A DNA stretch of 64,000 bases, taken from NCBI GenBank assembly GCA_030622545.1, contig JAUXGA010000006.1:62001-126000 (forward strand). The letters run 5' to 3'. The position numbers and the translations under genes were made by a program. Numbering within the stretch: the first letter of the stretch is position 1; each line of letters opens with the position of its first letter. Of the stretch, positions 1 to 64,000 are shown in pieces. The stretch is from a bacterium (lineage in GTDB: Bacteria > Electryoneota > RPQS01 > DYHQ01). The notes beneath the pieces are model-generated. The model saw nothing but the letters and a program-made list of their open reading frames with translations, made no database searches and was not told where the DNA came from.

Positions 1-1
1 G

Positions 2-190
2 CAGCACCATGATTTAATCGGCATCTTCCCCGATGGAAGACGCTACTATGAGTTTCACCCGTGGGAAAAGAAAGTCCTTTCGCAGAAATCGTATCTTGGA
101 ACCGATATACCCATTCTGGATTATCTGGAACGACTGCGAGACATCGGAGAAGATCCCGCTCAGTACGAGAGTATTTGGTACTACTATTAA
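2..190 (+). CDS. C-terminal fragment of an unidentified protein
   Basis: An open frame enters from the left edge of the window and ends in TAA at 188-190, giving 62 residues. It is rich in aromatic and charged residues and ends in Ile-Trp-Tyr-Tyr-Tyr. The 5' part lies outside the window and I do not recognise the family from this piece. The frame looks coding because it stays open to the edge and reads as ordinary mixed protein, but its identity is unknown. Confidence 0.5.
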   Translation, partial: QHHDLIGIFPDGRRYYEFHPWEKKVLSQKSYLGTDIPILDYLERLRDIGEDPAQYESIWYYY

Positions 191-227
191 GGTTTCCTCC
201 CGCCTGCGTACTGAAACTCACACGAAA

Positions 228-335
228 CCGGGCACGCGGGACGCATGCCGCGGCAAGTTGATAACTCGCCGAACCGTTCAGCGCAGATTCCCGTTGGCCA
301 AACAATAGAGCTGTCGCGCGTAACCCGGCCGGAAT
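228..335. repeat. Dispersed intergenic repeat, copy 1
   Basis: Two blocks recur near 23.4-23.5 kb. Bases 228-254 match the reverse complement of 23419-23446 with a one-base indel. Bases 314-335 (tcgcgcgtaacccggccgg plus 3 bases) match 23514-23535 exactly in the same orientation. Between them both copies have an 'actcgccga.ccg..ttcagcgc' core. The element is non-coding, GC-rich and hairpin-forming, and resembles REP-type intergenic repeats. Confidence 0.65.
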
Positions 336-349
336 TTTTAAAGTCACTC

Positions 350-371
350 CCCTTAGAGCCTATCTCGAAAT
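350..371. repeat. Left terminal inverted repeat of the IS5-type remnant
   Basis: It starts with cccttaga and pairs with 936-957 in inverted orientation, with three mismatches over 22 bp. This defines the outer edge of the element. Confidence 0.65.
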
Positions 372-872
372 AACTTTTCGCCAGACGATGTGTGGGCAAG
401 CGAAGCAAAGCAGCACATAGTGGGCACGGACGGTTTTCTCGAAACGCACAAGGATTTTGCGGAAGCGGTTCAGCCAACTATGACAGACTTCCACGACCCA
501 GCGGCGGGGAACATAGTCCGGATCATGTTTTTTGAGTCAGCGCTGGTGATGTTGGGTCTGGATACAGGGCTGATAGCCGTTGGCAATCATCAGATACCAT
601 GCGTCGTAGCCGATATATCCGGCGTCGGCCCACTCCAGGAAGCGGCGATGAATCGTGGACGACGATCCGAACTGGCTGGGGACAGCGTTCCACTGGCAAC
701 CGGTTCGCAGAACATAAAAGATCCCGGACAGAATCAATCGATCGTCAGCGCGCTTGCGTCCTCCTCCCGGCTTGCGGAGATAGGCCTTGTGAGGGTCGCG
801 TCGCGGGGGCGGAATCAACCGTTCGGCCTGCGCCCAAAACTCGTCCGACAATACCCAAGACTTTCTGGCCAC
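360..872 (-). pseudogene. IS5-family transposase pseudogene
   Basis: Read on the minus strand, the N-terminal part (from a GTG at 872, or an ATG at 917) matches the IS5 transposase start: ARKSWVLSDEFW, then RKPGGGRKR, then GIFYVLRTGCQWNAVP and STIHRRFLEWADAGYI. It then jumps to a GYDAWYLM..NGYQP segment that in intact proteins lies far downstream, so the catalytic middle is deleted. A TGA at 537-539 breaks the frame. The same frame continues with the typical C-terminus (RRWVVEVCHSWLNRFRKIL, then CFACPHIVWRK) and ends at 360-362. The protein cannot be an active transposase, although the ends could still be mobilised in trans. Confidence 0.8.
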
Positions 873-935
873 ACACCCTCCATAATGATGTGTGGCCACT
901 AAGATACGAAAATCCACTCCTCCCTGTCAAGAACC

Positions 936-957
936 ATTTTGGGATAGGTTCTAAGGG
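936..957. repeat. Right terminal inverted repeat of the IS5-type remnant
   Basis: The reverse complement of this stretch starts cccttagaacctatccc and matches the left end at 350-371 (19 of 22). Confidence 0.65.
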
Positions 958-975
958 CGGTAATCGGAAATTTCT

Positions 976-2055
976 TTACTCATACCATGAAACAACCAAC
1001 GGATTTTCAGAACCCTCTTGCTGAAGAACGGTAAGAGCCCTCTCAATCGCTTCACGACCGAAGTAAATTTCGCTCTTATTTTTCTTGCCTTTCCAAGTGC
1101 TTGAGGCTTGCGTAAGAAGTGTAACTCCTCCGATAATTTTATTTTCAATTGTCTTGATTTTATCTACGATAAGGATTCCTCTAAATCGTCCTTCTTTAAG
1201 CTTTTCCATTTGAGCATTAGTTTGAGAGTTGTGAACCACGAGAATTCCCCAGCTTTCCCTAAAGTCAATGTTATTCCACTTTCCCCCCGAAGGAAGTTCC
1301 ACGTAAGTGAGAGCTTGCAACGGCCATGTTAAGTTTGCCGGATCAGTGACATACTGGCTTCCGTCAACGCCGCTCTGCGCGATCTCCTTCAATCGTCCCT
1401 CCGGGAAACCCGCCTCTTCTCCACCAAAAACCTTATCAGGTGTATCAGGAAATCCGTTTGGCCATACAGCCTCTTCTTCGACGATACATGAAGTATAGTG
1501 TTCTTCCGGCTCATGATCCTCTTCCCCGCATGTTCCACCGATTTTCGATTTCTTCTTTGCCTCGAATGTCTCGATGGTACTTACCGCCAAGGTGCCGGTT
1601 TCCGCAATGAAACCTCCTTCCATATCATGATTTCGCCCATCAATGATAAGGTCTTTTTCCACAGTAAGCTTGCATTGCGCAACAACAGCGGCTCGCATAT
1701 CAAAAGATAGGCTGCTTGCTGAAAGATTGACAATCGCTTCCACGACAGCCGTGTCTTTTCCCGGCACATAACCTCGAGCGATAATCTTAATACGATTTTC
1801 GGTGAGAGCAAACGTATCCAAGGAAACCCGCGTCGAAAAAAGCGGCACATTCGATACTTCCTGCAGCTCCTCGCCGCGAGCAAGTGCACCGATGGCCATA
1901 TTCGCCACGCTGATGGCATTGCTTCGAGCACAGGTGCGATCATGTTGATCCACACAGCGACCAATGAACGCAACACTCACGCGATTCATTGCAAGCAATG
2001 TGATTCCCCCAATGAGGATCACACCTGCAACGAGAATGGTGACAATCTTGCCCAC
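976..2055 (-). CDS. Membrane-anchored minor pilin-like protein, last gene of the pilus operon
   Basis: The protein has 359 residues with one N-terminal membrane helix (about residues 4-23, MGKIVTILVAGVILIGG) and a long extracytoplasmic region. The layout recalls PilX/GspK-like minor pilins, but the canonical GFTLIE signal is absent and I recognise no family domain. Residues 175-200 are acidic and contain two cysteines that could form a disulfide. It is the twelfth and last gene of the operon, 46 bp after the preceding pilin-like gene. An IS5-type remnant starts only 18 bp past its stop, so anything once downstream may have been lost. The minor-pilin role is inferred from topology and context. 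Confidence 0.6.
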   Translation of the reverse strand: MGKIVTILVAGVILIGGITLLAMNRVSVAFIGRCVDQHDRTCARSNAISVANMAIGALARGEELQEVSNVPLFSTRVSLDTFALTENRIKIIARGYVPGKDTAVVEAIVNLSASSLSFDMRAAVVAQCKLTVEKDLIIDGRNHDMEGGFIAETGTLAVSTIETFEAKKKSKIGGTCGEEDHEPEEHYTSCIVEEEAVWPNGFPDTPDKVFGGEEAGFPEGRLKEIAQSGVDGSQYVTDPANLTWPLQALTYVELPSGGKWNNIDFRESWGILVVHNSQTNAQMEKLKEGRFRGILIVDKIKTIENKIIGGVTLLTQASSTWKGKKNKSEIYFGREAIERALTVLQQEGSENPLVVSWYE

Positions 2056-2101
2056 ACTGTTCCTTTAATCGAAAACTTAGAAATTGACAACAATATGGCT
2101 C

Positions 2102-2656
2102 TTAAAGTCCCAAAGAGACCGGGGAGATTTTTGCATGACGGATAGAGCGGTTATATGTTTCGCCTATGGGATCCGTCGCTTCGACCTCCAGCGAGATTTC
2201 GATGGTGCGAATCGTATCCACCGCTATCGTTTCGTTCCCTCGAAAATCAAAGCCAGTCAATTCGAATCCCACGACACCTAACGCGATTCCCTGCTTTGGG
2301 GCGTTATTGATGCTTCGGTACAGAAAACGATCTCGCGGATTCGATGTTTGTGCTGGAGCCGTCGTATCCGAAAGGCTGTATTCGATTTTATCAATCGAAC
2401 CGTCGTCTCCCAAATCGGCGAGAAATGTAATATGGGTCGAATCGAATACTTTAATAGGCTCTTCACCCGTCACACGATGCCCGATTTTTGAGAAATCATT
2501 TTGCATGACTGCGATGAGTTCATCGGCGGCGCGCTGAGAAACATATCCCGATGAAAGCTCGTGGTGGCTTCGGGAAAGATTCAGATTCAGTCCCAAAATA
2601 TTCAACATCAAGAGACCGCCGATGATGAACGCGCCTTGCGTATCGAGCAGACTCAT
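2102..2656 (-). CDS. Minor pilin-like protein (PilW/GspJ-like)
   Basis: The protein has 184 residues with one N-terminal hydrophobic helix (about residues 8-26) followed by a mostly beta periplasmic domain. Size, topology and position next to the pilus ATPase fit a minor pseudopilin of the GspJ/PilW type. The segment with F-L-Y-R-S and the later E-L-T-G-F-D-F resembles the J-type pattern in which a comparison of values is followed by a beta strand. The leader lacks the usual Gly-Phe/Met-Thr-Leu-(Ile/Val)-Glu. It starts 6 bp after the upstream pilin-like gene, so the two are co-transcribed. Confidence 0.6.
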   Translation of the reverse strand: MSLLDTQGAFIIGGLLMLNILGLNLNLSRSHHELSSGYVSQRAADELIAVMQNDFSKIGHRVTGEEPIKVFDSTHITFLADLGDDGSIDKIEYSLSDTTAPAQTSNPRDRFLYRSINNAPKQGIALGVVGFELTGFDFRGNETIAVDTIRTIEISLEVEATDPIGETYNRSIRHAKISPVSLGL

Positions 2657-2662
2657 AAAGCC

Positions 2663-3151
2663 TCAGTAATAAGTAAACAGATGATTGAGTGTGACGGAAT
2701 AATCCAGATAGTCACTGCTAATTGTCACGGCAAATCGCTTCATAAAGGTGCGATAATTGACATTCGAAATGCCGCTCTGCAAATTGCCATCTGAGTAGTT
2801 AACCGTTATCCTCGCCTGAAAATCAGCTCCGCTTTCCTGCCATGATTTGTCAAGACCATTGAAATCGTCAATATCATCGAAGACAGGATAGATTTCCAAA
2901 CTCTCCACTCCCAGTGAATCCGGCGCCGTCAGCTCACTCGGAGATGAGACAGAACCCGAGACGCATGCTTTATCAAAAGCACGGGTTCGTGCTTCCTCGA
3001 TAAACCGTTCGGCATGCAGCATCGCTCGCGGCAGGATTTCACTTTCGACCATCGTTCTTTGGTGACGATGAATCCCGCGGTAGATTCCCAATGTCGCGAT
3101 CCCGAACAGAATCGTGGCTCCGATAACCAGCAGCATTTGGCCGTGACTCAT
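2663..3151 (-). CDS. Minor pilin-like protein
   Basis: The protein has 162 residues. The N-terminus MSHGQMLLVIGATILFG gives a very short leader and a single membrane helix (about 5-22), then a soluble region with one cysteine. The start resembles that of the major pilin-like protein of this operon (MGQQQLLLL) more than classical prepilins: a glycine precedes a Gln and then aliphatic residues, with no Glu at mature position 5. It lies 24 bp downstream of the ATPase gene. A minor pilin role is inferred from size, topology and operon context. Confidence 0.6.
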   Translation of the reverse strand: MSHGQMLLVIGATILFGIATLGIYRGIHRHQRTMVESEILPRAMLHAERFIEEARTRAFDKACVSGSVSSPSELTAPDSLGVESLEIYPVFDDIDDFNGLDKSWQESGADFQARITVNYSDGNLQSGISNVNYRTFMKRFAVTISSDYLDYSVTLNHLFTYY

Positions 3152-3175
3152 ACCTTCTCCCTTCGCGCAAGCGAA

Positions 3176-4876
3176 TCAGAAATTCCGCGTGCACCGCTGA
3201 ATTTCTTCAAGCGTCGTCACCCCATCCAGCGCTTTTTTCAACCCATCTATTCTCATCGTCTGAAAATGTTGACGCTTTGCGATTTGGCGAATTTTTTCCG
3301 GTGTAGAATCAATGAAAATCTGCTCGCGAATTTCATCCGTGACGACAAGCAGCTCGTGAATGGCGGTTCGCCCCCGACACCCTTCACCTTGGCACGCTTT
3401 GCACCCCTTTCCATGGAAGAAAACGAATGAGCTGTCCGGAGATAAACCGAAATCACGCAGGATTTCCGGTTTCGGCTGATGCTCCTCGATGCACTCCGGA
3501 CAGATGCGGCGCACGAGTCTCTGTGCCAAAACGCCAATTAAAGACGGCCCCACCCACACGGGGGGAATGCCCATGTTCACCAAACGCGGTATCGCTCCGA
3601 TGGCATCATTCGTATGAAGCGTACTCAGAACAAGGTGGCCGGTCAGTGCCGCTTCCGCCGCCACTCGACCCGTTTCCACATCGCGGATTTCTCCTACCAA
3701 AATAATATCCGGATCCTGACGCAAAATCGCTCGCAGCGCGTTAGCAAACGTGATTTCCCTGTCCGCATTCACCTGAATCTGATTAATCGATTCCTGGCGA
3801 TATTCGACGGGATTCTCGATGGTGACGATATTGACATCTTCCCGGTTCAGCTCTTTGAGAGCGGCGTAAAGCGTCGTTGTTTTCCCGCAGCCCGTCGGGC
3901 CGGTCACGAGAATGATGCCGTTCGGCTGGGCAATGAGTTTTTCGAAAATGGTCAGGTTCTCTTGCGAAAATCCCAACTCTCGCAGATGCAGGGACGTATC
4001 CTCCATGCGCAGGATACGCATCACGACTTTCTCTCCATTGATTGTCGGAATCGTGCTTGTTCGAATATCGAATTCAAGATCGCCCATCGTCAAACCAATG
4101 CGACCATCCTGCATGACGTTTCGTTCAAACATATCCATGCCGCTGCGATTCTTGACGACAGCCACGAGCGGCGCGGCAAGTTCCCGCGAGAAGCGAGCCA
4201 TCTCATGCAGCACTCCATCCAACCGATAGCGAACTCGAAAATAATCCTCCATGGGTTCGAGATGAATATCACTGGCTTTCTTTTTGATGGCTTTCCAGAA
4301 AAGAATTTCCGATAATTCGAAAAGGCTGGGCACTCTTTCCCGCAGTTGCTTCGGATTTAAACCTGCACTCTCCTTAAGTAAGGATTCCGCCTCGGAGACA
4401 TTAATGCGATTTTCGATTTCCGCGAAGGGAGTCTGCGAAAGCTCTCGACTCTTCACGGCATCCTGAAAATCCGTAAGCGTCGTCACCACGGGAACGATGG
4501 CGCGCCCAAGTTTGTCTTCGAGAGTTTTGAGTAGCGCCTCGTACGGCGGCCCGACGATAGCGACGGTGAGTTCTTCACCAATTTCGAAAACCGGCAAGAG
4601 ATGGAGCCGACGGCTCAGTTCCGCAGGTAAAACACCCGAGGGAGCCGTCGTGATTTCTTCGGTGATATCCATTCGCGGAATGACGAATGTCTCCGCGATG
4701 ACGTCTGCAAGGTCATCCTCGCGTATGAGGTTATGCGAGAGAAGATGGCCTGCCAGAGATGTCTCAAACTGCCGGGGATCGAGCTGCTCAGAGGCACGCT
4801 CGAGCTGCGCTGTGCTGACCAGCTTTCTTTCTGAAAGGGCTGCGGCAAGTATTTTGTCTTCCGAAACAAGGCTCAT
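3176..4876 (-). CDS. Type IV pilus/type II secretion assembly ATPase (PilB/GspE family)
   Basis: This is the hexameric cytoplasmic motor that powers pilin assembly. In order, the 566-residue protein shows an N-terminal GspE/MshEN domain (about 1-150), an N2 domain containing KKKASDIHLEP (198-208), Walker A GPTGCGKTTT (326-335), an Asp box TIENPVEY (352-359), Walker B DPDIILVGEIRD (388-399) and a His box HLVLSTLHTND (414-424). A tetracysteine zinc module follows (C459, C462, C492, C495). All catalytic motifs are intact and the length is normal. The start overlaps the stop of the zinc-ribbon gene by 4 bp (ATGA), which implies translational coupling. No retraction ATPase (PilT) is in the window. 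Confidence 0.93.
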   Translation of the reverse strand: MSLVSEDKILAAALSERKLVSTAQLERASEQLDPRQFETSLAGHLLSHNLIREDDLADVIAETFVIPRMDITEEITTAPSGVLPAELSRRLHLLPVFEIGEELTVAIVGPPYEALLKTLEDKLGRAIVPVVTTLTDFQDAVKSRELSQTPFAEIENRINVSEAESLLKESAGLNPKQLRERVPSLFELSEILFWKAIKKKASDIHLEPMEDYFRVRYRLDGVLHEMARFSRELAAPLVAVVKNRSGMDMFERNVMQDGRIGLTMGDLEFDIRTSTIPTINGEKVVMRILRMEDTSLHLRELGFSQENLTIFEKLIAQPNGIILVTGPTGCGKTTTLYAALKELNREDVNIVTIENPVEYRQESINQIQVNADREITFANALRAILRQDPDIILVGEIRDVETGRVAAEAALTGHLVLSTLHTNDAIGAIPRLVNMGIPPVWVGPSLIGVLAQRLVRRICPECIEEHQPKPEILRDFGLSPDSSFVFFHGKGCKACQGEGCRGRTAIHELLVVTDEIREQIFIDSTPEKIRQIAKRQHFQTMRIDGLKKALDGVTTLEEIQRCTRNF

Positions 4877-5229
4877 TTGGACTCCTTGCCGAAAAGTTTA
4901 TCCAAATCTTCCTGCTCGAGACTCTGCCGGGAACCGGCGACGTCGACTGTCTGACGACGGCGTTGATTGATTTTTTCCAATTGAGAAAGTTCTTCCGTTG
5001 AGAGAGAAGACGCGGACTCGTGCACGACGGGAGTAGCTTCTGTTTTTAGCGGTGTTGCATCTCGAGATTCGTTGCTGACAAGTTTTGTTCCGCACCCCCC
5101 GCAGAAAAGCGTTTCCGTTTCATTCGCGAAACCGCACTGCGAACAAAAGGCCACGATTGGGCGGCCGCAATTTTTACAATAATGTCGCTGCGGGAAGTTC
5201 GGAGTCCCGCAGTGCTTGCAGGAATTCAT
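4873..5229 (-). CDS. Double zinc-ribbon protein with FliM-like C-terminal peptide
   Basis: The protein has 118 residues. The N-terminal half holds eight cysteines in four CxxC pairs (C4/C7, C18/C21, C29/C32, C43/C46), i.e. two zinc ribbons. The C-terminal half is charged and probably disordered. It contains two peptides that resemble the CheY-binding N-terminus of FliM (pattern L-S-Q-x-E-I-D-x-L-L): LSTEELSQL at 76-84 and LEQEDLDKLF at 104-113. The gene overlaps both the CheY-like regulator upstream and the ATPase downstream by 4 bp each. An adaptor role between regulator and motor is my inference; the family itself I do not recognise. Confidence 0.75.
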   Translation of the reverse strand: MNSCKHCGTPNFPQRHYCKNCGRPIVAFCSQCGFANETETLFCGGCGTKLVSNESRDATPLKTEATPVVHESASSLSTEELSQLEKINQRRRQTVDVAGSRQSLEQEDLDKLFGKESK

Positions 5230-5621
5230 GACCGCGCTTCCTCATGCAGTTGCCAGCCGAGTTCCGACAGTACGTCGGAGATTTTCTCGCGCGTGAACGG
5301 CTTCAGGATGTAATGATCAGCTCCGATTTCCTTGACCTGCAGAATCTTCTCTGTATTGGCAAGAGAACTCAGAACAATCACTCGAGTATCCGCATTTTGT
5401 TCGCGAATCTTTGTCAGGACTTCGGTGCCGTTCATTCGCGGCATGATTTGATCAAGAAAAATGAGATTCGGCGATTCTTCCTTGAAAAGACGCCATCCTT
5501 CCTCGCCATCCGACGCTTCCATAATATCCGAAAATCCCAGTTTCTTAAGCGTCGTGCGCACTAAAAGCCGAACATGCATCGAATCCTCGATAAGGAGAAC
5601 TTTGGTTTCATGGGGTAACAT
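5226..5621 (-). CDS. CheY-like single-domain response regulator
   Basis: A stand-alone receiver domain of about 131 residues with no output domain. Numbered from the ATG at 5621, the acidic pocket is E12/D13, the phosphoacceptor is D57 (LIFLDQIMPRMNG), the switch Ser is S85 and the conserved Lys is K107 (ILKPF). All receiver residues are intact. An earlier ATG at 5642 is possible. I prefer 5621 because the receiver fold begins right after it and the overlap with the upstream kinase gene is smaller. It probably takes phosphate from that kinase and works by protein-protein contact; the next gene encodes a candidate partner. Confidence 0.88.
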   Translation of the reverse strand: MLPHETKVLLIEDSMHVRLLVRTTLKKLGFSDIMEASDGEEGWRLFKEESPNLIFLDQIMPRMNGTEVLTKIREQNADTRVIVLSSLANTEKILQVKEIGADHYILKPFTREKISDVLSELGWQLHEEARS

Positions 5622-6885
5622 AAGCCGCCTGCAGTGTTTCACTTTCTTCGTTTAACTCTTGAACAACCGATGGAAGGATTATCGTAAACGTCGATCCTTT
5701 TCCCATCTGACTTGTGACGTGAATCTTTCCTTGATGCTGTTCCACAATCTGTTTAGCGATGGCGAGTCCTAATCCCGTGGAGGACTCTCCTGCGGTTGGT
5801 TTAGCATATCCTTTGTGAAATTTCTGAAAGATTTTCTGAATTTCATCTTCGGGAACACCCTGACCTGTGTCTTGAACGGCAATTCGGAGGAAGCCGTCCT
5901 CTTTGCTGACATGTACAACGACGCTGCTGTCGGAGTGCGAGAATTTCGCCGCATTAGTCAGAAGATTCTCTAAGACCTGCGCAATCCTCTTTCTGTCAAA
6001 CACCCAGCTTTCCGGAGCCTCGTTCAAATTCAGTTGATAGTGGATTCTTTTTTGATTGAAAAGCAAATTCATCTGTGCGATGAGAGGTTCCAAGAACCGG
6101 CGCAGTTCAACATCCGCAGGATGAATTTCCACCCGACCATTCTCGATACTGGACAAATCAAGCAACTCGCTGAGCATCGTTAAAACTTCAGAAACAAGCG
6201 TCTTTGTATTTAAAAGAAAGCTCTTCGGCTCTTCGGCCAAATCTTTCAATTCCTCAATTAAGTAATCCGTGTACATCTCTACGGCGCTGACCGGATTGCG
6301 CAAATCATGTGCAACAATACCGACCATCTCATCTTTCAGATTGCTCAACTCCTCCAACTGCTGATTCTTTTGCTGAAGCTCCTGCGCGAGATCCCCGACT
6401 TGTTTGAACGCTCCCTTGTAGCTTATGGCGGCGACGGAGAGATTCTCATTCTTTTCTTTCAGTTCGCGGTGCAGCGTTGCCAATCGCACACCCGTCCGGA
6501 TGTTCGACAGAAATGTAAGACGATGATAGGGCAGAGTGATAAAATCATCAATTCCTGCTTTGAACGCCGCCGAAATCTCTTCCCATTGCGTTGAGGATGT
6601 CAGAAGCAAAGAGAACAACGTCTGTTCGGGAAACTCGTGGCGAAGCTTCAGGAAGGATTCGATCTCAGTAAGCGTATATGCCGGCTCGTAAAGAAGCAAA
6701 ACATCCACCGGAACATCTTTGAGAATCCTTCGGACGCCTCTCTCCGTTCTGCAGCAAATTACTCGCGAACCGGTGGGAGCGACATCTCGTCGGATTTGAT
6801 CCACCGCATCCGTTTTATCACCCACATAAAGAATCACCGCACGCTCAGACGGCCAACCTAATGATATAAAATCATCTTTTTCCAT
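5608..6885 (-). CDS. Sensor histidine kinase with degenerate receiver-like N-terminus
   Basis: The protein has 425 residues and no membrane segment. Residues 15-130 fold-match a receiver domain, but the strand that should end in the phosphoacceptor Asp reads VDVLLLYEPAY, with Tyr66/Glu67 at that place, so it is unlikely to be phosphorylated. A coiled coil (about 140-185) leads to the HisKA box IVAHDLRNPVSAV (H193). The HATPase domain has the N box (N307, N311), G1 DTGQG (339-343) and G2 GLGLAIAK (371-378). It sits between the secretin and the CheY-like regulator in the pilus operon. It would act as a cytoplasmic kinase for that regulator. Confidence 0.88.
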   Translation of the reverse strand: MEKDDFISLGWPSERAVILYVGDKTDAVDQIRRDVAPTGSRVICCRTERGVRRILKDVPVDVLLLYEPAYTLTEIESFLKLRHEFPEQTLFSLLLTSSTQWEEISAAFKAGIDDFITLPYHRLTFLSNIRTGVRLATLHRELKEKNENLSVAAISYKGAFKQVGDLAQELQQKNQQLEELSNLKDEMVGIVAHDLRNPVSAVEMYTDYLIEELKDLAEEPKSFLLNTKTLVSEVLTMLSELLDLSSIENGRVEIHPADVELRRFLEPLIAQMNLLFNQKRIHYQLNLNEAPESWVFDRKRIAQVLENLLTNAAKFSHSDSSVVVHVSKEDGFLRIAVQDTGQGVPEDEIQKIFQKFHKGYAKPTAGESSTGLGLAIAKQIVEQHQGKIHVTSQMGKGSTFTIILPSVVQELNEESETLQAAYVTP

Positions 6886-6913
6886 TTGAATCCTGTCGTC
6901 TTAAAAACGATTA

Positions 6914-8098
6914 TTACTTGAAGCGATCCTGCATTTGTTCAAAGGCTTTTCGCCGCGATTCTTCGAGCTGGATTCGCTTCGAGAATCGTGTGGACGCGTC
7001 CTCGACGAGATGAGCGCGCATCAGAATCACAAGTTCTCTCGTGTCTCTTTCGTCGCGACTGTAACCGAAGAGATAACGCAATCCGAGAACCCACCACGGC
7101 AAGTCCTTGACATAGGGAATTCCTTTTCGCACAGATGTTATTTTCGTAACGTAGAGACCTCCTATCACCGTCTGTTCTCCATCGTACAGCAACACTTCGG
7201 TTTCTGCCTGAGTTTTATTCACCGTTGTGGAAACCGGATTAGGAATAACGGTGGAGCGTTCGGCGTGGATATCCAGATGAATGTAAGGACGCTCCTCTCC
7301 GAAAACAATGATGGGAGTTACTTCGAGGATTGTTCCCGCCGAATAGAATTCCTCGATGGTGTTTCCGGCATAGTCGCGACTCTTGATTGAGAAATCCTGT
7401 CCAACCTGAATGCGTCCCTTTTTGCGATTCGCCACGATCACTTCAGGCCGGGCGATGATTTGGCCTTTGTCGTGAGACTCGAGTGTCCGCATCAACGCTT
7501 CCACTTCTATCTCAGTTCCCCCCCTCGTGCCGCTTCCTCCTGTAGAAACCGAGAAAATGGAACTGGTGAGTTCGTCCGCGGCGCTACCATCAGCTTGAAC
7601 GAAGAGTTTTCCATCAACAAGGCTTGACCAGTTGATGCCGAATTCCCGGAGTGTCTTGCGGTCTCCTTCAAAGAAAACCGCTTCGATTTTCACTTCGCGT
7701 GTTTCGGCTGTGACACGCGTCGGATCCTCCGCACCCGACGGAATAAAAAGCGGCTTCCCATCGCGTCCTAATTTGGGACGAAAGACAAAGTAACTCTCGG
7801 CGGTTTCCAAATACCACAATTGATTGCGCGCCAGCAGAATTTCCAGAGCATCTCTCCAATGACGATGGAAAATATCGACTCCAATCGGCTGTTCGCGGTT
7901 TGAGGGATCAAAAATCGTTTTGCCTGTCGCCGCCATCGCGACACCGGAGAGAATCTCCAGCGCTTCCCTCACCGGCAGTTCCGCACTGAGGGTTACTATC
8001 TGTTCTGCGGGGATGTAACTCCGCGGAGGTTTATCCGCCGCCCACAGCGCTCCCACTCCTGCCGCAAGGAGAAATCCTATGATCCATGTACGTTTCAT
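6914..8098 (-). CDS. Short secretin (PilQ/GspD family)
   Basis: This is the outer-membrane channel of the pilus/secretion machine. I chose the ATG at 8098, which overlaps the previous stop as ATGA, giving 394 residues; an ATG at 8113 is also open. A signal peptide (MKRTWIIGFLLAAGVGALWA) is followed by an STN/N0-like region (about 25-100, LSAELPVREALEIL) and then directly by the C-terminal secretin domain (about 130-375). That domain includes the conserved segments GQIIARPEV, VGQDF and TVIGGLY. Typical PilQ/GspD proteins have 600-770 residues with several N1-N3 modules; these are missing. The C-terminus ends in a basic, coiled-coil-like tail. Confidence 0.88.
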   Translation of the reverse strand: MKRTWIIGFLLAAGVGALWAADKPPRSYIPAEQIVTLSAELPVREALEILSGVAMAATGKTIFDPSNREQPIGVDIFHRHWRDALEILLARNQLWYLETAESYFVFRPKLGRDGKPLFIPSGAEDPTRVTAETREVKIEAVFFEGDRKTLREFGINWSSLVDGKLFVQADGSAADELTSSIFSVSTGGSGTRGGTEIEVEALMRTLESHDKGQIIARPEVIVANRKKGRIQVGQDFSIKSRDYAGNTIEEFYSAGTILEVTPIIVFGEERPYIHLDIHAERSTVIPNPVSTTVNKTQAETEVLLYDGEQTVIGGLYVTKITSVRKGIPYVKDLPWWVLGLRYLFGYSRDERDTRELVILMRAHLVEDASTRFSKRIQLEESRRKAFEQMQDRFK

Positions 8099-9033
8099 TG
8101 TCTCGTTCCCCACATGCCGACTTCGCTCACGCGAAAGACGAATTTCTCACCGTCACCTATCGGTGTAATCTCCATCATACCGCTCTCTAAATCAACCCGC
8201 GTCACTTCTCCCTCGAAGACCTGATCCCCTTGGTGTAAAGCCACAAGTTCTCCTGCTGAATCGCGCACGTAAGCGATATCACCGGAAATCGCCACCAGCG
8301 ACGCATTCGGCAGAATCCTCGGCAAATTCTCGCGCGTTAGCTCTTCAGAACCGTCCTCCATCGCGCCGAGTTGTCTCAACTCAGCTATGAGAATCCGCGG
8401 AGGAGAAAACAAGGCATACACGGGTTCTATGTTCTTGAATTCTGCTGAGGGATGCAAATCGTCCTGCAAACCGTCCTGATAAGAGTAACCGCTGAGCTCC
8501 AACGTGAAGTTTATCTTTTCTTTCCACACACCTATCAGATATTTTTGTTGAATAAAATCCTCTCTCTCTTCGAGATGAAGACGATGAATGCGGTAGTAGA
8601 GCACTCCTCGTTCAATGCCGCAGACAAATTTATAAACATCCGCAAACGAACCCGTCCCTTCAAGCTTGTACCGGTTTTCTGTCACCGGTCCGTGCTGAAT
8701 ATCCTTCTCCGTTCGAAATCGGTAATTCAATCCGAGGGAAAGGTTCCGGGATAACTCATCAAAATAAGCATAACTGATATCCGGCGATTCTACAGCCGGA
8801 AAAACAACCGTCGCAGATGCTGTGGCGTTTTCGTCTGAATCTTGCTCACTGGTCGTCTTATTCAATTCCAAAAGCGTAAGCGACAGCACTTCTCGACGCT
8901 TCTCAAGATTCTGAACCTTCTGGCGCAATGTTGTCAGCGAGGATTCTTTTCCCGCCGTCAGCGCGAATCCCAGACTCAGCACCAGCGCGCAAATAACGAC
9001 AAGAATGATATTATTGAATGCAAACGTTTTCAA
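8095..9033 (-). CDS. PilO-PilP-like inner-membrane alignment protein (apparent fusion)
   Basis: The protein has 312 residues with a single N-terminal membrane helix (about 9-27) and a coiled coil (about 32-62). Residues 75-190 resemble PilO/GspM, including a G-x-F-x-D-V-Y-K-F-V segment at 131-140. The C-terminal part (about 210-310) resembles PilP/GspC homology regions, ending in a beta-rich repeat with G-D-Q-V-F-E-G-E-V-T-R-V and I-x-P-I-G-D-G-E. In most pilus systems PilO and PilP are separate proteins that align the inner-membrane platform with the secretin. The gene lies 2 bp from the PilM-N fusion and overlaps the secretin by 4 bp. The fusion assignment rests on pattern and context. Confidence 0.65.
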   Translation of the reverse strand: MKTFAFNNIILVVICALVLSLGFALTAGKESSLTTLRQKVQNLEKRREVLSLTLLELNKTTSEQDSDENATASATVVFPAVESPDISYAYFDELSRNLSLGLNYRFRTEKDIQHGPVTENRYKLEGTGSFADVYKFVCGIERGVLYYRIHRLHLEEREDFIQQKYLIGVWKEKINFTLELSGYSYQDGLQDDLHPSAEFKNIEPVYALFSPPRILIAELRQLGAMEDGSEELTRENLPRILPNASLVAISGDIAYVRDSAGELVALHQGDQVFEGEVTRVDLESGMMEITPIGDGEKFVFRVSEVGMWGTRQ

Positions 9034-9035
9034 AC

Positions 9036-10511
9036 TTATTTATCACTGCTTAAAGGAATTGTCAACGCAAACGAATAAACAGTTCGCCGCCCGAGCTCTT
9101 GCGTTGCTACAGACATCAACCGGGCTCCGCTTAGTATTCTCGCAATGTCATCCACGCGTTCGCGCCTGAGTGCCACACCGGAAACCGTCATGTCACTATA
9201 AGACCAGTCTAAATCCGTCAGCCAGAAATTTCCGATCTTTCGACCTCGCATACACAGCGTGTCCAGCACCGGTTCGAGCGGTTTCGTTGTCGAGAGCAGC
9301 GAATCGAGCGTCTTGTTCTGCGTGACTGCTTCGCGAGGCTGCGCCCGATAGCTGTTCTGTTCCATCATCTGGCTTCGTGTCATTTCCTGAAGCTTGACAA
9401 TTTGAGTTGTGAGCACGCTGAATTCTCGCGATTGCCGCAGATACTTTGCCGTGGAAACACCGCCCATGAGCAGCGCAAATAACACGAGAGCAATCCCGGC
9501 GATACTGAGCTCAAGAAGCACTCGACTGCGCCCTGCAGAATCCTTGAGCTTCGGAACAGGATAGAATCTCGGATCTCCACGGGACAGAGCCTTCGCCGCT
9601 AACGTGACCGGAATGACAAACGCTTCCTTAGAATCCGTCGAGGCAATCTTGTCATCCCACGAAAATATCGAAAGAGCTTTCACTCTCGCGCTCGGAAATT
9701 CCTTTTTTAGAAAGAGCTCAATCAGCGCTTTTTCCCACGTACCTGACAGCAGAAATGTGCTTGTTTCCCGGAACGCACTTTCGCCAAGCAGCGGTTCATG
9801 GACAGCCTCCTCCCATGAACCCGGCGGCAGAGTTATCCAGATATGAAGATTCCTACCCTTCAGTTGAACAAGATGACTGCCATTACCGTCGCGATGGAGA
9901 AGCGTGACGATGTCATCTGTTTCCGGATGCGAGTACAGCGCAATCGCATCCAATAGACAGACACGGGGGTCTTCCCTGAGCCGAATCGGAAGCCGATTTT
10001 CGCCTGCGAGATTCGCGGCTTCCTGAAAAAGCTCCTGCAACGGAGAAACTTCCGAAAAAAACAGAACCCAATCGTTCTCGCTCTCACCTGAAAAAACCCG
10101 CGGCGTTTCCTTCCCTGTAAGCTCGATTCCCCGCTGCCTTGCCCACGAAAACCATTCGTCTTTCCTTTTCGGTTGCTCGCTGCTCGGAAACGCGATGAAC
10201 TCCGATGGCGACGTATCTGATGCAAGCGCAAAAACGTCATCACTTCTTCCATAGCGTTCGAGCAAGTCGAGCGACACCTGAATATTCGACTGCCCGCTTG
10301 AAGACGTCTGCCCCGCTTTTAGAAGAGAATCAATGCCGAAAGGATCCTCTGCAGCCGCTAACGGGGCAGCCGGATTTGCACTCAGAGGTTCATTTAAAAT
10401 CCGCGTATCCGCCGCTTCTACCCGAAAGTTCCCCTGCTCGCGGCGCACAACCGCGAAACGCAGGGTTTGTCCTTCTAAATAGATTCCGATAGCGCGTTTC
10501 GTCTTCGGCAA
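9036..10511 (-). CDS. PilM-PilN-like fusion protein (GspL-like architecture)
   Basis: The protein has 491 residues. The first 320 residues are soluble and begin with an actin-like strand pattern (AIGIYLEGQTLRFAVVRR) as in PilM and the cytoplasmic domain of GspL. A single membrane helix follows (about 332-352), then a coiled coil (355-385) and a C-terminal PilN-like periplasmic domain (WLTDLDWSYSDMTVSGVAL at about 428-446). PilM and PilN are usually two genes, and GspL of type II systems has the fused layout seen here. It lies between PilC/GspF and the PilO-P fusion. The role is assembly-platform scaffolding. Homology is weak but topology and position agree. Confidence 0.7.
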   Translation of the reverse strand: MPKTKRAIGIYLEGQTLRFAVVRREQGNFRVEAADTRILNEPLSANPAAPLAAAEDPFGIDSLLKAGQTSSSGQSNIQVSLDLLERYGRSDDVFALASDTSPSEFIAFPSSEQPKRKDEWFSWARQRGIELTGKETPRVFSGESENDWVLFFSEVSPLQELFQEAANLAGENRLPIRLREDPRVCLLDAIALYSHPETDDIVTLLHRDGNGSHLVQLKGRNLHIWITLPPGSWEEAVHEPLLGESAFRETSTFLLSGTWEKALIELFLKKEFPSARVKALSIFSWDDKIASTDSKEAFVIPVTLAAKALSRGDPRFYPVPKLKDSAGRSRVLLELSIAGIALVLFALLMGGVSTAKYLRQSREFSVLTTQIVKLQEMTRSQMMEQNSYRAQPREAVTQNKTLDSLLSTTKPLEPVLDTLCMRGRKIGNFWLTDLDWSYSDMTVSGVALRRERVDDIARILSGARLMSVATQELGRRTVYSFALTIPLSSDK

Positions 10512-10556
10512 GTTGACACCCTTCTAAATTATTTACGTCAGCGCCCCTGAATGAAC

Positions 10557-11918
10557 TCAGGGCGCTGAAACGGCTCTCGTCTCATTAACACCGGGCATAT
10601 TCGGTTGAATCACGGCTGTTTCACTGGAAATAATCGTCAGCGCCGTCATCACAACCGTAATCAAAACTGCAACGCTGACTTGAATCCAGTCAATCACAGC
10701 CCTCATCCGATAGCTCGAATCTTTCTCGTAGTAGTTGGCGATTTGCAGACTCGACTTTCTCAACGTCCCGGAGGCTTCACCCGCGCGAAACCGTGCGAGC
10801 ACGTTCTGATTAAAAACACCCGATTTCTCAAGCGCCTCCACAAATCCCAGTCCGTGTTTCTCAATCAGCGGAATCGAACGAGATTTGATTCGCTCTTCCA
10901 GATAACGATTCTGGCACGCTTCCGAAGCAATGCGAATCGCTTCTATGTTCCCCGCCGCACCTCGATACAGCGCGTGAAACATACGGCACCAGATTTCAAT
11001 TGACGCCTTTTCAAAAAGCGGTCCAAGAATGGGCAAACGCAAGAGCCATCGGTCGCGCGCCAACTGTCCCTTTGTCGTTAAAAAAAATCGACCACTTCCG
11101 ATGATGCCTATCGCTCCCAAAGCGAGAAAGAGCAGAAGATAATCTCCGATAAACCTTGAGAGCGCGAGTGTTGTGTTCGTCATCGGCGGCAAGGGAATGT
11201 CGAAACGCTCATACATCGCTGCGAATTCGGGAAAGATATAACCCACGTAGAAAACAACGGCTCCGAAAAGTACCACCAGAGTAATCGTCGGCATCAATAG
11301 AGCTGACTTCATGCTCTTTCGAAACGCCTGCTTCCGTTCGATAAACTTGGCTGCGCTTTCGAAAACTTCTGGCAAGTTATCCGATGTCGAAGCGATGGCG
11401 AACATCTGCGCGGGGAAGCGCCCCAACACGTCCGGATGTTTTCCGAAGACCTCGCGTCCGCTCTTTCCTTCGCGAAGATCATGAACGATTTCTTCCAACG
11501 CTCCCCTTAAGCGAGGATGTTTCACCTCGCTCTGCAGAAGCTCAACCGCTTCATCAAGGGGAATTTTCTCGCGTAAAAGATCCGCGCAGAGCCGGACAAA
11601 TAACACGACTTCTTCGGTCGGAGGCCGATGACGAACAGGCAGCCATCGCCGCATTACCCGAAAGTGCGTGTAGCCCCGATGACGCAGATACTCCTCCACC
11701 TGAGCCCTATCGGTAGCTGATCGTTCACCCTCGATAGGCAGGCTTTTATCCCGCCACGCCCGATAGAGAAAAACCGACTCCTTCGGTGAGAGATGAAGTG
11801 TGTTCCTGCGAGTTTGCTGATTGGCTTCCTGCACCGCTCGCCGTAAACGGGAAACAAGTGATACTCTCCGGGGGCGTTTGGGATTCGGAGCTAACTTCCT
11901 CTGTTGAACATCAGACAT
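10557..11918 (-). CDS. Pilus assembly inner-membrane platform protein (PilC/GspF family)
   Basis: The protein has 453 residues. The N-terminal 95 residues are basic and atypical for the family. Two T2SF domains follow, each with four-helix-bundle signatures: the first around FVRLCADLLREKIPLDEAV and SGREVFGKHPDVLGRFPA, the second around ARFRAGEASGTLRKS. Three membrane segments lie near residues 205-230, 258-275 and 408-432, as expected for GspF. The protein docks on the ATPase and on PilM-P-like proteins in the inner membrane. The gene follows the pilin-like gene by 13 bp. Confidence 0.92.
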   Translation of the reverse strand: MSDVQQRKLAPNPKRPRRVSLVSRLRRAVQEANQQTRRNTLHLSPKESVFLYRAWRDKSLPIEGERSATDRAQVEEYLRHRGYTHFRVMRRWLPVRHRPPTEEVVLFVRLCADLLREKIPLDEAVELLQSEVKHPRLRGALEEIVHDLREGKSGREVFGKHPDVLGRFPAQMFAIASTSDNLPEVFESAAKFIERKQAFRKSMKSALLMPTITLVVLFGAVVFYVGYIFPEFAAMYERFDIPLPPMTNTTLALSRFIGDYLLLFLALGAIGIIGSGRFFLTTKGQLARDRWLLRLPILGPLFEKASIEIWCRMFHALYRGAAGNIEAIRIASEACQNRYLEERIKSRSIPLIEKHGLGFVEALEKSGVFNQNVLARFRAGEASGTLRKSSLQIANYYEKDSSYRMRAVIDWIQVSVAVLITVVMTALTIISSETAVIQPNMPGVNETRAVSAP

Positions 11919-11931
11919 GTAGACAGCGGAA

Positions 11932-12327
11932 TCAGTATTTCACTTCAGTCTGAATGTCATCCGGTGTCACCGTGCAAACCACTTCGATCGGTTGGCCGCT
12001 CGACTTCTTGGCGAGTCCGCAATCACCGGTGATTTCGACTGTTGCCGAGTCGATAACACTCAAACTGATTTGCGTGCCGATAGGACTGTCTTTTCCTCCG
12101 GTCAAGTAATCCAGAGTGAGACCCGTGAATTTCTGATCTCCTCCTCCCATACTCGTCGGTTTGAGATAATACTGATGAGCGACACTCCCCAATTCAACCA
12201 CCTCGTTCACCACCATATCGATGTTGGATTTTTCGGCGTTTTTGTTAAAAATACCAATACCAACAACGATGGACGTGCCGACGATAATGACGGCGAGGAC
12301 CAGTAGAAGAAGCTGTTGCTGACCCAT
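11932..12327 (-). CDS. Putative major pilin-like subunit with atypical leader
   Basis: The protein has 131 residues. It starts MGQQQLLLLVLAVIIVG, a hydrophobic helix beginning at residue 5, followed by a charged spine (NKNAEKSNIDMVVNEV) and a small globular domain with two cysteines about 20 residues apart that could form a disulfide loop. Being the first gene of the pilus operon, short, and built as one helix plus a head domain, it fits the major pilin. However, the usual G-(F/M)-T-L-(I/V)-E processing site and the Glu at mature position 5 are absent. A good ribosome binding site (AGAAAGGA) lies 7 bp upstream of the ATG. Confidence 0.65.
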   Translation of the reverse strand: MGQQQLLLLVLAVIIVGTSIVVGIGIFNKNAEKSNIDMVVNEVVELGSVAHQYYLKPTSMGGGDQKFTGLTLDYLTGGKDSPIGTQISLSVIDSATVEITGDCGLAKKSSGQPIEVVCTVTPDDIQTEVKY

Positions 12328-12416
12328 AACTTTTTCCTTTCTTAAATGGTCTTACTGCGAAATACTCACTGTATTAAAGCTATGTCTTTTGAGTTGTTCC
12401 GTTCATATAACGCATC

Positions 12417-12431
12417 GCAAAAGGCACACCA
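12417..12431 (-). promoter_or_regulatory. Candidate sigma-54 (-24/-12) promoter of the pilus operon
   Basis: Read on the minus strand, the stretch is TGGTGTGCCTTTTGC. The sigma-54 consensus is TGGCACG-N4-TTGC. The invariant GG and GC are present at the correct 10-bp spacing, and 8 of 11 defined positions match. Transcription would start near 12405, about 78 bp before the pilin ATG. Sigma-54 control of pilin genes is established in Pseudomonas and Myxococcus; here it is only a sequence match. Confidence 0.45.
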
Positions 12432-12570
12432 CTTTAGAGAAATCATGATGCGAGTTCCTGCAACGCAGGCACATGCTTATGTTACAGGAACTTACCGTGC
12501 AATTCCTCCGCCTCTAAATACTACAACCGTCAGGCAATTGCATCGCGCTATAGGAAAGAACATACCCCTC

Positions 12571-12593
12571 TCTTTCACGATAAACGTGAAAGA
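12571..12593. promoter_or_regulatory. Perfect 9-bp inverted repeat in the pilus/peptidase intergenic region
   Basis: The sequence tctttcacg-ataaa-cgtgaaaga is a perfect 9-bp palindrome with a 5-bp centre. It lies about 140-160 bp upstream of the sigma-54-like site, where enhancer-binding activators normally sit, and about 150 bp before the divergent peptidase gene. It is not followed by a T-run, so an operator or enhancer is more likely than a terminator. Confidence 0.45.
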
Positions 12594-12744
12594 CCTTAGA
12601 AATCTCTATGGAGAATTACTCATCGTGACCTTCTTTCGGTCTTTTATAAACCGATATGTATCTTGTTATAAACACTTGCGATTCTCAGTGAAATTCCGTT
12701 TCTTATAGCACAGGAATTACACCCTCATATTTCGGAGTCTTGCC

Positions 12745-15333
12745 ATGCCTTTGCGAAATTCCTCTCCGTGGATACTCGCTGTCTTTTTACTCGTCGTCAT
12801 GATGCAATCAGGCGCCAGTGCGACCGAGAATAAAACGGTTGTTCTGTCAAACTGGCTGCAAACCGAACCCTTACCAATTTCGGAAATCGCTTTTTCGGAT
12901 ACAGCCGACAGAGCCGCTCAAGCTCTCGAAACGACCTTCCTCAATCACGATAAACTGACACCGAAGCAAGGGAGTTCTCTCGACTGGTACCCCGGTGCTT
13001 CACTTGTTTGGAAAGAGAAAAAGGCTCCGCAAGGTCATCTCACTTTCGCCAGCGCTGATAGAAAAGAAAATCAACTCTTCATCGCTTATGCGGTGACATA
13101 TATTGAAACAGCTCGCTTTCAGGAAGTCACTTTCAATGTGGAAAGTGAGCAGCCGGTGGCACTCTACTTGGATGGGAATCTTTTGGAGAAAGCCAGTCCT
13201 GAAAGTGAACAGCAAGCCGAACTGACCGTTACGGAGGCTCTGCATCGCGGCAAACATCTACTCCTGCTAAAGACCGCCGCTGTTTTTCCTGCCGCCCCCG
13301 TTTCGTGGGATGTCAAAATATCGATGGAAGCGAGCGACGATCTTGCAACATCCGTTAGTCCTCGCCGCGCTTTCACTTACTATAAAGATTATGCTCTCTT
13401 CGACAAAATTTCCGGACTAACACTTTCGCCGAATGGGAACTACGCCGCGTATATCTACAGCCATCGCGACAAAGACTACAAACGCCATTCGCACATCGAG
13501 ATTCATGACCTGCAGGCGGGGAAACTCTATCAGACGATTAACATGGCAAAGAATGTTTCCTCTCCCTTCTTTCTTCCATCGGGTAAAAAACTTCTCTTCC
13601 GTATGTCCGAAAAAGAAGGAACCTCCCTCTGGGTGTTCGATTTTGAAACGGCTGAAAACCGAAAGTTATTTCAGCCCATCAAAGGGCTTCGGCGCTGCGT
13701 CGCTTCACCCGATGAAAAATTTCTGTACTACACAGTAGATACCGAGAAGCCCGAGGAAAACGAGGACTATGAACTGCTGACGGAATTGGAACAGCGTCTA
13801 ACAGACTGGACGGACACGCGCAAAATCTGTATCGCGTCACTGCAAGAGCAAACGACACATGACCTCACGTCTTCGGGCGAATTCGCCGTCGATGAATTCG
13901 GCCTTTCCCACGAAGGAGACAAGCTTATCTTTACGCGTCGCGTTACCGTCACGGGACGACCCTATTTCTCTACCGAATTCTGGCTTCAAGATATTACCAC
14001 AGGTGAAACAACGCTTCTGCTGAAACTATCCATCGCCTTCGAAACGCGCCCGCTGAATCTCACGTGGCTGCCCGGCGGGAAATATGTCGTTTATACTACC
14101 GCCAGTCACCTGACCCAGAGCGATGAAACCTTCAGTCATAATGTCAGCGAAACGGATATTTACCTGCTCGATATTGAAAAGAAAGCAACCGTCAATCTAT
14201 CCGGCGATGCTCCCTTCACGGTGGACGAAGGAAGCGGTCTGCACTGGAATCCGCGGGACAAGCATATTTATTTCGTCGCTATGGTTCGCGGGCTTGCGAA
14301 AATCTATAAGGTTGAACCTTTGGCGAAACGAAACTTTCAGGAAATTCCACTGCCGTTTTCGTATATCGAGAGTCTTACGCTTGCCAAAGACGGTCGCCGC
14401 CTTGCTTTCACGGCAAGTTCTCCGGATCATCCTTCGACAGCTTATACCTATAACCTCGGGACAAAACGCTGGCGGATACTGACTGACCCCACCGCCGAGC
14501 TTCTGAAAACGAAAGAACTCGCGTCATGGGAGCGCTGGAATTTTGTCAATTCGGACAGCATCCAAATCAATGGGTTTCTTTATTACCCCCCCGACTTCTC
14601 ATCTGAGAAAAAATGGCCGGTCGTGGTCTATTTTTACGCGGGAGTGTGGCCGCAGGAAGAAGATTTTTACTTTACCTTCCACTGGTGGGCGGCGAACGGC
14701 TACGTCGTCTATGCGTTAACGCCGGTCGGCGCGATGGGATTCGGCGAGGAATTTTCCGATAAGCATGTGAATGACTGGGGAGAATTCGCGACGCGGGACG
14801 TTATCGAAGGAACGACCAAACTGCTGACGGAAAAGCCCTTCCTTGATGCAGAGCGCTTGGGAGCTTATGGAGGGAGTTACGGCGGTTTTTCAACGATGGA
14901 TTTGATTACCAAAACCGACCTTTTCGCCGCGGCGATATCGATGTATGGCATCAGCAATATCGCCAGCTACTGGGGTGGTGGTATCTGGGGATACACCTAT
15001 GGCGACATCGCGCTTGCGCGAAGTTTCCCGTGGAATCGCCGCGATGTTTTCGTGGACAAATCACCCCTGTTCCATGCCGATAAAATCAAAACGCCCTTAC
15101 TGCTGCTGCATGGCATTGACGATGTCAACGTTCCCGTTATGGAATCCGAACAGATGTTTACAGCGTTAAAGGTTCAGGGGAAAGAGGTTGCCTATGTGCG
15201 CTTCCCCGGCGAAGATCACGGCATTGTCGGCAAATTCGAAAACTACATCGCGCATCGTGAAATGATGCTGGAATGGTTCGACAAACATCTCAAGGAGCAA
15301 CCCGAAGGCTGGGAAGCCCGGTGGAAGGAATAG
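12745..15333 (+). CDS. Secreted S9-family (prolyl oligopeptidase-like) serine peptidase
   Basis: The protein has 862 residues. A signal peptide (about 1-27, ending near GASA) indicates export. The middle (about 210-580) is a beta-propeller with repeated Ser-Pro/Asp-Gly blades. The C-terminal alpha/beta-hydrolase carries the nucleophile in GGSYGG (S711), the acid in HGIDDVNVP (D793) and the base in GEDHG (H825), so the triad is complete. The family cleaves peptides as dipeptidyl or acylaminoacyl peptidases. An additional 200-residue N-terminal beta region precedes the propeller. A GGAG ribosome binding site lies 8 bp before the ATG. It stands alone, divergent from the pilus operon. Confidence 0.9.
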   Translation: MPLRNSSPWILAVFLLVVMMQSGASATENKTVVLSNWLQTEPLPISEIAFSDTADRAAQALETTFLNHDKLTPKQGSSLDWYPGASLVWKEKKAPQGHLTFASADRKENQLFIAYAVTYIETARFQEVTFNVESEQPVALYLDGNLLEKASPESEQQAELTVTEALHRGKHLLLLKTAAVFPAAPVSWDVKISMEASDDLATSVSPRRAFTYYKDYALFDKISGLTLSPNGNYAAYIYSHRDKDYKRHSHIEIHDLQAGKLYQTINMAKNVSSPFFLPSGKKLLFRMSEKEGTSLWVFDFETAENRKLFQPIKGLRRCVASPDEKFLYYTVDTEKPEENEDYELLTELEQRLTDWTDTRKICIASLQEQTTHDLTSSGEFAVDEFGLSHEGDKLIFTRRVTVTGRPYFSTEFWLQDITTGETTLLLKLSIAFETRPLNLTWLPGGKYVVYTTASHLTQSDETFSHNVSETDIYLLDIEKKATVNLSGDAPFTVDEGSGLHWNPRDKHIYFVAMVRGLAKIYKVEPLAKRNFQEIPLPFSYIESLTLAKDGRRLAFTASSPDHPSTAYTYNLGTKRWRILTDPTAELLKTKELASWERWNFVNSDSIQINGFLYYPPDFSSEKKWPVVVYFYAGVWPQEEDFYFTFHWWAANGYVVYALTPVGAMGFGEEFSDKHVNDWGEFATRDVIEGTTKLLTEKPFLDAERLGAYGGSYGGFSTMDLITKTDLFAAAISMYGISNIASYWGGGIWGYTYGDIALARSFPWNRRDVFVDKSPLFHADKIKTPLLLLHGIDDVNVPVMESEQMFTALKVQGKEVAYVRFPGEDHGIVGKFENYIAHREMMLEWFDKHLKEQPEGWEARWKE

Positions 15334-15385
15334 GATTTACATTCCGGGCGAACCCATGAGATTCGCCGCGGCGAGGAGTTAGCCC
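15334..15385. repeat. Dispersed intergenic repeat, copy 2 (short form)
   Basis: The stretch reads acattccgggc, then a variable hairpin arm, then gcggcgaggagttagc, matching the layout of 17223-17262 (acattccgggc ... cggcgacgagtagc). The AGGAG in this copy serves as the apparent ribosome binding site of the acyl-CoA synthetase gene that starts at 15386. Confidence 0.5.
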
Positions 15386-17083
15386 ATGGATAATTCGAAT
15401 CACATAACTCCAGAGCTATCCGTTCGCACAATCCCCGACCTGCTAACTCAGGCAGTCAGCATCTGGCCGGACCGCGACTATCTACTCACTCGCGACGGTC
15501 AGACAATGTCGTCCATGTCGTTTCGGAACGTGGCACGGACGGTGTCGGAGATTGCCGCCGGACTGAAAGAGACCGGACATGGACCGCATGACTGCATCGC
15601 GCTGTTGTCAGAAAACCGCCCGGAGTGGGTGCTTTGTTACCTGGCGGTGCTGTCCGCCGGCTGCATCGTGGTTCCCATTGACTCACTGATGACACCCGCG
15701 GAGATGTGCCATGTCATAAGCGAGTCCGGGTCGCGAACGGTGCTGTGCTCCAGCCGTATGGCTGCGCAGTTGAGCAAGGCTCCCGACGGTGCTCCGCCTC
15801 AGACTGAACTGCGCCTGATCGACCGAATCGAAGACGGAGACCTGCGCGGCCTTCCCCGTGGAACCTCCATAGTCAGTCTGGACATCCAGCCCACCGACAC
15901 CGCCGCTATCATTTTCACGTCCGGGACCATCGGCCACGCCAAGGGCGTCATGCTCTCGCACCGGAATCTCCTGTCGAACGTGGAGAGCTGCCGGCGCGCA
16001 TGCGAGGTGGTTCGCGGCGATAATTTCCTGCTGCTCCTGCCCCTGCATCATACGTTTTCCTCCACAGTTAACATGCTGGTGTCGCTGGCCTCGGGAACCC
16101 GGGCCACCTTTGCCACCAGCTACAAGTCCCGCGACATCGCGGACGATATTCGCTGTTCCGGCGTGACGGTGCTGGTCGGCGTGCCGCAGATTTTCGATAA
16201 CATGATGAACGGAATCCTGCGCAAAGTAGCGGCTTCCGGCCCGATGAAGCGCGAGCTCGTGCGAACACTGCTAACCGTCGCCGGAGCATCCAATCGTATC
16301 GGAGTCGATCTTGGCAAACCGCTGTTTCGCTCGCTGCGGAAGAAGGCCGGACTCGACTCGATTCGCCTGATGGTCTCCGGTGGAGCGGCATTATCTCCGG
16401 ATGTGAACCATTTTTTCCAGCGACTCGGCTTCCATCTGATTCAGGGCTACGGGCTAACCGAAACCAGCCCCGTACTCAGTGTGAATCGACCGCAGCGCAA
16501 CAGGATCGGCAGCGTCGGTCCCGCCGTGCCGGGAGTCGAACTTCGCATTGACGCGAGCGAAGGAAGCACGGTCGGAGAGATTTACGCCCGGGGAGCCAAC
16601 ATCATGCAGGGCTACTACCGGAATCCCGAAGAGACCGACCGCGTGCTTAGGAACGGCTGGTTTTACACCGGGGACGTCGGTTACCTCGATGACGACGGCT
16701 TCCTGTTCGTGCATGGTCGAATCAAGAATGTGGTGGTGACCGCCGCTGGCAAGAACGTGTACCCGGAGGAAATCGAGGCCCGCCTCAATCTGGATCCGTG
16801 CATCGAAGAGTCATTGGTGATGGGAGTGGAGCGACAAAAGGGACGTGGGGAAGAGTTGTGCGCGCTATTGAAAGTGGACGGCGAACACCTTGAATCCCTG
16901 AAGCAGAAGGGTGAGACAGTTGAAGCTGCGAGCCTGCTCGCCAACGTCGTCCGGCGATACAACGAGTCCTTACCAACCTACCGCCGCATCCGCGAGTGGA
17001 AACTCCAAGTGGACGATTTCGAGAAAACATCCACCCGCAAGATAAAACGGTTTCTGTATCGGGACGCGTTCATTCGGGATTGA
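15386..17083 (+). CDS. Long-chain acyl-CoA synthetase / AMP-dependent ligase (FadD-like)
   Basis: The protein activates a carboxylate with ATP to an acyl-adenylate and then an acyl-CoA. In 565 residues it shows the P-loop motif A3 (FTSGTIGHAKGVML, 177-190), the A5 motif GYGLTETSP and the A7/A8 region GWFYTGDVGYLDDDGF with GRIKNVVVTAAGKNVYP. The C-terminal lid follows. In A3 the usual T-T-G-x-P-K-G reads T-I-G-H-A-K-G; the Lys is kept. The length fits the fatty-acyl branch. The catalytic Lys normally near the C-terminus is likely the one in KTSTRKIKR. The substrate is not determined by sequence. Confidence 0.88.
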   Translation: MDNSNHITPELSVRTIPDLLTQAVSIWPDRDYLLTRDGQTMSSMSFRNVARTVSEIAAGLKETGHGPHDCIALLSENRPEWVLCYLAVLSAGCIVVPIDSLMTPAEMCHVISESGSRTVLCSSRMAAQLSKAPDGAPPQTELRLIDRIEDGDLRGLPRGTSIVSLDIQPTDTAAIIFTSGTIGHAKGVMLSHRNLLSNVESCRRACEVVRGDNFLLLLPLHHTFSSTVNMLVSLASGTRATFATSYKSRDIADDIRCSGVTVLVGVPQIFDNMMNGILRKVAASGPMKRELVRTLLTVAGASNRIGVDLGKPLFRSLRKKAGLDSIRLMVSGGAALSPDVNHFFQRLGFHLIQGYGLTETSPVLSVNRPQRNRIGSVGPAVPGVELRIDASEGSTVGEIYARGANIMQGYYRNPEETDRVLRNGWFYTGDVGYLDDDGFLFVHGRIKNVVVTAAGKNVYPEEIEARLNLDPCIEESLVMGVERQKGRGEELCALLKVDGEHLESLKQKGETVEAASLLANVVRRYNESLPTYRRIREWKLQVDDFEKTSTRKIKRFLYRDAFIRD

Positions 17084-17093
17084 GCCAATTCTC

Positions 17094-17162
17094 TGTAGGG
17101 GCTGACCCAAGTGTCTGCCCGCGATGCAAAGACGGGCGCACACGCGGGAGCGCCCCTACATG
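17094..17162. repeat. Dispersed intergenic repeat, copy 3
   Basis: The stretch is flanked by tgtaggggc and its inverted match gcgcccctaca and contains nested GC-rich arms (gtctgcccgc / gacgggcgc). Similar 'tgtaggg' ends occur in the copies near 23.4 kb and 55.9 kb. It lies between the convergent acyl-CoA synthetase and TolC genes and is non-coding. Confidence 0.5.
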
Positions 17163-17186
17163 TTTCCGCACGCGGGGGGAGATTTA

Positions 17187-17217
17187 AAAAGGGTGGCGCG
17201 TTTTGCGTCACCCTTTT
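17187..17217. terminator. Bidirectional rho-independent terminator
   Basis: Stem aaaagggtggcg pairs with cgtcaccctttt around a 7-base loop. There are A and T runs on both sides, so it can serve both convergent genes (acyl-CoA synthetase on plus, TolC-like on minus). Confidence 0.75.
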
Positions 17218-17222
17218 GATTT

Positions 17223-17262
17223 AACATTCCGGGCAGATCGGGGGATCTGCCTCGGCGACGAG
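17223..17262. repeat. Dispersed intergenic repeat, short form
   Basis: The stretch acattccgggc-agatcgggggatctgcct-cggcgacgagtagc has the same boundaries as 15338-15380 with a different internal hairpin (agatc/gatct). It lies directly after the stop of the TolC-like gene on the minus strand. Confidence 0.45.
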
Positions 17263-17265
17263 TAG

Positions 17266-18687
17266 CTATCGAAGCTTCTTGCCGACCGCAAGCTCTAGAG
17301 CAATCAGTTGGCTGTGGTATTCGAGAATCTTCGAGAGATTCTCTGTTTCGGTTTGAGCATACGTGAGTTGTGCGCTGCGCAAATTGAGCTGGGATGTTGC
17401 TCCAAGACGGTATCGCTCGCGTTCGAGTTCCAACGTCTTTTCGGCCAAGTCACGATTTTTCTCGGTGATGATGCTCTGGTCAAAAACCTTTTGCAAATTG
17501 TAATAAGCATCACGGACACCTTTTTCGATACTCAACCGCAACGCGCGCTCTTCTTCATACGCTTTGTCACGAGCAATGCGCGCCGCGACAACCGAAGATT
17601 CGCGACTAAAGCCATCGAACAGCGTCCAGTAAACCGAGAGCGAATAGGACGTATTGCGACTTCGCGGCGAAAGTGTAAACGATTCACTGGCACCTGATTG
17701 TTCCGAGCGCGAAAAAGTCACTCCGGCGGTCGCAGTGGGCAGATAACCGCTGTAGGTTTCCTTAACCGCGTCTTTCGAAATGCCCACGGACAGCTCAGCC
17801 ATTTGCAAATCCGTTCGATTCTGATACGCCGTCTCAACCAGACCATCCAAATCGAACTTGAGTGGTCCCATCATGGGAATTTCTTCCAGCGGAAAACTGC
17901 TTCTCAGGTTAATTCCGAGGAGTTCATTCAAATTCTCGCGGGCAGCCTGCAAATCGCGCGCGGCGCTGCTCGAATCATTCTCCGCTGACCCCACGTCAAT
18001 CTCCGCCTGCAAAACATCAAGCCGCGTGACCGTCCCAACCTCAAAACGTGCCGTTGCGAGTTCCAACATATCCCGGCGCTGTTCGAGGAGTTTCTGTGCC
18101 AGCATTACCATCTTCTCGCCTGTCAGGATAAGCACCACACTCTGCGCCACCGATTGGTCGAGAATCTTCTGGGTATTTAAAAGTGAGGCATCGTTGAGGT
18201 CTGCTGTTTTCCTCGCCTGCCGAAGCTGAAAAAGCCGCTGTCCGCCCTGAAAAATTGTCTCCTGTAGCGCAAGATACATCGAAGAGCTGCGGTTCTTCCC
18301 TTCCTCCGCCTCGAACGTATAGCTTTCAACCCGTCTGAGCACCTGCTGCGTATTCTCATCCCAGTACAGCACCGTATCCGAATAAGAAATCGGATATGTC
18401 GAAACCGAACCGTCCGGATTGATGAACGTCGGATAATAGAACTGATTCTCCGAGAATTGAAGTCCGACGGTTACAGTCGGCAGAAAGGCTCCGACTGCAT
18501 TCGCTTTCCCGATGCGATTGATTCGGGTATCAATGTCCGCCCGGCGAACATCGGGATTGTATTCAAGCGCGATGCGCTGCAGGCTATCGAGACTGAGAGG
18601 GATTGTTGATTGAATCAGCGGATTTCTTGCTTCACCAGCAAAAAGCAATCCGGGACAGAAAATGAGAACCGCGATAAGTTTTTTCAT
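17266..18687 (-). CDS. TolC-family outer membrane efflux protein
   Basis: The protein has 473 residues with an N-terminal signal peptide (MKKLIAVLIFCPGLLFAGEA). It is built as two repeated OEP domains (about 35-235 and 255-465) with long alpha-helical coiled coils. Typical signatures include LDVLQAEIDVGSAEND in the first repeat and QTETENLSKILEYHSQLIALE near the end. TolC-like proteins trimerise into an outer-membrane and periplasmic channel for efflux pumps or type I secretion. No membrane-fusion or inner-membrane pump gene is adjacent, so the partner is unknown. It converges with the acyl-CoA synthetase gene at a shared terminator. Confidence 0.88.
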   Translation of the reverse strand: MKKLIAVLIFCPGLLFAGEARNPLIQSTIPLSLDSLQRIALEYNPDVRRADIDTRINRIGKANAVGAFLPTVTVGLQFSENQFYYPTFINPDGSVSTYPISYSDTVLYWDENTQQVLRRVESYTFEAEEGKNRSSSMYLALQETIFQGGQRLFQLRQARKTADLNDASLLNTQKILDQSVAQSVVLILTGEKMVMLAQKLLEQRRDMLELATARFEVGTVTRLDVLQAEIDVGSAENDSSSAARDLQAARENLNELLGINLRSSFPLEEIPMMGPLKFDLDGLVETAYQNRTDLQMAELSVGISKDAVKETYSGYLPTATAGVTFSRSEQSGASESFTLSPRSRNTSYSLSVYWTLFDGFSRESSVVAARIARDKAYEEERALRLSIEKGVRDAYYNLQKVFDQSIITEKNRDLAEKTLELERERYRLGATSQLNLRSAQLTYAQTETENLSKILEYHSQLIALELAVGKKLR

Positions 18688-18731
18688 GAGTGTTTTCCAC
18701 GTGAAGCGTTGGGGATGATGCGATCATCCGG

Positions 18732-20198
18732 TTATTTTACCGACTCGCTGATGATTTTGTCTTTTATATCCAATAAATATGTGCGCGCCGCGTCGTATTC
18801 GTTGGGTATATCACCATCAAGGATTGCCTCCTCGATAGCCTTCTTTAACATTCCGACTAAAGGACCGGGCTCAAGGTTGCATAATTCCATGATTTCGTCC
18901 CCGCGAACCGGCGACTGAAACGCTCGAAGCTGGTCTTTTTCCAGAACTTCAGCCATTCGAGATACCATATAGTCAAAATCGGCAAGGTATCGCTTGACTT
19001 TCCTCGGATTAGCTGATGTGATATCCGCCCGGCAGAGGGTCAGCAATGCTTCCCTGTCCTCTCCGACCTGAATAATCAAGCGCCGGAGCGCGCTGTCGGT
19101 GACTTCTTCGTCGGTCAAGTTTATCGGGCGCATATGAAGCCGGACAAATTTCGCGGTTTTGTTCACAACATCCGAAGGCAGCCTCATACGGCGACCAATT
19201 GAAATCACCATGCGGGAGCCCACATCTTCGTGACCGTGAAATGTCCATCCTGATTCGGGATCAAAGCGCTTCACTTTCGGTTTGGCAATATCATGCACAA
19301 GAGCCGCAAACCGTACCACCGGATCCGGCGTCATTGCCGCAACATTATCCACGACAAGAAACGTGTGTTCCAGAACATCTTTATGATGATATTTGCCTTT
19401 TTGCTGTGTCCCCGCAAGCAGGCTGAGTTCCGGGAAGATGACATCCATCACGTGCGTGATATAGAGCAGGCGCAGACCAACAGAAGGCTTGGGTGTTTGC
19501 AGCATCTTCCAGAATTCGTCCGTGATACGCTCTTGACTGACAATCGAAAGTCGCTGCCGCATCGTGCCGATGGCTTCCAACGCTTTGCGTTCGATGCCGA
19601 AGCCGAGCTGGGAAGCGAAACGAATCGCCCGCATAATCCGCAACGGGTCTTCTGAAAAAGTGGTTTCCGGTTCTAAGGGAGTTCGCAGAATTTTGTCTTT
19701 CAAATCCTGCGTCCCATTGAGCATGTCCACCAGTTGCCCAAAATTGTCTTGATTGAGCCCGAAAGCCATCGCGTTGACAGTGAAATCGCGGCGAACCAAA
19801 TCCTCTTTCATCGAAGCGGCTTCAACAATCGGTTTGCGTGAATCGCTCCGGTATTGCTCGCGGCGTGCTCCGACAAAATCGAGCCGCCAGCCGCGATAGG
19901 GGATTATTACCGTGGAGAATTTCTCGAAGATAACGCTCCTGCGGACGTTCAGATCGCGACACGCCTCTTCAGCGAATTGTACAACATCTCCTAACACCAG
20001 AAAATCAATGTCTTTAGAAGGACGTTTCAAAAGTAAATCACGCACGTATCCGCCCACAGCAAAGACGCGAATCCCAAGCCTGTCCGCCGTTCCTGCGATA
20101 TGGTCAAGGATTCGCACCTTTCCCGGACGGATAATCACAGAACCGGGCGTTATTTCGTTTCGCTTTGTTCCAGTTTCTTTTGAGCTTTTTTCTGCCAT
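18732..20198 (-). CDS. cca: CCA-adding enzyme / tRNA nucleotidyltransferase with HD domain
   Basis: The enzyme adds or repairs the 3' CCA end of tRNA (poly(A) polymerase family). From the ATG at 20198 it has 488 residues. The nucleotidyltransferase head shows FAVGGYVRDLLL and the metal pair D63/D65 in SKDIDFLV. Motif RRDFTVNAMA, the SEDPLRIMRAIRFA motif, and an HD domain with HHKDVLEHT and VHDIAKPKV follow. An ATG at 20276 would add 26 residues and deepen the overlap with the upstream TPR gene; the shorter start still overlaps it by 49 bp. The tRNA-Pro in this window has no encoded CCA visible, consistent with need for this enzyme. Confidence 0.92.
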   Translation of the reverse strand: MAEKSSKETGTKRNEITPGSVIIRPGKVRILDHIAGTADRLGIRVFAVGGYVRDLLLKRPSKDIDFLVLGDVVQFAEEACRDLNVRRSVIFEKFSTVIIPYRGWRLDFVGARREQYRSDSRKPIVEAASMKEDLVRRDFTVNAMAFGLNQDNFGQLVDMLNGTQDLKDKILRTPLEPETTFSEDPLRIMRAIRFASQLGFGIERKALEAIGTMRQRLSIVSQERITDEFWKMLQTPKPSVGLRLLYITHVMDVIFPELSLLAGTQQKGKYHHKDVLEHTFLVVDNVAAMTPDPVVRFAALVHDIAKPKVKRFDPESGWTFHGHEDVGSRMVISIGRRMRLPSDVVNKTAKFVRLHMRPINLTDEEVTDSALRRLIIQVGEDREALLTLCRADITSANPRKVKRYLADFDYMVSRMAEVLEKDQLRAFQSPVRGDEIMELCNLEPGPLVGMLKKAIEEAILDGDIPNEYDAARTYLLDIKDKIISESVK

Positions 20199-21295
20199 TT
20201 CTCTAAACGTTGTAAATCCCGACTGCGACGCTGCCTCGCATCGTCTGTTAAAAATGCCGCAAGTCCCTCGCTGCAAAAGCGCACCACCGCTTCATTATCG
20301 CCGAGTTTCATCGCTGCTTCCGTCATTCGTTTATAGAGTCCCACCACATCATAGCCGTTGTTTCGGGATGAATTCAAATACTGATTTATCAGTTTCTTCG
20401 ACGAAACGATACACTCGCGATAGCGCCCCGAGCGAAACTGCAAAGCTATAAGCGGCCAAAGAAACGACCGCGCACCCGGGAAACGAGCGAGACCTTTCGC
20501 AATAAGCGATTCCGCTTCGGCATAGTTTCGTTCTTCTATTAAAAACCAAGTTAATGCACTCATCGCCGCATATCGGGAAAATCTCGACGAATCGATTGCC
20601 AACGTTAAATCAGCGTAGGCGGCTTTGCGAGACGGCAGAAAGGGCAGATTCGAAAGCACACCCGCATGTTGAGCGATTCCGTAGCGATACGCTCCGCGCC
20701 CTAGATAAGCGTCGTAGAAAGCCGGGTTTTTCTTCAGAACTTTCGAAAAGAAGGATTTAGCGCGCGTGAGTTGTTTCATCGCTGACCAGAAATCGCCTCG
20801 ACGACCAAGATAAAAGCCTCGCGTCGCGTGAATCGAGCCTTGCAGAAATTCCAACCAGACGCGTCTATCTCCTTCAACCGATATTATATGTTTATCACAG
20901 AATAAATTTGTCTTATCGCAATACGCAAAGAATTCCCCCTCACCTGTCGTATCCTCAAAATCCACCATCGCCGTGTACAGGATGATTGCTCGGGCGAACA
21001 ATCCTGCCGGCTCATCGGGAAAATCACGCTCCAAGGCTTCTTGGATTTCCAAAGCCGCTTCGTAGTGCGAGCCGGTCAGCGTGTCATAGAGCGCGGGAAA
21101 GGTGTCTATCGGATGAAGCGCCCAACCGACTACAGGCACGATGAAACAGAGTGCGACATATGAAGCAATTCTGAAAACGACAGAAAAGATGATATTCCCC
21201 TTGCGACAAAATATTTTTCCGGTAGTGCCGCACGGCAGTGCGCATAAAGGGTATTCCAGCAGCCAAAAGATACGGACACAATAAGTTAGAGTCAA
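20150..21295 (-). CDS. TPR-repeat protein, probably envelope-associated
   Basis: The protein is up to 381 residues; the true start may be one of several downstream codons. A hydrophobic segment (about residues 36-58, FSVVFRIASYVALCFIVPVV) looks like a signal peptide or anchor, and starting near residue 30 would place it properly. The rest is alpha-helical with TPR-like motifs, for example residues 225-340 with Y-A-E-A-E-S-L-I-A-K-G-L-A-R-F-P. The C-terminus is highly basic and overlaps the CCA enzyme gene by 49 bp. The function is unknown; TPR proteins scaffold complexes. Confidence 0.65.
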   Translation of the reverse strand: MTLTYCVRIFWLLEYPLCALPCGTTGKIFCRKGNIIFSVVFRIASYVALCFIVPVVGWALHPIDTFPALYDTLTGSHYEAALEIQEALERDFPDEPAGLFARAIILYTAMVDFEDTTGEGEFFAYCDKTNLFCDKHIISVEGDRRVWLEFLQGSIHATRGFYLGRRGDFWSAMKQLTRAKSFFSKVLKKNPAFYDAYLGRGAYRYGIAQHAGVLSNLPFLPSRKAAYADLTLAIDSSRFSRYAAMSALTWFLIEERNYAEAESLIAKGLARFPGARSFLWPLIALQFRSGRYRECIVSSKKLINQYLNSSRNNGYDVVGLYKRMTEAAMKLGDNEAVVRFCSEGLAAFLTDDARQRRSRDLQRLEKWQKKAQKKLEQSETK

Positions 21296-21325
21296 GCAGA
21301 AAGGCCTTATATTTTATTCTTTCAC

Positions 21326-21354
21326 TTGACATCTTGCCGCCATATCCGTATAAT
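21326..21354 (+). promoter_or_regulatory. Consensus sigma-70-type promoter
   Basis: TTGACA (21326-21331), a 17-bp spacer and TATAAT (21349-21354): both hexamers are perfect. Transcription would start near 21361, giving a leader of about 107 bp to the ATG at 21468. Confidence 0.8.
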
Positions 21355-21467
21355 GAACAAAATCATTCAGATTTGCACCGCAACAAAGCCAGTAAAATCC
21401 ATATCAAATATGTAGATAGGTCATTTTGGCACTATACCCTTTACAATCTAAGACTTGGAGGTCAGCG

Positions 21468-23381
21468 ATGAAACGGCACATGGGAATCGGGTTCTTCATT
21501 ATCGGCATCATGGCACTGACGGCCTTTGGCCAGTCCGAAATACCCGAGCCGAAAGGCACGCTTCTGTTTGAAGGAGCGAATGCTGTCGTCAAATATGATT
21601 GCACCCGTGTGGTCGCTCAAAACTCCGGCCATTTCGAGCAGGTCAATCATTACCGCGTTCACTTGCTAACAGAACGCGGCGTGCGCGAACATGCGCAGGA
21701 TTTCAACTTCTACTTCCTCGCCTATGACACGGTCGAGATTATTGATGCGCGCGTCCATCTGCCGAACGGCGAGGTCGTGATCGTATCCGAAGATGATATT
21801 AAGGATGTCCCTCTCCCGGCATTCGGTCCATTCTTTCTGGAAAATGTGCGAGAGAAAATTATCACGTTTCCTGCATTGCGTCCCGGCGCGGAAATCGAAG
21901 TTATCTCCAAAACCATTGCCAGAGAACCTCCGATTAATGACGTGTATGATTTCAATACGTCCTTTGAAAGTCAGGATCCTACCCAGACAAAGTTCGTGGA
22001 GATTGATGTTCCCATTGACATGAAACTCAAATGGAAAGCCCGCAACGGGGATGTTCCGTATCGCTCAGAACGGCACGGCGACCGAATGGTTCATCGATGG
22101 GAAGTCAACGATATTGCCCAGACGATTCCGGAGCCGGGTATGCCGCCGATGCCGGAAGTCTCGCGTCAGATTTTCGTATCGAATATGGAAAGCTGGGAAT
22201 TCATGTCTCGCTGGTACACAAAGCTCGCTTCTCCAAGCTACGTCCCGGATGAAGCCGTGATAGCGAAAGTCGCAGAACTGACTCAGAATCTCACGACAGA
22301 CGAAAAGAAAATCGCGGCCATTTTCTATTTTGTCTCCAACGATATTCGCTATGTGGAAACGAAATTATCCGGTCGTAAAGCAGGCTACAAGCCTGAACCC
22401 GCGGGCGTAACTTTTGCCAATCGCTATGGTGTATGCCGGGATAAAGCGGCGCTGATGGTATCGATGCTTCGCACCGCCGGGATTCCTTCGGACATCGTGC
22501 TGATGAATCCCGTTTGGAAGATTTTCGAGGACGTCCCTTCGCAGCAATTCAACCATGCTATCGTCGGAATTCCCGACAAGCAAACCGGCAAATACTGGTA
22601 CCTTGATCCGACGATCGAAAAGACGAAGGATTATCTGGCCGCGATGGAGCAGGATAAGGCGGTGTTGCCCTGCAATGAGAAAGGAGAACCTCTCGAATGG
22701 CTTCCGCTGATGCCGCCGGAGGATCATCTGTACCACATTCAGGCCCGCAGTGAACTGCATGATGACGGGCGCTATACGAGCCAGCTTGTGATTTCCACTC
22801 GCGGATTTCCGGACATGGTCATGCGCAATTTCATGCAAAGTATCCCTCCGGAACAGCGGGAAAATATTTTCAAGCAGATTGTACAGATGATTTCCACGAC
22901 GGCGCGTCTCGATAAATTTGAGGTCACTGATTTAATGGATTTCACGCAGAATGTCGTGATAACGCTTGATATAAGCGCGACGGATTACAGTGTCGAAGCG
23001 GGAGATTACCTGCTGTTCCAGATTCCGAATCAATCCAGCGGCCTTGATTTTCTGACCACCTACCTCCTGCGGGGAAGCGAACTGACGGAGCGGCGCTACC
23101 CGATGAAGGTGCTCTCCACTTTCGCTGTCCGCGCGGATGAAGAAGTCGTCTTCCCGAAGGGATATAGTGTAAAATCGGTGCCGGAGCCTCTGGAACGGGA
23201 TTTTCAAGATTTCCGGTTGGCGCGGAGATTTGATGTCGAGAAAAATCGGGTGAAAATGGAACGTCTGATGGAAACATCCGTCCTTGATATTTCACTTGAG
23301 AAATACCCTGATTTGCAGACGATGCTGAAAGAAGACGACGTTATGAGCAAAGGGCGAGTCATCCTGAAGAAAACGAGTTAG
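21468..23381 (+). CDS. Secreted DUF3857/transglutaminase-like protein, intact triad
   Basis: From the ATG at 21468, with GGAGG 7 bp upstream, the protein has 637 residues. An upstream ATG at 21426 lacks a ribosome binding site. It has a signal peptide (MKRHMGIGFFIIGIMALTAFG), a DUF3857 beta domain (about 35-230) and a transglutaminase core with a complete triad: C323 in RYGVCRDKA, H363 in FNHAIVG and D380 in YWYLDPT. A beta-rich C-terminal domain follows. Such proteins are common in Bacteroidetes and related phyla and are presumed periplasmic; substrates are unknown. A paralogue follows at 23596. Confidence 0.85.
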   Translation: MKRHMGIGFFIIGIMALTAFGQSEIPEPKGTLLFEGANAVVKYDCTRVVAQNSGHFEQVNHYRVHLLTERGVREHAQDFNFYFLAYDTVEIIDARVHLPNGEVVIVSEDDIKDVPLPAFGPFFLENVREKIITFPALRPGAEIEVISKTIAREPPINDVYDFNTSFESQDPTQTKFVEIDVPIDMKLKWKARNGDVPYRSERHGDRMVHRWEVNDIAQTIPEPGMPPMPEVSRQIFVSNMESWEFMSRWYTKLASPSYVPDEAVIAKVAELTQNLTTDEKKIAAIFYFVSNDIRYVETKLSGRKAGYKPEPAGVTFANRYGVCRDKAALMVSMLRTAGIPSDIVLMNPVWKIFEDVPSQQFNHAIVGIPDKQTGKYWYLDPTIEKTKDYLAAMEQDKAVLPCNEKGEPLEWLPLMPPEDHLYHIQARSELHDDGRYTSQLVISTRGFPDMVMRNFMQSIPPEQRENIFKQIVQMISTTARLDKFEVTDLMDFTQNVVITLDISATDYSVEAGDYLLFQIPNQSSGLDFLTTYLLRGSELTERRYPMKVLSTFAVRADEEVVFPKGYSVKSVPEPLERDFQDFRLARRFDVEKNRVKMERLMETSVLDISLEKYPDLQTMLKEDDVMSKGRVILKKTS

Positions 23382-23389
23382 CAAAAGAC

Positions 23390-23535
23390 GGACAAGGCAG
23401 ACCTTGTCCCTACACCCCGCCGCGGCATGCGTCCCCGCGTGCCCGGAATAGAGAACATTCCACTCGCCGAGCCGGGTTCAGCGCTCTCTTCTTGTTCCTT
23501 CACGAGGATATTATCGCGCGTAACCCGGCCGGAAT
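23390..23535. repeat. Dispersed intergenic repeat, copy 4 (largest)
   Basis: Contains gacaagg-caga-ccttgtc and then cctaca, which recurs inverted at 55881-55906. It also contains 23419-23446, the inverse of 228-254, and 23514-23535, identical to 314-335. The 214-bp gap between the two transglutaminase-like genes consists almost entirely of this material. Confidence 0.65.
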
Positions 23536-23595
23536 GAATGCAATATCTAAATCTGTTTTACCCTATGAAACATTTCCTTACAACATAAGGAGACT

Positions 23596-25533
23596 GTGTT
23601 GAAACCTCAATACTTTTTGTTTGCTGTACTTCTTTTGGCCGTATCTCTCGGATTCGCAAAAGTCGAAGTGGATCCGGCTATTGAACAGCTCATCTTGAAT
23701 TCCCCGGGAGCGGAAGCCTACCCGCAGGCCGGAGCGTTGATTTTGATGCAAAATCGCGACGTTTACGTGGATGAAGACGGAGACGTCACCACGCACGCTC
23801 ACTCGCTTCTTAAGATTCTGCAGGTGCGCGCCAAAGATGATTACGGCGACCATTCCATCCGCTTTAACGACGTGACTCATGAGGTCATTATCCACAAAGC
23901 ACAGACTCGGATGGCGGATGGGACTTGGATAGAGCCTGAAGAAGATGCGTTCACGCTTACCAGCGCGCCTGAAGTGCAGTTCGCCTCCGCCTATTCGCAA
24001 ATCAAGCAGCGCAATGTCAATTTCCCCGGTCTTGAAATCGGAGCGGTCATCGAGCTCGAATGGACGCGGAAGCCGAAAAAAGAAGAGAAAGAGGAAGATG
24101 AAGACGAGTCATACGGCGGCGAATGGATATTCGGAACAACGGAACCCATTCTGAGCCAGACGCTAAGTATTCGGCTGGCTCCGGGTAAACAATTCAGCTA
24201 TCGAATGCTGAACTCCGACAAAGCAGCGGCCGTGTCGCTGGACAAGGGCGAGACGGTTCATGTATGGCACTTTGAGAATTCGCCGCAAATCATGAACGAG
24301 CCCAATCGTGTCAGCAGTGCAGACATCGCCCCGCGACTTCTTTGGACATCTTTCTCCGATTGGAAAGCCCTCGGCGAATATGTAGGCTCGCGCTTCTGGA
24401 GCCGCGTCGATACAGCGACAGTGGCCGATGCCGCTCTGACAGAGCTGGTGCCGGACAAACCATCCAAACAGGAAGATTATATCGAGGAACTCTGTATCGC
24501 TGTCCAGCGAAAAATCCGAAATGTGAATTTACGGCTGGGACGCGCAGGCTACGAACCCAATACCGCCGACAACGTCTGGGCTCATCGTTACGGTGAAACA
24601 CGTGATAAAGCCGTGCTCTTGACCGCTCTATTAAGACAAATCGATGTACCTTCATTTCCGGTTCTGGTTATGAATCGGAATATCGAATTCGTCGATTTGC
24701 CGGTATTAGTACAATTTCGCCATATCATCTTAGGCATCCCCCGCGATTCGGACACGCTCTACGTGGACCCGATGACGCAGGATTGCCGATTCGGAACGTT
24801 ACCCTTCTCGCGAACCTATGGACGCAACCTTGCGCTCGCTCCCGGAAACTCGACACTGATTGATGTCCCCCACGGAGATTTGGAAAGCCGTTCTACGATT
24901 ACTTATATCGATGTAAAGCTGCATCTCGACGGAAGTCTCGAAGGCACCGTGAAAGCCTCTCCGAAAGGCCAGTGCGAACGCCGGTGCCGCCGAAAACTCA
25001 AGGATATGAAAGAAAAAGAGATGGACATCTACTTCCAGAGAGTAGCTTCGCAAATATCGCAGGGAGCTACCGTCGTTCATTATGAAATGTCCGACCTGAA
25101 AGACTTGACGCTGCCTGCCGAAGTCGTCATGGCGTTCAAAGCGGAGCGTTACGCGAATCGCCAAGGCGATGTCATTCTCTTTGATTTGACACCCAATCCT
25201 TTCGGCTGGGCTTCGCACGGATTCTTCCCACAACTGCCGCAAGTGCGCTATCCTATTGGATTGCCTGCCCAAGGGAAAGTTCAAACAATCCTTCGGCTGC
25301 AAATCCCACAGGGCGTTACCGTAGGTTTCCTGCCGGAAGCTGTCCAGGTGGATAATCCTTACTATCGACTCGACATGGCGGCGCGCGTGCAAGGTGACCA
25401 GATTATCTGGGAAATCGCGACTGAAATCAAGGCTGATAAAGTGCCTGTCGATGATTATCAAACCATGCGCGAAGGATTCCAGAATTTAGGTCTGGAAAAG
25501 AACCGCCTCGCAATCTTTGAATTGACCCGATAA
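23596..25533 (+). CDS. DUF3857/transglutaminase-like protein with lost catalytic cysteine
   Basis: This is a 645-residue paralogue of the preceding gene, starting at a GTG with AAGGAG upstream (a TTG follows directly). It has a signal peptide (about 1-21), a DUF3857 domain with an acidic-basic low-complexity insert (KPKKEEKEEDEDE near 156-168), and a transglutaminase fold. The nucleophile position reads RYGETRDKA, so Thr335 replaces Cys, while H376 (FRHIILG) and D391 (LYVDPM) remain. It is therefore probably not an active transglutaminase or protease and may act as a binding or regulatory partner of its neighbour. A strong hairpin terminator follows. Confidence 0.82.
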   Translation: MLKPQYFLFAVLLLAVSLGFAKVEVDPAIEQLILNSPGAEAYPQAGALILMQNRDVYVDEDGDVTTHAHSLLKILQVRAKDDYGDHSIRFNDVTHEVIIHKAQTRMADGTWIEPEEDAFTLTSAPEVQFASAYSQIKQRNVNFPGLEIGAVIELEWTRKPKKEEKEEDEDESYGGEWIFGTTEPILSQTLSIRLAPGKQFSYRMLNSDKAAAVSLDKGETVHVWHFENSPQIMNEPNRVSSADIAPRLLWTSFSDWKALGEYVGSRFWSRVDTATVADAALTELVPDKPSKQEDYIEELCIAVQRKIRNVNLRLGRAGYEPNTADNVWAHRYGETRDKAVLLTALLRQIDVPSFPVLVMNRNIEFVDLPVLVQFRHIILGIPRDSDTLYVDPMTQDCRFGTLPFSRTYGRNLALAPGNSTLIDVPHGDLESRSTITYIDVKLHLDGSLEGTVKASPKGQCERRCRRKLKDMKEKEMDIYFQRVASQISQGATVVHYEMSDLKDLTLPAEVVMAFKAERYANRQGDVILFDLTPNPFGWASHGFFPQLPQVRYPIGLPAQGKVQTILRLQIPQGVTVGFLPEAVQVDNPYYRLDMAARVQGDQIIWEIATEIKADKVPVDDYQTMREGFQNLGLEKNRLAIFELTR

Positions 25534-25555
25534 CATCGCGAAACATCTTAAAAAG

Positions 25556-25600
25556 AAACCGTCCGATTCCCGGTGTTTTGCCGGAGATTCGGGCGGTTTT
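25556..25600 (+). terminator. Rho-independent terminator
   Basis: Arms aaaccgtccga and tcgggcggtttt, with an inner ttcccgg/ccggaga pairing, and a T-run within the 3' arm, 23 bp after the stop of the second transglutaminase-like gene. Confidence 0.75.
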
Positions 25601-25798
25601 GTATCATCGAGAGGTTCCATAATCACAGACTAAAACAATTAATTCCCGACCAATTAAGTCCTATTCTATCCTCAGACGAGGAAACTACGCTTTTGTAATG
25701 ACAGAAGTTATGTGAAATATTTCATTAGGAAGCCGTTCAAAACCCGGTTTAGAACGATAAGATAGATGAAGTTCTCCTTGACTTTCTTCCGAATTTTT

Positions 25799-25826
25799 CA
25801 TAACTTTATGTCTTATATAAGTTATG
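25799..25826. promoter_or_regulatory. Inverted repeat overlapping a possible promoter
   Basis: CATAACTT (25799-25806) and AAGTTATG (25819-25826) form a perfect 8-bp inverted repeat with a 12-bp centre. A TTGACT lies 17 bp before TAACTT. This layout fits an operator over a weak promoter for the ECF component gene or the nuo genes that follow. Confidence 0.35.
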
Positions 25827-25888
25827 GAATGAGCTATGAATTGGCGAAGCGGCGAAATCTTCTTTTTCACGCGCAAGGACGAGGTTAG

Positions 25889-26401
25889 GTGAGGAGCGTT
25901 CGAAGCCTTTCCATTGGCGGAGTTTGCATCGCCCTTGGCGTCGTTTTACCTCTGTTAGTTCATTCTCTGGGGATTGCCCCCCGTATTGTTCTCCCCATCC
26001 ACTATCCTGTTTTTCTCGCCGGGATGCTTCTTGATCCTGTCGGCGCCGCTATCGTGGGAATCCTAAGCCCTGCTCTTTCGATGGGTCTGACAGGCATGCC
26101 CACTCCCGATCAAACGCTCCGCATGATGGGAGAACTCGCTGCCTACGGATTCGTCGTCAGTCTTACACTTCGCTTGTTGGGTGGTTTTCGCTACTGGACG
26201 TGTCTGGTGGCGCTCATCATCGCCATGATTCTGGGACGAATCGTTCATGCGTCCCTCGCGATGTGGCTCTTCGGTTTTCATGGATGGAAAATTTATGCCG
26301 CGATGTATCTTCCGGGAATTCCGGGAATGATTGCGCAGTTCATTCTGATTCCCCCGATTGCCATCCGCGTTCGGCGAGCACTAAATCTGCCTGTAAAATA
26401 A
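25889..26401 (+). CDS. Predicted ECF-transporter substrate-binding (S) component
   Basis: The protein has 170 residues and is almost entirely hydrophobic, with five or six membrane helices. It starts at GTG with GAGG just upstream. The pattern of a first helix ending in R-I-V-L-P-I-H-Y-P-V-F-L-A-G, then G-I-L-S-P-A-L-S-M-G-L-T-G-M-P and E-L-A-A-Y-G-F, is characteristic of ECF S components, the vitamin-binding membrane subunits. No energising ATPases (EcfA) or T subunit are nearby, so it would use shared ones from elsewhere. The substrate cannot be read from the sequence. It is 33 bp ahead of nuoA and may be co-transcribed with it. Confidence 0.7.
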   Translation: MRSVRSLSIGGVCIALGVVLPLLVHSLGIAPRIVLPIHYPVFLAGMLLDPVGAAIVGILSPALSMGLTGMPTPDQTLRMMGELAAYGFVVSLTLRLLGGFRYWTCLVALIIAMILGRIVHASLAMWLFGFHGWKIYAAMYLPGIPGMIAQFILIPPIAIRVRRALNLPVK

Positions 26402-26434
26402 TTTAGACTCTTTTGATAATTGGGATAAAACCCG

Positions 26435-26791
26435 ATGAATGTAAATCTTCTTGCATTAGTTGTGCTTTTTATTGTTGCGGCTGTGGTTGTCGTCGCGTTT
26501 CTGGCGCTGGTCGTTCTTTTCGGTCCGAAACGCAGCAATGCCAGTAAAAGTCTGCCCTTCGAATGCGGCACGGAAGGAACCGGAGATGCTCGCGGACCTT
26601 TCCCTATCAAATATTATCTGGCGGCGATTATTTTTGCCGTCTTCGATGTGGAAGTCGCCTTTCTTTACCCGTGGGCGGTTTCTTTTAGATCCCTGCACCT
26701 TGTTGGTTTTGTTTCGATGCTTATTTTTCTCGCGGTGCTGGCAATTGGGCTTTACTACGCGATTAAACGCGGCGTCTTTGAATGGAAATAG
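26435..26791 (+). CDS. nuoA: NADH-quinone oxidoreductase subunit A
   Basis: The protein has 118 residues and three membrane helices (about 6-28, 60-82, 90-110). The loop after helix 1 carries the family signature P-F-E-C-G (residues 41-45), and helix 2 has FDVEVAFLYPW, typical of NuoA. It is part of the membrane arm of complex I at the junction to the hydrophilic arm. First of the nuo series; it overlaps nuoB by 10 bp if the first nuoB ATG is used. Confidence 0.93.
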   Translation: MNVNLLALVVLFIVAAVVVVAFLALVVLFGPKRSNASKSLPFECGTEGTGDARGPFPIKYYLAAIIFAVFDVEVAFLYPWAVSFRSLHLVGFVSMLIFLAVLAIGLYYAIKRGVFEWK

Positions 26792-27303
26792 GAATGGAAT
26801 TTTTAAAAAATCCCTCTCAACCCGGCCCACCGGAAGACGGTCAAATTATCACCACCCGATTCGATAAGGTTCTCGGCTGGGCGAGAAAATATTCGCAGTT
26901 CGTCTATCCGTTTGTGACGGCGTGCTGCGGGATGGAATATATGTCCGTGGCGAGTTCTCACTATGACCTCGACCGCTTTGGAACGGCCTTCCCGCGGTTC
27001 AGCCCGCGTCAGAGCGATGTCATCTGGGTCGTCGGAACGATTTCGCATAAACTTGCTCCCCTTTTGAAACGCATCTATGACCAGATGACCGAACCGAAAT
27101 GGGTGATTGCTATTGGTGCGTGCGCATCGTGCGGCGGTCCCTATGACAACTACGCCACCGTACAGGGCATCGGCACGATTATTCCCGTGGACATCTACGT
27201 CGCAGGCTGCCCTCCGCGTCCCGAAGCGATTATCGAAGGCGTCGTGAAATTGCAGAAGATGATCCTCGAATCCAAACAAATGTGGAAAGTGGGTGCTCCT
27301 TAA
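26782..27303 (+). CDS. nuoB: NADH-quinone oxidoreductase subunit B
   Basis: The protein has 173 residues. It binds the terminal N2 4Fe-4S cluster next to the quinone site. The tandem cysteines TACCGMEYM (C48, C49), GACASCGG (C114) and VAGCPPRPEA (C143) are all present. The start is either the ATG at 26782, which overlaps nuoA, or the ATG at 26794, which starts just after the nuoA stop; neither has a strong ribosome binding site at ideal distance. Confidence 0.94.
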   Translation: MEIGMEFLKNPSQPGPPEDGQIITTRFDKVLGWARKYSQFVYPFVTACCGMEYMSVASSHYDLDRFGTAFPRFSPRQSDVIWVVGTISHKLAPLLKRIYDQMTEPKWVIAIGACASCGGPYDNYATVQGIGTIIPVDIYVAGCPPRPEAIIEGVVKLQKMILESKQMWKVGAP

Positions 27304-27308
27304 AGCAA

Positions 27309-27809
27309 ATGGAAAAATCACCGGCTCATAAGAAAATCGACGAGAAATTCCCGGATGCTGTGTTGGACGCTCACGCTCAGCACGGCGACGAGACTCTCAT
27401 CATTCGCAAAGATGCCATTTTGGACGTTGCACAATTGCTGAAAGAAGATCCGGAATTGCAATTCAACTTCCTGATGGATTTAACGGCGGTTGACTACATC
27501 GGACGACAGCCGCGTTTCGAGATTGTCTATATTTTTGTCTCGATACCCAACAGCACTCGGCTTCGCGTGAAACTTCAGTCCGACGACCTGTATCCAACCG
27601 TCAAGAGCCTGACTCCGCTGTGGGAAACAGCGAATTTCCTCGAACGCGAATGCTACGACCTCTACGGCATTCGTTTCGATGGACATCCGAATTTAACACG
27701 CATCATGCTCTACGAAGGTTTTGAAGGACATCCGCTACGCAAAGATTATCCCAAGAAGAAACGCCAGCCGCTGATTGGGCCGGGAGCAAAATCATCACAT
27801 AAACACTAA
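27309..27809 (+). CDS. nuoC: NADH-quinone oxidoreductase subunit C
   Basis: The protein has 166 residues from the ATG at 27309; an in-frame ATG at 27282 would run back into nuoB. The 30-kDa subunit signature is ERECYDLYGIRFDGHPNLTR, followed by L-R-K-D-Y-P near the C-terminus. It is a peripheral connecting subunit of complex I that packs against NuoD. It is a separate gene here, not fused to nuoD as in E. coli. nuoD starts 14 bp downstream. Confidence 0.92.
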   Translation: MEKSPAHKKIDEKFPDAVLDAHAQHGDETLIIRKDAILDVAQLLKEDPELQFNFLMDLTAVDYIGRQPRFEIVYIFVSIPNSTRLRVKLQSDDLYPTVKSLTPLWETANFLERECYDLYGIRFDGHPNLTRIMLYEGFEGHPLRKDYPKKKRQPLIGPGAKSSHKH

Positions 27810-27823
27810 ACAAAACCGAATAG

Positions 27824-29089
27824 ATGGAAACAAAAACCAAAACTCCGCCTGAAGAACAGTTTTTCTTCACCACCGACGAGCCTGAGTTTAAAACAAAAGA
27901 GATGCTGCTCAACATGGGGCCGTCGCATCCGGCGATGCACGGCATCGTGAAGATTGCCGTCAAACTGCAGGGCGAACTCGTCATGGACGCCGACATCGAA
28001 ATCGGCTATCTGCATCGTGCGATGGAGAAAACGTGCGAAGATTGCACATGGAATCAGGCGACGATTTACACCGACCGGTTGAATTATGTCAGCCCGATTA
28101 TCAACAACGTCGGTTACGTCATGGCCGTGGAGAAGCTGCTCGGTATCGAAATTCCCCCACGCGGTCAATACCTTCGCACCATCCTTAGTGAACTCTCCCG
28201 CATCGCCGACCACATGACCTGCATCGGCGCCGCCGCAATGGAGATGGGCGCGATGACCGTTTTTCTCTATGCGATGAAAGGCCGGGAATTTCTCTACGAG
28301 CTTTTCGAGGATTATTGCGGCGCCCGCGTTACGACCAATGCGACGCGCGTGGGAGGCATGCCGGCGGATTTGCCGGATGGCTGGATCGACAAGATGCATC
28401 GCGCGCTCAAAGAAGAGCGTAAAATTATCAAAGAAATTGACGGTTTGCTGACGTGCAACCGCATCTTCTATGACCGCATAAAAGGTGTCGGTGTGATGAA
28501 AGCAGACGACGCCATCAGCTATGGCTTCACAGGCCCTTGTCTTCGAGCGGCGGGTGTCGAATACGACGTTCGCAAAAATTTTCCGTATCTGGTCTATGAC
28601 CAAGCGGATTGGTCAATTGTCGTCGGGACGGAAGGGGACAACTTCGACCGCTATCTGGTGCGCATGGAAGAAATGGAACAATCCGCCCGAATCTGCGAAC
28701 AATTAGTCAAGAAAATTCCTGATGGCCCACACTCGGTTAGTGATAAACACATCATGCTGCCCGATAAAGAGAATACCTACGGCAATATCGAAGGCTTGAT
28801 GAATCATTTCAAGCTCATTATGCACGGACACGGCATCCGCGTACCGAGCGGGGAAGCTTATCAAGCCGTCGAAGGGGGCAACGGCGAACTCGGATTTTAC
28901 GTGGTGTCTCATCCTATTGAAGGAGAGGAAGAAGACGGCTGCGCCAGTCGGCCTTGGAGAGTACGCGTCCGTCCTCCCTGCCTGCATCTCGTCGCCGGAA
29001 TTCCGCACATGATTAAAGGTGATATGGTGGCGGATGTTATCCCATCATTCGGTTCGATTAACATGATTGGAGGGGAACTCGACCGATGA
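27824..29089 (+). CDS. nuoD: NADH-quinone oxidoreductase subunit D
   Basis: The protein has 421 residues. This 49-kDa subunit forms the quinone-binding cavity with NuoB. Conserved signatures are LNMGPSHPAMHG near the N-terminus, GYLHRAMEK, R-L-N-Y-V-S, the segment RVGGMPADLP, and the C-terminal GDMVADVIPSFGSINMIGGE with Asp-Arg as the last residues. The quinone-contacting His in the HPAMHG turn is kept. The stop overlaps the nuoE start (ATGA). Confidence 0.95.
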   Translation: METKTKTPPEEQFFFTTDEPEFKTKEMLLNMGPSHPAMHGIVKIAVKLQGELVMDADIEIGYLHRAMEKTCEDCTWNQATIYTDRLNYVSPIINNVGYVMAVEKLLGIEIPPRGQYLRTILSELSRIADHMTCIGAAAMEMGAMTVFLYAMKGREFLYELFEDYCGARVTTNATRVGGMPADLPDGWIDKMHRALKEERKIIKEIDGLLTCNRIFYDRIKGVGVMKADDAISYGFTGPCLRAAGVEYDVRKNFPYLVYDQADWSIVVGTEGDNFDRYLVRMEEMEQSARICEQLVKKIPDGPHSVSDKHIMLPDKENTYGNIEGLMNHFKLIMHGHGIRVPSGEAYQAVEGGNGELGFYVVSHPIEGEEEDGCASRPWRVRVRPPCLHLVAGIPHMIKGDMVADVIPSFGSINMIGGELDR

Positions 29090-29628
29090 ACCCAATCCCC
29101 GAATCCCTCGAGAAAAAAGCGCAGGAAATTATCCTTCGCTATCCGCCGGAGCATCGAAGCGCGGCGCTTGTGCCTGTGCTCTTGGAAGCGCAGAAAATCG
29201 TGGGGTGTCTCTCGCCCGATGTCGAAGCATGGGCAGCGGAAACGCTCGGAGTGACGCCGGTGCGCGTGCGCGAGGTGATTTCGTTTTACGGCATGATGCA
29301 CCAAAAGCCCCTTGGGAAGTATCACATTATGTTCTGCCACAACGTCTCCTGCTCGATTCAGGGAGCTGAGAGCCTGCAGGACTATCTGGAGACCAAGCTG
29401 GGAATCAAAGCGGGCGACGTTTCTGAAGACGGACAGTTCTCCATCGCGGCAGTGGAATGTTTGGGAGCTTGCGGCTGGGGGCCGGTGATGCTCGTTGGCG
29501 AAGAACAGTTCTTTCAACTCACGGCTGAGAAAATTGACAATATTATCGATGAGCTTCGGCAAGGAAGAATGCCGCATGGAGATACACCGACCCCGCTCAT
29601 CGGAAACGTCGGCTTGCCGACCACTTGA
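29086..29628 (+). CDS. nuoE: NADH-quinone oxidoreductase subunit E
   Basis: The protein has 180 residues of the thioredoxin-like 24-kDa subunit family. The four ligands of the 2Fe-2S cluster are present in the expected spacing: C84 and C89 (CHNVSC) and C125 and C129 (CLGAC). It pairs with NuoF in the NADH-oxidising module. It overlaps nuoD by 4 bp and nuoF follows after 13 bp. Confidence 0.94.
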   Translation: MNPIPESLEKKAQEIILRYPPEHRSAALVPVLLEAQKIVGCLSPDVEAWAAETLGVTPVRVREVISFYGMMHQKPLGKYHIMFCHNVSCSIQGAESLQDYLETKLGIKAGDVSEDGQFSIAAVECLGACGWGPVMLVGEEQFFQLTAEKIDNIIDELRQGRMPHGDTPTPLIGNVGLPTT

Positions 29629-29641
29629 TGGATAAAAGCTG

Positions 29642-30886
29642 ATGGAACGGTACCTTTCAAAACATTTTGCGACACCGGACATGCGCCGGTTGTCCGTGGC
29701 TTCGAAGCATGGCGCGTACGAGATGCTCGAACGGGCTTTGAAGATGGAACCCGGTGAGGTCGTGGAACTCGTCAAAGCCAGCGGTCTGCGCGGCCATGGC
29801 GGCGCGGGTTTTTCCGCCGGTTTGAAATGGAGTTTCGTCCCCAAAGACACGTTTCCGCGCTATGTCACGGTGAACGCAGACGAGAGCGAACCGGGCACGT
29901 TCAAAGACCGCCTCATCCTCGAACGGGATCCGCATTTGCTCCTCGAAGGAGCGCTCATCTGCGCATGGGCGGTGCAGGCGGAAACGATTTATATCTACAT
30001 CCGCGGCGAGTATTTTTATCCCACGAAAGTCATGGACGCCGCCATCGAAGAAGCCCGGCAAAAAGGCTATATCGGCGAGCGAATCTTAGGTTCCGATTTT
30101 TCATGTCAGGTTTACACGCACCCCGGAGCCGGGATGTATATCTGCGGCGAAGAAACCGGACTCATAGAAAGCCTCGAAGGAAAAAAAGGGCAGCCGCGCT
30201 TTAAACCTCCCTACTACCCTGCGGCAATTGGTTTGTGGCAAGCTCCGACAATCGTGAATAATGTCGAAACCCTCGCCGCAGTCCCTTGGGTGATGAGATT
30301 AGGTCCCGAAAAATTCGCGAGTCTCGGCACTCCGAAAAGCGGTGGCACCTGCCTCGCTTCCTTGTCGGGTTCTGTAAAAAATCCCGGCGTCTATGAAATT
30401 CCGATGGGATTTCCTTTGGATGAACTTATCTATGAACTCGGCGGCGGCCCCCCGAATGGCGGTAAAGTCAAGGCCGTGATTCCCGGCGGTTCATCCTCGC
30501 CGATTTTGACCGCGGAAGAAGCAAAGGGCATTAAGCTCGATTTCGAATCGGTCGCGGACGCGGGTTCGATGCTGGGGAGTGCAGCGATCATCGTTGTCGA
30601 TGAATCCGTCTCGATCCCGCAAATGCTCTACTGGGTACTGCGGTTCTACGCGCATGAATCGTGCGGTCAGTGCACGCAGTGCCGCGAAGGAACCGGCTGG
30701 ATGCTGCGGCTTTGCAAACGGCTGCTGGACGGCAAGGGCAAAATGCGCGATATTGACGACCTCGATGAAATCGCGGACGCTCCGGACGGAACGACGATTT
30801 GCGCGTTTGGCCCGGCGGTTTCGTGGCCAACGAAATCCTACTTGAAAAAATTCCGACATGAATTTGAGGCGCTGGTCAAAGAGTAA
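29642..30886 (+). CDS. nuoF: NADH-quinone oxidoreductase subunit F (NADH/FMN-binding)
   Basis: The protein has 414 residues. The FMN loop reads RGHGGAGFSAGLKW (50-63), where most NuoF have GRGGAGFPTGLKW. The NADH-binding segment has CGEETGLIESLEG. The 4Fe-4S ligands are C341, C344, C347 (CGQCTQCREG) and C387. It oxidises NADH and passes electrons through FMN to the Fe-S chain in NuoE and NuoG. Confidence 0.95.
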   Translation: MERYLSKHFATPDMRRLSVASKHGAYEMLERALKMEPGEVVELVKASGLRGHGGAGFSAGLKWSFVPKDTFPRYVTVNADESEPGTFKDRLILERDPHLLLEGALICAWAVQAETIYIYIRGEYFYPTKVMDAAIEEARQKGYIGERILGSDFSCQVYTHPGAGMYICGEETGLIESLEGKKGQPRFKPPYYPAAIGLWQAPTIVNNVETLAAVPWVMRLGPEKFASLGTPKSGGTCLASLSGSVKNPGVYEIPMGFPLDELIYELGGGPPNGGKVKAVIPGGSSSPILTAEEAKGIKLDFESVADAGSMLGSAAIIVVDESVSIPQMLYWVLRFYAHESCGQCTQCREGTGWMLRLCKRLLDGKGKMRDIDDLDEIADAPDGTTICAFGPAVSWPTKSYLKKFRHEFEALVKE

Positions 30887-30913
30887 CTTCAAACGCGAGT
30901 AAAGGTTTCTTCT

Positions 30914-32581
30914 ATGCCTCACATAGAAATTAACGACAAACCTGTTGAGGTTCCCGGAAATATCAATCTGATTAAAGCGGCAGAATTCGCTGGCGTTTCT
31001 ATTCCGCATTTTTGCGGTCATCCTGCGCTCTCTGTCGCAGGCTCGTGCCGGATGTGTCAGGTTGAAGTCGAACAGCGCGGTCGAAAGAGTCTGGTGATTG
31101 GCTGTTCTACAACGGTCGCTGATGGGATGAAAATCTTCACCGATACAGAACCGGTCAAGAAACAGCGCCGGTTGGTGTTGGAACTCCTGCTTCAAAACCA
31201 TCCCCTCGATTGTCCGATTTGCGATGACGCCGGAGAATGTTCACTGCAAAACTACTATATGGATTACGGTCTCCATGACAGCCGCATGGAACTCGAAGAC
31301 AAACATCACAAGCATAAAAATATTGATCTCGGGCCGACCATTGTTCATGATGCCGAGCGCTGCGTCTTGTGTTCGCGCTGCGTACGATTCCTTCGGGAAA
31401 TCACCGGCACCGGTGAATTAGGCATTTTCGGACAGGGAATGACATCGGAATTATCAGGGCTTCCCGGCAAACCGCTGGATAATCCGTATGCGGGCTGCGT
31501 CGTGGATTTATGCCCTGTCGGCGCGTTGACAGACAAAGATTTTCGCTTTAAGCGGCGCGTCTGGTATCTGAAAAAGGTTCCTTCGATTTGTCAGGAATGT
31601 TCTCGCGGCTGCAACATCGAAATTCACTATGAAATGCAGCGCGATTACAAAGCACCCGGCAAGCGGATTCAGCGTCTGAAACCGCGCTATCATGAAAAAG
31701 TCAATGAATGGTGGATGTGTGACAGGGGACGCTACAGCTATCATAATGTTGACGCACCAAACCGATTGGTAGTAGCACAACTCCGCAAGTCGAATGGGCA
31801 TGGTCCACCGGATATCAAGCTTGTGATTCAAGAAGTCGCCCAAGCCATCAAGAAGACGAAAGAAAAACACGGAACGAAATCCATCGCCGTTCTCGGCAAC
31901 GCCCGCTCCTCGAACGAGGATATGTACCTGTTGCAACGGCTTTTCAGCAAACATCTCGGCGTTCATAATCTGGATGTCACTTTGAAGAGTGAACCTACTT
32001 CAGAAGAAGATGACATTCTCCGGAAGGCTGATGCGACTCCCAATCGGCGGGGAGCTTTTGAAATCGGCGTGCAATCTTCGAAAGGACGGCTGTCCGGCGA
32101 CGAGATAGTGAGGCATGCGCTGTCCGGCGATATTCGTGTCCTTATCGTTGTGCGCCACGACCTGAGCCGCGCTCTTTCCGAAGAACAACTGCGGAAGCTC
32201 GGGAGTCTGGACTACCTGTTTTACCTTGGAGAACATGTCGGAACCATGACCGACATTTCGCACGGAGCGATTCCCATGGCAATGTGGGCGGAACGCGAAG
32301 GAACCTATACGAATTTCCAAGGGCGCGTTCAGCGAACGACACCGGCGTTTCCTCCTTTGGGGCAAGCGCTTCCCGAATGGGAAATATGGAAAATGCTGGC
32401 TGGAGAAATGGGACTGACGATTAAAGCGAAGATGCCGAAAGATGTCTTTACGGACTTGACCCGAAACGTCGCCGCCTTTAAAGAATTAACGTGGGAAGAC
32501 CTTGTGCCTTCCGGAAAGATGCTGGCGTGGGTGCCGGAACCGCCTCACCGGAAAGTTCAAACGTCCACTCCGCTGGAATAA
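30914..32581 (+). CDS. nuoG: NADH-quinone oxidoreductase subunit G, short form
   Basis: The protein has 555 residues, against about 900 in E. coli. The N-terminal 2Fe-2S ferredoxin has C34, C45, C48 and C64. Next come the H96/C100/C103/C109 4Fe-4S site and the C150/C153/C156/C200 site. The additional cluster C226/C229/C233/C269 lies at the start of the molybdopterin-oxidoreductase-like part. That C-terminal domain is shortened and catalytically empty, as usual for NuoG. It carries electrons from NuoF to NuoI. Confidence 0.93.
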   Translation: MPHIEINDKPVEVPGNINLIKAAEFAGVSIPHFCGHPALSVAGSCRMCQVEVEQRGRKSLVIGCSTTVADGMKIFTDTEPVKKQRRLVLELLLQNHPLDCPICDDAGECSLQNYYMDYGLHDSRMELEDKHHKHKNIDLGPTIVHDAERCVLCSRCVRFLREITGTGELGIFGQGMTSELSGLPGKPLDNPYAGCVVDLCPVGALTDKDFRFKRRVWYLKKVPSICQECSRGCNIEIHYEMQRDYKAPGKRIQRLKPRYHEKVNEWWMCDRGRYSYHNVDAPNRLVVAQLRKSNGHGPPDIKLVIQEVAQAIKKTKEKHGTKSIAVLGNARSSNEDMYLLQRLFSKHLGVHNLDVTLKSEPTSEEDDILRKADATPNRRGAFEIGVQSSKGRLSGDEIVRHALSGDIRVLIVVRHDLSRALSEEQLRKLGSLDYLFYLGEHVGTMTDISHGAIPMAMWAEREGTYTNFQGRVQRTTPAFPPLGQALPEWEIWKMLAGEMGLTIKAKMPKDVFTDLTRNVAAFKELTWEDLVPSGKMLAWVPEPPHRKVQTSTPLE

Positions 32582-32614
32582 AATCGAAGACGCGTAATAA
32601 ACGTAAATACCCTT

Positions 32615-33721
32615 ATGCTTCTGATTGTTGAAACTCTCATCGCTCTTGGAAAAATCGCCTTTGTCTTAGCATTCGTCTTCTCCTTTGCGATACTGCTGAC
32701 GTGGGCGGAGCGCAAGCAGCCTGCTTTGATGCAGGACAGACTCGGCGCAAACCGGGCTCCGATTTTCGGGCTTCGTCTCTGGGGAATATTCCATTCCATC
32801 GCTGAAACATTCAAGCTTGTGTTCAAAGAGGACTTCATCCCTCCCGCGGCGAGCCAATTCGCATTCCGATTCGCTCCGGTTGTCGCGCTCTTCCCGGTGT
32901 TGCTCACGTTCGCCGTCATTCCGTTCGGGAATCAACTCGAAATCGGCGGACGAGTCATCCTGCTCCAAGTGCTCAATATCAACGTCGGAATTCTTTTTCT
33001 GTTGGCCTTCGGCTCTCTGGGCGTCTATGGAATTGTGTTGGGCGGTTGGGCATCCAATAATAAATATTCGCTGCTTGGCGGCATGAGGGCGGTGGCGCAG
33101 ACGATCAGCTATGAAGTTGTCATCGGGCTGACGATTATCGGACCTGTTATGGTCTATGGCACCCTCGAACTCGGCGACATGGTGCTGATGCAAAATAAAC
33201 TCCTGTTCGGCTGGCTTCCGATGTGGGGAGTTGTCGTTCAGCCGCTGGCGTTTCTACTCTTCCTGCCAGCCGGAATTGCAGAAACAAAACGCACTCCCTT
33301 CGATTTGCCGGAAGGCGAATCCGAAATCATCGGTTTTAACCTCGAATACTCTGGGATGCGCTGGGGGATGTTTTTCTTAGGGGAATTTATCGAACTGGTC
33401 GTTTTAGCGGGACTGTTAGTGACGCTCTTCTTCGGAGGCTATCACGTTCCCTACCTTTACGACAGTTTTGAACTATCAGGAGTCGGCGGCTTTGTTTTCC
33501 CATGGGGAGCAACTATTCCTCTTGCGGATGTGTGGGTGGTGGTGCTGCGTATTTGTTCCTTTGCGGCGAAAATCGCTTTCTTCCTCTGGCTTCAGCTTCT
33601 CGTACGCTGGACACTGCCGCGTTTCCGTTATGATCAACTTATGCGTGTCGGCTGGAAAATTATGATTCCGCTGGCGCTATTGAATATTGCTTTGACAGGG
33701 ATTGTTTTACTCGCGCTATAG
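32615..33721 (+). CDS. nuoH: NADH-quinone oxidoreductase subunit H
   Basis: The protein has 368 residues and about eight or nine membrane helices. It is the membrane subunit that forms the lid of the quinone chamber. Signatures are AERKQPALMQDRLGANRAP after the first helix, KEDFIPP, the acidic loop RTPFDLPEGESEIIGFN and the EYSGMRW segment. It is the last gene before the series is interrupted by an unrelated lipoprotein gene. Confidence 0.95.
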   Translation: MLLIVETLIALGKIAFVLAFVFSFAILLTWAERKQPALMQDRLGANRAPIFGLRLWGIFHSIAETFKLVFKEDFIPPAASQFAFRFAPVVALFPVLLTFAVIPFGNQLEIGGRVILLQVLNINVGILFLLAFGSLGVYGIVLGGWASNNKYSLLGGMRAVAQTISYEVVIGLTIIGPVMVYGTLELGDMVLMQNKLLFGWLPMWGVVVQPLAFLLFLPAGIAETKRTPFDLPEGESEIIGFNLEYSGMRWGMFFLGEFIELVVLAGLLVTLFFGGYHVPYLYDSFELSGVGGFVFPWGATIPLADVWVVVLRICSFAAKIAFFLWLQLLVRWTLPRFRYDQLMRVGWKIMIPLALLNIALTGIVLLAL

Positions 33722-33775
33722 ATTCTTGAAAATTGCTCTGTGCCGACGAAACTGCAACTTTTACCTTCACGCCGA

Positions 33776-33805
33776 TTGGTTCTGTGCTAAGTAAAAAATC
33801 ATAAT
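33776..33805 (+). promoter_or_regulatory. Possible promoter of the inserted lipoprotein gene
   Basis: TTGGTT, an 18-bp spacer and CATAAT lie about 36-65 bp before the ATG at 33841. A GGGAGG ribosome binding site is also present, so the lipoprotein may be expressed apart from the nuo genes. Confidence 0.4.
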
Positions 33806-33840
33806 ATTTACGTTCAACTTTCCTATGGGAGGAAATCACA

Positions 33841-34791
33841 ATGGAATGGAAAAAACTACCCCTGATCCTGCTCATGGCTTTTGGGCTCTTGTTTTTGACG
33901 ATTGGCTGTGATGGTGATGACGAAGAGGAGCCACCGCCGCCGGAAGGACATCTCACTCTTGAAGTCACCACGCTTGATTTTGGCACGGGCGACATCGAAA
34001 AACAAATGACGCTGTCGAACACGGGTGATGCGGCTCTGGCTTGGAGTATCAGCGACGCCACCATTCCCTACTGGGCGGATGTCGACCCAACCAGTGGTAA
34101 TCTTGTGGCAGAGGCTCAAACTCAAATCACTGTCCGTGTGGAACGAACCGGTGTCAGCCCGGGCGAAACATCGGCAGCCATCATGTTTCTGTCGGATGCG
34201 AATGATGACTCGCTCACATTATCAGTGGAACGGGTCTGCAACATCCTGAGCGATGACTTCAATGTAGGTGGCGCAACCGATTGGACCGCTACTGAGCTGG
34301 ATGTTTCGCAAAACAACGACGGCTATGTCGTTCTCGGCCCCAACAGTGCTGTTATTGCGGGTCGTCTCCTTCAAACCATTTCACCGACGGTGCCTTATAC
34401 GGTTTCCGCGAGGGTTCGGCGCCCGGTTCAAACCGCTGTGTATAAACAATACGGGCTCCTTTTGGAAGGCAGCTCGACGGAAGACGCTCTCTACTTCACC
34501 GTCACGGTTGATGATGACACGAACTACACCCTCGAACAGTCTGTCGGAGGTGATTGGACTGTGCTGCGTGCGGGCTTCACAAGTTTGTTCTCCACCGAGG
34601 GAGGAGTCTGGAATCTCCTGCGGCTGGAAATTTATGAAGATGGTGTAACCACGAGGGCTCGTGGATATGCCGGGACCGCGGACACGCCCCTTTTCGAGGA
34701 CGTTGAGTTAGATGCAGGTCTGAGCGTTGCGAGAATGGGATTCCGAAGCGAAGAGTACACCATACACGCCGACTGGTACTGCGCACAATAA
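33841..34791 (+). CDS. Lipoprotein with BACON-like domain, inserted in the nuo series
   Basis: The protein has 316 residues. A lipoprotein signal peptide ends in L-T-I-G-C (C23), followed by an acidic and proline-rich linker (DGDDEEEPPPPEG). Residues 36-125 look like a BACON/immunoglobulin-like module (LDFGTGDIEKQMTLSNTGD, later SGNLVAEAQTQITV). Residues 135-316 are beta-rich and resemble a laminin-G/concanavalin-like fold. It should sit at the cell surface or in the periplasm and has no known link to complex I. It splits nuoH from nuoI and has its own promoter-like sequence. Confidence 0.75.
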   Translation: MEWKKLPLILLMAFGLLFLTIGCDGDDEEEPPPPEGHLTLEVTTLDFGTGDIEKQMTLSNTGDAALAWSISDATIPYWADVDPTSGNLVAEAQTQITVRVERTGVSPGETSAAIMFLSDANDDSLTLSVERVCNILSDDFNVGGATDWTATELDVSQNNDGYVVLGPNSAVIAGRLLQTISPTVPYTVSARVRRPVQTAVYKQYGLLLEGSSTEDALYFTVTVDDDTNYTLEQSVGGDWTVLRAGFTSLFSTEGGVWNLLRLEIYEDGVTTRARGYAGTADTPLFEDVELDAGLSVARMGFRSEEYTIHADWYCAQ

Positions 34792-34821
34792 CCTCTGGGA
34801 TTCTGGAGAAACGAACCCAAG

Positions 34822-35436
34822 ATGATTGATAAGAAAGTCGTACGTGTCAGGCTGTCCTGGTGGCAGAAGACGTACTACCCTGAAGTCGCCCGCGGTCTAT
34901 GGATTACCGCGTCCCATTTCTTCGTCAATTTCGCCCGGCACTGGATGCGGCACGTGTTTCGAATGAAAAGCGTTACCCCCGGTGCGGTGACGATTCAATA
35001 TCCCGAAGAAAAGAGACCGGTCAGTCCCCGGTGGCGCGGACGTCATCGCTTGATGCTGCGGCCTGACGGAAGTCCGCGCTGCGTCGCCTGTATGATGTGC
35101 GAATCAGCCTGCCCGGATGAATGTATCTACATTACACCCGCGGAAACACCGGACGGTCGTGTGGAAAAATATCCCGCGGTATTTGACATTGACTTGCTCC
35201 GCTGCTGCTTCTGCGGACTCTGTGTTGAAGCATGCCCGGAAGATGCCATACGAATGGATTCGTTCGACCTCGATTTAGCTTCCTATGCGCGGAAAGATTT
35301 CTATCTTGATCGGGAATTCCTGTTGAGAAACAGCGAGCTGACAACCCACGCTCAATACGACGGTGAATTAGAGGGAAGACCCGTCAGTCGTTTGAATCTT
35401 CTTAAAGATACTCACCCGACAACCCCGTCAGGATAG
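34822..35436 (+). CDS. nuoI: NADH-quinone oxidoreductase subunit I
   Basis: The protein has 204 residues with two 4Fe-4S ferredoxin motifs: C87/C90/C93/C97 (CVACMMCESACP) and C128/C131/C134/C138 (the last within CGLCVEACP). It passes electrons from NuoG to NuoB. The N-terminal amphipathic stretch (about 15-50) contacts the membrane arm. nuoJ, which normally follows, is absent; a hairpin follows instead. Confidence 0.92.
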   Translation: MIDKKVVRVRLSWWQKTYYPEVARGLWITASHFFVNFARHWMRHVFRMKSVTPGAVTIQYPEEKRPVSPRWRGRHRLMLRPDGSPRCVACMMCESACPDECIYITPAETPDGRVEKYPAVFDIDLLRCCFCGLCVEACPEDAIRMDSFDLDLASYARKDFYLDREFLLRNSELTTHAQYDGELEGRPVSRLNLLKDTHPTTPSG

Positions 35437-35462
35437 CAACTCCTTACCTAAGAAATCCAAGG

Positions 35463-35501
35463 GCGCCGCGCTGGGAAAGAAATTTTTCTCAGCGCGGCGG
35501 C
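35463..35501 (+). terminator. Strong hairpin after nuoI
   Basis: Arms gcgccgcgctggga and tctcagcgcggcgg pair over 12-13 bp with an AT-rich loop. It is followed by ctgttcttg rather than a clean T-run, so it could be a weak terminator or an mRNA-stabilising hairpin. Confidence 0.5.
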
Positions 35502-35564
35502 TGTTCTTGAAACCCGGATAAAGGCGGATCCGTCTCCCGGGATTCTTCGAGAAGGTACGATACA

Positions 35565-36506
35565 ATCCGCAAGAATCGAATTACAGAACTCCTCGGTATC
35601 CAATGGCCGATTATACAGGGGGGAATGGTTTGGGCGGCAGGATGGGAACTGTGCGCCGCTGTTTCCGAAGCAGCCGCGTTAGGGCTTATCGGCGCGGGTT
35701 CCATGAAGCCGGACATCCTGCAGCTCCACATTCGTAAAGTAAAAGATGCGCTTCAAGATAAAGCTCCCTTCGGTGTCAACATTCCGCTCCAACGCGGCGA
35801 TGCAGACGAACTCGTGCAAGTCTCTCTTGATGAAGGTGCAAGAATTTTCTTCACCTCCGCAGGCAATCCCGGCCGTTTCACACCGATGTTGAAAAAGAAA
35901 GGTGCGACGGTTGTGCATGTCGTTCCATCAGTGACACTGGCTGTAAAAGCGGAAGCGCGGGGAGTGGATGCTGTCGTCTGCGAGGGAACCGAAGCGGGTG
36001 GTCATAACGGCGTAGACGAGATTCCCGTGTTCGTTCTGGTGCCGCAGGTCGTGGAAGCGATTTCGATTCCGGTGATTGCCGCTGGGGGAATTGTGGATGG
36101 TCGAGGTATCGCTGCGGCGATGGCGTTAGGCGCGGAAGGTGTACAAATCGGAACCCGCTTTGCCGCGACGGTGGAATCATCGGCTCACAATCGCTACAAG
36201 CAGGCGGTTCTCAATGCCACCGACACCGGTACTGTCTTTGCATTAAGAAAAATCGGCCCGGTGCGGATGCTTCGTAATCCTTATGCCGAGCGCTGCGCTG
36301 AAGCCGAAACTCGCGGCGCCAGCGCGGAGGAGCAACGGACACTTTTAGGCAGCTATCGCGAACGTTTGGGGATTTTCGAAGGTGACTGGCAGGAAGGACA
36401 GTTCGAGGCGGGGATGGGCGCCGGACGAATCCACGATATTCCGCCTGCAGGAGACATTGTTGCGCGACTGGTGCACGAATGGATAGACTATTCTTTAGAA
36501 CCATAA
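35565..36506 (+). CDS. Nitronate monooxygenase / enoyl-ACP reductase II-like FMN protein, non-standard start
   Basis: A TIM-barrel flavoprotein of about 314 residues. The family N-terminus (K-N-R-I-T-E-L-L-G-I-x-x-P-I-I-Q-G-G-M) is encoded upstream of the first ATG (35625), but no ATG, GTG or TTG exists in that frame between the preceding stop (about 35510) and 35625. The first sensible codon is ATC at 35565, with GAGAAGG about 8 bp before it. Later signatures are PFGVNIPL, CEGTEAGGHNG with the catalytic-region His, VIAAGGIVDGRG and GTRFAAT. It oxidises nitroalkanes, or reduces enoyl-ACP if FabK-like; sequence does not decide. Confidence 0.8.
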   Translation: MRKNRITELLGIQWPIIQGGMVWAAGWELCAAVSEAAALGLIGAGSMKPDILQLHIRKVKDALQDKAPFGVNIPLQRGDADELVQVSLDEGARIFFTSAGNPGRFTPMLKKKGATVVHVVPSVTLAVKAEARGVDAVVCEGTEAGGHNGVDEIPVFVLVPQVVEAISIPVIAAGGIVDGRGIAAAMALGAEGVQIGTRFAATVESSAHNRYKQAVLNATDTGTVFALRKIGPVRMLRNPYAERCAEAETRGASAEEQRTLLGSYRERLGIFEGDWQEGQFEAGMGAGRIHDIPPAGDIVARLVHEWIDYSLEP

Positions 36507-36528
36507 TAGAAGAAAGGAAGACCTGACA

Positions 36529-38016
36529 ATGAAACTTTCTACCGCTTTAGGTCCGGTGAAAGGTAAACCGGGTGCTCTCGCCGTCTTCCTGTTTGATGAC
36601 GAGATACAAAGATCGAAACTGAACCTGCTCAACGCGCCGACGCTGCGGGAAGTCCGCCGTCTCATTCGCGCGAGCGATTTCAAGGGTGAATCGGGAGAGC
36701 TCGTCGTTCATTTCGCGAATGAAGGCGTTGCCCGAATCATCCTGCTGATTGGACTCGGCACGCGCAAGGATTTCGATTGGGATACTATGCGCCTTGCAAC
36801 GGGAGCAGTCGTGCGCAAAGCCCGCGATTTAAACGCGCGGACTCTTGTTTGTATCACAGCGGACAAACGCCCGGCTGATTTGCCCGCGGAAGATATGGCA
36901 CGCGCCGCTGCAGAAGGCGCTGTGTTGGGAAATTATCGCTATATTGCGTACCGTGCGAAAGCACGGGAAAAGGCCAAAGAGCTCGCTTCGGTCGTTTTTC
37001 ACTATGAAGATTCGAAACGGCGAACAGCGGGAAACCGGGGCATCGAACAGGGAAGAATCCTCGCGGAAGCGACGAATTTTGCCCGAGATTTAGGCACCGG
37101 CCCATCCAATCTCGTCACTCCCACCTACCTTGCGAAAGAAGCCAAGAAACTTGCCAAAAGCGGACTCAAGATCAAGATACTTGAGCAGGAAGAGATGAAG
37201 AAACTCGGCATGAACGCTCTTTTAGCGGTTGCCAAAGGAAGCGCCGAACCTCCGAAACTGATCGTGATGGAATACAAAACTCCGCGCGCTCGAAAGACAC
37301 TGGCTTTTGTGGGGAAAGGCGTGACATTCGACAGCGGAGGCATCTCCATTAAAGCCAGCGAGAAAATGGATGAGATGAAAATGGATATGTGCGGAGCAGC
37401 GGCTGTTTTGGGCGCGATGAGCGGAATTCCGCGACTCAAACCCCAATGCAATGTCATCGGCATCATCGGCGCTGTAGAAAATATGCCGAGCAGCACCGCC
37501 TATAAACCCGGAGACATCATCACAGCATCCAACGGCAAGACCATTGAAGTGCTGAACACCGACGCGGAAGGGCGTCTGGTGCTCGCCGACGCGCTGGTGC
37601 ATGCGATCAAGACCTATAATCCATCCGCCATCGTTGACTTGGCGACTTTGACGGGAGCCTGCGTCGTGGCGCTGGGACATCATGCGACGGGACTCTTCTC
37701 GAATCGTGAAAGCCTCCGGAAAGTCATCGAGCGAAACGGAGAACGCGCCGGTGAACGGCTCTGGCATCTTCCGCTCTTTAGAGAATACACCGATGATATC
37801 CAGAGTGACATCGCCGACATTAAGAACGCAGCCGGTCGATGGGGCGGCGCGAGCACGGCCGCCGCTTTCCTGCAGGAATTCGTCGGGAAGACCGCTTGGG
37901 CGCATCTGGATATTGCCGGGACAGCCATTGACGCAAAAGCGTCCAGTATCCAGCCGCCAAAAGTCGCCTCGGGAGCCGGTGTTCGCACCCTCCTGCATCT
38001 GGCAATGGATTTTTAA
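36529..38016 (+). CDS. pepA: Leucyl aminopeptidase (M17 family)
   Basis: The protein has 495 residues. It is a cytosolic two-metal exopeptidase that removes N-terminal residues. The N-terminal macro-like domain (about 1-165) precedes the catalytic domain with K263 and D268 in GKGVTFDSGG, D345 and E347 in NTDAEGRLVLAD (with the catalytic Arg, R349) and the following G-A-C-V-V-A-L-G-H. All metal ligands are intact. It starts 22 bp after the nitronate monooxygenase-like gene with AAGGAAG upstream. Confidence 0.95.
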   Translation: MKLSTALGPVKGKPGALAVFLFDDEIQRSKLNLLNAPTLREVRRLIRASDFKGESGELVVHFANEGVARIILLIGLGTRKDFDWDTMRLATGAVVRKARDLNARTLVCITADKRPADLPAEDMARAAAEGAVLGNYRYIAYRAKAREKAKELASVVFHYEDSKRRTAGNRGIEQGRILAEATNFARDLGTGPSNLVTPTYLAKEAKKLAKSGLKIKILEQEEMKKLGMNALLAVAKGSAEPPKLIVMEYKTPRARKTLAFVGKGVTFDSGGISIKASEKMDEMKMDMCGAAAVLGAMSGIPRLKPQCNVIGIIGAVENMPSSTAYKPGDIITASNGKTIEVLNTDAEGRLVLADALVHAIKTYNPSAIVDLATLTGACVVALGHHATGLFSNRESLRKVIERNGERAGERLWHLPLFREYTDDIQSDIADIKNAAGRWGGASTAAAFLQEFVGKTAWAHLDIAGTAIDAKASSIQPPKVASGAGVRTLLHLAMDF

Positions 38017-38034
38017 TAACTGTCTTACGACGTG

Positions 38035-39864
38035 ATGGAACAAATTCTTCTTACAATTCTGATTATAATTTCTCTCGGTCTTTTTGTTCAGCCGATTTGG
38101 AAACGACTCCAATTGATTGCGAAGGCCAAGGGTTGTTTTTGTCTGGACCGAATCGGTGACCGCATCGTTCGCTTCTTGAAGAATGTTCTTTTCCAGCAAA
38201 GAGTTATTTCAGGACGACCGGGGCCGGGTTTCCTGCACGCTCTCGTCTATTGGGGTTTCCTCCTCTTCATGTTGGAAACATTCCATCACTTCTCGACTTG
38301 CTACGGCTGGCACCCGCTCGGAGAAGGCGCGTTTCACCGCGTCTATGGTGGTGCTGTTGCCATTTTCGCAATTCTGGTCATTATCGGAATTTCAGGTCTG
38401 GCCTTCCGGCGCTTCATCCTGCGACCGGAAGCTCTCGGAGAAAAGCTTTCATGGTCATCTGGCCTCGTTGCGCTTTTCATCGAAATTCTGATGGTCACGT
38501 ACCTGCTCGACTACTTTGAGTTGATACATTCTCCAACAATCGAGCATACCATGTGGTGGATCCATTCATTGACGATTCTTGCGTTCATCGTGCTGATTCC
38601 GCACAGCAAACATATTCATCTTGTGCTTTCGCCGTTTACGACTTTCCTGAAAGATTTCGAATTAGCAAGAATTCATCCACTCGATTTTGAAAACGACGAA
38701 TTCGGAGCAGAAAAACTTTCGGATTTCAGCGCGCATACCACACTGGGAGCTTTGACATGTGTGGAATGCGGTCGCTGCTTTGATCAGTGTCCCGCAAGTC
38801 AGACGGGAAAAGCGTTGAGTCCGAAACAGCTTATGCTCGACCTGCGCGCGGGACTCCTGAAAAATCCGGACGCTCTAATTATCGGTCCGGTGATTGACGA
38901 AGAAATCATCTGGCAATGCACCACCTGCGGCGCATGCACGTTTCAGTGTCCGGTCGGGATTGATCAGGTCGTTCCAATTATCGAAACGCGCCGGGGAAAA
39001 GTTGCCGCCGCCGAATTCCCGTCAACCCTGCGCCCCCTCTTCGACAATCTCGAAAAGTCCGACAACCCGTGGAAATATCCACGTGCTCAAGCCGACGATT
39101 TCATTGAAGAAAACTCCTTCCCCATCTTCAAGGAACATGACGTTCTCTACTGGATGGGGTGCATGGGTCGCTACGATTTCGCCTACCAGAAAGTCGCTCT
39201 GGCGGTTGCGAAAATTTTAACATCCGCAGATATTCGCTGGGGCATCCTGAAGAATGAAAAATGCACTGGAGACGCCGCGCGGCGTGCGGGCAACGAGCTT
39301 GTTTTCCAGATGCTGGCGGAACACAATATCGAAATCCTGAACAACGCGGCTCCGAAACTTATCCTGACAACTTGCCCTCATTGCCTGCGAACTCTACAGG
39401 AATATCGGGACATCGGACTCAACCCGGACATTCCGATTGTTCACCATGCCGAATATTTTACTCGCCTGGTAAAGGAAGGTCGAATTACGCTTTCCAAAAG
39501 CGACGGGCAGGAAATCGTCTATCATGACGCTTGCTATCTCAGCCGTTACATCGGCGGCGAACATATTGACTATCCGCGGCGGTTAATTTCACAGACGGGC
39601 GCAACCCTTCGGGAACCCGACCGCAACCGGGAGCGTTCTTTCTGTTGTGGCGCCGGAGGCGGGCTGCTATTCACCGAAGAAACCGCCGGGGAACGCGTCA
39701 ACCATAACCGCGTGAAAGAACTCCTCCAAACGGGAGCCTCCGCCATCGGCACCACCTGTCCCTTCTGCCAGCTTATGCTGCGGGACGGTCTGCGGGATTT
39801 GGAAAAAGAAACTATTGCCGTCAAAGACATCGCCGAATTGATGGCGGAGCACCTGCCGGCATAA
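38035..39864 (+). CDS. Membrane-bound Fe-S oxidoreductase (NarI-HdrD type, EMO/FadF-like)
   Basis: The protein has 609 residues from the ATG at 38035 (a GTG precedes it). The N-terminal 215 residues hold about six membrane helices resembling the NarI cytochrome b subunit, with several His residues available as heme ligands. Two 4Fe-4S motifs start at C242 (CVECGRCFDQCP) and C295 (CTTCGACTFQCP). Two CCG domains follow: KCTGDAARRAGNE with TTCPHC, and FCCGAGGG with TTCPFC. This architecture is that of ETF- or lactate-linked quinone reductases (FadF/EMO). No etfAB is adjacent, so the electron donor is inferred only. Confidence 0.82.
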   Translation: MEQILLTILIIISLGLFVQPIWKRLQLIAKAKGCFCLDRIGDRIVRFLKNVLFQQRVISGRPGPGFLHALVYWGFLLFMLETFHHFSTCYGWHPLGEGAFHRVYGGAVAIFAILVIIGISGLAFRRFILRPEALGEKLSWSSGLVALFIEILMVTYLLDYFELIHSPTIEHTMWWIHSLTILAFIVLIPHSKHIHLVLSPFTTFLKDFELARIHPLDFENDEFGAEKLSDFSAHTTLGALTCVECGRCFDQCPASQTGKALSPKQLMLDLRAGLLKNPDALIIGPVIDEEIIWQCTTCGACTFQCPVGIDQVVPIIETRRGKVAAAEFPSTLRPLFDNLEKSDNPWKYPRAQADDFIEENSFPIFKEHDVLYWMGCMGRYDFAYQKVALAVAKILTSADIRWGILKNEKCTGDAARRAGNELVFQMLAEHNIEILNNAAPKLILTTCPHCLRTLQEYRDIGLNPDIPIVHHAEYFTRLVKEGRITLSKSDGQEIVYHDACYLSRYIGGEHIDYPRRLISQTGATLREPDRNRERSFCCGAGGGLLFTEETAGERVNHNRVKELLQTGASAIGTTCPFCQLMLRDGLRDLEKETIAVKDIAELMAEHLPA

Positions 39865-39940
39865 CGGTGAGGATTTCGTAGCGCAATTTTTTCAGACATC
39901 GGAAATGACCGATGCTTCTTTGCATTCAAAGTAGAAGACT

Positions 39941-40786
39941 ATGAAAATCGGTGACTATACGCTATCTCCCATTGCCACGGGCGATTTCCGTCTTGACGGC
40001 GGCGCTATGTTCGGCGTGATTCCGCGAATCCTCTGGGAGAAAACCAATCCGCCCGATGATAAAAACCGCATTCAAATGACCATGCGAGCGTTGCTGCTTC
40101 AGGGAAACGGGCGACGTATTCTCATTGATAACGGGATTGGTCACAAGGTCGATGACAAATTCGCCCGGATGTTTCATATAGAGCATTCGCAGTCGACGCT
40201 TGCTCAGTCGCTCGCGAAACTCGGTCTGACTTCGCAGGATATTACCGATGTTATCCTGACGCACCTTCACTTTGACCATTGCGGAGGAAGCACAATCCAC
40301 GACGGCAAGGATGTCGTGCCGACGTTTCCGAATGCGCGTTATTATGTGCAGAAGCGTCAATATGAACATGCCTTGAAGCGCAATGAGCGAGACAGAGCAA
40401 GCTATTTCGCTGAGAATTTCGAGCCTATGAAATCCGCCGGTCATCTGGAATTTCTCGACGGCGCGACGGTGTTGTGGCCGGGCGTCGAGACACTGGTTGT
40501 TGACGGTCACACGCCGGGGCAGCAGCTTGTCAAGATTTCGGATAAGACGCACACGCTTCTGTACTGCGCGGATTTAATTCCTACGGCAAGTCATATTCCC
40601 TTGCCGTACATCATGGCTTATGATTTGGAGCCGCTGGTGACGCTCGACGAGAAAAAGCGTTTGCTGCCGCAAGCGCATGACGAAGGATGGATTCTGTTCT
40701 TTGAACACGATTCTTTCCACGTCGCCGCAAAAATAAAAAAAACCGATAAAGGCTTCTCCATAGGAGAAGAGGTGTCGCTGGTTTAG
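39941..40786 (+). CDS. Metallo-beta-lactamase-fold hydrolase
   Basis: The protein has 281 residues. The metal motif THLHFDHCGG supplies H108, H110, D112 and H113. Further ligands are the His in GHTPGQ and the Asp in YCADL. The fold is the glyoxalase II/lactonase type and the protein has no signal peptide. The substrate is unknown. It lies 47 bp ahead of the MetE-like genes and may share their transcript. Confidence 0.88.
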   Translation: MKIGDYTLSPIATGDFRLDGGAMFGVIPRILWEKTNPPDDKNRIQMTMRALLLQGNGRRILIDNGIGHKVDDKFARMFHIEHSQSTLAQSLAKLGLTSQDITDVILTHLHFDHCGGSTIHDGKDVVPTFPNARYYVQKRQYEHALKRNERDRASYFAENFEPMKSAGHLEFLDGATVLWPGVETLVVDGHTPGQQLVKISDKTHTLLYCADLIPTASHIPLPYIMAYDLEPLVTLDEKKRLLPQAHDEGWILFFEHDSFHVAAKIKKTDKGFSIGEEVSLV

Positions 40787-40833
40787 CTCACGACAAGAGC
40801 AAACCGGCGATAAGAAAATCGAATGAGGCAGAA

Positions 40834-41787
40834 ATGAAAACAACCATCGCTGGCAGTTATCCTAAAATTCCAAACCGTCCCCGCCCGGCAAAACACCGTA
40901 TGGCTGTGGCGCGTTTGCAGCAGGGGAAAATCACGATTGATGAGCTAAAAAAAATCGAGAATGACGTCACGACGGAAGTGATTGAGGAACTGGTCGGCAC
41001 CGACCTTGACATCATCACCGACGGCATGATTCGCTGGGAAGATGGACAAACACCGTTTGCGAGCGCGCTGGAAGGTTTCGAACGCAGCGGCTTGATTCGC
41101 TATTTCGATACGAATACATATTATCGCCAGCCGGTTGCGACGGAGAAAATTCGCTTCAAGCAGCCGATAACCGTGGACGATTTTATGTTTGCAAAAAAAC
41201 ACAGCAAGAAACCTGTGAAGCCTGTCGTAACGGGACCCTATACGCTGGCGCGTCTCTCCGAAAACCAACATTACAGTAAGTTTTCGGATTTCGTTCTGGA
41301 TGTGGCTCGTGCGCTGCACGAAGAAGTATCGGCTCTGGAAAACGCGGGCGCTGAAATAATTCAGATTGACGAACCGGCTATCCTGCGATTTCCAAATGAC
41401 GCAGGGATTTTTTCGGAGGCAATACGCCTGCTGATTCAGGGAATTAAAACACCCATCCTGCTCCAGACCTTCTTTGGCGATGCAACACCTCTGTGGTCAA
41501 CATTGACCGCTTTACCGGTCGCTTGGTTGGGATTGGACCTCGCCACTGCTCCGGCGGCGTTGAAGACCGTCAACGGATGGAAAGGCGGCCTTTGTCTGGG
41601 TCTGCTCGATGCTCGCAATACGAAATTTGAAGATTGGAAAAACCTGCGACCGAAAGTCGAGAAACTGCTTTCAAATTATGACGATGAGCGCCTCATGCTG
41701 AGTTCCTCGGCCGGGCTGGAATTCCTGCCCCGAGAGCGCGCGGAAGAAAAACTGAAAAGAATGGTTGCTTTTGCGAGGGAATTCTAA
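40834..41787 (+). CDS. MetE N-domain-like protein lacking zinc ligands
   Basis: The protein has 317 residues and is a TIM barrel of the MetE family. Its motifs are those of the N-terminal half of full-length MetE: RYFDTNTYYRQP (89-100), TGPYTLARLSE, QIDEP (177-181), LLQTFFGD (209-216), ALPVAWLGLDLA. Where the catalytic half has His-x-Cys, this protein has Q211/F213; the Glu is D235 and the final Cys is A293. It therefore cannot bind the catalytic zinc. By analogy with MetE it may position the methyl donor or stabilise its neighbour. It overlaps no gene; the next starts 1 bp after its stop. Confidence 0.82.
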   Translation: MKTTIAGSYPKIPNRPRPAKHRMAVARLQQGKITIDELKKIENDVTTEVIEELVGTDLDIITDGMIRWEDGQTPFASALEGFERSGLIRYFDTNTYYRQPVATEKIRFKQPITVDDFMFAKKHSKKPVKPVVTGPYTLARLSENQHYSKFSDFVLDVARALHEEVSALENAGAEIIQIDEPAILRFPNDAGIFSEAIRLLIQGIKTPILLQTFFGDATPLWSTLTALPVAWLGLDLATAPAALKTVNGWKGGLCLGLLDARNTKFEDWKNLRPKVEKLLSNYDDERLMLSSSAGLEFLPRERAEEKLKRMVAFAREF

Positions 41788-41788
41788 T

Positions 41789-42820
41789 ATGCTTATTGAA
41801 GAAACCGTATCCTATACGTCCGATAAAACCGACAGCGGCCAGTCCTTGCGCCGATGCCTGCGAACAACATCCGTCGGAAGTTTTCCGAAGCCCAGTTACC
41901 TGAAAAAAGCCCGCAGCGCTTTTGCTCGCGGTGAACTTTCGGAAGAAGAACTCTTGGAGCTGACGAAGAAGGCGACGACCGAAGTTATTCATCTCCAAGA
42001 TGAACTCGGAATCGATATTCTGGTTGATGGCGAAATGTACCGTGGAGATATGGCGACCTATTTCGCGGAGAATTTCGCGGGCTTTGAAATTTCCGGGCTT
42101 GTACGCTCCTATGGAAATCGCTATTACCGCAAGCCGATTTGCATTTCCGAGATCAAATACAAATCTCCGATTACCGTGGATTGGTGGAAGCGCGCTCAAA
42201 AACTCACGACGAAGCCGATGAAGGCCATCCTGACCGGCCCCTATACGATGATGGATTGGTCTTTCAACGAATACTATGCTACACGGTCGGAATTTGCAAA
42301 AGCGATGGCGCTTGCGCTGCGAGAAGAAGTTAAAGCTCTGATTGATGCTGGAGCAACCGAGATACAGATTGATGAACCGGCGATTTCCGTGCGCCCGGAG
42401 GAAATCGAGCTGGCGATTGAATCTTTCCGGAGAGTCGTCAAAGATTTAAGCGCTCATTTTTACACGCATATTTGCTACGGCGACTTCACGAAAATCTATC
42501 CGAAAATCCTCGAGCTGCCTGTAGATCAACTCGATTTGGAGATGGCGAATTCCGGGATGGACATGCTTGAGCTCTTCCGCAAACACAAATTCACGAAAGA
42601 AATCGGTCTGGGCGTTGTGGACAGTCATAGTCCTGTTGTCGAGAAAAAGGAAGACGTCAAACGCCGAATTCGAAAAACCATGGAACTGATTGACCCTGAG
42701 AGAATCTATGTCGATCCCGATTGCGGTATGAAGACTCGAACGTGGGAGGAAACTCGCGAGAAGCTCTGGGTTATCGTGGAAGCCGTCAACGAAATACGGA
42801 CTGAATTGAAACTGGACTAA
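41789..42820 (+). CDS. MetE C-domain-like methionine synthase (catalytic)
   Basis: The protein has 343 residues from the ATG at 41789, with GAGGGA upstream. All four zinc ligands of cobalamin-independent methionine synthase are present: H227 and C229 (THICYGDF), E251 (DLEMANSG) and C312 (PDCGMKTR). The spacings 2, 22 and 61 are the same as in E. coli MetE (H641, C643, E665, C726). QIDEPAIS is the homocysteine-site segment. It probably methylates homocysteine. Without a fused N-domain the methyl donor may be folate, in concert with the neighbour, or a corrinoid protein. Confidence 0.87.
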   Translation: MLIEETVSYTSDKTDSGQSLRRCLRTTSVGSFPKPSYLKKARSAFARGELSEEELLELTKKATTEVIHLQDELGIDILVDGEMYRGDMATYFAENFAGFEISGLVRSYGNRYYRKPICISEIKYKSPITVDWWKRAQKLTTKPMKAILTGPYTMMDWSFNEYYATRSEFAKAMALALREEVKALIDAGATEIQIDEPAISVRPEEIELAIESFRRVVKDLSAHFYTHICYGDFTKIYPKILELPVDQLDLEMANSGMDMLELFRKHKFTKEIGLGVVDSHSPVVEKKEDVKRRIRKTMELIDPERIYVDPDCGMKTRTWEETREKLWVIVEAVNEIRTELKLD

Positions 42821-42834
42821 AATTACCGGAAGAA

Positions 42835-44679
42835 ATGGCTCAAATCAACGGAAAAGATTTCTTAGAACTCATTCGCGAGCGCGTCCTGATTTGCGACGGC
42901 GCGATGGGCACGATGCTCTATGCGCGGGGACACTCGTATCGTTCCTGCTTTGATGAGCTCAGTGAAAGCATGCCCTCGGTTGTAGAAGCTCTTCACCGCG
43001 AATATATCGCCGCTGGCGCTGATGTCATCGAAACAAATACCTTCGGCGCTAATCCGATTCGTCTTGCAGAGCATGGCTTTGAAAATCGCGCGCGTGAAAT
43101 TGCTCGAGCCGGAGCGCGGCTCGCTCGTGCGACCGCTGGGGACAATATCTTCGTCGCCGGTTCCGTCGGGCCTCTGAACAAACAACTGAAACCAATCGGC
43201 TCTCTTTCCTTGGAAGACGCCCGGGAAGCATTTCGAATTCAAATCACCGGCCTGCTCGAAGGTGGCATCGACCTTCTCATCTTCGAAACCTTTTCATCTC
43301 TCCCCGAAATCGGAGAAGCTCTCGCCGCCGCGAAGGAGCTTTGTGATTTACCGATTATCGCTCAGATGACTTTCACCGAAGAAGCTAAGACAATCGTCGG
43401 CGACAAGCCCGCGCAAGTTTATAAGACTCTTCAGCAAGCCGGTGCGGATGTGATCGGCGTCAACTGCAGCGTGGGACCGCAGGGCGTCATGGAAGTTATC
43501 GAGCAGTTCGCCGCGAAGGGAGACCTTCCCATATCGGCTCAACCCAATGCCGGGCTCCCGCGCATTATCGGTGGGCGCTATATCTACTTGACCTCACCTC
43601 AATATTTCGCGGATTACGCCGTGCAATTCGCTGACCTCGGCGTCGGACTCATCGGAGGCTGCTGCGGAACCATACCCGAACACATCGCCGCCATCGCTAA
43701 AGCCATCGGCGGACGCAAGCTGAGCAAACGCGCTCGTATCGAGGTGCGCGACGTTGTCGAAGAAGCGGCTGTGAAAGCAGCGCCATCGATTCACGCTCCT
43801 TCTCTTTTTCGGGAAGGACTCGGCAAACGCTTTATGGTTTCCGTCGAGATTGATCCTCCGCGAAGCGCTGATCCCGAACCTCTCATCCATTCCGCGAAAT
43901 ACCTGAAGGCGAGCGGTGTTAATCTTATCAATGTCGCTGATAGCCCACTTGCTCGCGCGCGCATGAGCGCTCTGGCAATGGCTCACTTGATTCGTCAGGA
44001 AGCAGGCATGGAGGTACTGCTGCATGTCAGTTGCCGCGACCGAAATGCGCTTGGATTGCAGTCTGAACTCTTGGGAGCGCACGCTTTGGGAGTGCGCAAC
44101 ATTCTTGCTGTCACCGGAGATCCTCCGTCCGTCGGGGATTATCCATTCGCCAAAGCGGTTTTTGAACTTGACGCGATTGGGCTTTCGCACCTCATCACTC
44201 GCTTGAACGAAGGCGTGGATTTAATCGGAAGAAAACTCGCGGAACCCACCGATTTTCTGCTGGGCGTTGCGGTCAATCCGACAGCGGTCGATATGCGGGA
44301 AGAATGGTCGCGGCTGGAAAAGAAAGTGGAAGCTGGTGCGTCTTTTGCCTTCACGCAACCGCTCTTCGACCTGCGGACGTTGGAAGATTTTATCAAGCGC
44401 GTCGAACCGTTGAAGCTGCCGATTTTCCTCGGGATTCTGCCTTTGAGAAGCGCCAAGCACGCTGAATTTCTGCACAATGAAGTCCCAGACATCTCCATTC
44501 CCGATGATGTCCGCCAGCGCATGCAGCAAGCCGGGGAACGCGGAGCGGCGGTCGGTGTCGACATCGCCTGCGAATTCCTGCGAGTCGCAAAACCTCTGGT
44601 ACAGGGAATCTATCTCATGCCGCCATTCAATAAATTTGAAATGGCCGTCAAAGTCATTCAAGGAATTGAACTGGAGTAG
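42835..44679 (+). CDS. Bifunctional homocysteine S-methyltransferase / methylenetetrahydrofolate reductase
   Basis: The protein has 614 residues. Residues 1-295 are a MetH/BHMT-type homocysteine methyltransferase with zinc ligands C211 (GVNCSVGP) and C276/C277 (GGCCGT), and the typical start CDGAMGTML. Residues about 320-614 are an MTHFR (MetF) domain with EIDPPR, NVADSP, VTGDPP and AFTQPLFD. The same fusion occurs in YitJ-type proteins. It would reduce methylene-THF and may use methyl donors directly. No cobalamin-binding MetH domains are in the window. It sits 14 bp after the MetE-like genes, so this is a methionine operon. Confidence 0.92.
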   Translation: MAQINGKDFLELIRERVLICDGAMGTMLYARGHSYRSCFDELSESMPSVVEALHREYIAAGADVIETNTFGANPIRLAEHGFENRAREIARAGARLARATAGDNIFVAGSVGPLNKQLKPIGSLSLEDAREAFRIQITGLLEGGIDLLIFETFSSLPEIGEALAAAKELCDLPIIAQMTFTEEAKTIVGDKPAQVYKTLQQAGADVIGVNCSVGPQGVMEVIEQFAAKGDLPISAQPNAGLPRIIGGRYIYLTSPQYFADYAVQFADLGVGLIGGCCGTIPEHIAAIAKAIGGRKLSKRARIEVRDVVEEAAVKAAPSIHAPSLFREGLGKRFMVSVEIDPPRSADPEPLIHSAKYLKASGVNLINVADSPLARARMSALAMAHLIRQEAGMEVLLHVSCRDRNALGLQSELLGAHALGVRNILAVTGDPPSVGDYPFAKAVFELDAIGLSHLITRLNEGVDLIGRKLAEPTDFLLGVAVNPTAVDMREEWSRLEKKVEAGASFAFTQPLFDLRTLEDFIKRVEPLKLPIFLGILPLRSAKHAEFLHNEVPDISIPDDVRQRMQQAGERGAAVGVDIACEFLRVAKPLVQGIYLMPPFNKFEMAVKVIQGIELE

Positions 44680-44691
44680 TATTCGCTCCAC

Positions 44692-45750
44692 ATGGGAAAA
44701 TCTGAAACTCAAAAAAAAGTCGAACAATTAGTTCAACTTTGCCGCGGCCAGGAATCCATTGCGATTATCTCTCACGATAATCCAGACCCCGATTCTCTGG
44801 CGACCGCATGGGCGCTCTCCTACCTTTTAGCACACCACAAAATCCCGACGACTCTTCTCTACGCCGGTGTTCTCGGTCGCACCGAAAACAAGGCTCTGGT
44901 TCAAACTCTGGATATTCCGCTCAAGCACATTGAAACTCCCAGAGGAGAAGAACCTTTTCCGTACGCTTTGCTCGTCGTGGATACGCAGCCTGCTTTCGGA
45001 AACAACTGCCTGCTGTCCAAAGACAATATCCTCGGTGTTATTGATCATCATCCTCCCTTAAAGAGCCAGCGTTCATCTTTCCCCTTCAGCGACATCCGCC
45101 GACGCTACGGCGCCACCGCGACGATTCTCTGGGAATACCTCACGGCCACAGGAGTGCGCGTCAACGGAAAACTCGCCAGCGCTCTTCATTATGCGATTCG
45201 CACGGAGACGATGGAACTCGGACGCGAATCTTCCGAGGCGGATAAAACCGCTTACCTTGAATTGTTTCAGCTCATGGACTATTCCGCGCTGGCGACAATT
45301 CTCAACGCGAAACGTCCTGCCAGTTTCTTTACGGCTATCAGCAAAGCTGTACGGCGAGCGCGTATTTATGGCCGGGCTCTCGTGTTGCCGATGGGCAATG
45401 TTCCCACGCCGGAAATTATTCCCGAAACCGCCGAAACACTTCTGCGCTTAGAAGGCATCATCTGGGTGCTCAGCTTCGGCGTCCACCGGAACAATCTCTA
45501 TTTCTCTCTAAGGTCAACGGATCCGGAATCCAACGCCGGAGGGCTCGCGCTTTTTCTTGCCGAAGGCCTCGGCAGTGCGGGCGGACATGACCAAACCGCC
45601 GGTGGTAAAATTATGTTGTCTGATTTTGATGTCAAAAAACGCAATCGACTTTTTTTACGCCTGACGAGACGATTTAAGAGAGCATTATTGCTACCGCAGC
45701 GCGGGAAACCCTTACCCAGCTCTGCAAGCACAAAAAAAAGTCCGGTATAA
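44692..45750 (+). CDS. DHH-family phosphoesterase (NrnA-like)
   Basis: The protein has 352 residues. Metal-binding motifs are ISHDNPDPDS (H28, D32, D34), VVDTQ (D97) and VIDHH (D118, H119, H120). The DHHA1 domain near the C-terminus ends with GGHDQTAGG. Such proteins degrade short oligoribonucleotides or pAp, or hydrolyse cyclic dinucleotide products. It is 12 bp after the methionine gene. pAp hydrolysis would fit sulfur metabolism, but that link is only suggestive. Confidence 0.85.
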   Translation: MGKSETQKKVEQLVQLCRGQESIAIISHDNPDPDSLATAWALSYLLAHHKIPTTLLYAGVLGRTENKALVQTLDIPLKHIETPRGEEPFPYALLVVDTQPAFGNNCLLSKDNILGVIDHHPPLKSQRSSFPFSDIRRRYGATATILWEYLTATGVRVNGKLASALHYAIRTETMELGRESSEADKTAYLELFQLMDYSALATILNAKRPASFFTAISKAVRRARIYGRALVLPMGNVPTPEIIPETAETLLRLEGIIWVLSFGVHRNNLYFSLRSTDPESNAGGLALFLAEGLGSAGGHDQTAGGKIMLSDFDVKKRNRLFLRLTRRFKRALLLPQRGKPLPSSASTKKSPV

Positions 45751-45766
45751 ATTCCCGGACTTTTTA
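45735..45766. terminator. Bidirectional terminator between convergent genes
   Basis: aaaaagtccgg pairs with ccggactttttt around a 7-9 base loop. It has A/T runs on both sides and overlaps the stop codon of the DHH gene. It serves that gene and the convergent pyruvate phosphate dikinase gene. Confidence 0.8.
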
Positions 45767-45783
45767 ATATGGAAAGGATTGAA

Positions 45784-48546
45784 TCAACGATCTCGCAATG
45801 CAGCCTGCGCTGCGGCCAGTCTCGCAATCGGAACGCGGAACGGACTGCATGAAACGTAATTCAAACCCGTCTGATGAAAGAAATTCACCGAATACGGATC
45901 TCCGCCATGCTCCCCGCAGATTCCGATTTTAAGATTGCTTTTCGTTTGACGTCCCTTTTCCACGCCCGTTCGAACTAATTGACCCACACCGGCTATATCG
46001 ATGGATTGGAACGGATCATGTGGAATAATTTTTTCGGCCAGATAGAAAGGCATGAAATTCCCGGAATCATCCCGTGAAAGACCGAGCGTCGTCTGCGTCA
46101 AATCATTCGTGCCGAAACTGAAGAACTCCGCGACACCCGCAATTTCATCCGCAGTTAAGACCGCACGCGGAAGTTCAATCATCGTGCCGACAAGAAAATC
46201 AATCTTTCTTCCCTTCTCCTTCATCACATCTTCCGCGACACGCCTCACGACTTTCGTCTGATTTTCCAGCTCACGCACATGCCCCACCAGCGGAATCATA
46301 ATTTCCGGATTCACTGGCGTGCCTTCTTTCTCTACCTGCAGAGCCGCTTCGAAAATCGCGCGCGTTTGCATTTCGGTAATCTCAGGATACACCAGTCCGA
46401 GCCGACAGCCGCGATGTCCGAGCATCGGATTCGCTTCCGAAAGAGATTCCACTCGCGCGCGCACTTCTTCCGGTGTCATTCCCAATTTCTTGGCAAGAGC
46501 GCTTTGCGTCTTGCTGTCATGCGGCAGAAATTCATGCAGCGGCGGATCCAGCGTCCGAATCGTCACCGGCCGGCCGGCCATCACTCGGAAGATACCCACG
46601 AAATCCTCACGCTGGTACGGCAACAGTTTCGCCAACGCCTTTCGGCGACCTTCGAGCGTTTCAGCCATAATCATCTCGCGCACCGCGTCAATGCGATCTC
46701 CTTCGAAGAACATATGCTCCGTGCGGCACAATCCGATGCCTTCGGCGCCGAAAGCTACTGCCTTTTCGCACTGATCCGGTTGATCAGCATTCGTTCGCAC
46801 CTGAAGGCGGCGAACATCGTCAGCCCAACTTAGCAGCTTGGCAAATTGCTGATAGACCGGCGCGTCTTCGGGTTTCAACGTTTTATCAAACAACACCTGC
46901 AAAATTTCAGACGGACGCGTTCCGATTTCACCCGCGAAAACCTCGCCCGTTGTTCCGTCCAGTGACAGCCAGTCGCCTTCCGCGAGCTCTGTTCCGCTGA
47001 CCCGCATGCGCCGTTTCGCGTAATCAATCTCCAGAGCGCTGCAGCCCGCCACGCACACTTTCCCCATCTGGCGCGCGACAAGTGCCGCGTGCGACGTCAT
47101 TCCGCCGCGCGCGGTTAAAATTCCCTCAGAAGCATTCATCCCGCGAATATCTTCCGGCGATGTTTCGATGCGCACGAGAATTACTCGCTCGCCCTTCTCA
47201 GCCCATGCTTCCGCATCGGGAGCATTGAAAACAATTCGTCCCGACGCTGCACCCGGCCCCGCGTTCAAACCGCGCGCAAGCGGTTTCACTTTGCTGCGTG
47301 CCGCCGGATCAAAAACCGGACGCAGAAGCTGATTGAGCGCATCCGGCTCCACGCGAAGCAAGGCTTCTTCTTTTTTGATGAGTCCTTCCGCTTCCATCTC
47401 GACTGCCATGCGAATCGCGGCTTGCCCGGTGCGCTTTCCGATGCGGCACTGAAGCATCCAGAGCTTCCCGTCCTGAACGGTGAATTCGATGTCGTTCATA
47501 TCGCGATAGCGCTCTTCCAGTCTGTCCGAGATATCGATCAACTGACGATACGAATCCGGCATGAATTCTTCCAAGGACAGATAGTTTTCTTTTCGTTCCT
47601 TTTCACTGATGTCATGACTCTTAGCCCACTGCTGCGAGCCTGATTTCATGACCTGCTGCGGCGTGCGAATCCCCGCCACGACATCCTCTCCTTGAGCATT
47701 TACCAGGAACTCGCCGTAGAAAACCTTCTCTCCCGTCGCCGGGTCGCGCGTAAAGGCTACACCCGTCGCACAAGTCTCCCCCAGGTTTCCGAAGACCATC
47801 ACCTGAACATTTACCGCCGTCCCCCAATCATCAGGAATGCGATTCAAACGGCGATAGGCTTCCGCGCGTGGATTTCCCCAGGAATTGAAAACGGCGCCGA
47901 TAGCTCCCCAGAGCTGCTCTCTTGGATCCTCGGGAAACGGCTGACCCTTTCGCTCACGGATGATCGCCTTAAAATCGGCAACAAGCCCCTTTAGATCCTC
48001 CATCGTTAGTTCCATATCGCTGGTGATTCCACGCCCAGCCTTCCGGCGATCCATCAGGACTTCAAACGGGTCTTCCTCATCCTTCGATTCCGGTTTTAAG
48101 TCCATCACTACATCGCCATACATGGCTACGAAGCGCCGATAAGAATCATAAGCGAAACGGGGATTGCCCGAACGCTTAATAAGCCCTTCAACAGTCCGGT
48201 CATTCAATCCTAAATTAAGAATTGAATCCATCATTCCCGGCATGGAAGCTCGCGCTCCACTGCGAACCGAAACCAAGAGCGGGTTCTCTTCGCTGCCAAA
48301 CTTGGCTCCGGAGAGCTTCTCAACACGGGCCAGGTGCTCCAAAAGCTCTTGTTCCAGCCCTGACGGGTAGCGATGCTCTCTCTGGTAGTAGGTGCAGACC
48401 TCGGTTGTGATGGTGAATCCCGTAGGTACAGGGATTTCTAATAGAGCCATCTCGGCAAGATTCGCGCCTTTGCCGCCGAGTAATTCCTTCATTTCCGCCC
48501 GACCTTCCGCCTGACCACCCCCGAAAAAATAAATGTGCTTTGCCAT
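45784..48546 (-). CDS. ppdK: Pyruvate, phosphate dikinase
   Basis: The enzyme interconverts pyruvate + ATP + Pi and phosphoenolpyruvate + AMP + PPi. From the ATG at 48546 (GGAG 6 bp upstream; an earlier TTG is open) it has 920 residues. The N-terminal ATP-grasp domain starts at [11 protein letters not shown], with [10 protein letters not shown] and [14 protein letters not shown]. The swivelling phosphohistidine domain has H486 in [12 protein letters not shown]. The C-terminal PEP/pyruvate barrel includes [12 protein letters not shown] and [14 protein letters not shown]. Full length with all motifs. PPi-dependent glycolysis or gluconeogenesis is implied. Confidence 0.96.
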
Positions 48547-48595
48547 CAATGTCTCCAAATAACCTCTGTTAGAAAATGTATGTATTCCGCTAAAT

Positions 48596-50572
48596 TTACT
48601 TCAACAAAATAACTTTCGCGAGCGCTGAATGCGTTCCAGCTTCAAGATAGGCAAAATAAATCCCAGAAGGAAGCCCATCGGCCTGCCAGCGAATTCTCCC
48701 GTTCCCCGGCGGCATCAGCCCACCGGACAGCGTTGTTACTTCACGCCCTAATATGTCAAAGATACGCAGCCGAACATCTGCGAATCCCGGCAGGTTGAAT
48801 TCAAATGTCGTCGTACTATTGAAGGGATTCGGATACGCCCCGGAAAAATGAAAATCACCTGCGACGGGAGGCGCGACGACCGCTTCAGCCTCGTAGTAGG
48901 AGCGACATAAAATGTTGTGATTCGGATCAAAATCTATAGACAGAAACGTGTCCGGAATCAAAACAGTAAAAATTTCTTCCGCCACGGCGTCATTCCAGAT
49001 AGTCACCGTCGTATCCCATCCACCCGGATACTCAAAGAGTAGTTCGATAGGCATGTGGAAATAGGTCTGTGTCGTCTGGTTTTGTCGAATGCGAATATAT
49101 ACAAGATTCGTGCTGTCCTCCGGGCCAGGCCACGCGGCGTAATAATATCTCGGATACCCCCACCCATACACCCACGACTCAAAAAACCAATCGAGGTCCT
49201 GACCGGACGCCGCTTCGAGTTCCTGCTGCCAATCCGCTGTCACCGCAACATCATAAGCGTGAGCTTCTCCGTAATTCGACCACGCGCCGAAAAACGCCGA
49301 ATCGCCCAATAGTTGTCTCAGCATGTGCATAACGCTCGCGCCTTTTTCATAGACCGTGTACGACCAGTAACTTTGAGGATCGTATATAGGAAATGTCTCA
49401 CCGGAAGACAAATAAGGATTCATCAAGTCATTGACAACGTAATCCATATACGATGCCGAGCCATGTAAATGCTCCATCGCAAGCGCTTCGCAATAAGTGG
49501 CGAATCCTTCATTGAGCCAGAGATCCTCCCATTCTCCAAGCGTCACCCAATTGCCCCACCACATATGCGACATCTCATGCGCCAGCAGCCAATCATAAGT
49601 ATGACTCCCCTGAACCGTCGCCTGATGATGATGGACGCAGGTGACATGTTCCATGTCTCCGAAACTCGTCATCGCATACGACATCCGGTCGAAGGGATAC
49701 GGCCCAAAGCGTTCTTCGAATCCTTCCATAAAATTGAGCACATTGGAAAAGTGCGTTTCAGCGCGCGTCTCGTACGCCGGGAAAATATGATATTCAATCA
49801 GTGGGTTTTCTTCCTGCTGCACGACCGTCATATAGTCACCAATCGCAACACTCATCAGATACGTCGGCACCGGCTGCTCGAGCTTGTAGTGCCATGTCTT
49901 CGTACCGTCGCCGTGATTCACCGTATCGACCAAAACGCCGTTCGAAACAGCGACGCGCGATGTGGGGACTCTCCACCAACTTTCAAACGTCGCGCGGTCA
50001 CGCGGATTTAAGTAACACGGCATAACATAGTCCGTCATCGGCGGCGGATCAGTCGAAAACCCATCCCCCATCGAAAACGCGACACTGGTTCGGAAGAAAA
50101 AACCGCCCCAGGGGCTAAACCCTCCCTCATGCTGAGGATGCCCGTTGTAGATAATATGAACCGCCGTCGTTTCATCGGGAGCCAATGCGGGATTAAAAAC
50201 GAATGTCAGGCTATCATTGCCGCCGCGAATATAAGCGACATCGCGGTCATCCGCATAGACAGAATCCACATCATAGCCATGAAAACTCATCCAGGTTTCG
50301 TGAACCGAATCGTCCAACGCCGCCATCGAAATCGTACTATGGCCATCCAACAACTGCGTCGTGATATCCACCTGCGCCGATAATTCATAGCCCAAAATAT
50401 CTACATTATGCAGCGTGTCTTCATCTAAGGACATCAAGCCCGGCTGTTCGCGGATGGGACCTACATTCGATACATGTTTGCCGGTTATTTTTTGGTGCAG
50501 ACGCGGACACGCCTGAGCGATTCCAACAAAAACAAACCACAGACCTAAAAAGAAGACCATGTTCTTTTTCAT
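48596..50572 (-). CDS. Secreted M1-family metallopeptidase with type IX sorting domain
   Basis: The protein has 658 residues. A signal peptide (about 1-21) precedes the M1 N-terminal beta domain. The catalytic domain has the exopeptidase-motif equivalent FGDMEH (304-309), zinc motif [10 protein letters not shown] (H332, E333, H336) and E355 after exactly 18 residues (NEGFATY). The last 85 residues form a type IX secretion C-terminal sorting domain, from [10 protein letters not shown] through IFDILGREV to [10 protein letters not shown] and ending in KVILLK. So it should be exported across both membranes and anchored or released at the surface. No type IX secretion machinery is in the window. 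Confidence 0.93.
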
Positions 50573-50668
50573 GATAACCTCGCGTTTCGTCCTCCTTTAA
50601 TATACGCCGCATACTTAAGAAAGTCAAACACTCTCCAAGTCTGGGTTTTAAATGAACGTGATAAATTT

Positions 50669-53600
50669 TTACCTTGCACGTTCGAGTTTGTGCATCCAGC
50701 GAAGATCTTCAGGGCGGATTTGAACAGAGGTTGTTTGTTCGGGTTTATTGCTTGCGGAAGCGGAATCAAAGCGAGCTTCCACACGGTAGAAACGGCGGGA
50801 ATAGTTCGCGGGGTTTTCTGAAAAAGTCGTATCGCTTGTCGTTGCTACAGGATTCCATGTCTCGATGTCTTCGAAATTACTACCGGCGTAAACGACATAA
50901 TATGAAGCTTCTGCTGCCCGCGGCCAGACAAGATGAATAGCGCCCTCGGCAAAATAGATACAAACTCCGCTGATAAAAAAGCTCTCCGGCGAATCGATTT
51001 CTTCAACCGAAATATCATCGAGTCGCCAATAGAAATCTCCTTGATAAGAAAATTGAAGCGCGACTTGAGTTTGTCCGGTTGCCCACATCAATGGCACCGA
51101 AACAAAATCTTCATCCAAAATCCCTGTTGTGCGCGCCCACATTTCCCATACGGCATGTGGAAATGTTCTCCCGCCATCTGTACTTCCCATGACAATCGCC
51201 TGTGTCTCGCCACTCTGACTCCCACGTAAATAGTGCCAGAAACAAAGCGACAAGTTCCCGCAGCGGGACGCGTCGAAAGGAGCGGTTACCACTGAAATCA
51301 TCGTATCAGGAGAGTCTCCGATTTCAAGCACTCCCAAGCGTTCGCCGTAATTGCGAATGCTAAAAACCGAGCGTTCATCATTCCGGTCAACGTTCCATCC
51401 CTGTGGCAACAGAGACTTTTCATCGAAATTTTCGGATAAGAAAAGTGCATGCGATTCTCCTGCCCGAAAACGCCATTGACGCGATACGGTTCGATTCGGT
51501 GGAACAATCTCATCCCATGTTTCGATATGATAGGAAATTCTTGTTCTCGGTCGCTGTTCGGGAATGGCAGCGTGCCATACCTGACCCTGCTGCAGCATAC
51601 TTACTGTTTCTTCTGAGCTCATACTCGCGTGATAGACGAGAGTCGCTCCTCCGATTCCACTTACGTCCTGCAACTCCGCTTCAATGGTAAAGGGCCCGGT
51701 GTGATTCTGTGCATCTTCAAGAGGAGTGTGCGTAATCACGGGGCCTGTGATATCCTGCCCGAATTTCACGCCGAACCACTCGAGAAAATTCGCCATCAAA
51801 TGAATTCGCGATGAAGGAGCCAATGCATCCGCAAGACTACCCAACTCAATCGAACTGCCAATCGTTCGATAATTCCCATTATCATACGCGATGCACACCG
51901 GAAAACGACTCGTGCCGCGGTCATTTTGAAGCAGCGTCATTGCTCCCTGCTGCGGCGCAAGATGATCAATGTAGTTATTCTCTCCTTGATAAGAGAAATG
52001 CATGTCTTCGTAATTCGTTCCCGGTTCGCCCGCTATCGGCCCGGTATTACCGCTACCATCGGTGACACCTTCGATATGAAAATAGGGATGCACTTGCGTC
52101 GGCGTGTCGAACGCCCACGTATCGCCGCCTTCAAGATAGAGCGCTCCTCCATCATTCAGATACGCTGTCAATCGCGCTCCGTCTTCCGCACTGAGCGGTT
52201 CGTTATTTGGGAATATCCCTAAAAATACAAAAATGCTCTCGAAACGCGGCAAATCTTCGGGGAGCACCGTCCATCTCTCAAGCTCCACACCTAACGCTTC
52301 GACAGCCGCCGCAAATCCATCAACATTCGCAGGAGTCGGGTCCCGCTCATAGATGAGCACCGGAATCTGATTGATACGCTCGCATTCCCTGCCTTCCGTC
52401 GAATCGATATTCTCACCGCTGAGATTCCATTTAAAACAGAGTGGATAACCTCTCGGAGTGGACGCAGACGCAAGCAATGTGAAATCAGAATGCAACGTAT
52501 CTCCGGCCGCGCATCGAGACACTTCGAAAATGGAGTCTCGAACAATGACATAATCATTCTCGATATTTATACGTGCGGTTATGTTGCGCGCATCGTCTGA
52601 ACCACCGTTTTTCCATCCCACGCGAAGCCGAAGGATTTCTCCCGCTTCAGGGCGACCGTCGCCATCTCCGGAATCTTCCTCTATAGTGACCGGTGAAAGC
52701 TGAAGCACCGGCGCATGCAAACGAAGCGGTAAATAGATTTCCTGTGCCGATTGTTCCTGCAAGACTATTTCCGTGGACAGAAATACTTCATGCTCGTCGG
52801 GAGCACTATCCGAGACGAGTGCCCATACATCTTGGCTTGTTTCGAGCGTTTCTCCGGGCGCGATAGATATAAACGTTGCATGCATCGTATCAACAAACAG
52901 AAAAGAATCGGTCGATTGCAGCGCGAAAGCACCCGGAAGAGAAACTTGATTGCCGTAGTTGATAAGCTGAAGCGCGAGACTTACTTCCTCTCCTCTGTCT
53001 GCAAACCCATCGCCGTCACCATACGAATCCCTAACAACAAAACCGGAAGCAACCACATAAGCTCCCGAATCAGGAGTTAGTTCGATTTCCGAAAAATGCG
53101 GGCGCGAATTCCTTGCCGTTACAGCGAGGGTCAGTCGAGTGGGGTTCTCAAAATCCAACGCAATACTCGCCTGTCCATTTTCGTCCGTAAAACCGGCGGC
53201 GGTATAATCAGAATTCTCTGCGCGCAAACAGAATCGCGCTTCAGCGCAAGGATACCCGCCCCGCTCTACGGCAATGAGCAAAATCGGCGCACTGAGAGGA
53301 AGCTGTACCGGACAAGCAACCATCAAATCCTGCGGCGTTTCCGTCAAGACAGACAACGTCGGATCGCCGAGCAGGATAAATTGTTGCATCGTTTCTTCGG
53401 CGCGCCCTCCCGGATTCTCTGGAAACGCGGCAGACATATATAGTTTTCCGAAATTCACCGCTTGCCCGATAGTGAGCAATCCATGTTCCAAGAAGCCGCG
53501 CATCGTTCCCAGACCAATCGTGTCCGAATAGAAAAAAGCCGTGTTTTCCGTCGCTCCAAAATACGCAACCGTCCCCAAATCACTCGGCAGGCTCAGCCAG

Positions 53601-55012
53601 CTTTCTCCCAGCGACATTCCCGGCCAGTCCAAATCGGCTGTCGCGCATGCAACCGAAATTATGAAAGGAGATTTCCACTGCGCATAAAGTTCAGGAAGCT
53701 CCGTAATCGTGAAAGCGGGAGAAATGGATGAAAGTCCTTCCGCGTATCCATGACCGATATAAAAAAGCCACGAACATCCCGCACTCACTGGCTCGATGAA
53801 AAACGGAAGCGCGTTTGTTTCGGGTTGCTGGAGTTGTGTTACGTACGAAAATCCTGCTCTCTCCAGAAGAGCCGCCGCAATCAAGCCGTTTTCTGGATCA
53901 TGAAATTCCGAACTGGATAAAACAACCGCGGATTCCGCCCAACTGTCATCCGTCGTGGGATTCTGTTCGTATGCCACGGTTCGTTCGACCCATCGGCGGC
54001 AGCTCTCCACATCCCTACATGGAATTCGTCCTATGGGTACATCCGGCAGATAGTCATCCCCCGCAAGAGTGCTGTACGGATGATCCGTCAGCGAGCCTTC
54101 CACTCCGTAGAAAGCAGGAAGAAGATGGACATCGCCGATTAGCAGTATCGCTTGTGGCGGATGTTGCTGCGAATCGTAAATAACCTGCAAATACTCGCGC
54201 ACTTCAGAAGCGGTTTCGCCAACCGTAGATAGAGGTAAAAGCTCTACAGGAATTCCGATAGTCCGTTTCCACTCCACAAACGTTTCAACAACGGGGATGA
54301 AACCATCGACACAAACCACAATCAGCTTTCCTGTGGAATCCCGCTGTTCATAGTTATCCGGTGGATTGAGAATGCTAATGGAATACAGTAGGGCGTCATC
54401 AGACAGGAGCGCAGGCGCAGCGGTCTGCATATTCGCGCTGGGAGTTTCAGCATCAAAGAAAAGACGCGCGCGCAATCGAACAGCGACATGACATGTTGAA
54501 TCCTGCGGAAAGAATCGAACCGGTGTTACAATAACGGGGACAACTCGCACTCCTCTTACGAAAGCCGTCTGGCCAAGCCGCGCGTAAGCTTCAGGATATG
54601 CGCTGCCTTGAGCGTAGAAATCCGTATTGCACTGAAAATCTACCGCAGCTGCATTGCGGTCCGGGATGGGCTGAGCCGGCAGCGGACGCCCGAGCCGATG
54701 AATTTCCTCTTCGAGCACAACAACCTGAAGTCTTACCTGAACATTTTCAGGAATGCGAACGAAATACGCGCGCTGCGGCAATGCAGGCAAACCCGGCTGG
54801 GTCATCGCGCTCATACCCTCAACATGAATCCACTGGAAATCGCCCGCTTCTGTTTGTCTTTCCTCCGTTTCGATATTCCCAAGTTCGAATTCGATTTCGA
54901 CGGCGGAAGGAAGACCATTCACGACCCGAACCGCAGGCTGCGCCGAATATCCAACTCGGACAGAGAAAAGACTCAGAATAAAACTGAAGAAAAAAGTGAC
55001 TCGGAATATCAT
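50669..55012 (-). CDS. Large secreted gingipain-like (C25) cysteine peptidase
   Basis: From the ATG at 55012 it has 1447 residues; an ATG at 55072 adds 20 residues before the signal peptide, so I prefer the shorter start (MIFRVTFFFSFILSLFSV). A propeptide-like region (about 25-215) precedes the C25 catalytic domain. The catalytic His is H421 in FYIGHGYAEG and the Cys is C456 in IISVACATAD. Beta-sandwich repeats (about 570-930), a ThuA/glutamine-amidotransferase-like segment (about 940-1130) and a carbohydrate-binding or MAM-like region follow. Unlike the M1 neighbour, no type IX sorting tail is recognisable; the end looks like a fibronectin-type module. Confidence 0.88.
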   Translation of the reverse strand: MIFRVTFFFSFILSLFSVRVGYSAQPAVRVVNGLPSAVEIEFELGNIETEERQTEAGDFQWIHVEGMSAMTQPGLPALPQRAYFVRIPENVQVRLQVVVLEEEIHRLGRPLPAQPIPDRNAAAVDFQCNTDFYAQGSAYPEAYARLGQTAFVRGVRVVPVIVTPVRFFPQDSTCHVAVRLRARLFFDAETPSANMQTAAPALLSDDALLYSISILNPPDNYEQRDSTGKLIVVCVDGFIPVVETFVEWKRTIGIPVELLPLSTVGETASEVREYLQVIYDSQQHPPQAILLIGDVHLLPAFYGVEGSLTDHPYSTLAGDDYLPDVPIGRIPCRDVESCRRWVERTVAYEQNPTTDDSWAESAVVLSSSEFHDPENGLIAAALLERAGFSYVTQLQQPETNALPFFIEPVSAGCSWLFYIGHGYAEGLSSISPAFTITELPELYAQWKSPFIISVACATADLDWPGMSLGESWLSLPSDLGTVAYFGATENTAFFYSDTIGLGTMRGFLEHGLLTIGQAVNFGKLYMSAAFPENPGGRAEETMQQFILLGDPTLSVLTETPQDLMVACPVQLPLSAPILLIAVERGGYPCAEARFCLRAENSDYTAAGFTDENGQASIALDFENPTRLTLAVTARNSRPHFSEIELTPDSGAYVVASGFVVRDSYGDGDGFADRGEEVSLALQLINYGNQVSLPGAFALQSTDSFLFVDTMHATFISIAPGETLETSQDVWALVSDSAPDEHEVFLSTEIVLQEQSAQEIYLPLRLHAPVLQLSPVTIEEDSGDGDGRPEAGEILRLRVGWKNGGSDDARNITARINIENDYVIVRDSIFEVSRCAAGDTLHSDFTLLASASTPRGYPLCFKWNLSGENIDSTEGRECERINQIPVLIYERDPTPANVDGFAAAVEALGVELERWTVLPEDLPRFESIFVFLGIFPNNEPLSAEDGARLTAYLNDGGALYLEGGDTWAFDTPTQVHPYFHIEGVTDGSGNTGPIAGEPGTNYEDMHFSYQGENNYIDHLAPQQGAMTLLQNDRGTSRFPVCIAYDNGNYRTIGSSIELGSLADALAPSSRIHLMANFLEWFGVKFGQDITGPVITHTPLEDAQNHTGPFTIEAELQDVSGIGGATLVYHASMSSEETVSMLQQGQVWHAAIPEQRPRTRISYHIETWDEIVPPNRTVSRQWRFRAGESHALFLSENFDEKSLLPQGWNVDRNDERSVFSIRNYGERLGVLEIGDSPDTMISVVTAPFDASRCGNLSLCFWHYLRGSQSGETQAIVMGSTDGGRTFPHAVWEMWARTTGILDEDFVSVPLMWATGQTQVALQFSYQGDFYWRLDDISVEEIDSPESFFISGVCIYFAEGAIHLVWPRAAEASYYVVYAGSNFEDIETWNPVATTSDTTFSENPANYSRRFYRVEARFDSASASNKPEQTTSVQIRPEDLRWMHKLERAR

Positions 55013-55091
55013 GTGTGGTTGCCGTAAATCAACATCGTTGTTTGTTAGACCATTCTTACTAAACCCGAGCAAAAAACCGGCCTTTCGTCAT

Positions 55092-55122
55092 AAAAAAAGC
55101 CGCCCGGCAATTCAGGCGGCTT
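55092..55122 (-). terminator. Terminator of the cold-shock gene
   Basis: On the minus strand aagccgcc and ggcggctt pair around a 10-base loop and are followed by seven Ts. It lies about 35 bp after the cold-shock gene stop. Confidence 0.8.
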
Positions 55123-55156
55123 GTTTGAGCTTATTTACTAAGAATAGTGGATGCCT

Positions 55157-55384
55157 CTATTCGGACTCCTTGACAACATGGAAAGCCTGCAGTCCTTTCG
55201 GGCCTGTCATAGTTTCAAAAGTAACGCGGTCTCCGGCTTCGAGAATCCGGTAGCCGCGCCCAGTAATAGATGAAAAATGAACAAAGATTTCTTCATTGTC
55301 AGGGGTGACAATAAAACCATAGCCCTTACTTTGGGAGAACCATTTGACCACACCCGAACCGGTGCGCTCTGAAACCGCATTCAT
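55157..55384 (-). CDS. Cold-shock domain protein (CspA family)
   Basis: The protein has 75 residues, a single OB-fold that binds single-stranded RNA/DNA as a chaperone. RNP1 is KGYGFI and RNP2 is IFVHF. The Trp-Phe surface residues in VVKWFSQSKG are kept. A GAGG ribosome binding site lies 6 bp before the ATG. The N-terminus carries a short extra MNAVSERTGS extension. Confidence 0.95.
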   Translation of the reverse strand: MNAVSERTGSGVVKWFSQSKGYGFIVTPDNEEIFVHFSSITGRGYRILEAGDRVTFETMTGPKGLQAFHVVKESE

Positions 55385-55412
55385 TGGAACCTCATTTGTT
55401 GTCTATTTCTCT

Positions 55413-55418
55413 AATTAT
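55413..55418 (-). promoter_or_regulatory. -10 element of the cold-shock gene
   Basis: A perfect TATAAT on the minus strand lies about 30 bp before the ATG. The -35 region at 17-bp spacing is poor (caacct). It would give a leader of only about 20 nt, much shorter than the long leader of E. coli cspA. Confidence 0.45.
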
Positions 55419-55880
55419 ACGCTCATGTATCCCCTTAGGTTGCGCAAAAGCTATGACGGAGCATTAACTTCATGTAATTGACGAGTCCGGCCTCTTATAA
55501 GACGACCGGACTCACTTTTTCGGGCATCTAAGCCCTATACTACGAAAAGAATTTCGTTCTACGCACTACACGGCATAGTTTCCGGGGACTCGGCTCTCGA
55601 GGCCAAAGTTGCCCCGGAAACATCACGTCCATTCGAACTCCTTCAAAAACCATCGTTTACTCAACTCACCCATACACCATCTTCGCTTACCAAGAAGAAG
55701 GGCTCGACGGACTATCGCCGTGTACACTCTTCTTAAAGGCAAGCCCTGTGCCGCAACCCAAACCGTTCGTAAGTTTTTTATATACAATATATAACTCATC
55801 TGACCCTTAAAAAACGATTGCAATCCGCAACATACCACAATTTATCATCGACATGTCGCTGTAGGATGCCGCAGCGAGTC

Positions 55881-55950
55881 GTAGGGACAAGGCCTGCCTT
55901 GTCCGTTTGTTGCTGACATAATTTATGCAGTCGGGTCGCAGACCCACACC
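55881..55950. repeat. Dispersed intergenic repeat, copy 5
   Basis: Bases 55881-55906 (gtagggacaaggcctgccttgtccg and 1 base more) are the inverted counterpart of 23389-23413 with one mismatch. The hairpin gggtc-gca-gaccc and a closing ccctac follow at about 55934-55957. This is the same intergenic repeat class as the copies near 0.3, 17.1 and 23.4 kb. Confidence 0.6.
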
Positions 55951-55983
55951 CTACTGCTTTACACCATCTAACCCACAGAAAAT

Positions 55984-56010
55984 AAAAAAACCCGCCGGGA
56001 AAGCGGGTTT
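55984..56010 (-). terminator. Terminator of tRNA-Pro
   Basis: On the minus strand aaacccgc and gcgggttt pair around a 7-base loop and are followed by a T-run, 15 bp after the tRNA 3' end. Confidence 0.8.
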
Positions 56011-56023
56011 GATATAACGTTAA

Positions 56024-56098
<75 letters not shown>

Positions 56099-56132
56099 AA
56101 ACCTGACAATTTAGCGATTCTTTAAGCGATTG

Positions 56133-56603
56133 TCAAGCTTCGGAAGTACTTCCTGTCCACGCAGGAACAGAACGTTCACGCTTTTCTCGCACGACACGCT
56201 CCCAGCTTGAACTGAATCGTTCGACCATTTCGTGCAACGTATGTCCGGTCTTGCTCAAAACTCCTCGCTCAAGAAGAAAGGCTTCGACAGTGGTCGGATT
56301 CTTCTGAGCCAGACGTAGATAGCGCTTGACGGTGTTTTTCGACAGACCATACTGCCTTGCCGTCGCGCGAATTCCTCTGCCATCGATTAGGCTACGGTAA
56401 ATATCTTCGATCGTTTCCCAATCGAGGCGGCTGTCCCAAAACGGAGTGCCCTTCAGCTCGCTGAACGTCTTATTGCACGTTTTGCAGATAAGTAGTCGTA
56501 CTTGCTTTCGTCCATACTGGGTGTACAGAGCGATATTGCCGGCATTTGTGCGGCTGAAATCCAGGCATGTTGGGTTTGGACAGGCGAAATTTTCTAATTC
56601 CAT
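56133..56603 (-). CDS. InsA-like zinc-ribbon / helix-turn-helix DNA-binding protein
   Basis: The protein has 156 residues. An N-terminal zinc ribbon (C8, C13, C40, C43) leads into TFSELKGTPFW and a helix-turn-helix (about 65-98, GRGIRATARQYGLSKNTVKRYL). This matches InsA of IS1-type elements and related stand-alone proteins. No DDE (InsB-like) partner and no inverted repeats are visible around it, so it may be a domesticated regulator rather than a mobile element. Three 36-bp direct repeats lie 86 bp upstream of its start and could be its binding sites. Confidence 0.75.
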   Translation of the reverse strand: MELENFACPNPTCLDFSRTNAGNIALYTQYGRKQVRLLICKTCNKTFSELKGTPFWDSRLDWETIEDIYRSLIDGRGIRATARQYGLSKNTVKRYLRLAQKNPTTVEAFLLERGVLSKTGHTLHEMVERFSSSWERVVREKRERSVPAWTGSTSEA

Positions 56604-56688
56604 GGCGTGTCCTAATATGTGGTTGATTCTTGTTCACTCTCTAAGAATCTATCGGCAGATTTCTGATAAAGCTTTAGCCACCTCAAAA

Positions 56689-56796
56689 CATGTTGCGCAC
56701 TCGAAACACCACACCTTGGGAATCCATGTTGCCGCTTAGAAACAGCAAGCGATTTCAGGCCATGTTGCTGAATGGAAACACGCCCGAGTATGTACC
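56689..56796. repeat. Three 36-bp direct repeats (iterons)
   Basis: catgttgc starts at 56689, 56725 and 56761, exactly 36 bp apart. In every unit it is followed by six variable bases and then gaaaca. The remaining 16 bases of each unit are not conserved. The array ends just before the -35 box of the promoter at 56806, so regulator binding sites are likely. Confidence 0.6.
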
Positions 56797-56805
56797 CTCA
56801 AACAC

Positions 56806-56834
56806 TTGACAAAATTGAAATTGTTTATTACATT
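56806..56834 (+). promoter_or_regulatory. Promoter of the threonine-degradation operon
   Basis: TTGACA (56806-56811), a 17-bp spacer and TACATT (56829-56834). The start would be near 56841, giving a leader of about 118 bp to the tdh ATG. Confidence 0.65.
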
Positions 56835-56959
56835 TAGGCCGCGTCTTCCTTAGTGAATCACGGCATTATTCACCCTCTGCCGAGGCCTATATAGTCACCT
56901 TCCGGCACTCCACTTCTCAAATCCCAAACCACTTAAAAACCTATCCATAAAGGACATCC

Positions 56960-57940
56960 ATGACTGAAAAAATGAAGAAGATTCTGGTCACCGGCGCTGT
57001 CGGCCAGATTGGTTCCGAATTGACGCTGGCGTTGCGCGAGCGCTATGGAGCCGAAAATGTTGTCGCAACTGGACGCAAGACGAAGCCTTCAAAGGAGTTA
57101 CTGGACTCAGGCCCTTTTCATTTCATTGATGTCGCCAATCCGGACTCTGTCGAAGAAATGGTGCAGAAATATAACATCGACTCCATCATTCATATGGCGG
57201 CGATTCTCTCGGCAGTGGGCGAAAAAAACCCGCAACTCTGCTGGGATGTGAACATGAACGGCCTCTATAACATCCTCGAACTTGCTTTGAAGCATAAAAT
57301 GACGCGGCTGATTATCCCCAGTTCCATTGCTGTTTTCGGACCGGGCACTCCTCTGGACAACACACCTCAGGAAACCGTTTTGAAACCGACTACGATGTAT
57401 GGCGTGACCAAAGTTGCCGGAGAGCTGCTTTGCGATTACTATGTCCAAAGGTTCGGGCTTGATGTGCGCGGTTTGCGCTATCCGGGAATCATTTCCGCAG
57501 AAACACTTCCCGGCGGAGGCACCACCGATTACGCTGTTGAAATCTATTACAAAGCTGTCGAGCAGAAAAGGTACACCTGCTTCGTAAAGGAAGATACGAA
57601 GCTGCCGATGATGTATATGCCCGATTGCATCAAAGCCACGATTGATTTGGGTGAAGCCGACTTTTCCAAACTGAAACACCATTCGGATTTCAATCTCGGA
57701 GCGATGAGTTTCACGGTTGGTGAGCTGGCGGCTTCCATTAAAAAATATATTCCCGAATTTGAAGTCGACTATGAACCGGATTTCCGGCAGGCGATTGCCG
57801 ATTCATGGCCGAATTCCATTGATGATTCGGCCGCGCGGGAAGAATGGGGCTGGCAGCCCAGCTATGACTTGGATACGATGACTCAGGATATGCTCGAGAA
57901 ATTAACCGCGCGCCATCGCCAAGGCAAATTATACGGATAA
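56960..57940 (+). CDS. tdh: L-threonine 3-dehydrogenase, SDR type
   Basis: The enzyme oxidises L-threonine to 2-amino-3-ketobutyrate with NAD. The protein has 326 residues of the extended SDR (epimerase-like) family. It has a Rossmann motif TGAVGQIGSE (11-20), Ser121/Ser122 and the Y147-xxx-K151 pair in MYGVTK. The segment LRYPGIIS followed by GGGTTDYAVEIYY and LPMMYMPD distinguishes SDR-type Tdh from sugar epimerases. It is first in an operon with a permease and kbl, which completes the pathway to glycine. Confidence 0.92.
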   Translation: MTEKMKKILVTGAVGQIGSELTLALRERYGAENVVATGRKTKPSKELLDSGPFHFIDVANPDSVEEMVQKYNIDSIIHMAAILSAVGEKNPQLCWDVNMNGLYNILELALKHKMTRLIIPSSIAVFGPGTPLDNTPQETVLKPTTMYGVTKVAGELLCDYYVQRFGLDVRGLRYPGIISAETLPGGGTTDYAVEIYYKAVEQKRYTCFVKEDTKLPMMYMPDCIKATIDLGEADFSKLKHHSDFNLGAMSFTVGELAASIKKYIPEFEVDYEPDFRQAIADSWPNSIDDSAAREEWGWQPSYDLDTMTQDMLEKLTARHRQGKLYG

Positions 57941-57972
57941 CAGCGCCGTTTCTGCGGCGATAAATAATCACC

Positions 57973-60054
57973 ATGACCAAGCGCAAAGCTTCACGGAACT
58001 CCACTCACCGCTATAACAATAAAGACGTTCCTCCGGGGATGGCTCCCGGCGACGATGACTATCTTGCCGGAGAACTTCTGAACGGCGGCTGGTTTTCTCG
58101 CGTCAAACAGACGATAATCGGGCGAGCACGAAATCCATTCGACCCGCGGGTATTTCACAATATTTCGCTTATCGCCTTTTTCGCGTGGGTCGGACTCGGC
58201 GCCGACGGCTTGTCCTCCGCCTGCTATGGCCCGGAAGAAGCCTTTCTTGCTCTCCGTGAATTTCCCTTCCTGGCTCCTTTTCTGGCCATCATTATCGCGG
58301 GAACGATTCTGATCATCTCGCGCGGCTACATGCTGGTGATCGAAGAATTTCCCTCCGGGGGCGGCGGATATCTGGTTGCCTCCAAACTCATCAGTCCCCG
58401 TGCCGGAGCCATCGCCGGTTCGGCACTCGTGGTAGACTATGTGCTGACGATTGCTGTATCCGTTGCGGCGGGTGCAAACGCGCTCTTCAGTTTATTCCCC
58501 GGTGAATATCATGTCTTTCGCGTCCCCATCGCAATTCTCGCCGTCGTCTTTCTGGTACTGCTAAATCTGCGCGGTGTGAAGGAATCGGTTCTGACGCTGC
58601 TGCCGATTTTCATGATCTTTGTCGTTTCTCATGTCGGTCTTCTTTTCTATGGCGTGGTGATTCATCTGACGGATATCACCGCCGTCAGTACAACCGTTGT
58701 CAGCGAAACCGCCGGAGCAATCAATCAATATGGATTCTTCTTTGTTCTTTTGATTATCTTCCGAGCCTACAGTATGGGCTGCGGGACACTGACCGGTATC
58801 GAAGCGGTAGCCAATGGCATGCTCGTTCTGAAGGAACCAAGAATTCAGACAGGCAAGCGCACAATGGTCTATATGGCGATTTCGCTGGCTTTCATGGCGG
58901 CGGCTTTGATGTTCAACTTCCTGTTCTTTGATGTCAGCCCCGTTGCAGGGAAAACGCTCAACGCTGTTCTTTTCTCTCAGATGGTCGGCACGTGGCACAT
59001 CGCTGGTTGGCAAATCGGCAAAGGCATCGTCTGGATGATGCTGGTCTCCGAAGCCCTGATTCTCTTTGTAGCGGCACAAACGGGATTTCTCGCCGGCCCT
59101 CGCGTTCTGGCGAATATGGCCGAGGATGAATGGATGCCTCACCGTTTCGGACACCTTTCCGAGCGGTTGGTAACGCAAAACGGAATCATTCTGATGGGAC
59201 TTGGGGCTGTGGCTTTAATTCTATACGCCCGAGGGAATGTCCAAACGCTCGTCATGCTCTATGCGATAAACGTCTTTATGGATTTCACGCTTTCTCAGCT
59301 CGGCATGTCGCGTCTATGGCTTTCCAAACGCAAAATATTAGCGGATTGGAAAAAACGACTGGCGATTAATGCGACGGGATTTGTGGTGGCGGTGGTGACA
59401 CTCGCGATTACCGTTTCCCTCAAATTCTTCAAAGGCGGCTGGTTGATTATCACCATAACGGGCTGTCTGGTGATTCTCTGCTTTATCATTCGAAGGCATT
59501 ATGAGGACGTGAAGCGAAAGCTGGTAAAAGTCGATGAAATCCTCAAGGATGTTCCGATGGGAGAGGTTCCTGTCGCTCCGCAGAAGTTGGATGCGAAGGA
59601 ACCGACGGCGGTGGTGCTTGTTTCCGGTTTCAGCGGCGTTGGCATTCACGTCCTGCTCAACATCCATCGGCTCTTCGCCTTCCGCTTCAAACAATATGTC
59701 TTCCTTTCCGTCGGCACTATCGACACCGGCCATTTCAAAGGCGCCAGCGAGATCGAAGAACTTAAGAAAGCGACCGAGAACGAAGTCGAACGTTATGTCA
59801 AACTCGCGCGGAGCTATGGACTTAAAACCGAAGGCCGCTTTTCAGCCGCCATCGATTGTCTTGACGAAATGGAAAAGATGTGTCTGCAAATTCGACAGGA
59901 TTATTCCAACAGTGTCTTTTTCGCCGCGCGACTCCTTTTCTGGCGCGATACTCTTTGGAATCGTCTGCTGCACAATGAAACCGCGCTTTCCATTCAGCGG
60001 CGCCTGCTTTTCCACGGCATTCAAATGATGATTCTTCCTGTAAGATTGCGATAA
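57973..60054 (+). CDS. APC-superfamily amino acid permease
   Basis: The protein has 693 residues. After a hydrophilic N-terminus (about 60 residues) come about 12 membrane helices (to about residue 515), with the first-helix signature [18 protein letters not shown] and the unwound G-x-G elements of APC transporters. A cytoplasmic tail of about 180 residues follows (from about 520, [18 protein letters not shown]), unusual for simple amino acid permeases. It lies between tdh and kbl, 32 bp after tdh and 19 bp before kbl. Threonine or glycine transport is the natural inference, though the substrate is not shown by the sequence. Confidence 0.82.
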
Positions 60055-60073
60055 AAAATTGAGGAAACCAACC

Positions 60074-61264
60074 ATGTACGGAAATCTGAAAAACCACCTG
60101 CTGAAAGAATTAGCAGGTGTAAAAGAAGCCGGGCTCTTCAAAGATGAACGAATCATCCTCACGCCTCAAGGGGCTTCTATCAAAGTGAAACAAGGCGATG
60201 TGCTCAACTTCTGCGCCAACAACTATCTGGGACTCGGCAACCATCCGGAGCTGATTAAAGCCGCTCAAAATGCGCTGGGAAACTGGGGCTATGGCTTATC
60301 ATCGGTTCGCTTTATCTGCGGAACCCAAACGGTGCACAAGGATCTCGAAGAAGCTGTGACGAATTTCCTTGGCACGGAGGATACGATTCTCTACAGCTCC
60401 TGTTTCGATGCCAATGGCGGACTCTTCGAGACGCTCATGGGCCCGGAAGATGCTATCCTTACCGACGCTTTGAATCATGCGTCTATCATTGACGGCATCC
60501 GACTTTCCAAAGCGAAACGTTTCATCTTCGCTCATGCCGACATGAACGACCTCGAAGCGAAATTGAAAGAAGCTTCCGGCGCTCGCTTCCGTCTCGTCGC
60601 CACGGACGGCGTCTTCTCGATGGATGGCGATATTGCTAAGCTTTCCGAAATCTGCGACCTCGCTGAGAAATATGATAGCTTGGTTATGCTCGATGACAGC
60701 CATTCCACCGGTTTCATGGGCAAACACGGCAAAGGCACACATGAACACACCGGCACAATGGGACGAATTGACATTATCACGTCCACACTCGGCAAAGCTC
60801 TCGGAGGCGCAGCAGGCGGTTTTACGTCAGCTCGCAAGGAAATCGTCGGCATCCTTCGCCAGCGGTCGCGACCCTATCTCTTCTCGAACACCATGCCGCC
60901 GCCCATTGCGGTCGCCGCGCGGAAAGTCATTGAACTGCTGACGGAAACCACAGCCCTTCGAGACAAACTCGAGAGCAGCACGAAATACTTCCGCGAGAAA
61001 ATGACGGCAGCCGGTTTCGATATCAAACCCGGCATCCATCCGATTGTCCCGATTATGCTCTATGACGCGCCTCTGGCTCAGAAATTCGCCGCGCAACTTT
61101 TAGACGAAGGCATCTACGTTATCGGCTTCTTCTACCCGGTCGTCCCGAAAGGGCAAGCACGCATCCGCGTTCAAATTTCAGCCGCGCACGAAAAGGAACA
61201 CCTCGACCGCGCCATCAAAGGCTTCACAAAAGTCGGCAAGAAACTGGGTGTCTTAAAAAACTAA
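60074..61264 (+). CDS. kbl: Glycine C-acetyltransferase (2-amino-3-ketobutyrate CoA ligase)
   Basis: The enzyme cleaves 2-amino-3-ketobutyrate with CoA to glycine and acetyl-CoA. The protein has 396 residues from the ATG at 60074, with GAGG 9 bp upstream; a TTG at 60059 is also open. It is an alpha-oxoamine synthase PLP enzyme with CANNYLGL (47-54), [10 protein letters not shown]207/H210 in LDDSHSTGF and the PLP lysine K241 in STLGKALGG. Length and all catalytic residues are normal. Confidence 0.95.
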
Positions 61265-61310
61265 ATCGCTGAGATAACGCGTCCTTGTTGCACTTTCTAT
61301 AGAATTTGGC

Positions 61311-61339
61311 TTGACAACGAGACACAACTGCCGTATATT
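61311..61339 (+). promoter_or_regulatory. Sigma-70-type promoter
   Basis: TTGACA (61311-61316), a 17-bp spacer and TATATT (61334-61339). The start is near 61346, about 50 bp before the lipoprotein ATG. Confidence 0.7.
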
Positions 61340-61396
61340 AAGTTTGATGGGCTCGCTATGCGAAGCGCGCGAGAACTTTGGCAGGCAAGTTGAGAA

Positions 61397-62047
61397 ATGG
61401 ATTGCCAAGAATTGACTATCGTTTCATTGCTTAATCGACTGCATTCCAGTAAGAGTCATCGCACATGGATAGCGATGGCTCTGATCACATGCACTTTGTC
61501 CCTAACTCTTTCCTGCCGCAGTTCAGGACAAGCTCCCGGGCCCTATCAAAAACTTGACTTTTCGGTGGATTCTACTCGATTAGGTGAAGCCGTCGCGGTG
61601 GGAGAAATGACTCTCCAAGCGCCGCGAGACTGGCAACGAGCTGACAGCACTCTGATGTCTCATATCCACCAAGGGATGCCGGGCGATACGAGTCGCTTGG
61701 GAGTCTCGTTGGAGGAAGCCTTCGTCAATGCGAAGAACGGCGCGGTACTCCTGGTGACAAGCTTTGCAAATGAAGACATACAAAAAGAAGGATTTGTTGA
61801 TTGGGCCCGACGATTCGCGGAGAATTTTTACGCAGCCAATCCTTATGCAGACACGAGAGAAGAGTGGCTTCTCTTGGGTGACATTCCAGCCGTTCAACTC
61901 TACGCTGCGGACTCTCTGCGGGTTCAGTTCAAATTTCTACTCGATTTGAAAACACCTATGGGTCTCGATTATTCCGTACCACTCGGAGTCTGGACAGAGG
62001 TTGCAAAGTCGGTAGAATCTTCGCTGGGAACGATTCGGAAGCGATGA
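61397..62047 (+). CDS. Putative lipoprotein of unknown function
   Basis: The protein has 216 residues. A positively charged N-region (about 1-24) is followed by a hydrophobic stretch ending in LTLSC (C40), a lipobox, so it is probably anchored in the outer membrane or periplasm. An ATG at 61475 is possible but would leave almost no charged N-region. The mature part is soluble and mixed alpha/beta, with segments TLQAPRDWQRAD and VDWARRFAENFYAANPY. It resembles proteins that measure or bind ligands (PsbP/DcrB-like layout), but I do not assign a family. Confidence 0.6.
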   Translation: MDCQELTIVSLLNRLHSSKSHRTWIAMALITCTLSLTLSCRSSGQAPGPYQKLDFSVDSTRLGEAVAVGEMTLQAPRDWQRADSTLMSHIHQGMPGDTSRLGVSLEEAFVNAKNGAVLLVTSFANEDIQKEGFVDWARRFAENFYAANPYADTREEWLLLGDIPAVQLYAADSLRVQFKFLLDLKTPMGLDYSVPLGVWTEVAKSVESSLGTIRKR

Positions 62048-62156
62048 CAAAGCCGCGAATTGCCTGCTCCACAGATCATGTGTTCAATACGCTTCGGCGC
62101 TTTTTTTTCATACAGTTTTTTCAGGCAATCCCTTTCTTTAAAAAAGGAGAACGTAA

Positions 62157-62450
62157 ATGAAGAAAATCATTGCCGCATCTCTCATCGTTGCGTTTTGCTG
62201 TCTCTTGATGGGTTGCTATACGTTCAACCATCAGGTTGGTACTGGCGCAAAGGGCTATGATCAGATTGAGGAAAGACAGTGGTTTGTCCTCTGGGGTCTC
62301 GTTCCGATCAATGACGTGGACTCCAAAGCGATGGCAGGCGGTGCAGCGAATTACGACGTCAAAACCGAATTCAACGTGGTGGACGTCATCATTACGGCTT
62401 TTACCAGTATGGTCACTGTTCACTGCCAAACCGTGACGGTTACAAAGTAG
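62157..62450 (+). CDS. Small Bor-like lipoprotein
   Basis: The protein has 97 residues. The signal peptide ends in LLMGC (C20). The mature part follows the Bor/Iss lipoprotein pattern: YTFNHQVG, then WFVLWGLVPI, then GGAANYDVKTEF and ITAFTSMVTVHCQTV. Bor proteins are small outer-membrane lipoproteins; in phage lambda the homologue is linked to serum resistance, but in free-living bacteria the role is unknown. AAAGGAG lies 6-8 bp before the ATG. Confidence 0.7.
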   Translation: MKKIIAASLIVAFCCLLMGCYTFNHQVGTGAKGYDQIEERQWFVLWGLVPINDVDSKAMAGGAANYDVKTEFNVVDVIITAFTSMVTVHCQTVTVTK

Positions 62451-62510
62451 CTGGCGGGTTTTCGAAGAAGCGCTTAATCTCGCTACGGAATTCCCAAGAG
62501 CTCCTAAGAA

Positions 62511-62549
62511 AAGAGCGGGCACCTCGTAAAGGTGCCCGCTCTTTTTTTA
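62511..62549 (+). terminator. Strong rho-independent terminator
   Basis: aagagcgggcacct pairs with aggtgcccgctctt around cgtaa and is followed by a T-run. It ends the lipoprotein transcript and lies just before the 3' end of the convergent methyltransferase gene. Confidence 0.9.
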
Positions 62550-62564
62550 TAGAATTCCGACAGA

Positions 62565-63401
62565 CTATGTGGGAATCCTCAAATCGAGAGGTAGCGTTTC
62601 GTTGGCGCGAGCTCGCGGCATCCGGCGCGACCGTACAACCGGTCGTTTTTTTGCGGGAACGGCGCTCTCGATGCGGGGAAGGTTTTGCCATAAGCGCCCT
62701 TGCCTACCCAAACCACCCCGGAGACCCGCTCGATGAAAATCTCGATTGAGTTCAGTCAACACATAGAAGCGTTCTTTCTTATCGCCCTTTTGCCGAAGCG
62801 TGTCCTTGCATGCGAGCCCCGTGCTTCCGGTTCCGGCAAAGGGATCCAGCACGATTTCTTCCGGCAGCGTACTTTTCTCGACAAGAAGCCGCAGCAAATC
62901 CACCGGCTTTTGAGTCGCGTGCGCTCGCAGAGCTGACGGCACGTTTTTATACGGCAGCACATCGGATTCGCGCGGCCCGAAGAGTTCACGCCGACCCTTC
63001 GCGGCAAAAATAATCATCTCGCTCTGGGGAGCGTATGACCCCTTTAAATCTCCAGAGCCATGATTATTTTTGACCCAAATCAGGCAGTTCTTAATCTTGA
63101 AACGTTCCGAAATCGCCTTGTAAAAAACCGGATACGTATCAAATCTCGTGAAACAGTAAAAATGCCGATTGGGTTTCAATACGCGCTCGATTTCCTCGAC
63201 AAAGCGCGGCAGCCATGACAAATCCACATCCCCTTCAAACTTCGGCAGCTTCTCCCGCGCGACTCGCCGATTCGATTGATAGTCAATTCCGTACGGCGGA
63301 TCTGTCAGGACAAGATCAACGCATTCATCGGGGAGTTTCGGCAAGAATTTGAAACAATTCTCGCAAAGAAACTCGTCACAATACTCTTCCGGCAATTTCA
63401 T
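62565..63401 (-). CDS. Orphan DNA methyltransferase (N6-adenine or N4-cytosine, beta-type order)
   Basis: The protein has 278 residues. The catalytic motif DPPY (34-37) comes before the AdoMet motif DPFAGTGSTG (186-195), the beta-class order. The segment HATQKPVDLL (161-170) is the typical motif X region. The last 65 residues (from about 214) are very basic and do not resemble the usual end; a shifted frame near 62740 is an alternative reading. No restriction endonuclease gene lies next to it. Recognition sequence and target base cannot be read from the sequence. Confidence 0.87.
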   Translation of the reverse strand: MKLPEEYCDEFLCENCFKFLPKLPDECVDLVLTDPPYGIDYQSNRRVAREKLPKFEGDVDLSWLPRFVEEIERVLKPNRHFYCFTRFDTYPVFYKAISERFKIKNCLIWVKNNHGSGDLKGSYAPQSEMIIFAAKGRRELFGPRESDVLPYKNVPSALRAHATQKPVDLLRLLVEKSTLPEEIVLDPFAGTGSTGLACKDTLRQKGDKKERFYVLTELNRDFHRAGLRGGLGRQGRLWQNLPRIESAVPAKKRPVVRSRRMPRARANETLPLDLRIPT

Positions 63402-63497
63402 TTTTTTGCGCTCGCTCTTAATGCGATAATTTCACTAACTCAGAGAGAAGGCCAGCTAAAAAAAGCTGACCTCGGGGAAAGCTTGAGGATAACTCGC

Positions 63498-64000
63498 TTA
63501 TCCGGCGTGAAAGATATTCCGGAGTACGTAGTACGCCATTTGTGGATTCTCTTTCAAGCGCCGCGTCGAGTATGGATACCACATTTCCCCGAACGGGACA
63601 TAAATCCGCAGCCGGTGTCCCGCCTCTAAAATAATTTTTCGAAGCTCCGGGTCCACACCCAGAAGCATTTGAAATTCGTATTTGTCTTTCGCAAGCCCAA
63701 ATTCACGAACCAGCCGCATCCCTTCCCAGACAAGCTGTTCGTCATGCGTGGCGATTCCCACATACGCTCCCTCCCGCAACATGCGTTCCAGAACGAGTGT
63801 GAAATTGCGCCGGATGAGTTCCCTGTCTTTGTAAGCGATGCGGCGCGACTCGTTATAAATACCTTTGCAAAGCCGGAAATCGGTCGGGCCATCGTTCATC
63901 AGCATATCCGTGTCCGCCAGTGTGCGCCGCATGTACGATTGCAAAACAATCCCGACGTTGTCATATTCCTTGCGCAGCTCGTTGTAAATACCCAGCGTAT
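63498..64000 (-). CDS. Proline dehydrogenase, C-terminal part (cut by window edge)
   Basis: The frame continues to the right edge; about 167 residues are visible. It is the FAD-binding TIM barrel of proline dehydrogenase (PRODH/PutA), with GIVLQSYMRRT, FRLCKGIYNES, GIATHDEQL, FQMLLGV and the end YVPFGEMWYPYSTRRLKEN. The last contains the Arg pair that binds the substrate carboxylate. It oxidises proline to pyrroline-5-carboxylate. The start lies outside the window, and no P5C dehydrogenase domain follows it, so it is monofunctional. Confidence 0.93.
   Translation of the reverse strand, partial: TLGIYNELRKEYDNVGIVLQSYMRRTLADTDMLMNDGPTDFRLCKGIYNESRRIAYKDRELIRRNFTLVLERMLREGAYVGIATHDEQLVWEGMRLVREFGLAKDKYEFQMLLGVDPELRKIILEAGHRLRIYVPFGEMWYPYSTRRLKENPQMAYYVLRNIFHAG

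Follow-up and report, generated by a model that had tools for sequence, protein, structure and literature searches.

A review counts the prepilin peptidase among the four core proteins of type IV filament (T4F) machines (PMC10191384), and a survey recorded it in 1656 pilin-bearing species, representing all phyla listed except Nanoarchaeota (PMC4471445). The described machines that come closest to the locus studied here are the type IVa pilus (T4aP), the type II secretion system (T2SS) and the so-called T2SS of Bacteroidetes, exemplified by the Cytophaga genes CHU_3191-3202. The last of these shares with our locus a place in the FCB group, divergence from the Proteobacterial T2SS and a PilN/M/O/P-like scaffold, but, going by its published description, it arranges its genes differently and has one for an A24 peptidase among them (PMC5553014).

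Within a 64-kb stretch of bacterial DNA, analysed as a whole and hereafter called the window, lies a pilus-like operon whose family resembles the T4aP in having PilB, PilC, homologues of PilM, PilN, PilO and PilP, a secretin, PilT in most members and a pilin-like predicted fold. Unlike those of the T4aP, however, the family pilins are leaderless and lack Glu5, no peptidase is linked to the locus and often none is encoded in the genome, the scaffold proteins are fused in pairs, and PilC sits on a very long separate branch. We consider it likely that the operon encodes a T4F machine from a lineage that dispenses with prepilin processing, and that a signalling relay is part of it.

Gene content and relatives of the operon

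All 12 ORFs (W1 to W12) of the predicted minus-strand operon were confirmed between positions 976 and 12327, and the same gene set is seen again in dozens of genomes, with a synteny that exceeds chance by far. The predicted spacing stood with regard to the gaps of 2-46 bp and the 4-bp overlaps at the receiver/zinc ribbon and zinc ribbon/PilB junctions, but left out two longer overlaps, one of 19 bp between PilO-P and the secretin and one between kinase and receiver whose length, 14-35 bp, varies with the start codon chosen. Profile searches agree with the labels given to the PilC/GspF platform protein (W2, 10557..11918, 453 aa; PF00482, E 1.7e-31; 38-46% identity to family PilC), the short secretin (W5, 6914..8113, 399 aa; PF00263, E 2e-28; 33-42% identity to family secretins), the kinase (HisKA and HATPase_c), the regulator (receiver), the double zinc ribbon and the PilB/GspE assembly ATPase (W9, 3176..4876, 566 aa; PF00437, E 1.4e-121), which carries an MshEN domain (E 4e-9). 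The ATPase, platform and secretin by which the T4F superfamily is recognized are all present, with PF00437, PF00482 and PF00263 far over their cut-offs. For the pilin-like, PilM-N and PilO-P proteins, single-sequence profiles returned little or nothing; here it was profile-profile comparison and predicted structures that agreed with the labels.

Searches with PilMN and the secretin recovered orthologous operons from several families of the phylum of the window genome and from one genome outside that phylum; none was found in the 12 other genomes of its order. Scanning genome contigs with the PilC alignment yielded 294 relatives, and the record titles of the 80 best of these loci name Ignavibacteria, Chlorobi, Kryptonia, Calditrichota, KSB1, LCP-89, Latescibacterota, Coatesbacteria, Gemmatimonadetes, Balneolia and others. 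Of 297 genomes drawn from the phylum to which one Ignavibacterial carrier belongs, 101 had a strong PilC match. The NCBI taxonomy places LCP-89 within the FCB group, and an LCP-89 genome (G017, contig NJBN01000007) belongs to the same phylum as the window genome. These relationships place the operon in a large T4F family that extends across the FCB group and seems not to have been described before.

The usual gene order in this family is one or more pilin genes, PilC, PilB, W10, W11, W12, sometimes an Ig-domain protein, PilT, PilMN, PilOP and the secretin. The exact series PilC-PilB-PilT-PilMN-PilOP-secretin is preserved in 34 of the 52 informative loci, while most of the others reach the end of the sequence or lose genes through the ORF filter. 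In the window this order is rearranged: PilMN, PilOP and the secretin directly follow PilC, after which come the kinase and receiver genes, the zinc ribbon, PilB and W10-W12; PilT, which most relatives carry between the minor pilins and PilMN, is missing. Family PilC proteins, that of the window included, form one clade (100/100), separated by a very long branch from the other PilC/GspF proteins tested, and the family PilBs likewise group in a clade of their own (99/99). The proposal of a distinct T4F lineage is supported by these trees, although the reasons first offered for it hold only in part, and the leaderless pilins and peptidase-less carriers had been missed.

Scaffold, secretin and the comparison with type IVa pili and type II secretion

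The original prediction regarded the fused scaffold genes and the short secretin as unusual. W3 (9036..10511, 491 aa) is a GspL-like PilM-N fusion with orthologues, fused in every case, in all 52 informative loci; the family PilMN profile matches the fused PilMN of a second T4F system of the window genome (system A, see below) in hhalign with E 5e-10 over 303 columns. For the PilO-P fusion W4 (8095..9033, 312 aa), hhalign aligned the PilOP profile with PilP (E 6e-9) and PilO (E 9e-6), and the AF2 model matches Pseudomonas aeruginosa PilO (2rjz, E 3e-4) and PilP (2y4y, prob 1.00, E 0.08) in the PDB. Neither PilMN nor PilOP found a match when its sequence was searched against the PDB, and the domain calls hold because of the hhalign matches and the AF2 model of PilOP. 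Both fusions are conserved in the family, but that of PilM with PilN is not unusual, being found also in PulL/GspL and in system A, and we have rejected the fusions as a defining novelty. Nor is a secretin of about 400 residues distinctive, given the 410 aa of the system A secretin and the length of 412 of the HofQ model.

Curated T4aP models score the window proteins below their cut-offs (PilB 509 bits against 676, PilC 135 against 700, PilQ 86 against 284), as does the secretin model MshL of the MSHA pilus (60 bits against 250), and the PilM, PilN, PilO and PilP proteins that are separate in T4aP are fused here. The hhalign comparison does reveal in W3 the PilM-N fusion typical of T2SS. This fusion, shared with PulL/GspL (PMC10191384), together with the lack of PilT at the window locus, would suit a secretion system that builds a short pseudopilus, with T2SS-like output, instead of a surface pilus, as would the precedent of the so-called T2SS of Bacteroidetes, which contributes to the use of cellulose and branches separately from true T2SS (PMC5553014, PMC6668835). 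We find this reading doubtful, because PilT is present in 51 of the 52 family loci, whereas T2SS lack it, and the GspD, GspE and GspF models reach only 86, 495 and 144 bits, far under their cut-offs of 351, 630 and 424. The family pilins differ from processed-type pseudopilins.

The window genome (2.66 Mb in 20 contigs) encodes two T4F systems besides the operon. System A (contig C18) is T4aP-like and comprises PilB, PilT, PilC, a PilSR-like pair, a canonical pilin and the fused PilMN, with PilO and PilP separate. System B (contig C1) has separate PilM, PilN, PilO and PilP and carries the only prepilin peptidase found in this genome. As predicted, neither PilT nor a prepilin peptidase was found at the operon, both types being present elsewhere in the genome, and the PilT-like genes are located in these two systems; retraction, if any, would need the PilT of another system. 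The idea that a PilT and an Ig-like gene lie beyond the IS-like element to the left of the operon was ruled out, as the next genes are unrelated to pili.

Leaderless pilins and the prepilin peptidase

W1 (11932..12327, 131 aa, MGQQQLLLLVLAVIIVG...), a leaderless, major pilin-like subunit according to the family alignment and its AF2 model, received no Pfam or NCBIfam name in profile searches, and 14 of 38 family pilins weakly match ComP_DUS (best E 4e-4). The model (pLDDT 90) predicts a helix spanning residues 3-55 and a four-stranded sheet, and its best Foldseek match in the PDB is P. aeruginosa PilA (prob 0.95, with a weak E of 0.2). The putative minor subunits W10 (2663..3151, 162 aa), W11 (2102..2656, 184 aa, 35-38% identity) and W12 (976..2055, 359 aa, starting MGKIVTILVAGV, up to 38% identity) all have family orthologues and also appear pilin-like, the helix of W10 beginning at most five residues from the N-terminus.

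Family pilins start with MG[QSTN]QQ[LIM]L and run on into an unbroken hydrophobic helix (e.g., MGQQQLLLIVLxVIIVG); Glu5 is absent from the alignment, and where a class III signal peptide with a cleavable leader would stand, there is only MG and the helix. In 86 of 89 family pilins, an in-frame stop lies no more than 30 codons upstream, mostly 1-6, with no start codon between, and in 16 extra regions, several of them on multi-megabase contigs, all 19 MGQQQ starts have a stop within 13 codons. The corresponding stops lie 8 codons upstream of W1, for which there is no alternative start, and 8, 2 and 3 codons upstream of W10, W11 and W12, respectively.

No PF01478 match was obtained in 22 of the 32 whole genomes behind the named loci, and among 15 genomes from the preceding searches only G092 was without one; overall, a prepilin peptidase went undetected in 23 of the 38 carriers scored. 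Because most carriers are metagenome-assembled genomes (MAGs), single absences may be assembly gaps. Poor search sensitivity is an unlikely cause, since searching the peptidase-less set at E<=10 returned few hits, all weak and none credible, and the four readable ones resemble other membrane proteins, which we take to be FeoB, an ACR3-type transporter, a CDP-alcohol phosphatidyltransferase fusion and Lgt. The peptidase tracks canonical pilins and not the leaderless system: it is present in 11 of the 12 carriers with canonical PF07963 pilins versus 4 of the 26 without (Fisher p 1.2e-5 over 38 carriers, a value that is only indicative because the genomes are related). In one carrier, G107, canonical pilins are present and the peptidase was not detected. 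Thirteen peptidase-less carriers (G092, G099-G102, G108, G110, G116, G117, G119, G127, G129 and G130) have only two T2SSE ATPases above the family cut-off, of PilB and PilT type respectively and both belonging to this system, and one of these carriers, G099, is a single-contig chromosome of 4.06 Mb (CP070707.1).

This distribution bears on whether the system is an ordinary T4F machine whose pilins have an ultra-short leader of two residues (MG), cut by PilD or, elsewhere, by an unrelated and unrecognized peptidase. A Gly precedes the helix in both W1 and W10, as it does at the -1 position of canonical prepilins, and the window genome has PilD, so that cleavage after Gly2 is possible there. Such a leader nevertheless seems unlikely to us in view of the many carriers devoid of an A24 peptidase, the single-contig chromosome among them, the association of the peptidase with canonical pilins, and the length of 6-26 residues published for bacterial prepilin leaders (PMC4471445).

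Thus, the pilins of this family are probably assembled ready-made, with no prepilin peptidase involved. We infer that a filament is made from uncleaved subunits, translated in near-mature form as Met-Gly-Gln-Gln-Gln followed by the hydrophobic helix, through which they would enter the membrane. At most, methionine aminopeptidase would remove their initiator Met, which Gly at position 2 permits, and the Gln triplet may supply the contacts made elsewhere by Glu5. PilC and PilB would polymerise these pilins through the PilMN/PilOP scaffold and the short secretin, with W10-W12 probably priming or tipping the filament.

If this is true, processing by the peptidase is not universally required across the T4F superfamily, and a widespread machine able to do without it would reveal the purpose of processing and provide a peptidase-free model. 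In Melioribacter roseus, pilBCTQ were reported while pilA and pilD were not found (PMC3534657), which is how a leaderless pilin and the lack of a peptidase would appear to standard annotation; a leaderless system would explain why this organism was judged probably unable to make pili. The M. roseus sequence searched here is a MAG bearing that label (L144/G102), as opposed to the isolate genome of the published work. Detection schemes that need a known major-pilin profile may overlook leaderless systems, and we found no description of leaderless pilins, the MGQQQLL string or the combination of PilB, zinc ribbon and CheY in the open-access literature.

A receiver, a zinc ribbon and PilB

Between the secretin and PilB, the window operon encodes a cytosolic-looking histidine kinase (W6, 5608..6885, 425 aa), a CheY-like single-domain response regulator (W7, 5226..5642; PF00072, E 1.8e-27) with conserved Asp and Lys, and a double zinc ribbon protein (W8, 4873..5229, 118 aa; PF12773, DZR) that ends in the peptide QEDLDKLF. 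In the PilB tree, the window PilB groups at 100/100 with the PilBs of other zinc-ribbon cassettes, which rules it out as a family PilB. Nine such cassettes were found: one in the window, two each in G126, G104 and G322, and one each in G114 and G243. In all nine, the zinc ribbon precedes PilB and the genes are close or overlapping, usually with a receiver just upstream, although in G243 a receiver directly upstream was not confirmed. The receivers of the cassette alignment retain the phospho-acceptor Asp and Lys, and every zinc-ribbon protein ends in a tail motif such as VSQKDIDKLF, LSQQEIDSLF, LTQEEIEKLF or LEQEDLDKLF, that of the window being a FliM-like QxDLDKLF peptide. The CheY-binding peptide of FliM reads LSQxEIDALL. 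The cassette therefore recalls the flagellar switch, in which a CheY-like regulator also adjoins a protein with an LSQxEIDxLF-like peptide that is coupled to a motor; the analogy is one of working only, and it differs in that the cassette peptide is the C-terminal end of a zinc-ribbon protein, with the PilB ATPase as the motor.

By this analogy with FliM, we propose that the CheY-like protein binds the zinc-ribbon tail. In the window genome, we take the ancestral PilB to have been replaced by the CheY-like/zinc ribbon/PilB cassette. In the order of signalling steps that we infer, phosphorylation of the CheY-like protein is most likely the task of the kinase next to it; the CheY-like protein would then bind the C-terminal peptide of the adaptor and switch PilB. 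Taken as a whole, we hold it to be reasonably probable that a major T4F class, frequent among FCB bacteria, builds its filaments from leaderless pilins with no prepilin peptidase and that some of its lineages switch PilB by a CheY-like protein via a zinc-ribbon adaptor. If so, the cassette would be a direct input of a phospho-signal to a pilus motor.

The kinase, receiver and zinc ribbon had been put forward together as part of the lineage. The receiver and zinc ribbon are indeed conserved with this PilB clade, but the kinase shows no such conservation with the pilus genes, and its inclusion in the cassette is not supported. The core family has no zinc ribbon at this position, and strong cassette-type zinc-ribbon matches occur in only 3 of the 297 sampled genomes, as might be expected if the three genes adjoined by chance and had no part in the filament. 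That all three are such bystanders is nonetheless improbable in light of the zinc ribbon-PilB order in nine copies, the conserved tail motif and the common PilB clade, and because the operons of other members hold other signalling genes, namely receiver-cNMP fusions, cNMP-binding proteins, or a receiver and a large kinase after the secretin. Lineage-specific cytoplasmic control is, by virtue of these genes, a recurring theme of the family. In W6 itself, residues 75-126 bear weak similarity to a receiver, and its N-terminus is possibly a degenerate one.

The 3' end of the operon

In relatives of the window operon, a gene for an Ig-domain (Big_1/Invasin_D3) protein, possibly an adhesin, lies between the gene for the minor pilin-like protein W12 and PilT (L035:2592-4340, L036:2598-4319, and L042:2026-3753). 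The window operon, which ends with W12, has no such gene. Just downstream of W12, at the operon's 3' end, there is an ORF (window 537-917, minus strand) that, by our own reading of its sequence, resembles an IS5-type transposase. This ORF may be a trace of the rearrangement by which the operon lost PilT and the Ig-like gene.

Signalling genes and pilins in related loci

Receiver-cNMP fusions or lone cNMP-binding proteins are encoded after PilB and before the later pilus genes in three relatives (L044:15540-16403, L034:16625-17128, and L041:1698-2174), which suggests second-messenger control. In Ignavibacterium-type loci (L120, L131, L142, L148, and L149), a CheY-like gene and a large kinase gene (~900 aa) follow the secretin. 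Locus L162 carries two receiver/zinc-ribbon/PilB cassettes adjoining a 254-aa pilin-like protein (L162:2678-3442; N-terminus MLMGQQQQILIVLG), with no PilC near the latter within the region read. The Coatesbacteria genome G107 (L070) encodes seven canonical N_methyl pilins, and a profile search of the genome gave no prepilin peptidase match, which points to a gap in this MAG or else to a peptidase of divergent sequence.

Other features of the window and its genome

The T4aP-like system A of the window genome (contig C18) has a 571-aa PilM-N fusion (L019:9094-10809) and a 410-aa secretin. A large secreted protein bearing a YPNPFNPTT-type sorting domain at its C-terminus is encoded next to system A (protein at L019:14171-16900), and another beside system B, a further type IV filament system of this genome (protein at L016:132-2135). 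Within the window, tRNA and Rfam searches yielded a tRNA-Pro (TGG) at 56024-56098 (minus strand), the only tRNA found and the sole Rfam match above the gathering score.

Follow-up and report, generated by a model that had tools for sequence, protein, structure and literature searches.

A double-zinc-ribbon protein with a FliM-like C-terminal peptide, a candidate adaptor between a CheY-like regulator and a PilB-type pilus ATPase

We analysed a stretch of 64,000 nucleotides (the window) from a bacterium of the phylum Electryoneota (assembly GCA_030622545.1, contig JAUXGA010000006.1, positions 62,001 to 126,000). On its minus strand, at 3176-6885, the ORF list places four genes in the transcription order histidine kinase (HK), CheY-like response regulator (RR), zinc-ribbon protein (ZnR) and PilB-type ATPase. 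Neighbouring genes overlap by 14 bp (HK/RR), 4 bp (RR/ZnR, 5226-5229) and 4 bp (ZnR/PilB, 4873-4876), and each of the 4-bp overlaps reads ATGA. An initial annotation of the window had drawn attention to two peptides in ZnR, and its ORF coordinates, both 4-bp overlaps and the peptide positions (residues 104-113 and 76-84) were found correct on recheck. The features are as follows.

5608-6885, minus strand: histidine kinase, 425 aa, HisKA and HATPase_c (ORF and domain search)
5226-5621, minus strand: single-domain CheY-like response regulator (RR), 131 aa, Response_reg at 1.5e-27 (Pfam)
4873-5229, minus strand: ZnR, candidate adaptor, 118 aa, double zinc ribbon followed by a disordered linker and two helices
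5092-5220, minus strand: double zinc ribbon of ZnR, residues 4-46, with four CxxC
4978-5004, minus strand: internal ZnR peptide LSTEELSQL, residues 76-84
4891-4920, minus strand: C-terminal FliM-like ZnR peptide LEQEDLDKLF, residues 104-113
3176-4876, minus strand: PilB/GspE-type assembly ATPase with MshEN N-domain, 566 aa
6914-8113, minus strand: secretin of the same pilus-like system (domain search)
9036-10511, minus strand: probable PilM/PilN-like fusion (weak match, PilN 0.11)
10557-11918, minus strand: PilC/GspF platform protein (domain search)
11932-12327, minus strand: pilin-like 131-aa protein, named for its position and N-terminal hydrophobic segment, with no family match

The RR frame may begin at a GTG (5226-5642) or at an ATG (5226-5621; MLPHETK...), and the ATG is the more likely start. 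Upstream of its kinase domains, the HK carries an N-terminus that we read as a degenerate, receiver-like domain. The ATPase matches T2SSE (1e-121) and MshEN (4e-9) in Pfam and scores under the curated PilB equivalog cut-off. Searches of this genome found three PilB/GspE-type proteins in all, this ATPase among them. With genes named by eye, one of the remaining two sits in a canonical pilB-pilT-pilC cluster and one in a GspE/GspF-like cluster; the window ATPase is part of a third system, which has a secretin and a platform protein of its own. Elsewhere in the window, a short minus-strand ORF (537-917) resembles by eye the N-terminal part of an IS-type transposase and is probably a remnant.

ZnR consists of a DZR domain (PF12773, 7e-9 in Pfam) and a 72-residue tail. 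The single-chain AlphaFold model, of low confidence (mean pLDDT 61), shows a disordered linker followed by helices at residues 78-94 and 107-112. We scored the tail with a position-specific matrix (PSSM) built from FliM N-termini, against a background of 142,377 10-mers. LEQEDLDKLF was equalled or beaten by 4.2e-5 of the background 10-mers, which amounts to about 0.3% once the length of the tail is allowed for. By itself, the window peptide is thus a modest event, and the question rests on its homologues. It is worth noting that the window copy departs from FliM in its E at position 2 and F at position 10, and scores below many of its relatives.

A search of 386 genomes with the single ZnR sequence gave one distant match covering the peptide, in genome G161 (E 8.7e-15, residues 4-113), where ZnR stands directly before PilB and a bare CheY-like receiver is also present. 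Profiles built from the window and G161 proteins recovered 15 further loci and then seven more, bringing the set to 24 including the window. The 23 additional genes belong to nine other families, all outside the phylum of the window (10 families in total), and no orthologue was found in 38 other genomes of that phylum. The module is sparse, occurring in 1 of 39 genomes of the window's phylum and in 2 of the 386 genomes of the broad sample; it is commoner among relatives of G161 and G724. The 24 loci come mostly from relatives of one lineage, and counts over them are not independent because of this kinship.

Across the 24 proteins, the tails are variable apart from the two helices, and the terminal one follows the consensus [VLIFM]-[ST]-Q-[DE]-x-[IL]-D-x-[LI]-F, as in VSQDDIDTLF, FGQDDIDALF, VSQEEIDKLF and LSQDALDELF. 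Gln3, Ile/Leu6 and an aliphatic residue at position 9 occur in all 24, Phe10 in 20, and position 7 is always Asp, Glu or Asn (Asp in 19). All 19 members scanned gave a DZR match, and Gln3 is the sole invariant residue outside the zinc ribbon. In every ZnR, the aligned terminal segment is the top FliM-PSSM 10-mer of the tail. The claim of the initial annotation that LEQEDLDKLF resembles the CheY-binding peptide of FliM is thus borne out, since the diagnostic Gln and the Asp-type position are kept in all 24 genes, 22 of which stand next to a CheY-like regulator. Lack of conservation among orthologues, which that annotation had given as a ground for refutation, was looked for and not seen. Its parallel claim for LSTEELSQL is not supported, and we rejected this peptide as a second FliM-like site. 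The window helix at 76-84 has an amphipathic pattern that is conserved in homologues, without Gln3 or Asp7, and its score is close to chance (5e-4 per 10-mer in the window; 1e-3 to 1e-2 in most homologues).

The terminal peptide might instead be a generic amphipathic helix that resembles FliM by chance, and the window copy taken alone, as a 0.3% event with non-FliM residues, would allow this reading. Double-zinc-ribbon proteins not linked to PilB gave background scores with one clear exception among about 34 control rows, and that unlinked protein scores comparably to the window peptide. Against chance stand a Gln that never varies and an Asp that is conserved, each at a set position in 10 families, the constant placement of the peptide close to the C-terminus, and the fact that 13 of the 24 peptides outscore all 142,377 background 10-mers. 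We regard a chance likeness as highly improbable, and the conservation of the peptide appears largely to rule it out. The exceptional control is a 438-aa double-zinc-ribbon protein (L326, G072:C63, 400-1713, minus strand) found by ZnR similarity alone, with LFQDEIEKSL after the ribbons and a FliM-like score equal to that of the window peptide.

The gene neighbourhood is conserved as well. ZnR lies immediately 5' of a PilB-type ATPase gene in all 24 loci, with spacing from a 4-bp overlap to a 54-bp gap, and a gene for a single-domain CheY-like receiver adjoins the ATPase or ZnR in 22. The usual order is ZnR-PilB-RR, and that of the window is RR-ZnR-PilB with the kinase in front; that the set is kept together despite the changed order points to a functional association. 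The initial annotation had proposed a pathway from kinase to regulator to ZnR to PilB. The linkage of peptide, regulator and PilB in this scheme is conserved, but of the 24 loci the window alone has a kinase gene next to the set, so that the step from this kinase to this regulator is a local inference. A different kinase-ATPase linkage is seen at L017, L018, L021 and L026 of the window's phylum, where open frames for sensor kinases lie just 5' of PilB. At L249 (G570:C29), the module PilB is split over two reading frames (151 and 388 aa), reflecting a frameshift or an assembly error.

The regulators retain the features of a phosphorylatable CheY: an acidic pocket, the phospho-Asp, and equivalents of Thr/Ser87 and Lys109. 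The window RR has D13, D57, S85, K107 and Y104 (Y106 of E. coli CheY), Response_reg is its sole domain above cut-off, with no PATAN domain, and CheY proteins rank high, and form the majority, among its best PDB matches in a sequence search. All aligned module regulators have the equivalents of D13, D57 and K109, together with a Tyr equivalent to CheY Tyr106 in the conserved strand Y-[IL]-L-K-P-[FY]. As a group they are closely knit: with a profile of their own, applied to three module genomes, they reach 164-202 bits, and no other receiver there exceeds 110. No regulator of this type was found in G793, G800 or G737, which belong to one genus (L299, L300 and L301, respectively); ZnR and its peptide are kept in G793 and G800. 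Both of these genomes have, after PilB, an additional short double zinc ribbon that lacks a tail, and G737 has a short double zinc ribbon only, with no ZnR match. In G724, the ATPase and receiver genes are separated by a CheX gene (PF13690, 4e-16; L259, G724:C103, 3975-4478, minus strand). CheX proteins are CheY-P phosphatases.

The strict linkage of ZnR to PilB (24 of 24), set beside the two loci that have the peptide and lack the regulator, could also mean that PilB, or some other part of the pilus machinery, is the docking partner of the C-terminal helix. ZnR would then be a PilB assembly factor or chaperone, its likeness to FliM would be convergent, and the regulator would act directly on PilB in the manner of PATAN-CheY proteins; for one of these, PixE, direct contact with PilB1 is reported in Synechocystis (PMC7690835, citing doi 10.1093/pcp/pcz194). 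However, distant homologues keep the exact FliM positions Q3, I/L6, D7 and L9, and a CheY-type regulator adjoins in 22 of the 24 loci. We consider this second-best reading unlikely. The alternative that we favour, and judge probable from conservation and gene linkage, is that ZnR is an adaptor dedicated to PilB whose FliM-type tail catches the phosphorylated CheY-like regulator.

In flagellated members of the phylum to which the window belongs, the FliM peptide reads LSQDEIDALL or LTQEEIDALL. No FliM/FliN homologue was found in 14 of the 24 module genomes, including that of the window; 10 of these 14 have a completeness of 90% or more and a contamination of 5% or less. The ZnR peptide is therefore neither leakage from the flagellar system nor in competition with a flagellar switch. 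A search of the window's genome for PF01052 (FliMN_C) found none, and FliM was rejected as the source of the motif there; ZnR itself is not a FliM, since it lacks the FliM middle and FliMN_C (PF01052) domains. Two other matches to the FliM pattern in this genome were judged coincidental: by our reading, LGQVELDDLL lies in a core segment of an SPFH/stomatin-like protein and LPENEIDELL in an anti-sigma-like tail. In addition, large TPR proteins unrelated to ZnR, at L082 (G030:C47), L221 (G033:C34) and L080 (G036:C209), carry as many as four copies of a FliM-like peptide in acidic, disordered linkers (LNQSDLDALLAQF, MNQGDLDALMASF, MGQSDLDSLLASF, LNQDDLNALLESF).

In the maximum-likelihood tree, all the ZnR-linked PilBs that it contains, that of the window included, share one side of a branch with support 99/96, separate from the other PilBs of the window's phylum (100/100 in a narrower set). 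A very long branch (2.1) leads to the window PilB and makes its placement less firm. Shared descent with the ZnR-linked PilBs, via transfer or ancient retention, is suggested by these sequences as likely but not secure. A scan of genome contigs with PilB gave mainly PilBs of Saccharibacteria and was uninformative.

The FliM N-terminal peptide fits a groove of CheY helices 4 and 5 and provides high-affinity capture in a two-step process (PMC9126983). By analogy, the double zinc ribbon may anchor ZnR on PilB, and the flexible tail, ending in an amphipathic FliM-type helix, would capture the neighbouring RR once it is phosphorylated. We infer such capture because both peptide and regulator are conserved. 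It would raise the local concentration of phosphorylated RR at the ATPase and could change the activity or location of PilB, in a way similar to the initial capture of CheY-P by the N-terminus of FliM for the flagellar switch. In the window, the coupled histidine kinase would supply the signal; other lineages would receive it from kinases encoded elsewhere. Overall, we lean towards the broader proposal that this conserved three-gene unit applies the flagellar principle of CheY-P capture to the extension motors of type IV pili, also in bacteria without a flagellar switch.

The module might also set the position of PilB rather than its rate, with ZnR-bound phosphorylated RR recruiting PilB to a pole or to the machine and leaving ATPase activity unchanged. 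A protein as small as ZnR, with its two flexible helices, would be a suitable scaffold for such recruitment, and in Pseudomonas PilG controls the polar localisation of PilB, with no PilG-PilB contact reported (PMC11656802, PMC12632253). When the loci were read and their genes assigned by eye, no gene for a polar hub was recognised in linkage with the module, and we hold an effect on position alone to be improbable, somewhat more so than direct action of the regulator.

The proposed capture of the regulator by ZnR shares several elements with known systems. Like FliM/FliY with their EIDALL motif, ZnR has a flexible tail that bears a Q-x-[DE]-[IL]-D-x-L-[LF] helix, its presumed partner is a single-domain CheY, and one module includes a CheX-type phosphatase. 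Unlike in FliM/FliY, the peptide is C-terminal, sits on a double zinc ribbon without FliM middle or C-ring domains, is linked to a pilus ATPase and occurs in genomes without flagellar switch genes. The PATAN-CheY systems (PixE, PixG and LsiR with cyanobacterial PilB1) are similar in that a CheY-like receiver controls an extension ATPase, and their regulators are considered to act directly on PilB (PMC7690835); there the regulator bears the output domain, whereas the ZnR module pairs a bare receiver with a separate adaptor that carries the docking peptide. The PilG and PilH proteins of the Pseudomonas Pil-Chp system are likewise single-domain CheY-like regulators that control PilB, but no ZnR is known there. 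FimX/PilZ and MglA/SgmX resemble ZnR in its proposed role as accessory proteins acting on PilB and differ in their input (c-di-GMP or a GTPase) and in their unrelated protein architecture. That CheY-like proteins control PilB is already known in outline, and the zinc-ribbon adaptor with a FliM-type tail appears to be new: in the open full-text literature searched, we found no description of it or of a ZnR-PilB-CheY module.

A 2024 review noted that no interaction between PilG or PilH and PilB has been reported and asked whether other modulators mediate (PMC11656802). For other bacteria, the module offers a compact candidate answer to the question of how a CheY-like regulator gains access to the pilus extension ATPase, namely through an adaptor of 120 residues that has a CheY-docking peptide of known type and is encoded beside its regulator and motor. 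If this is true, one short peptide would wire CheY to two unrelated motors.
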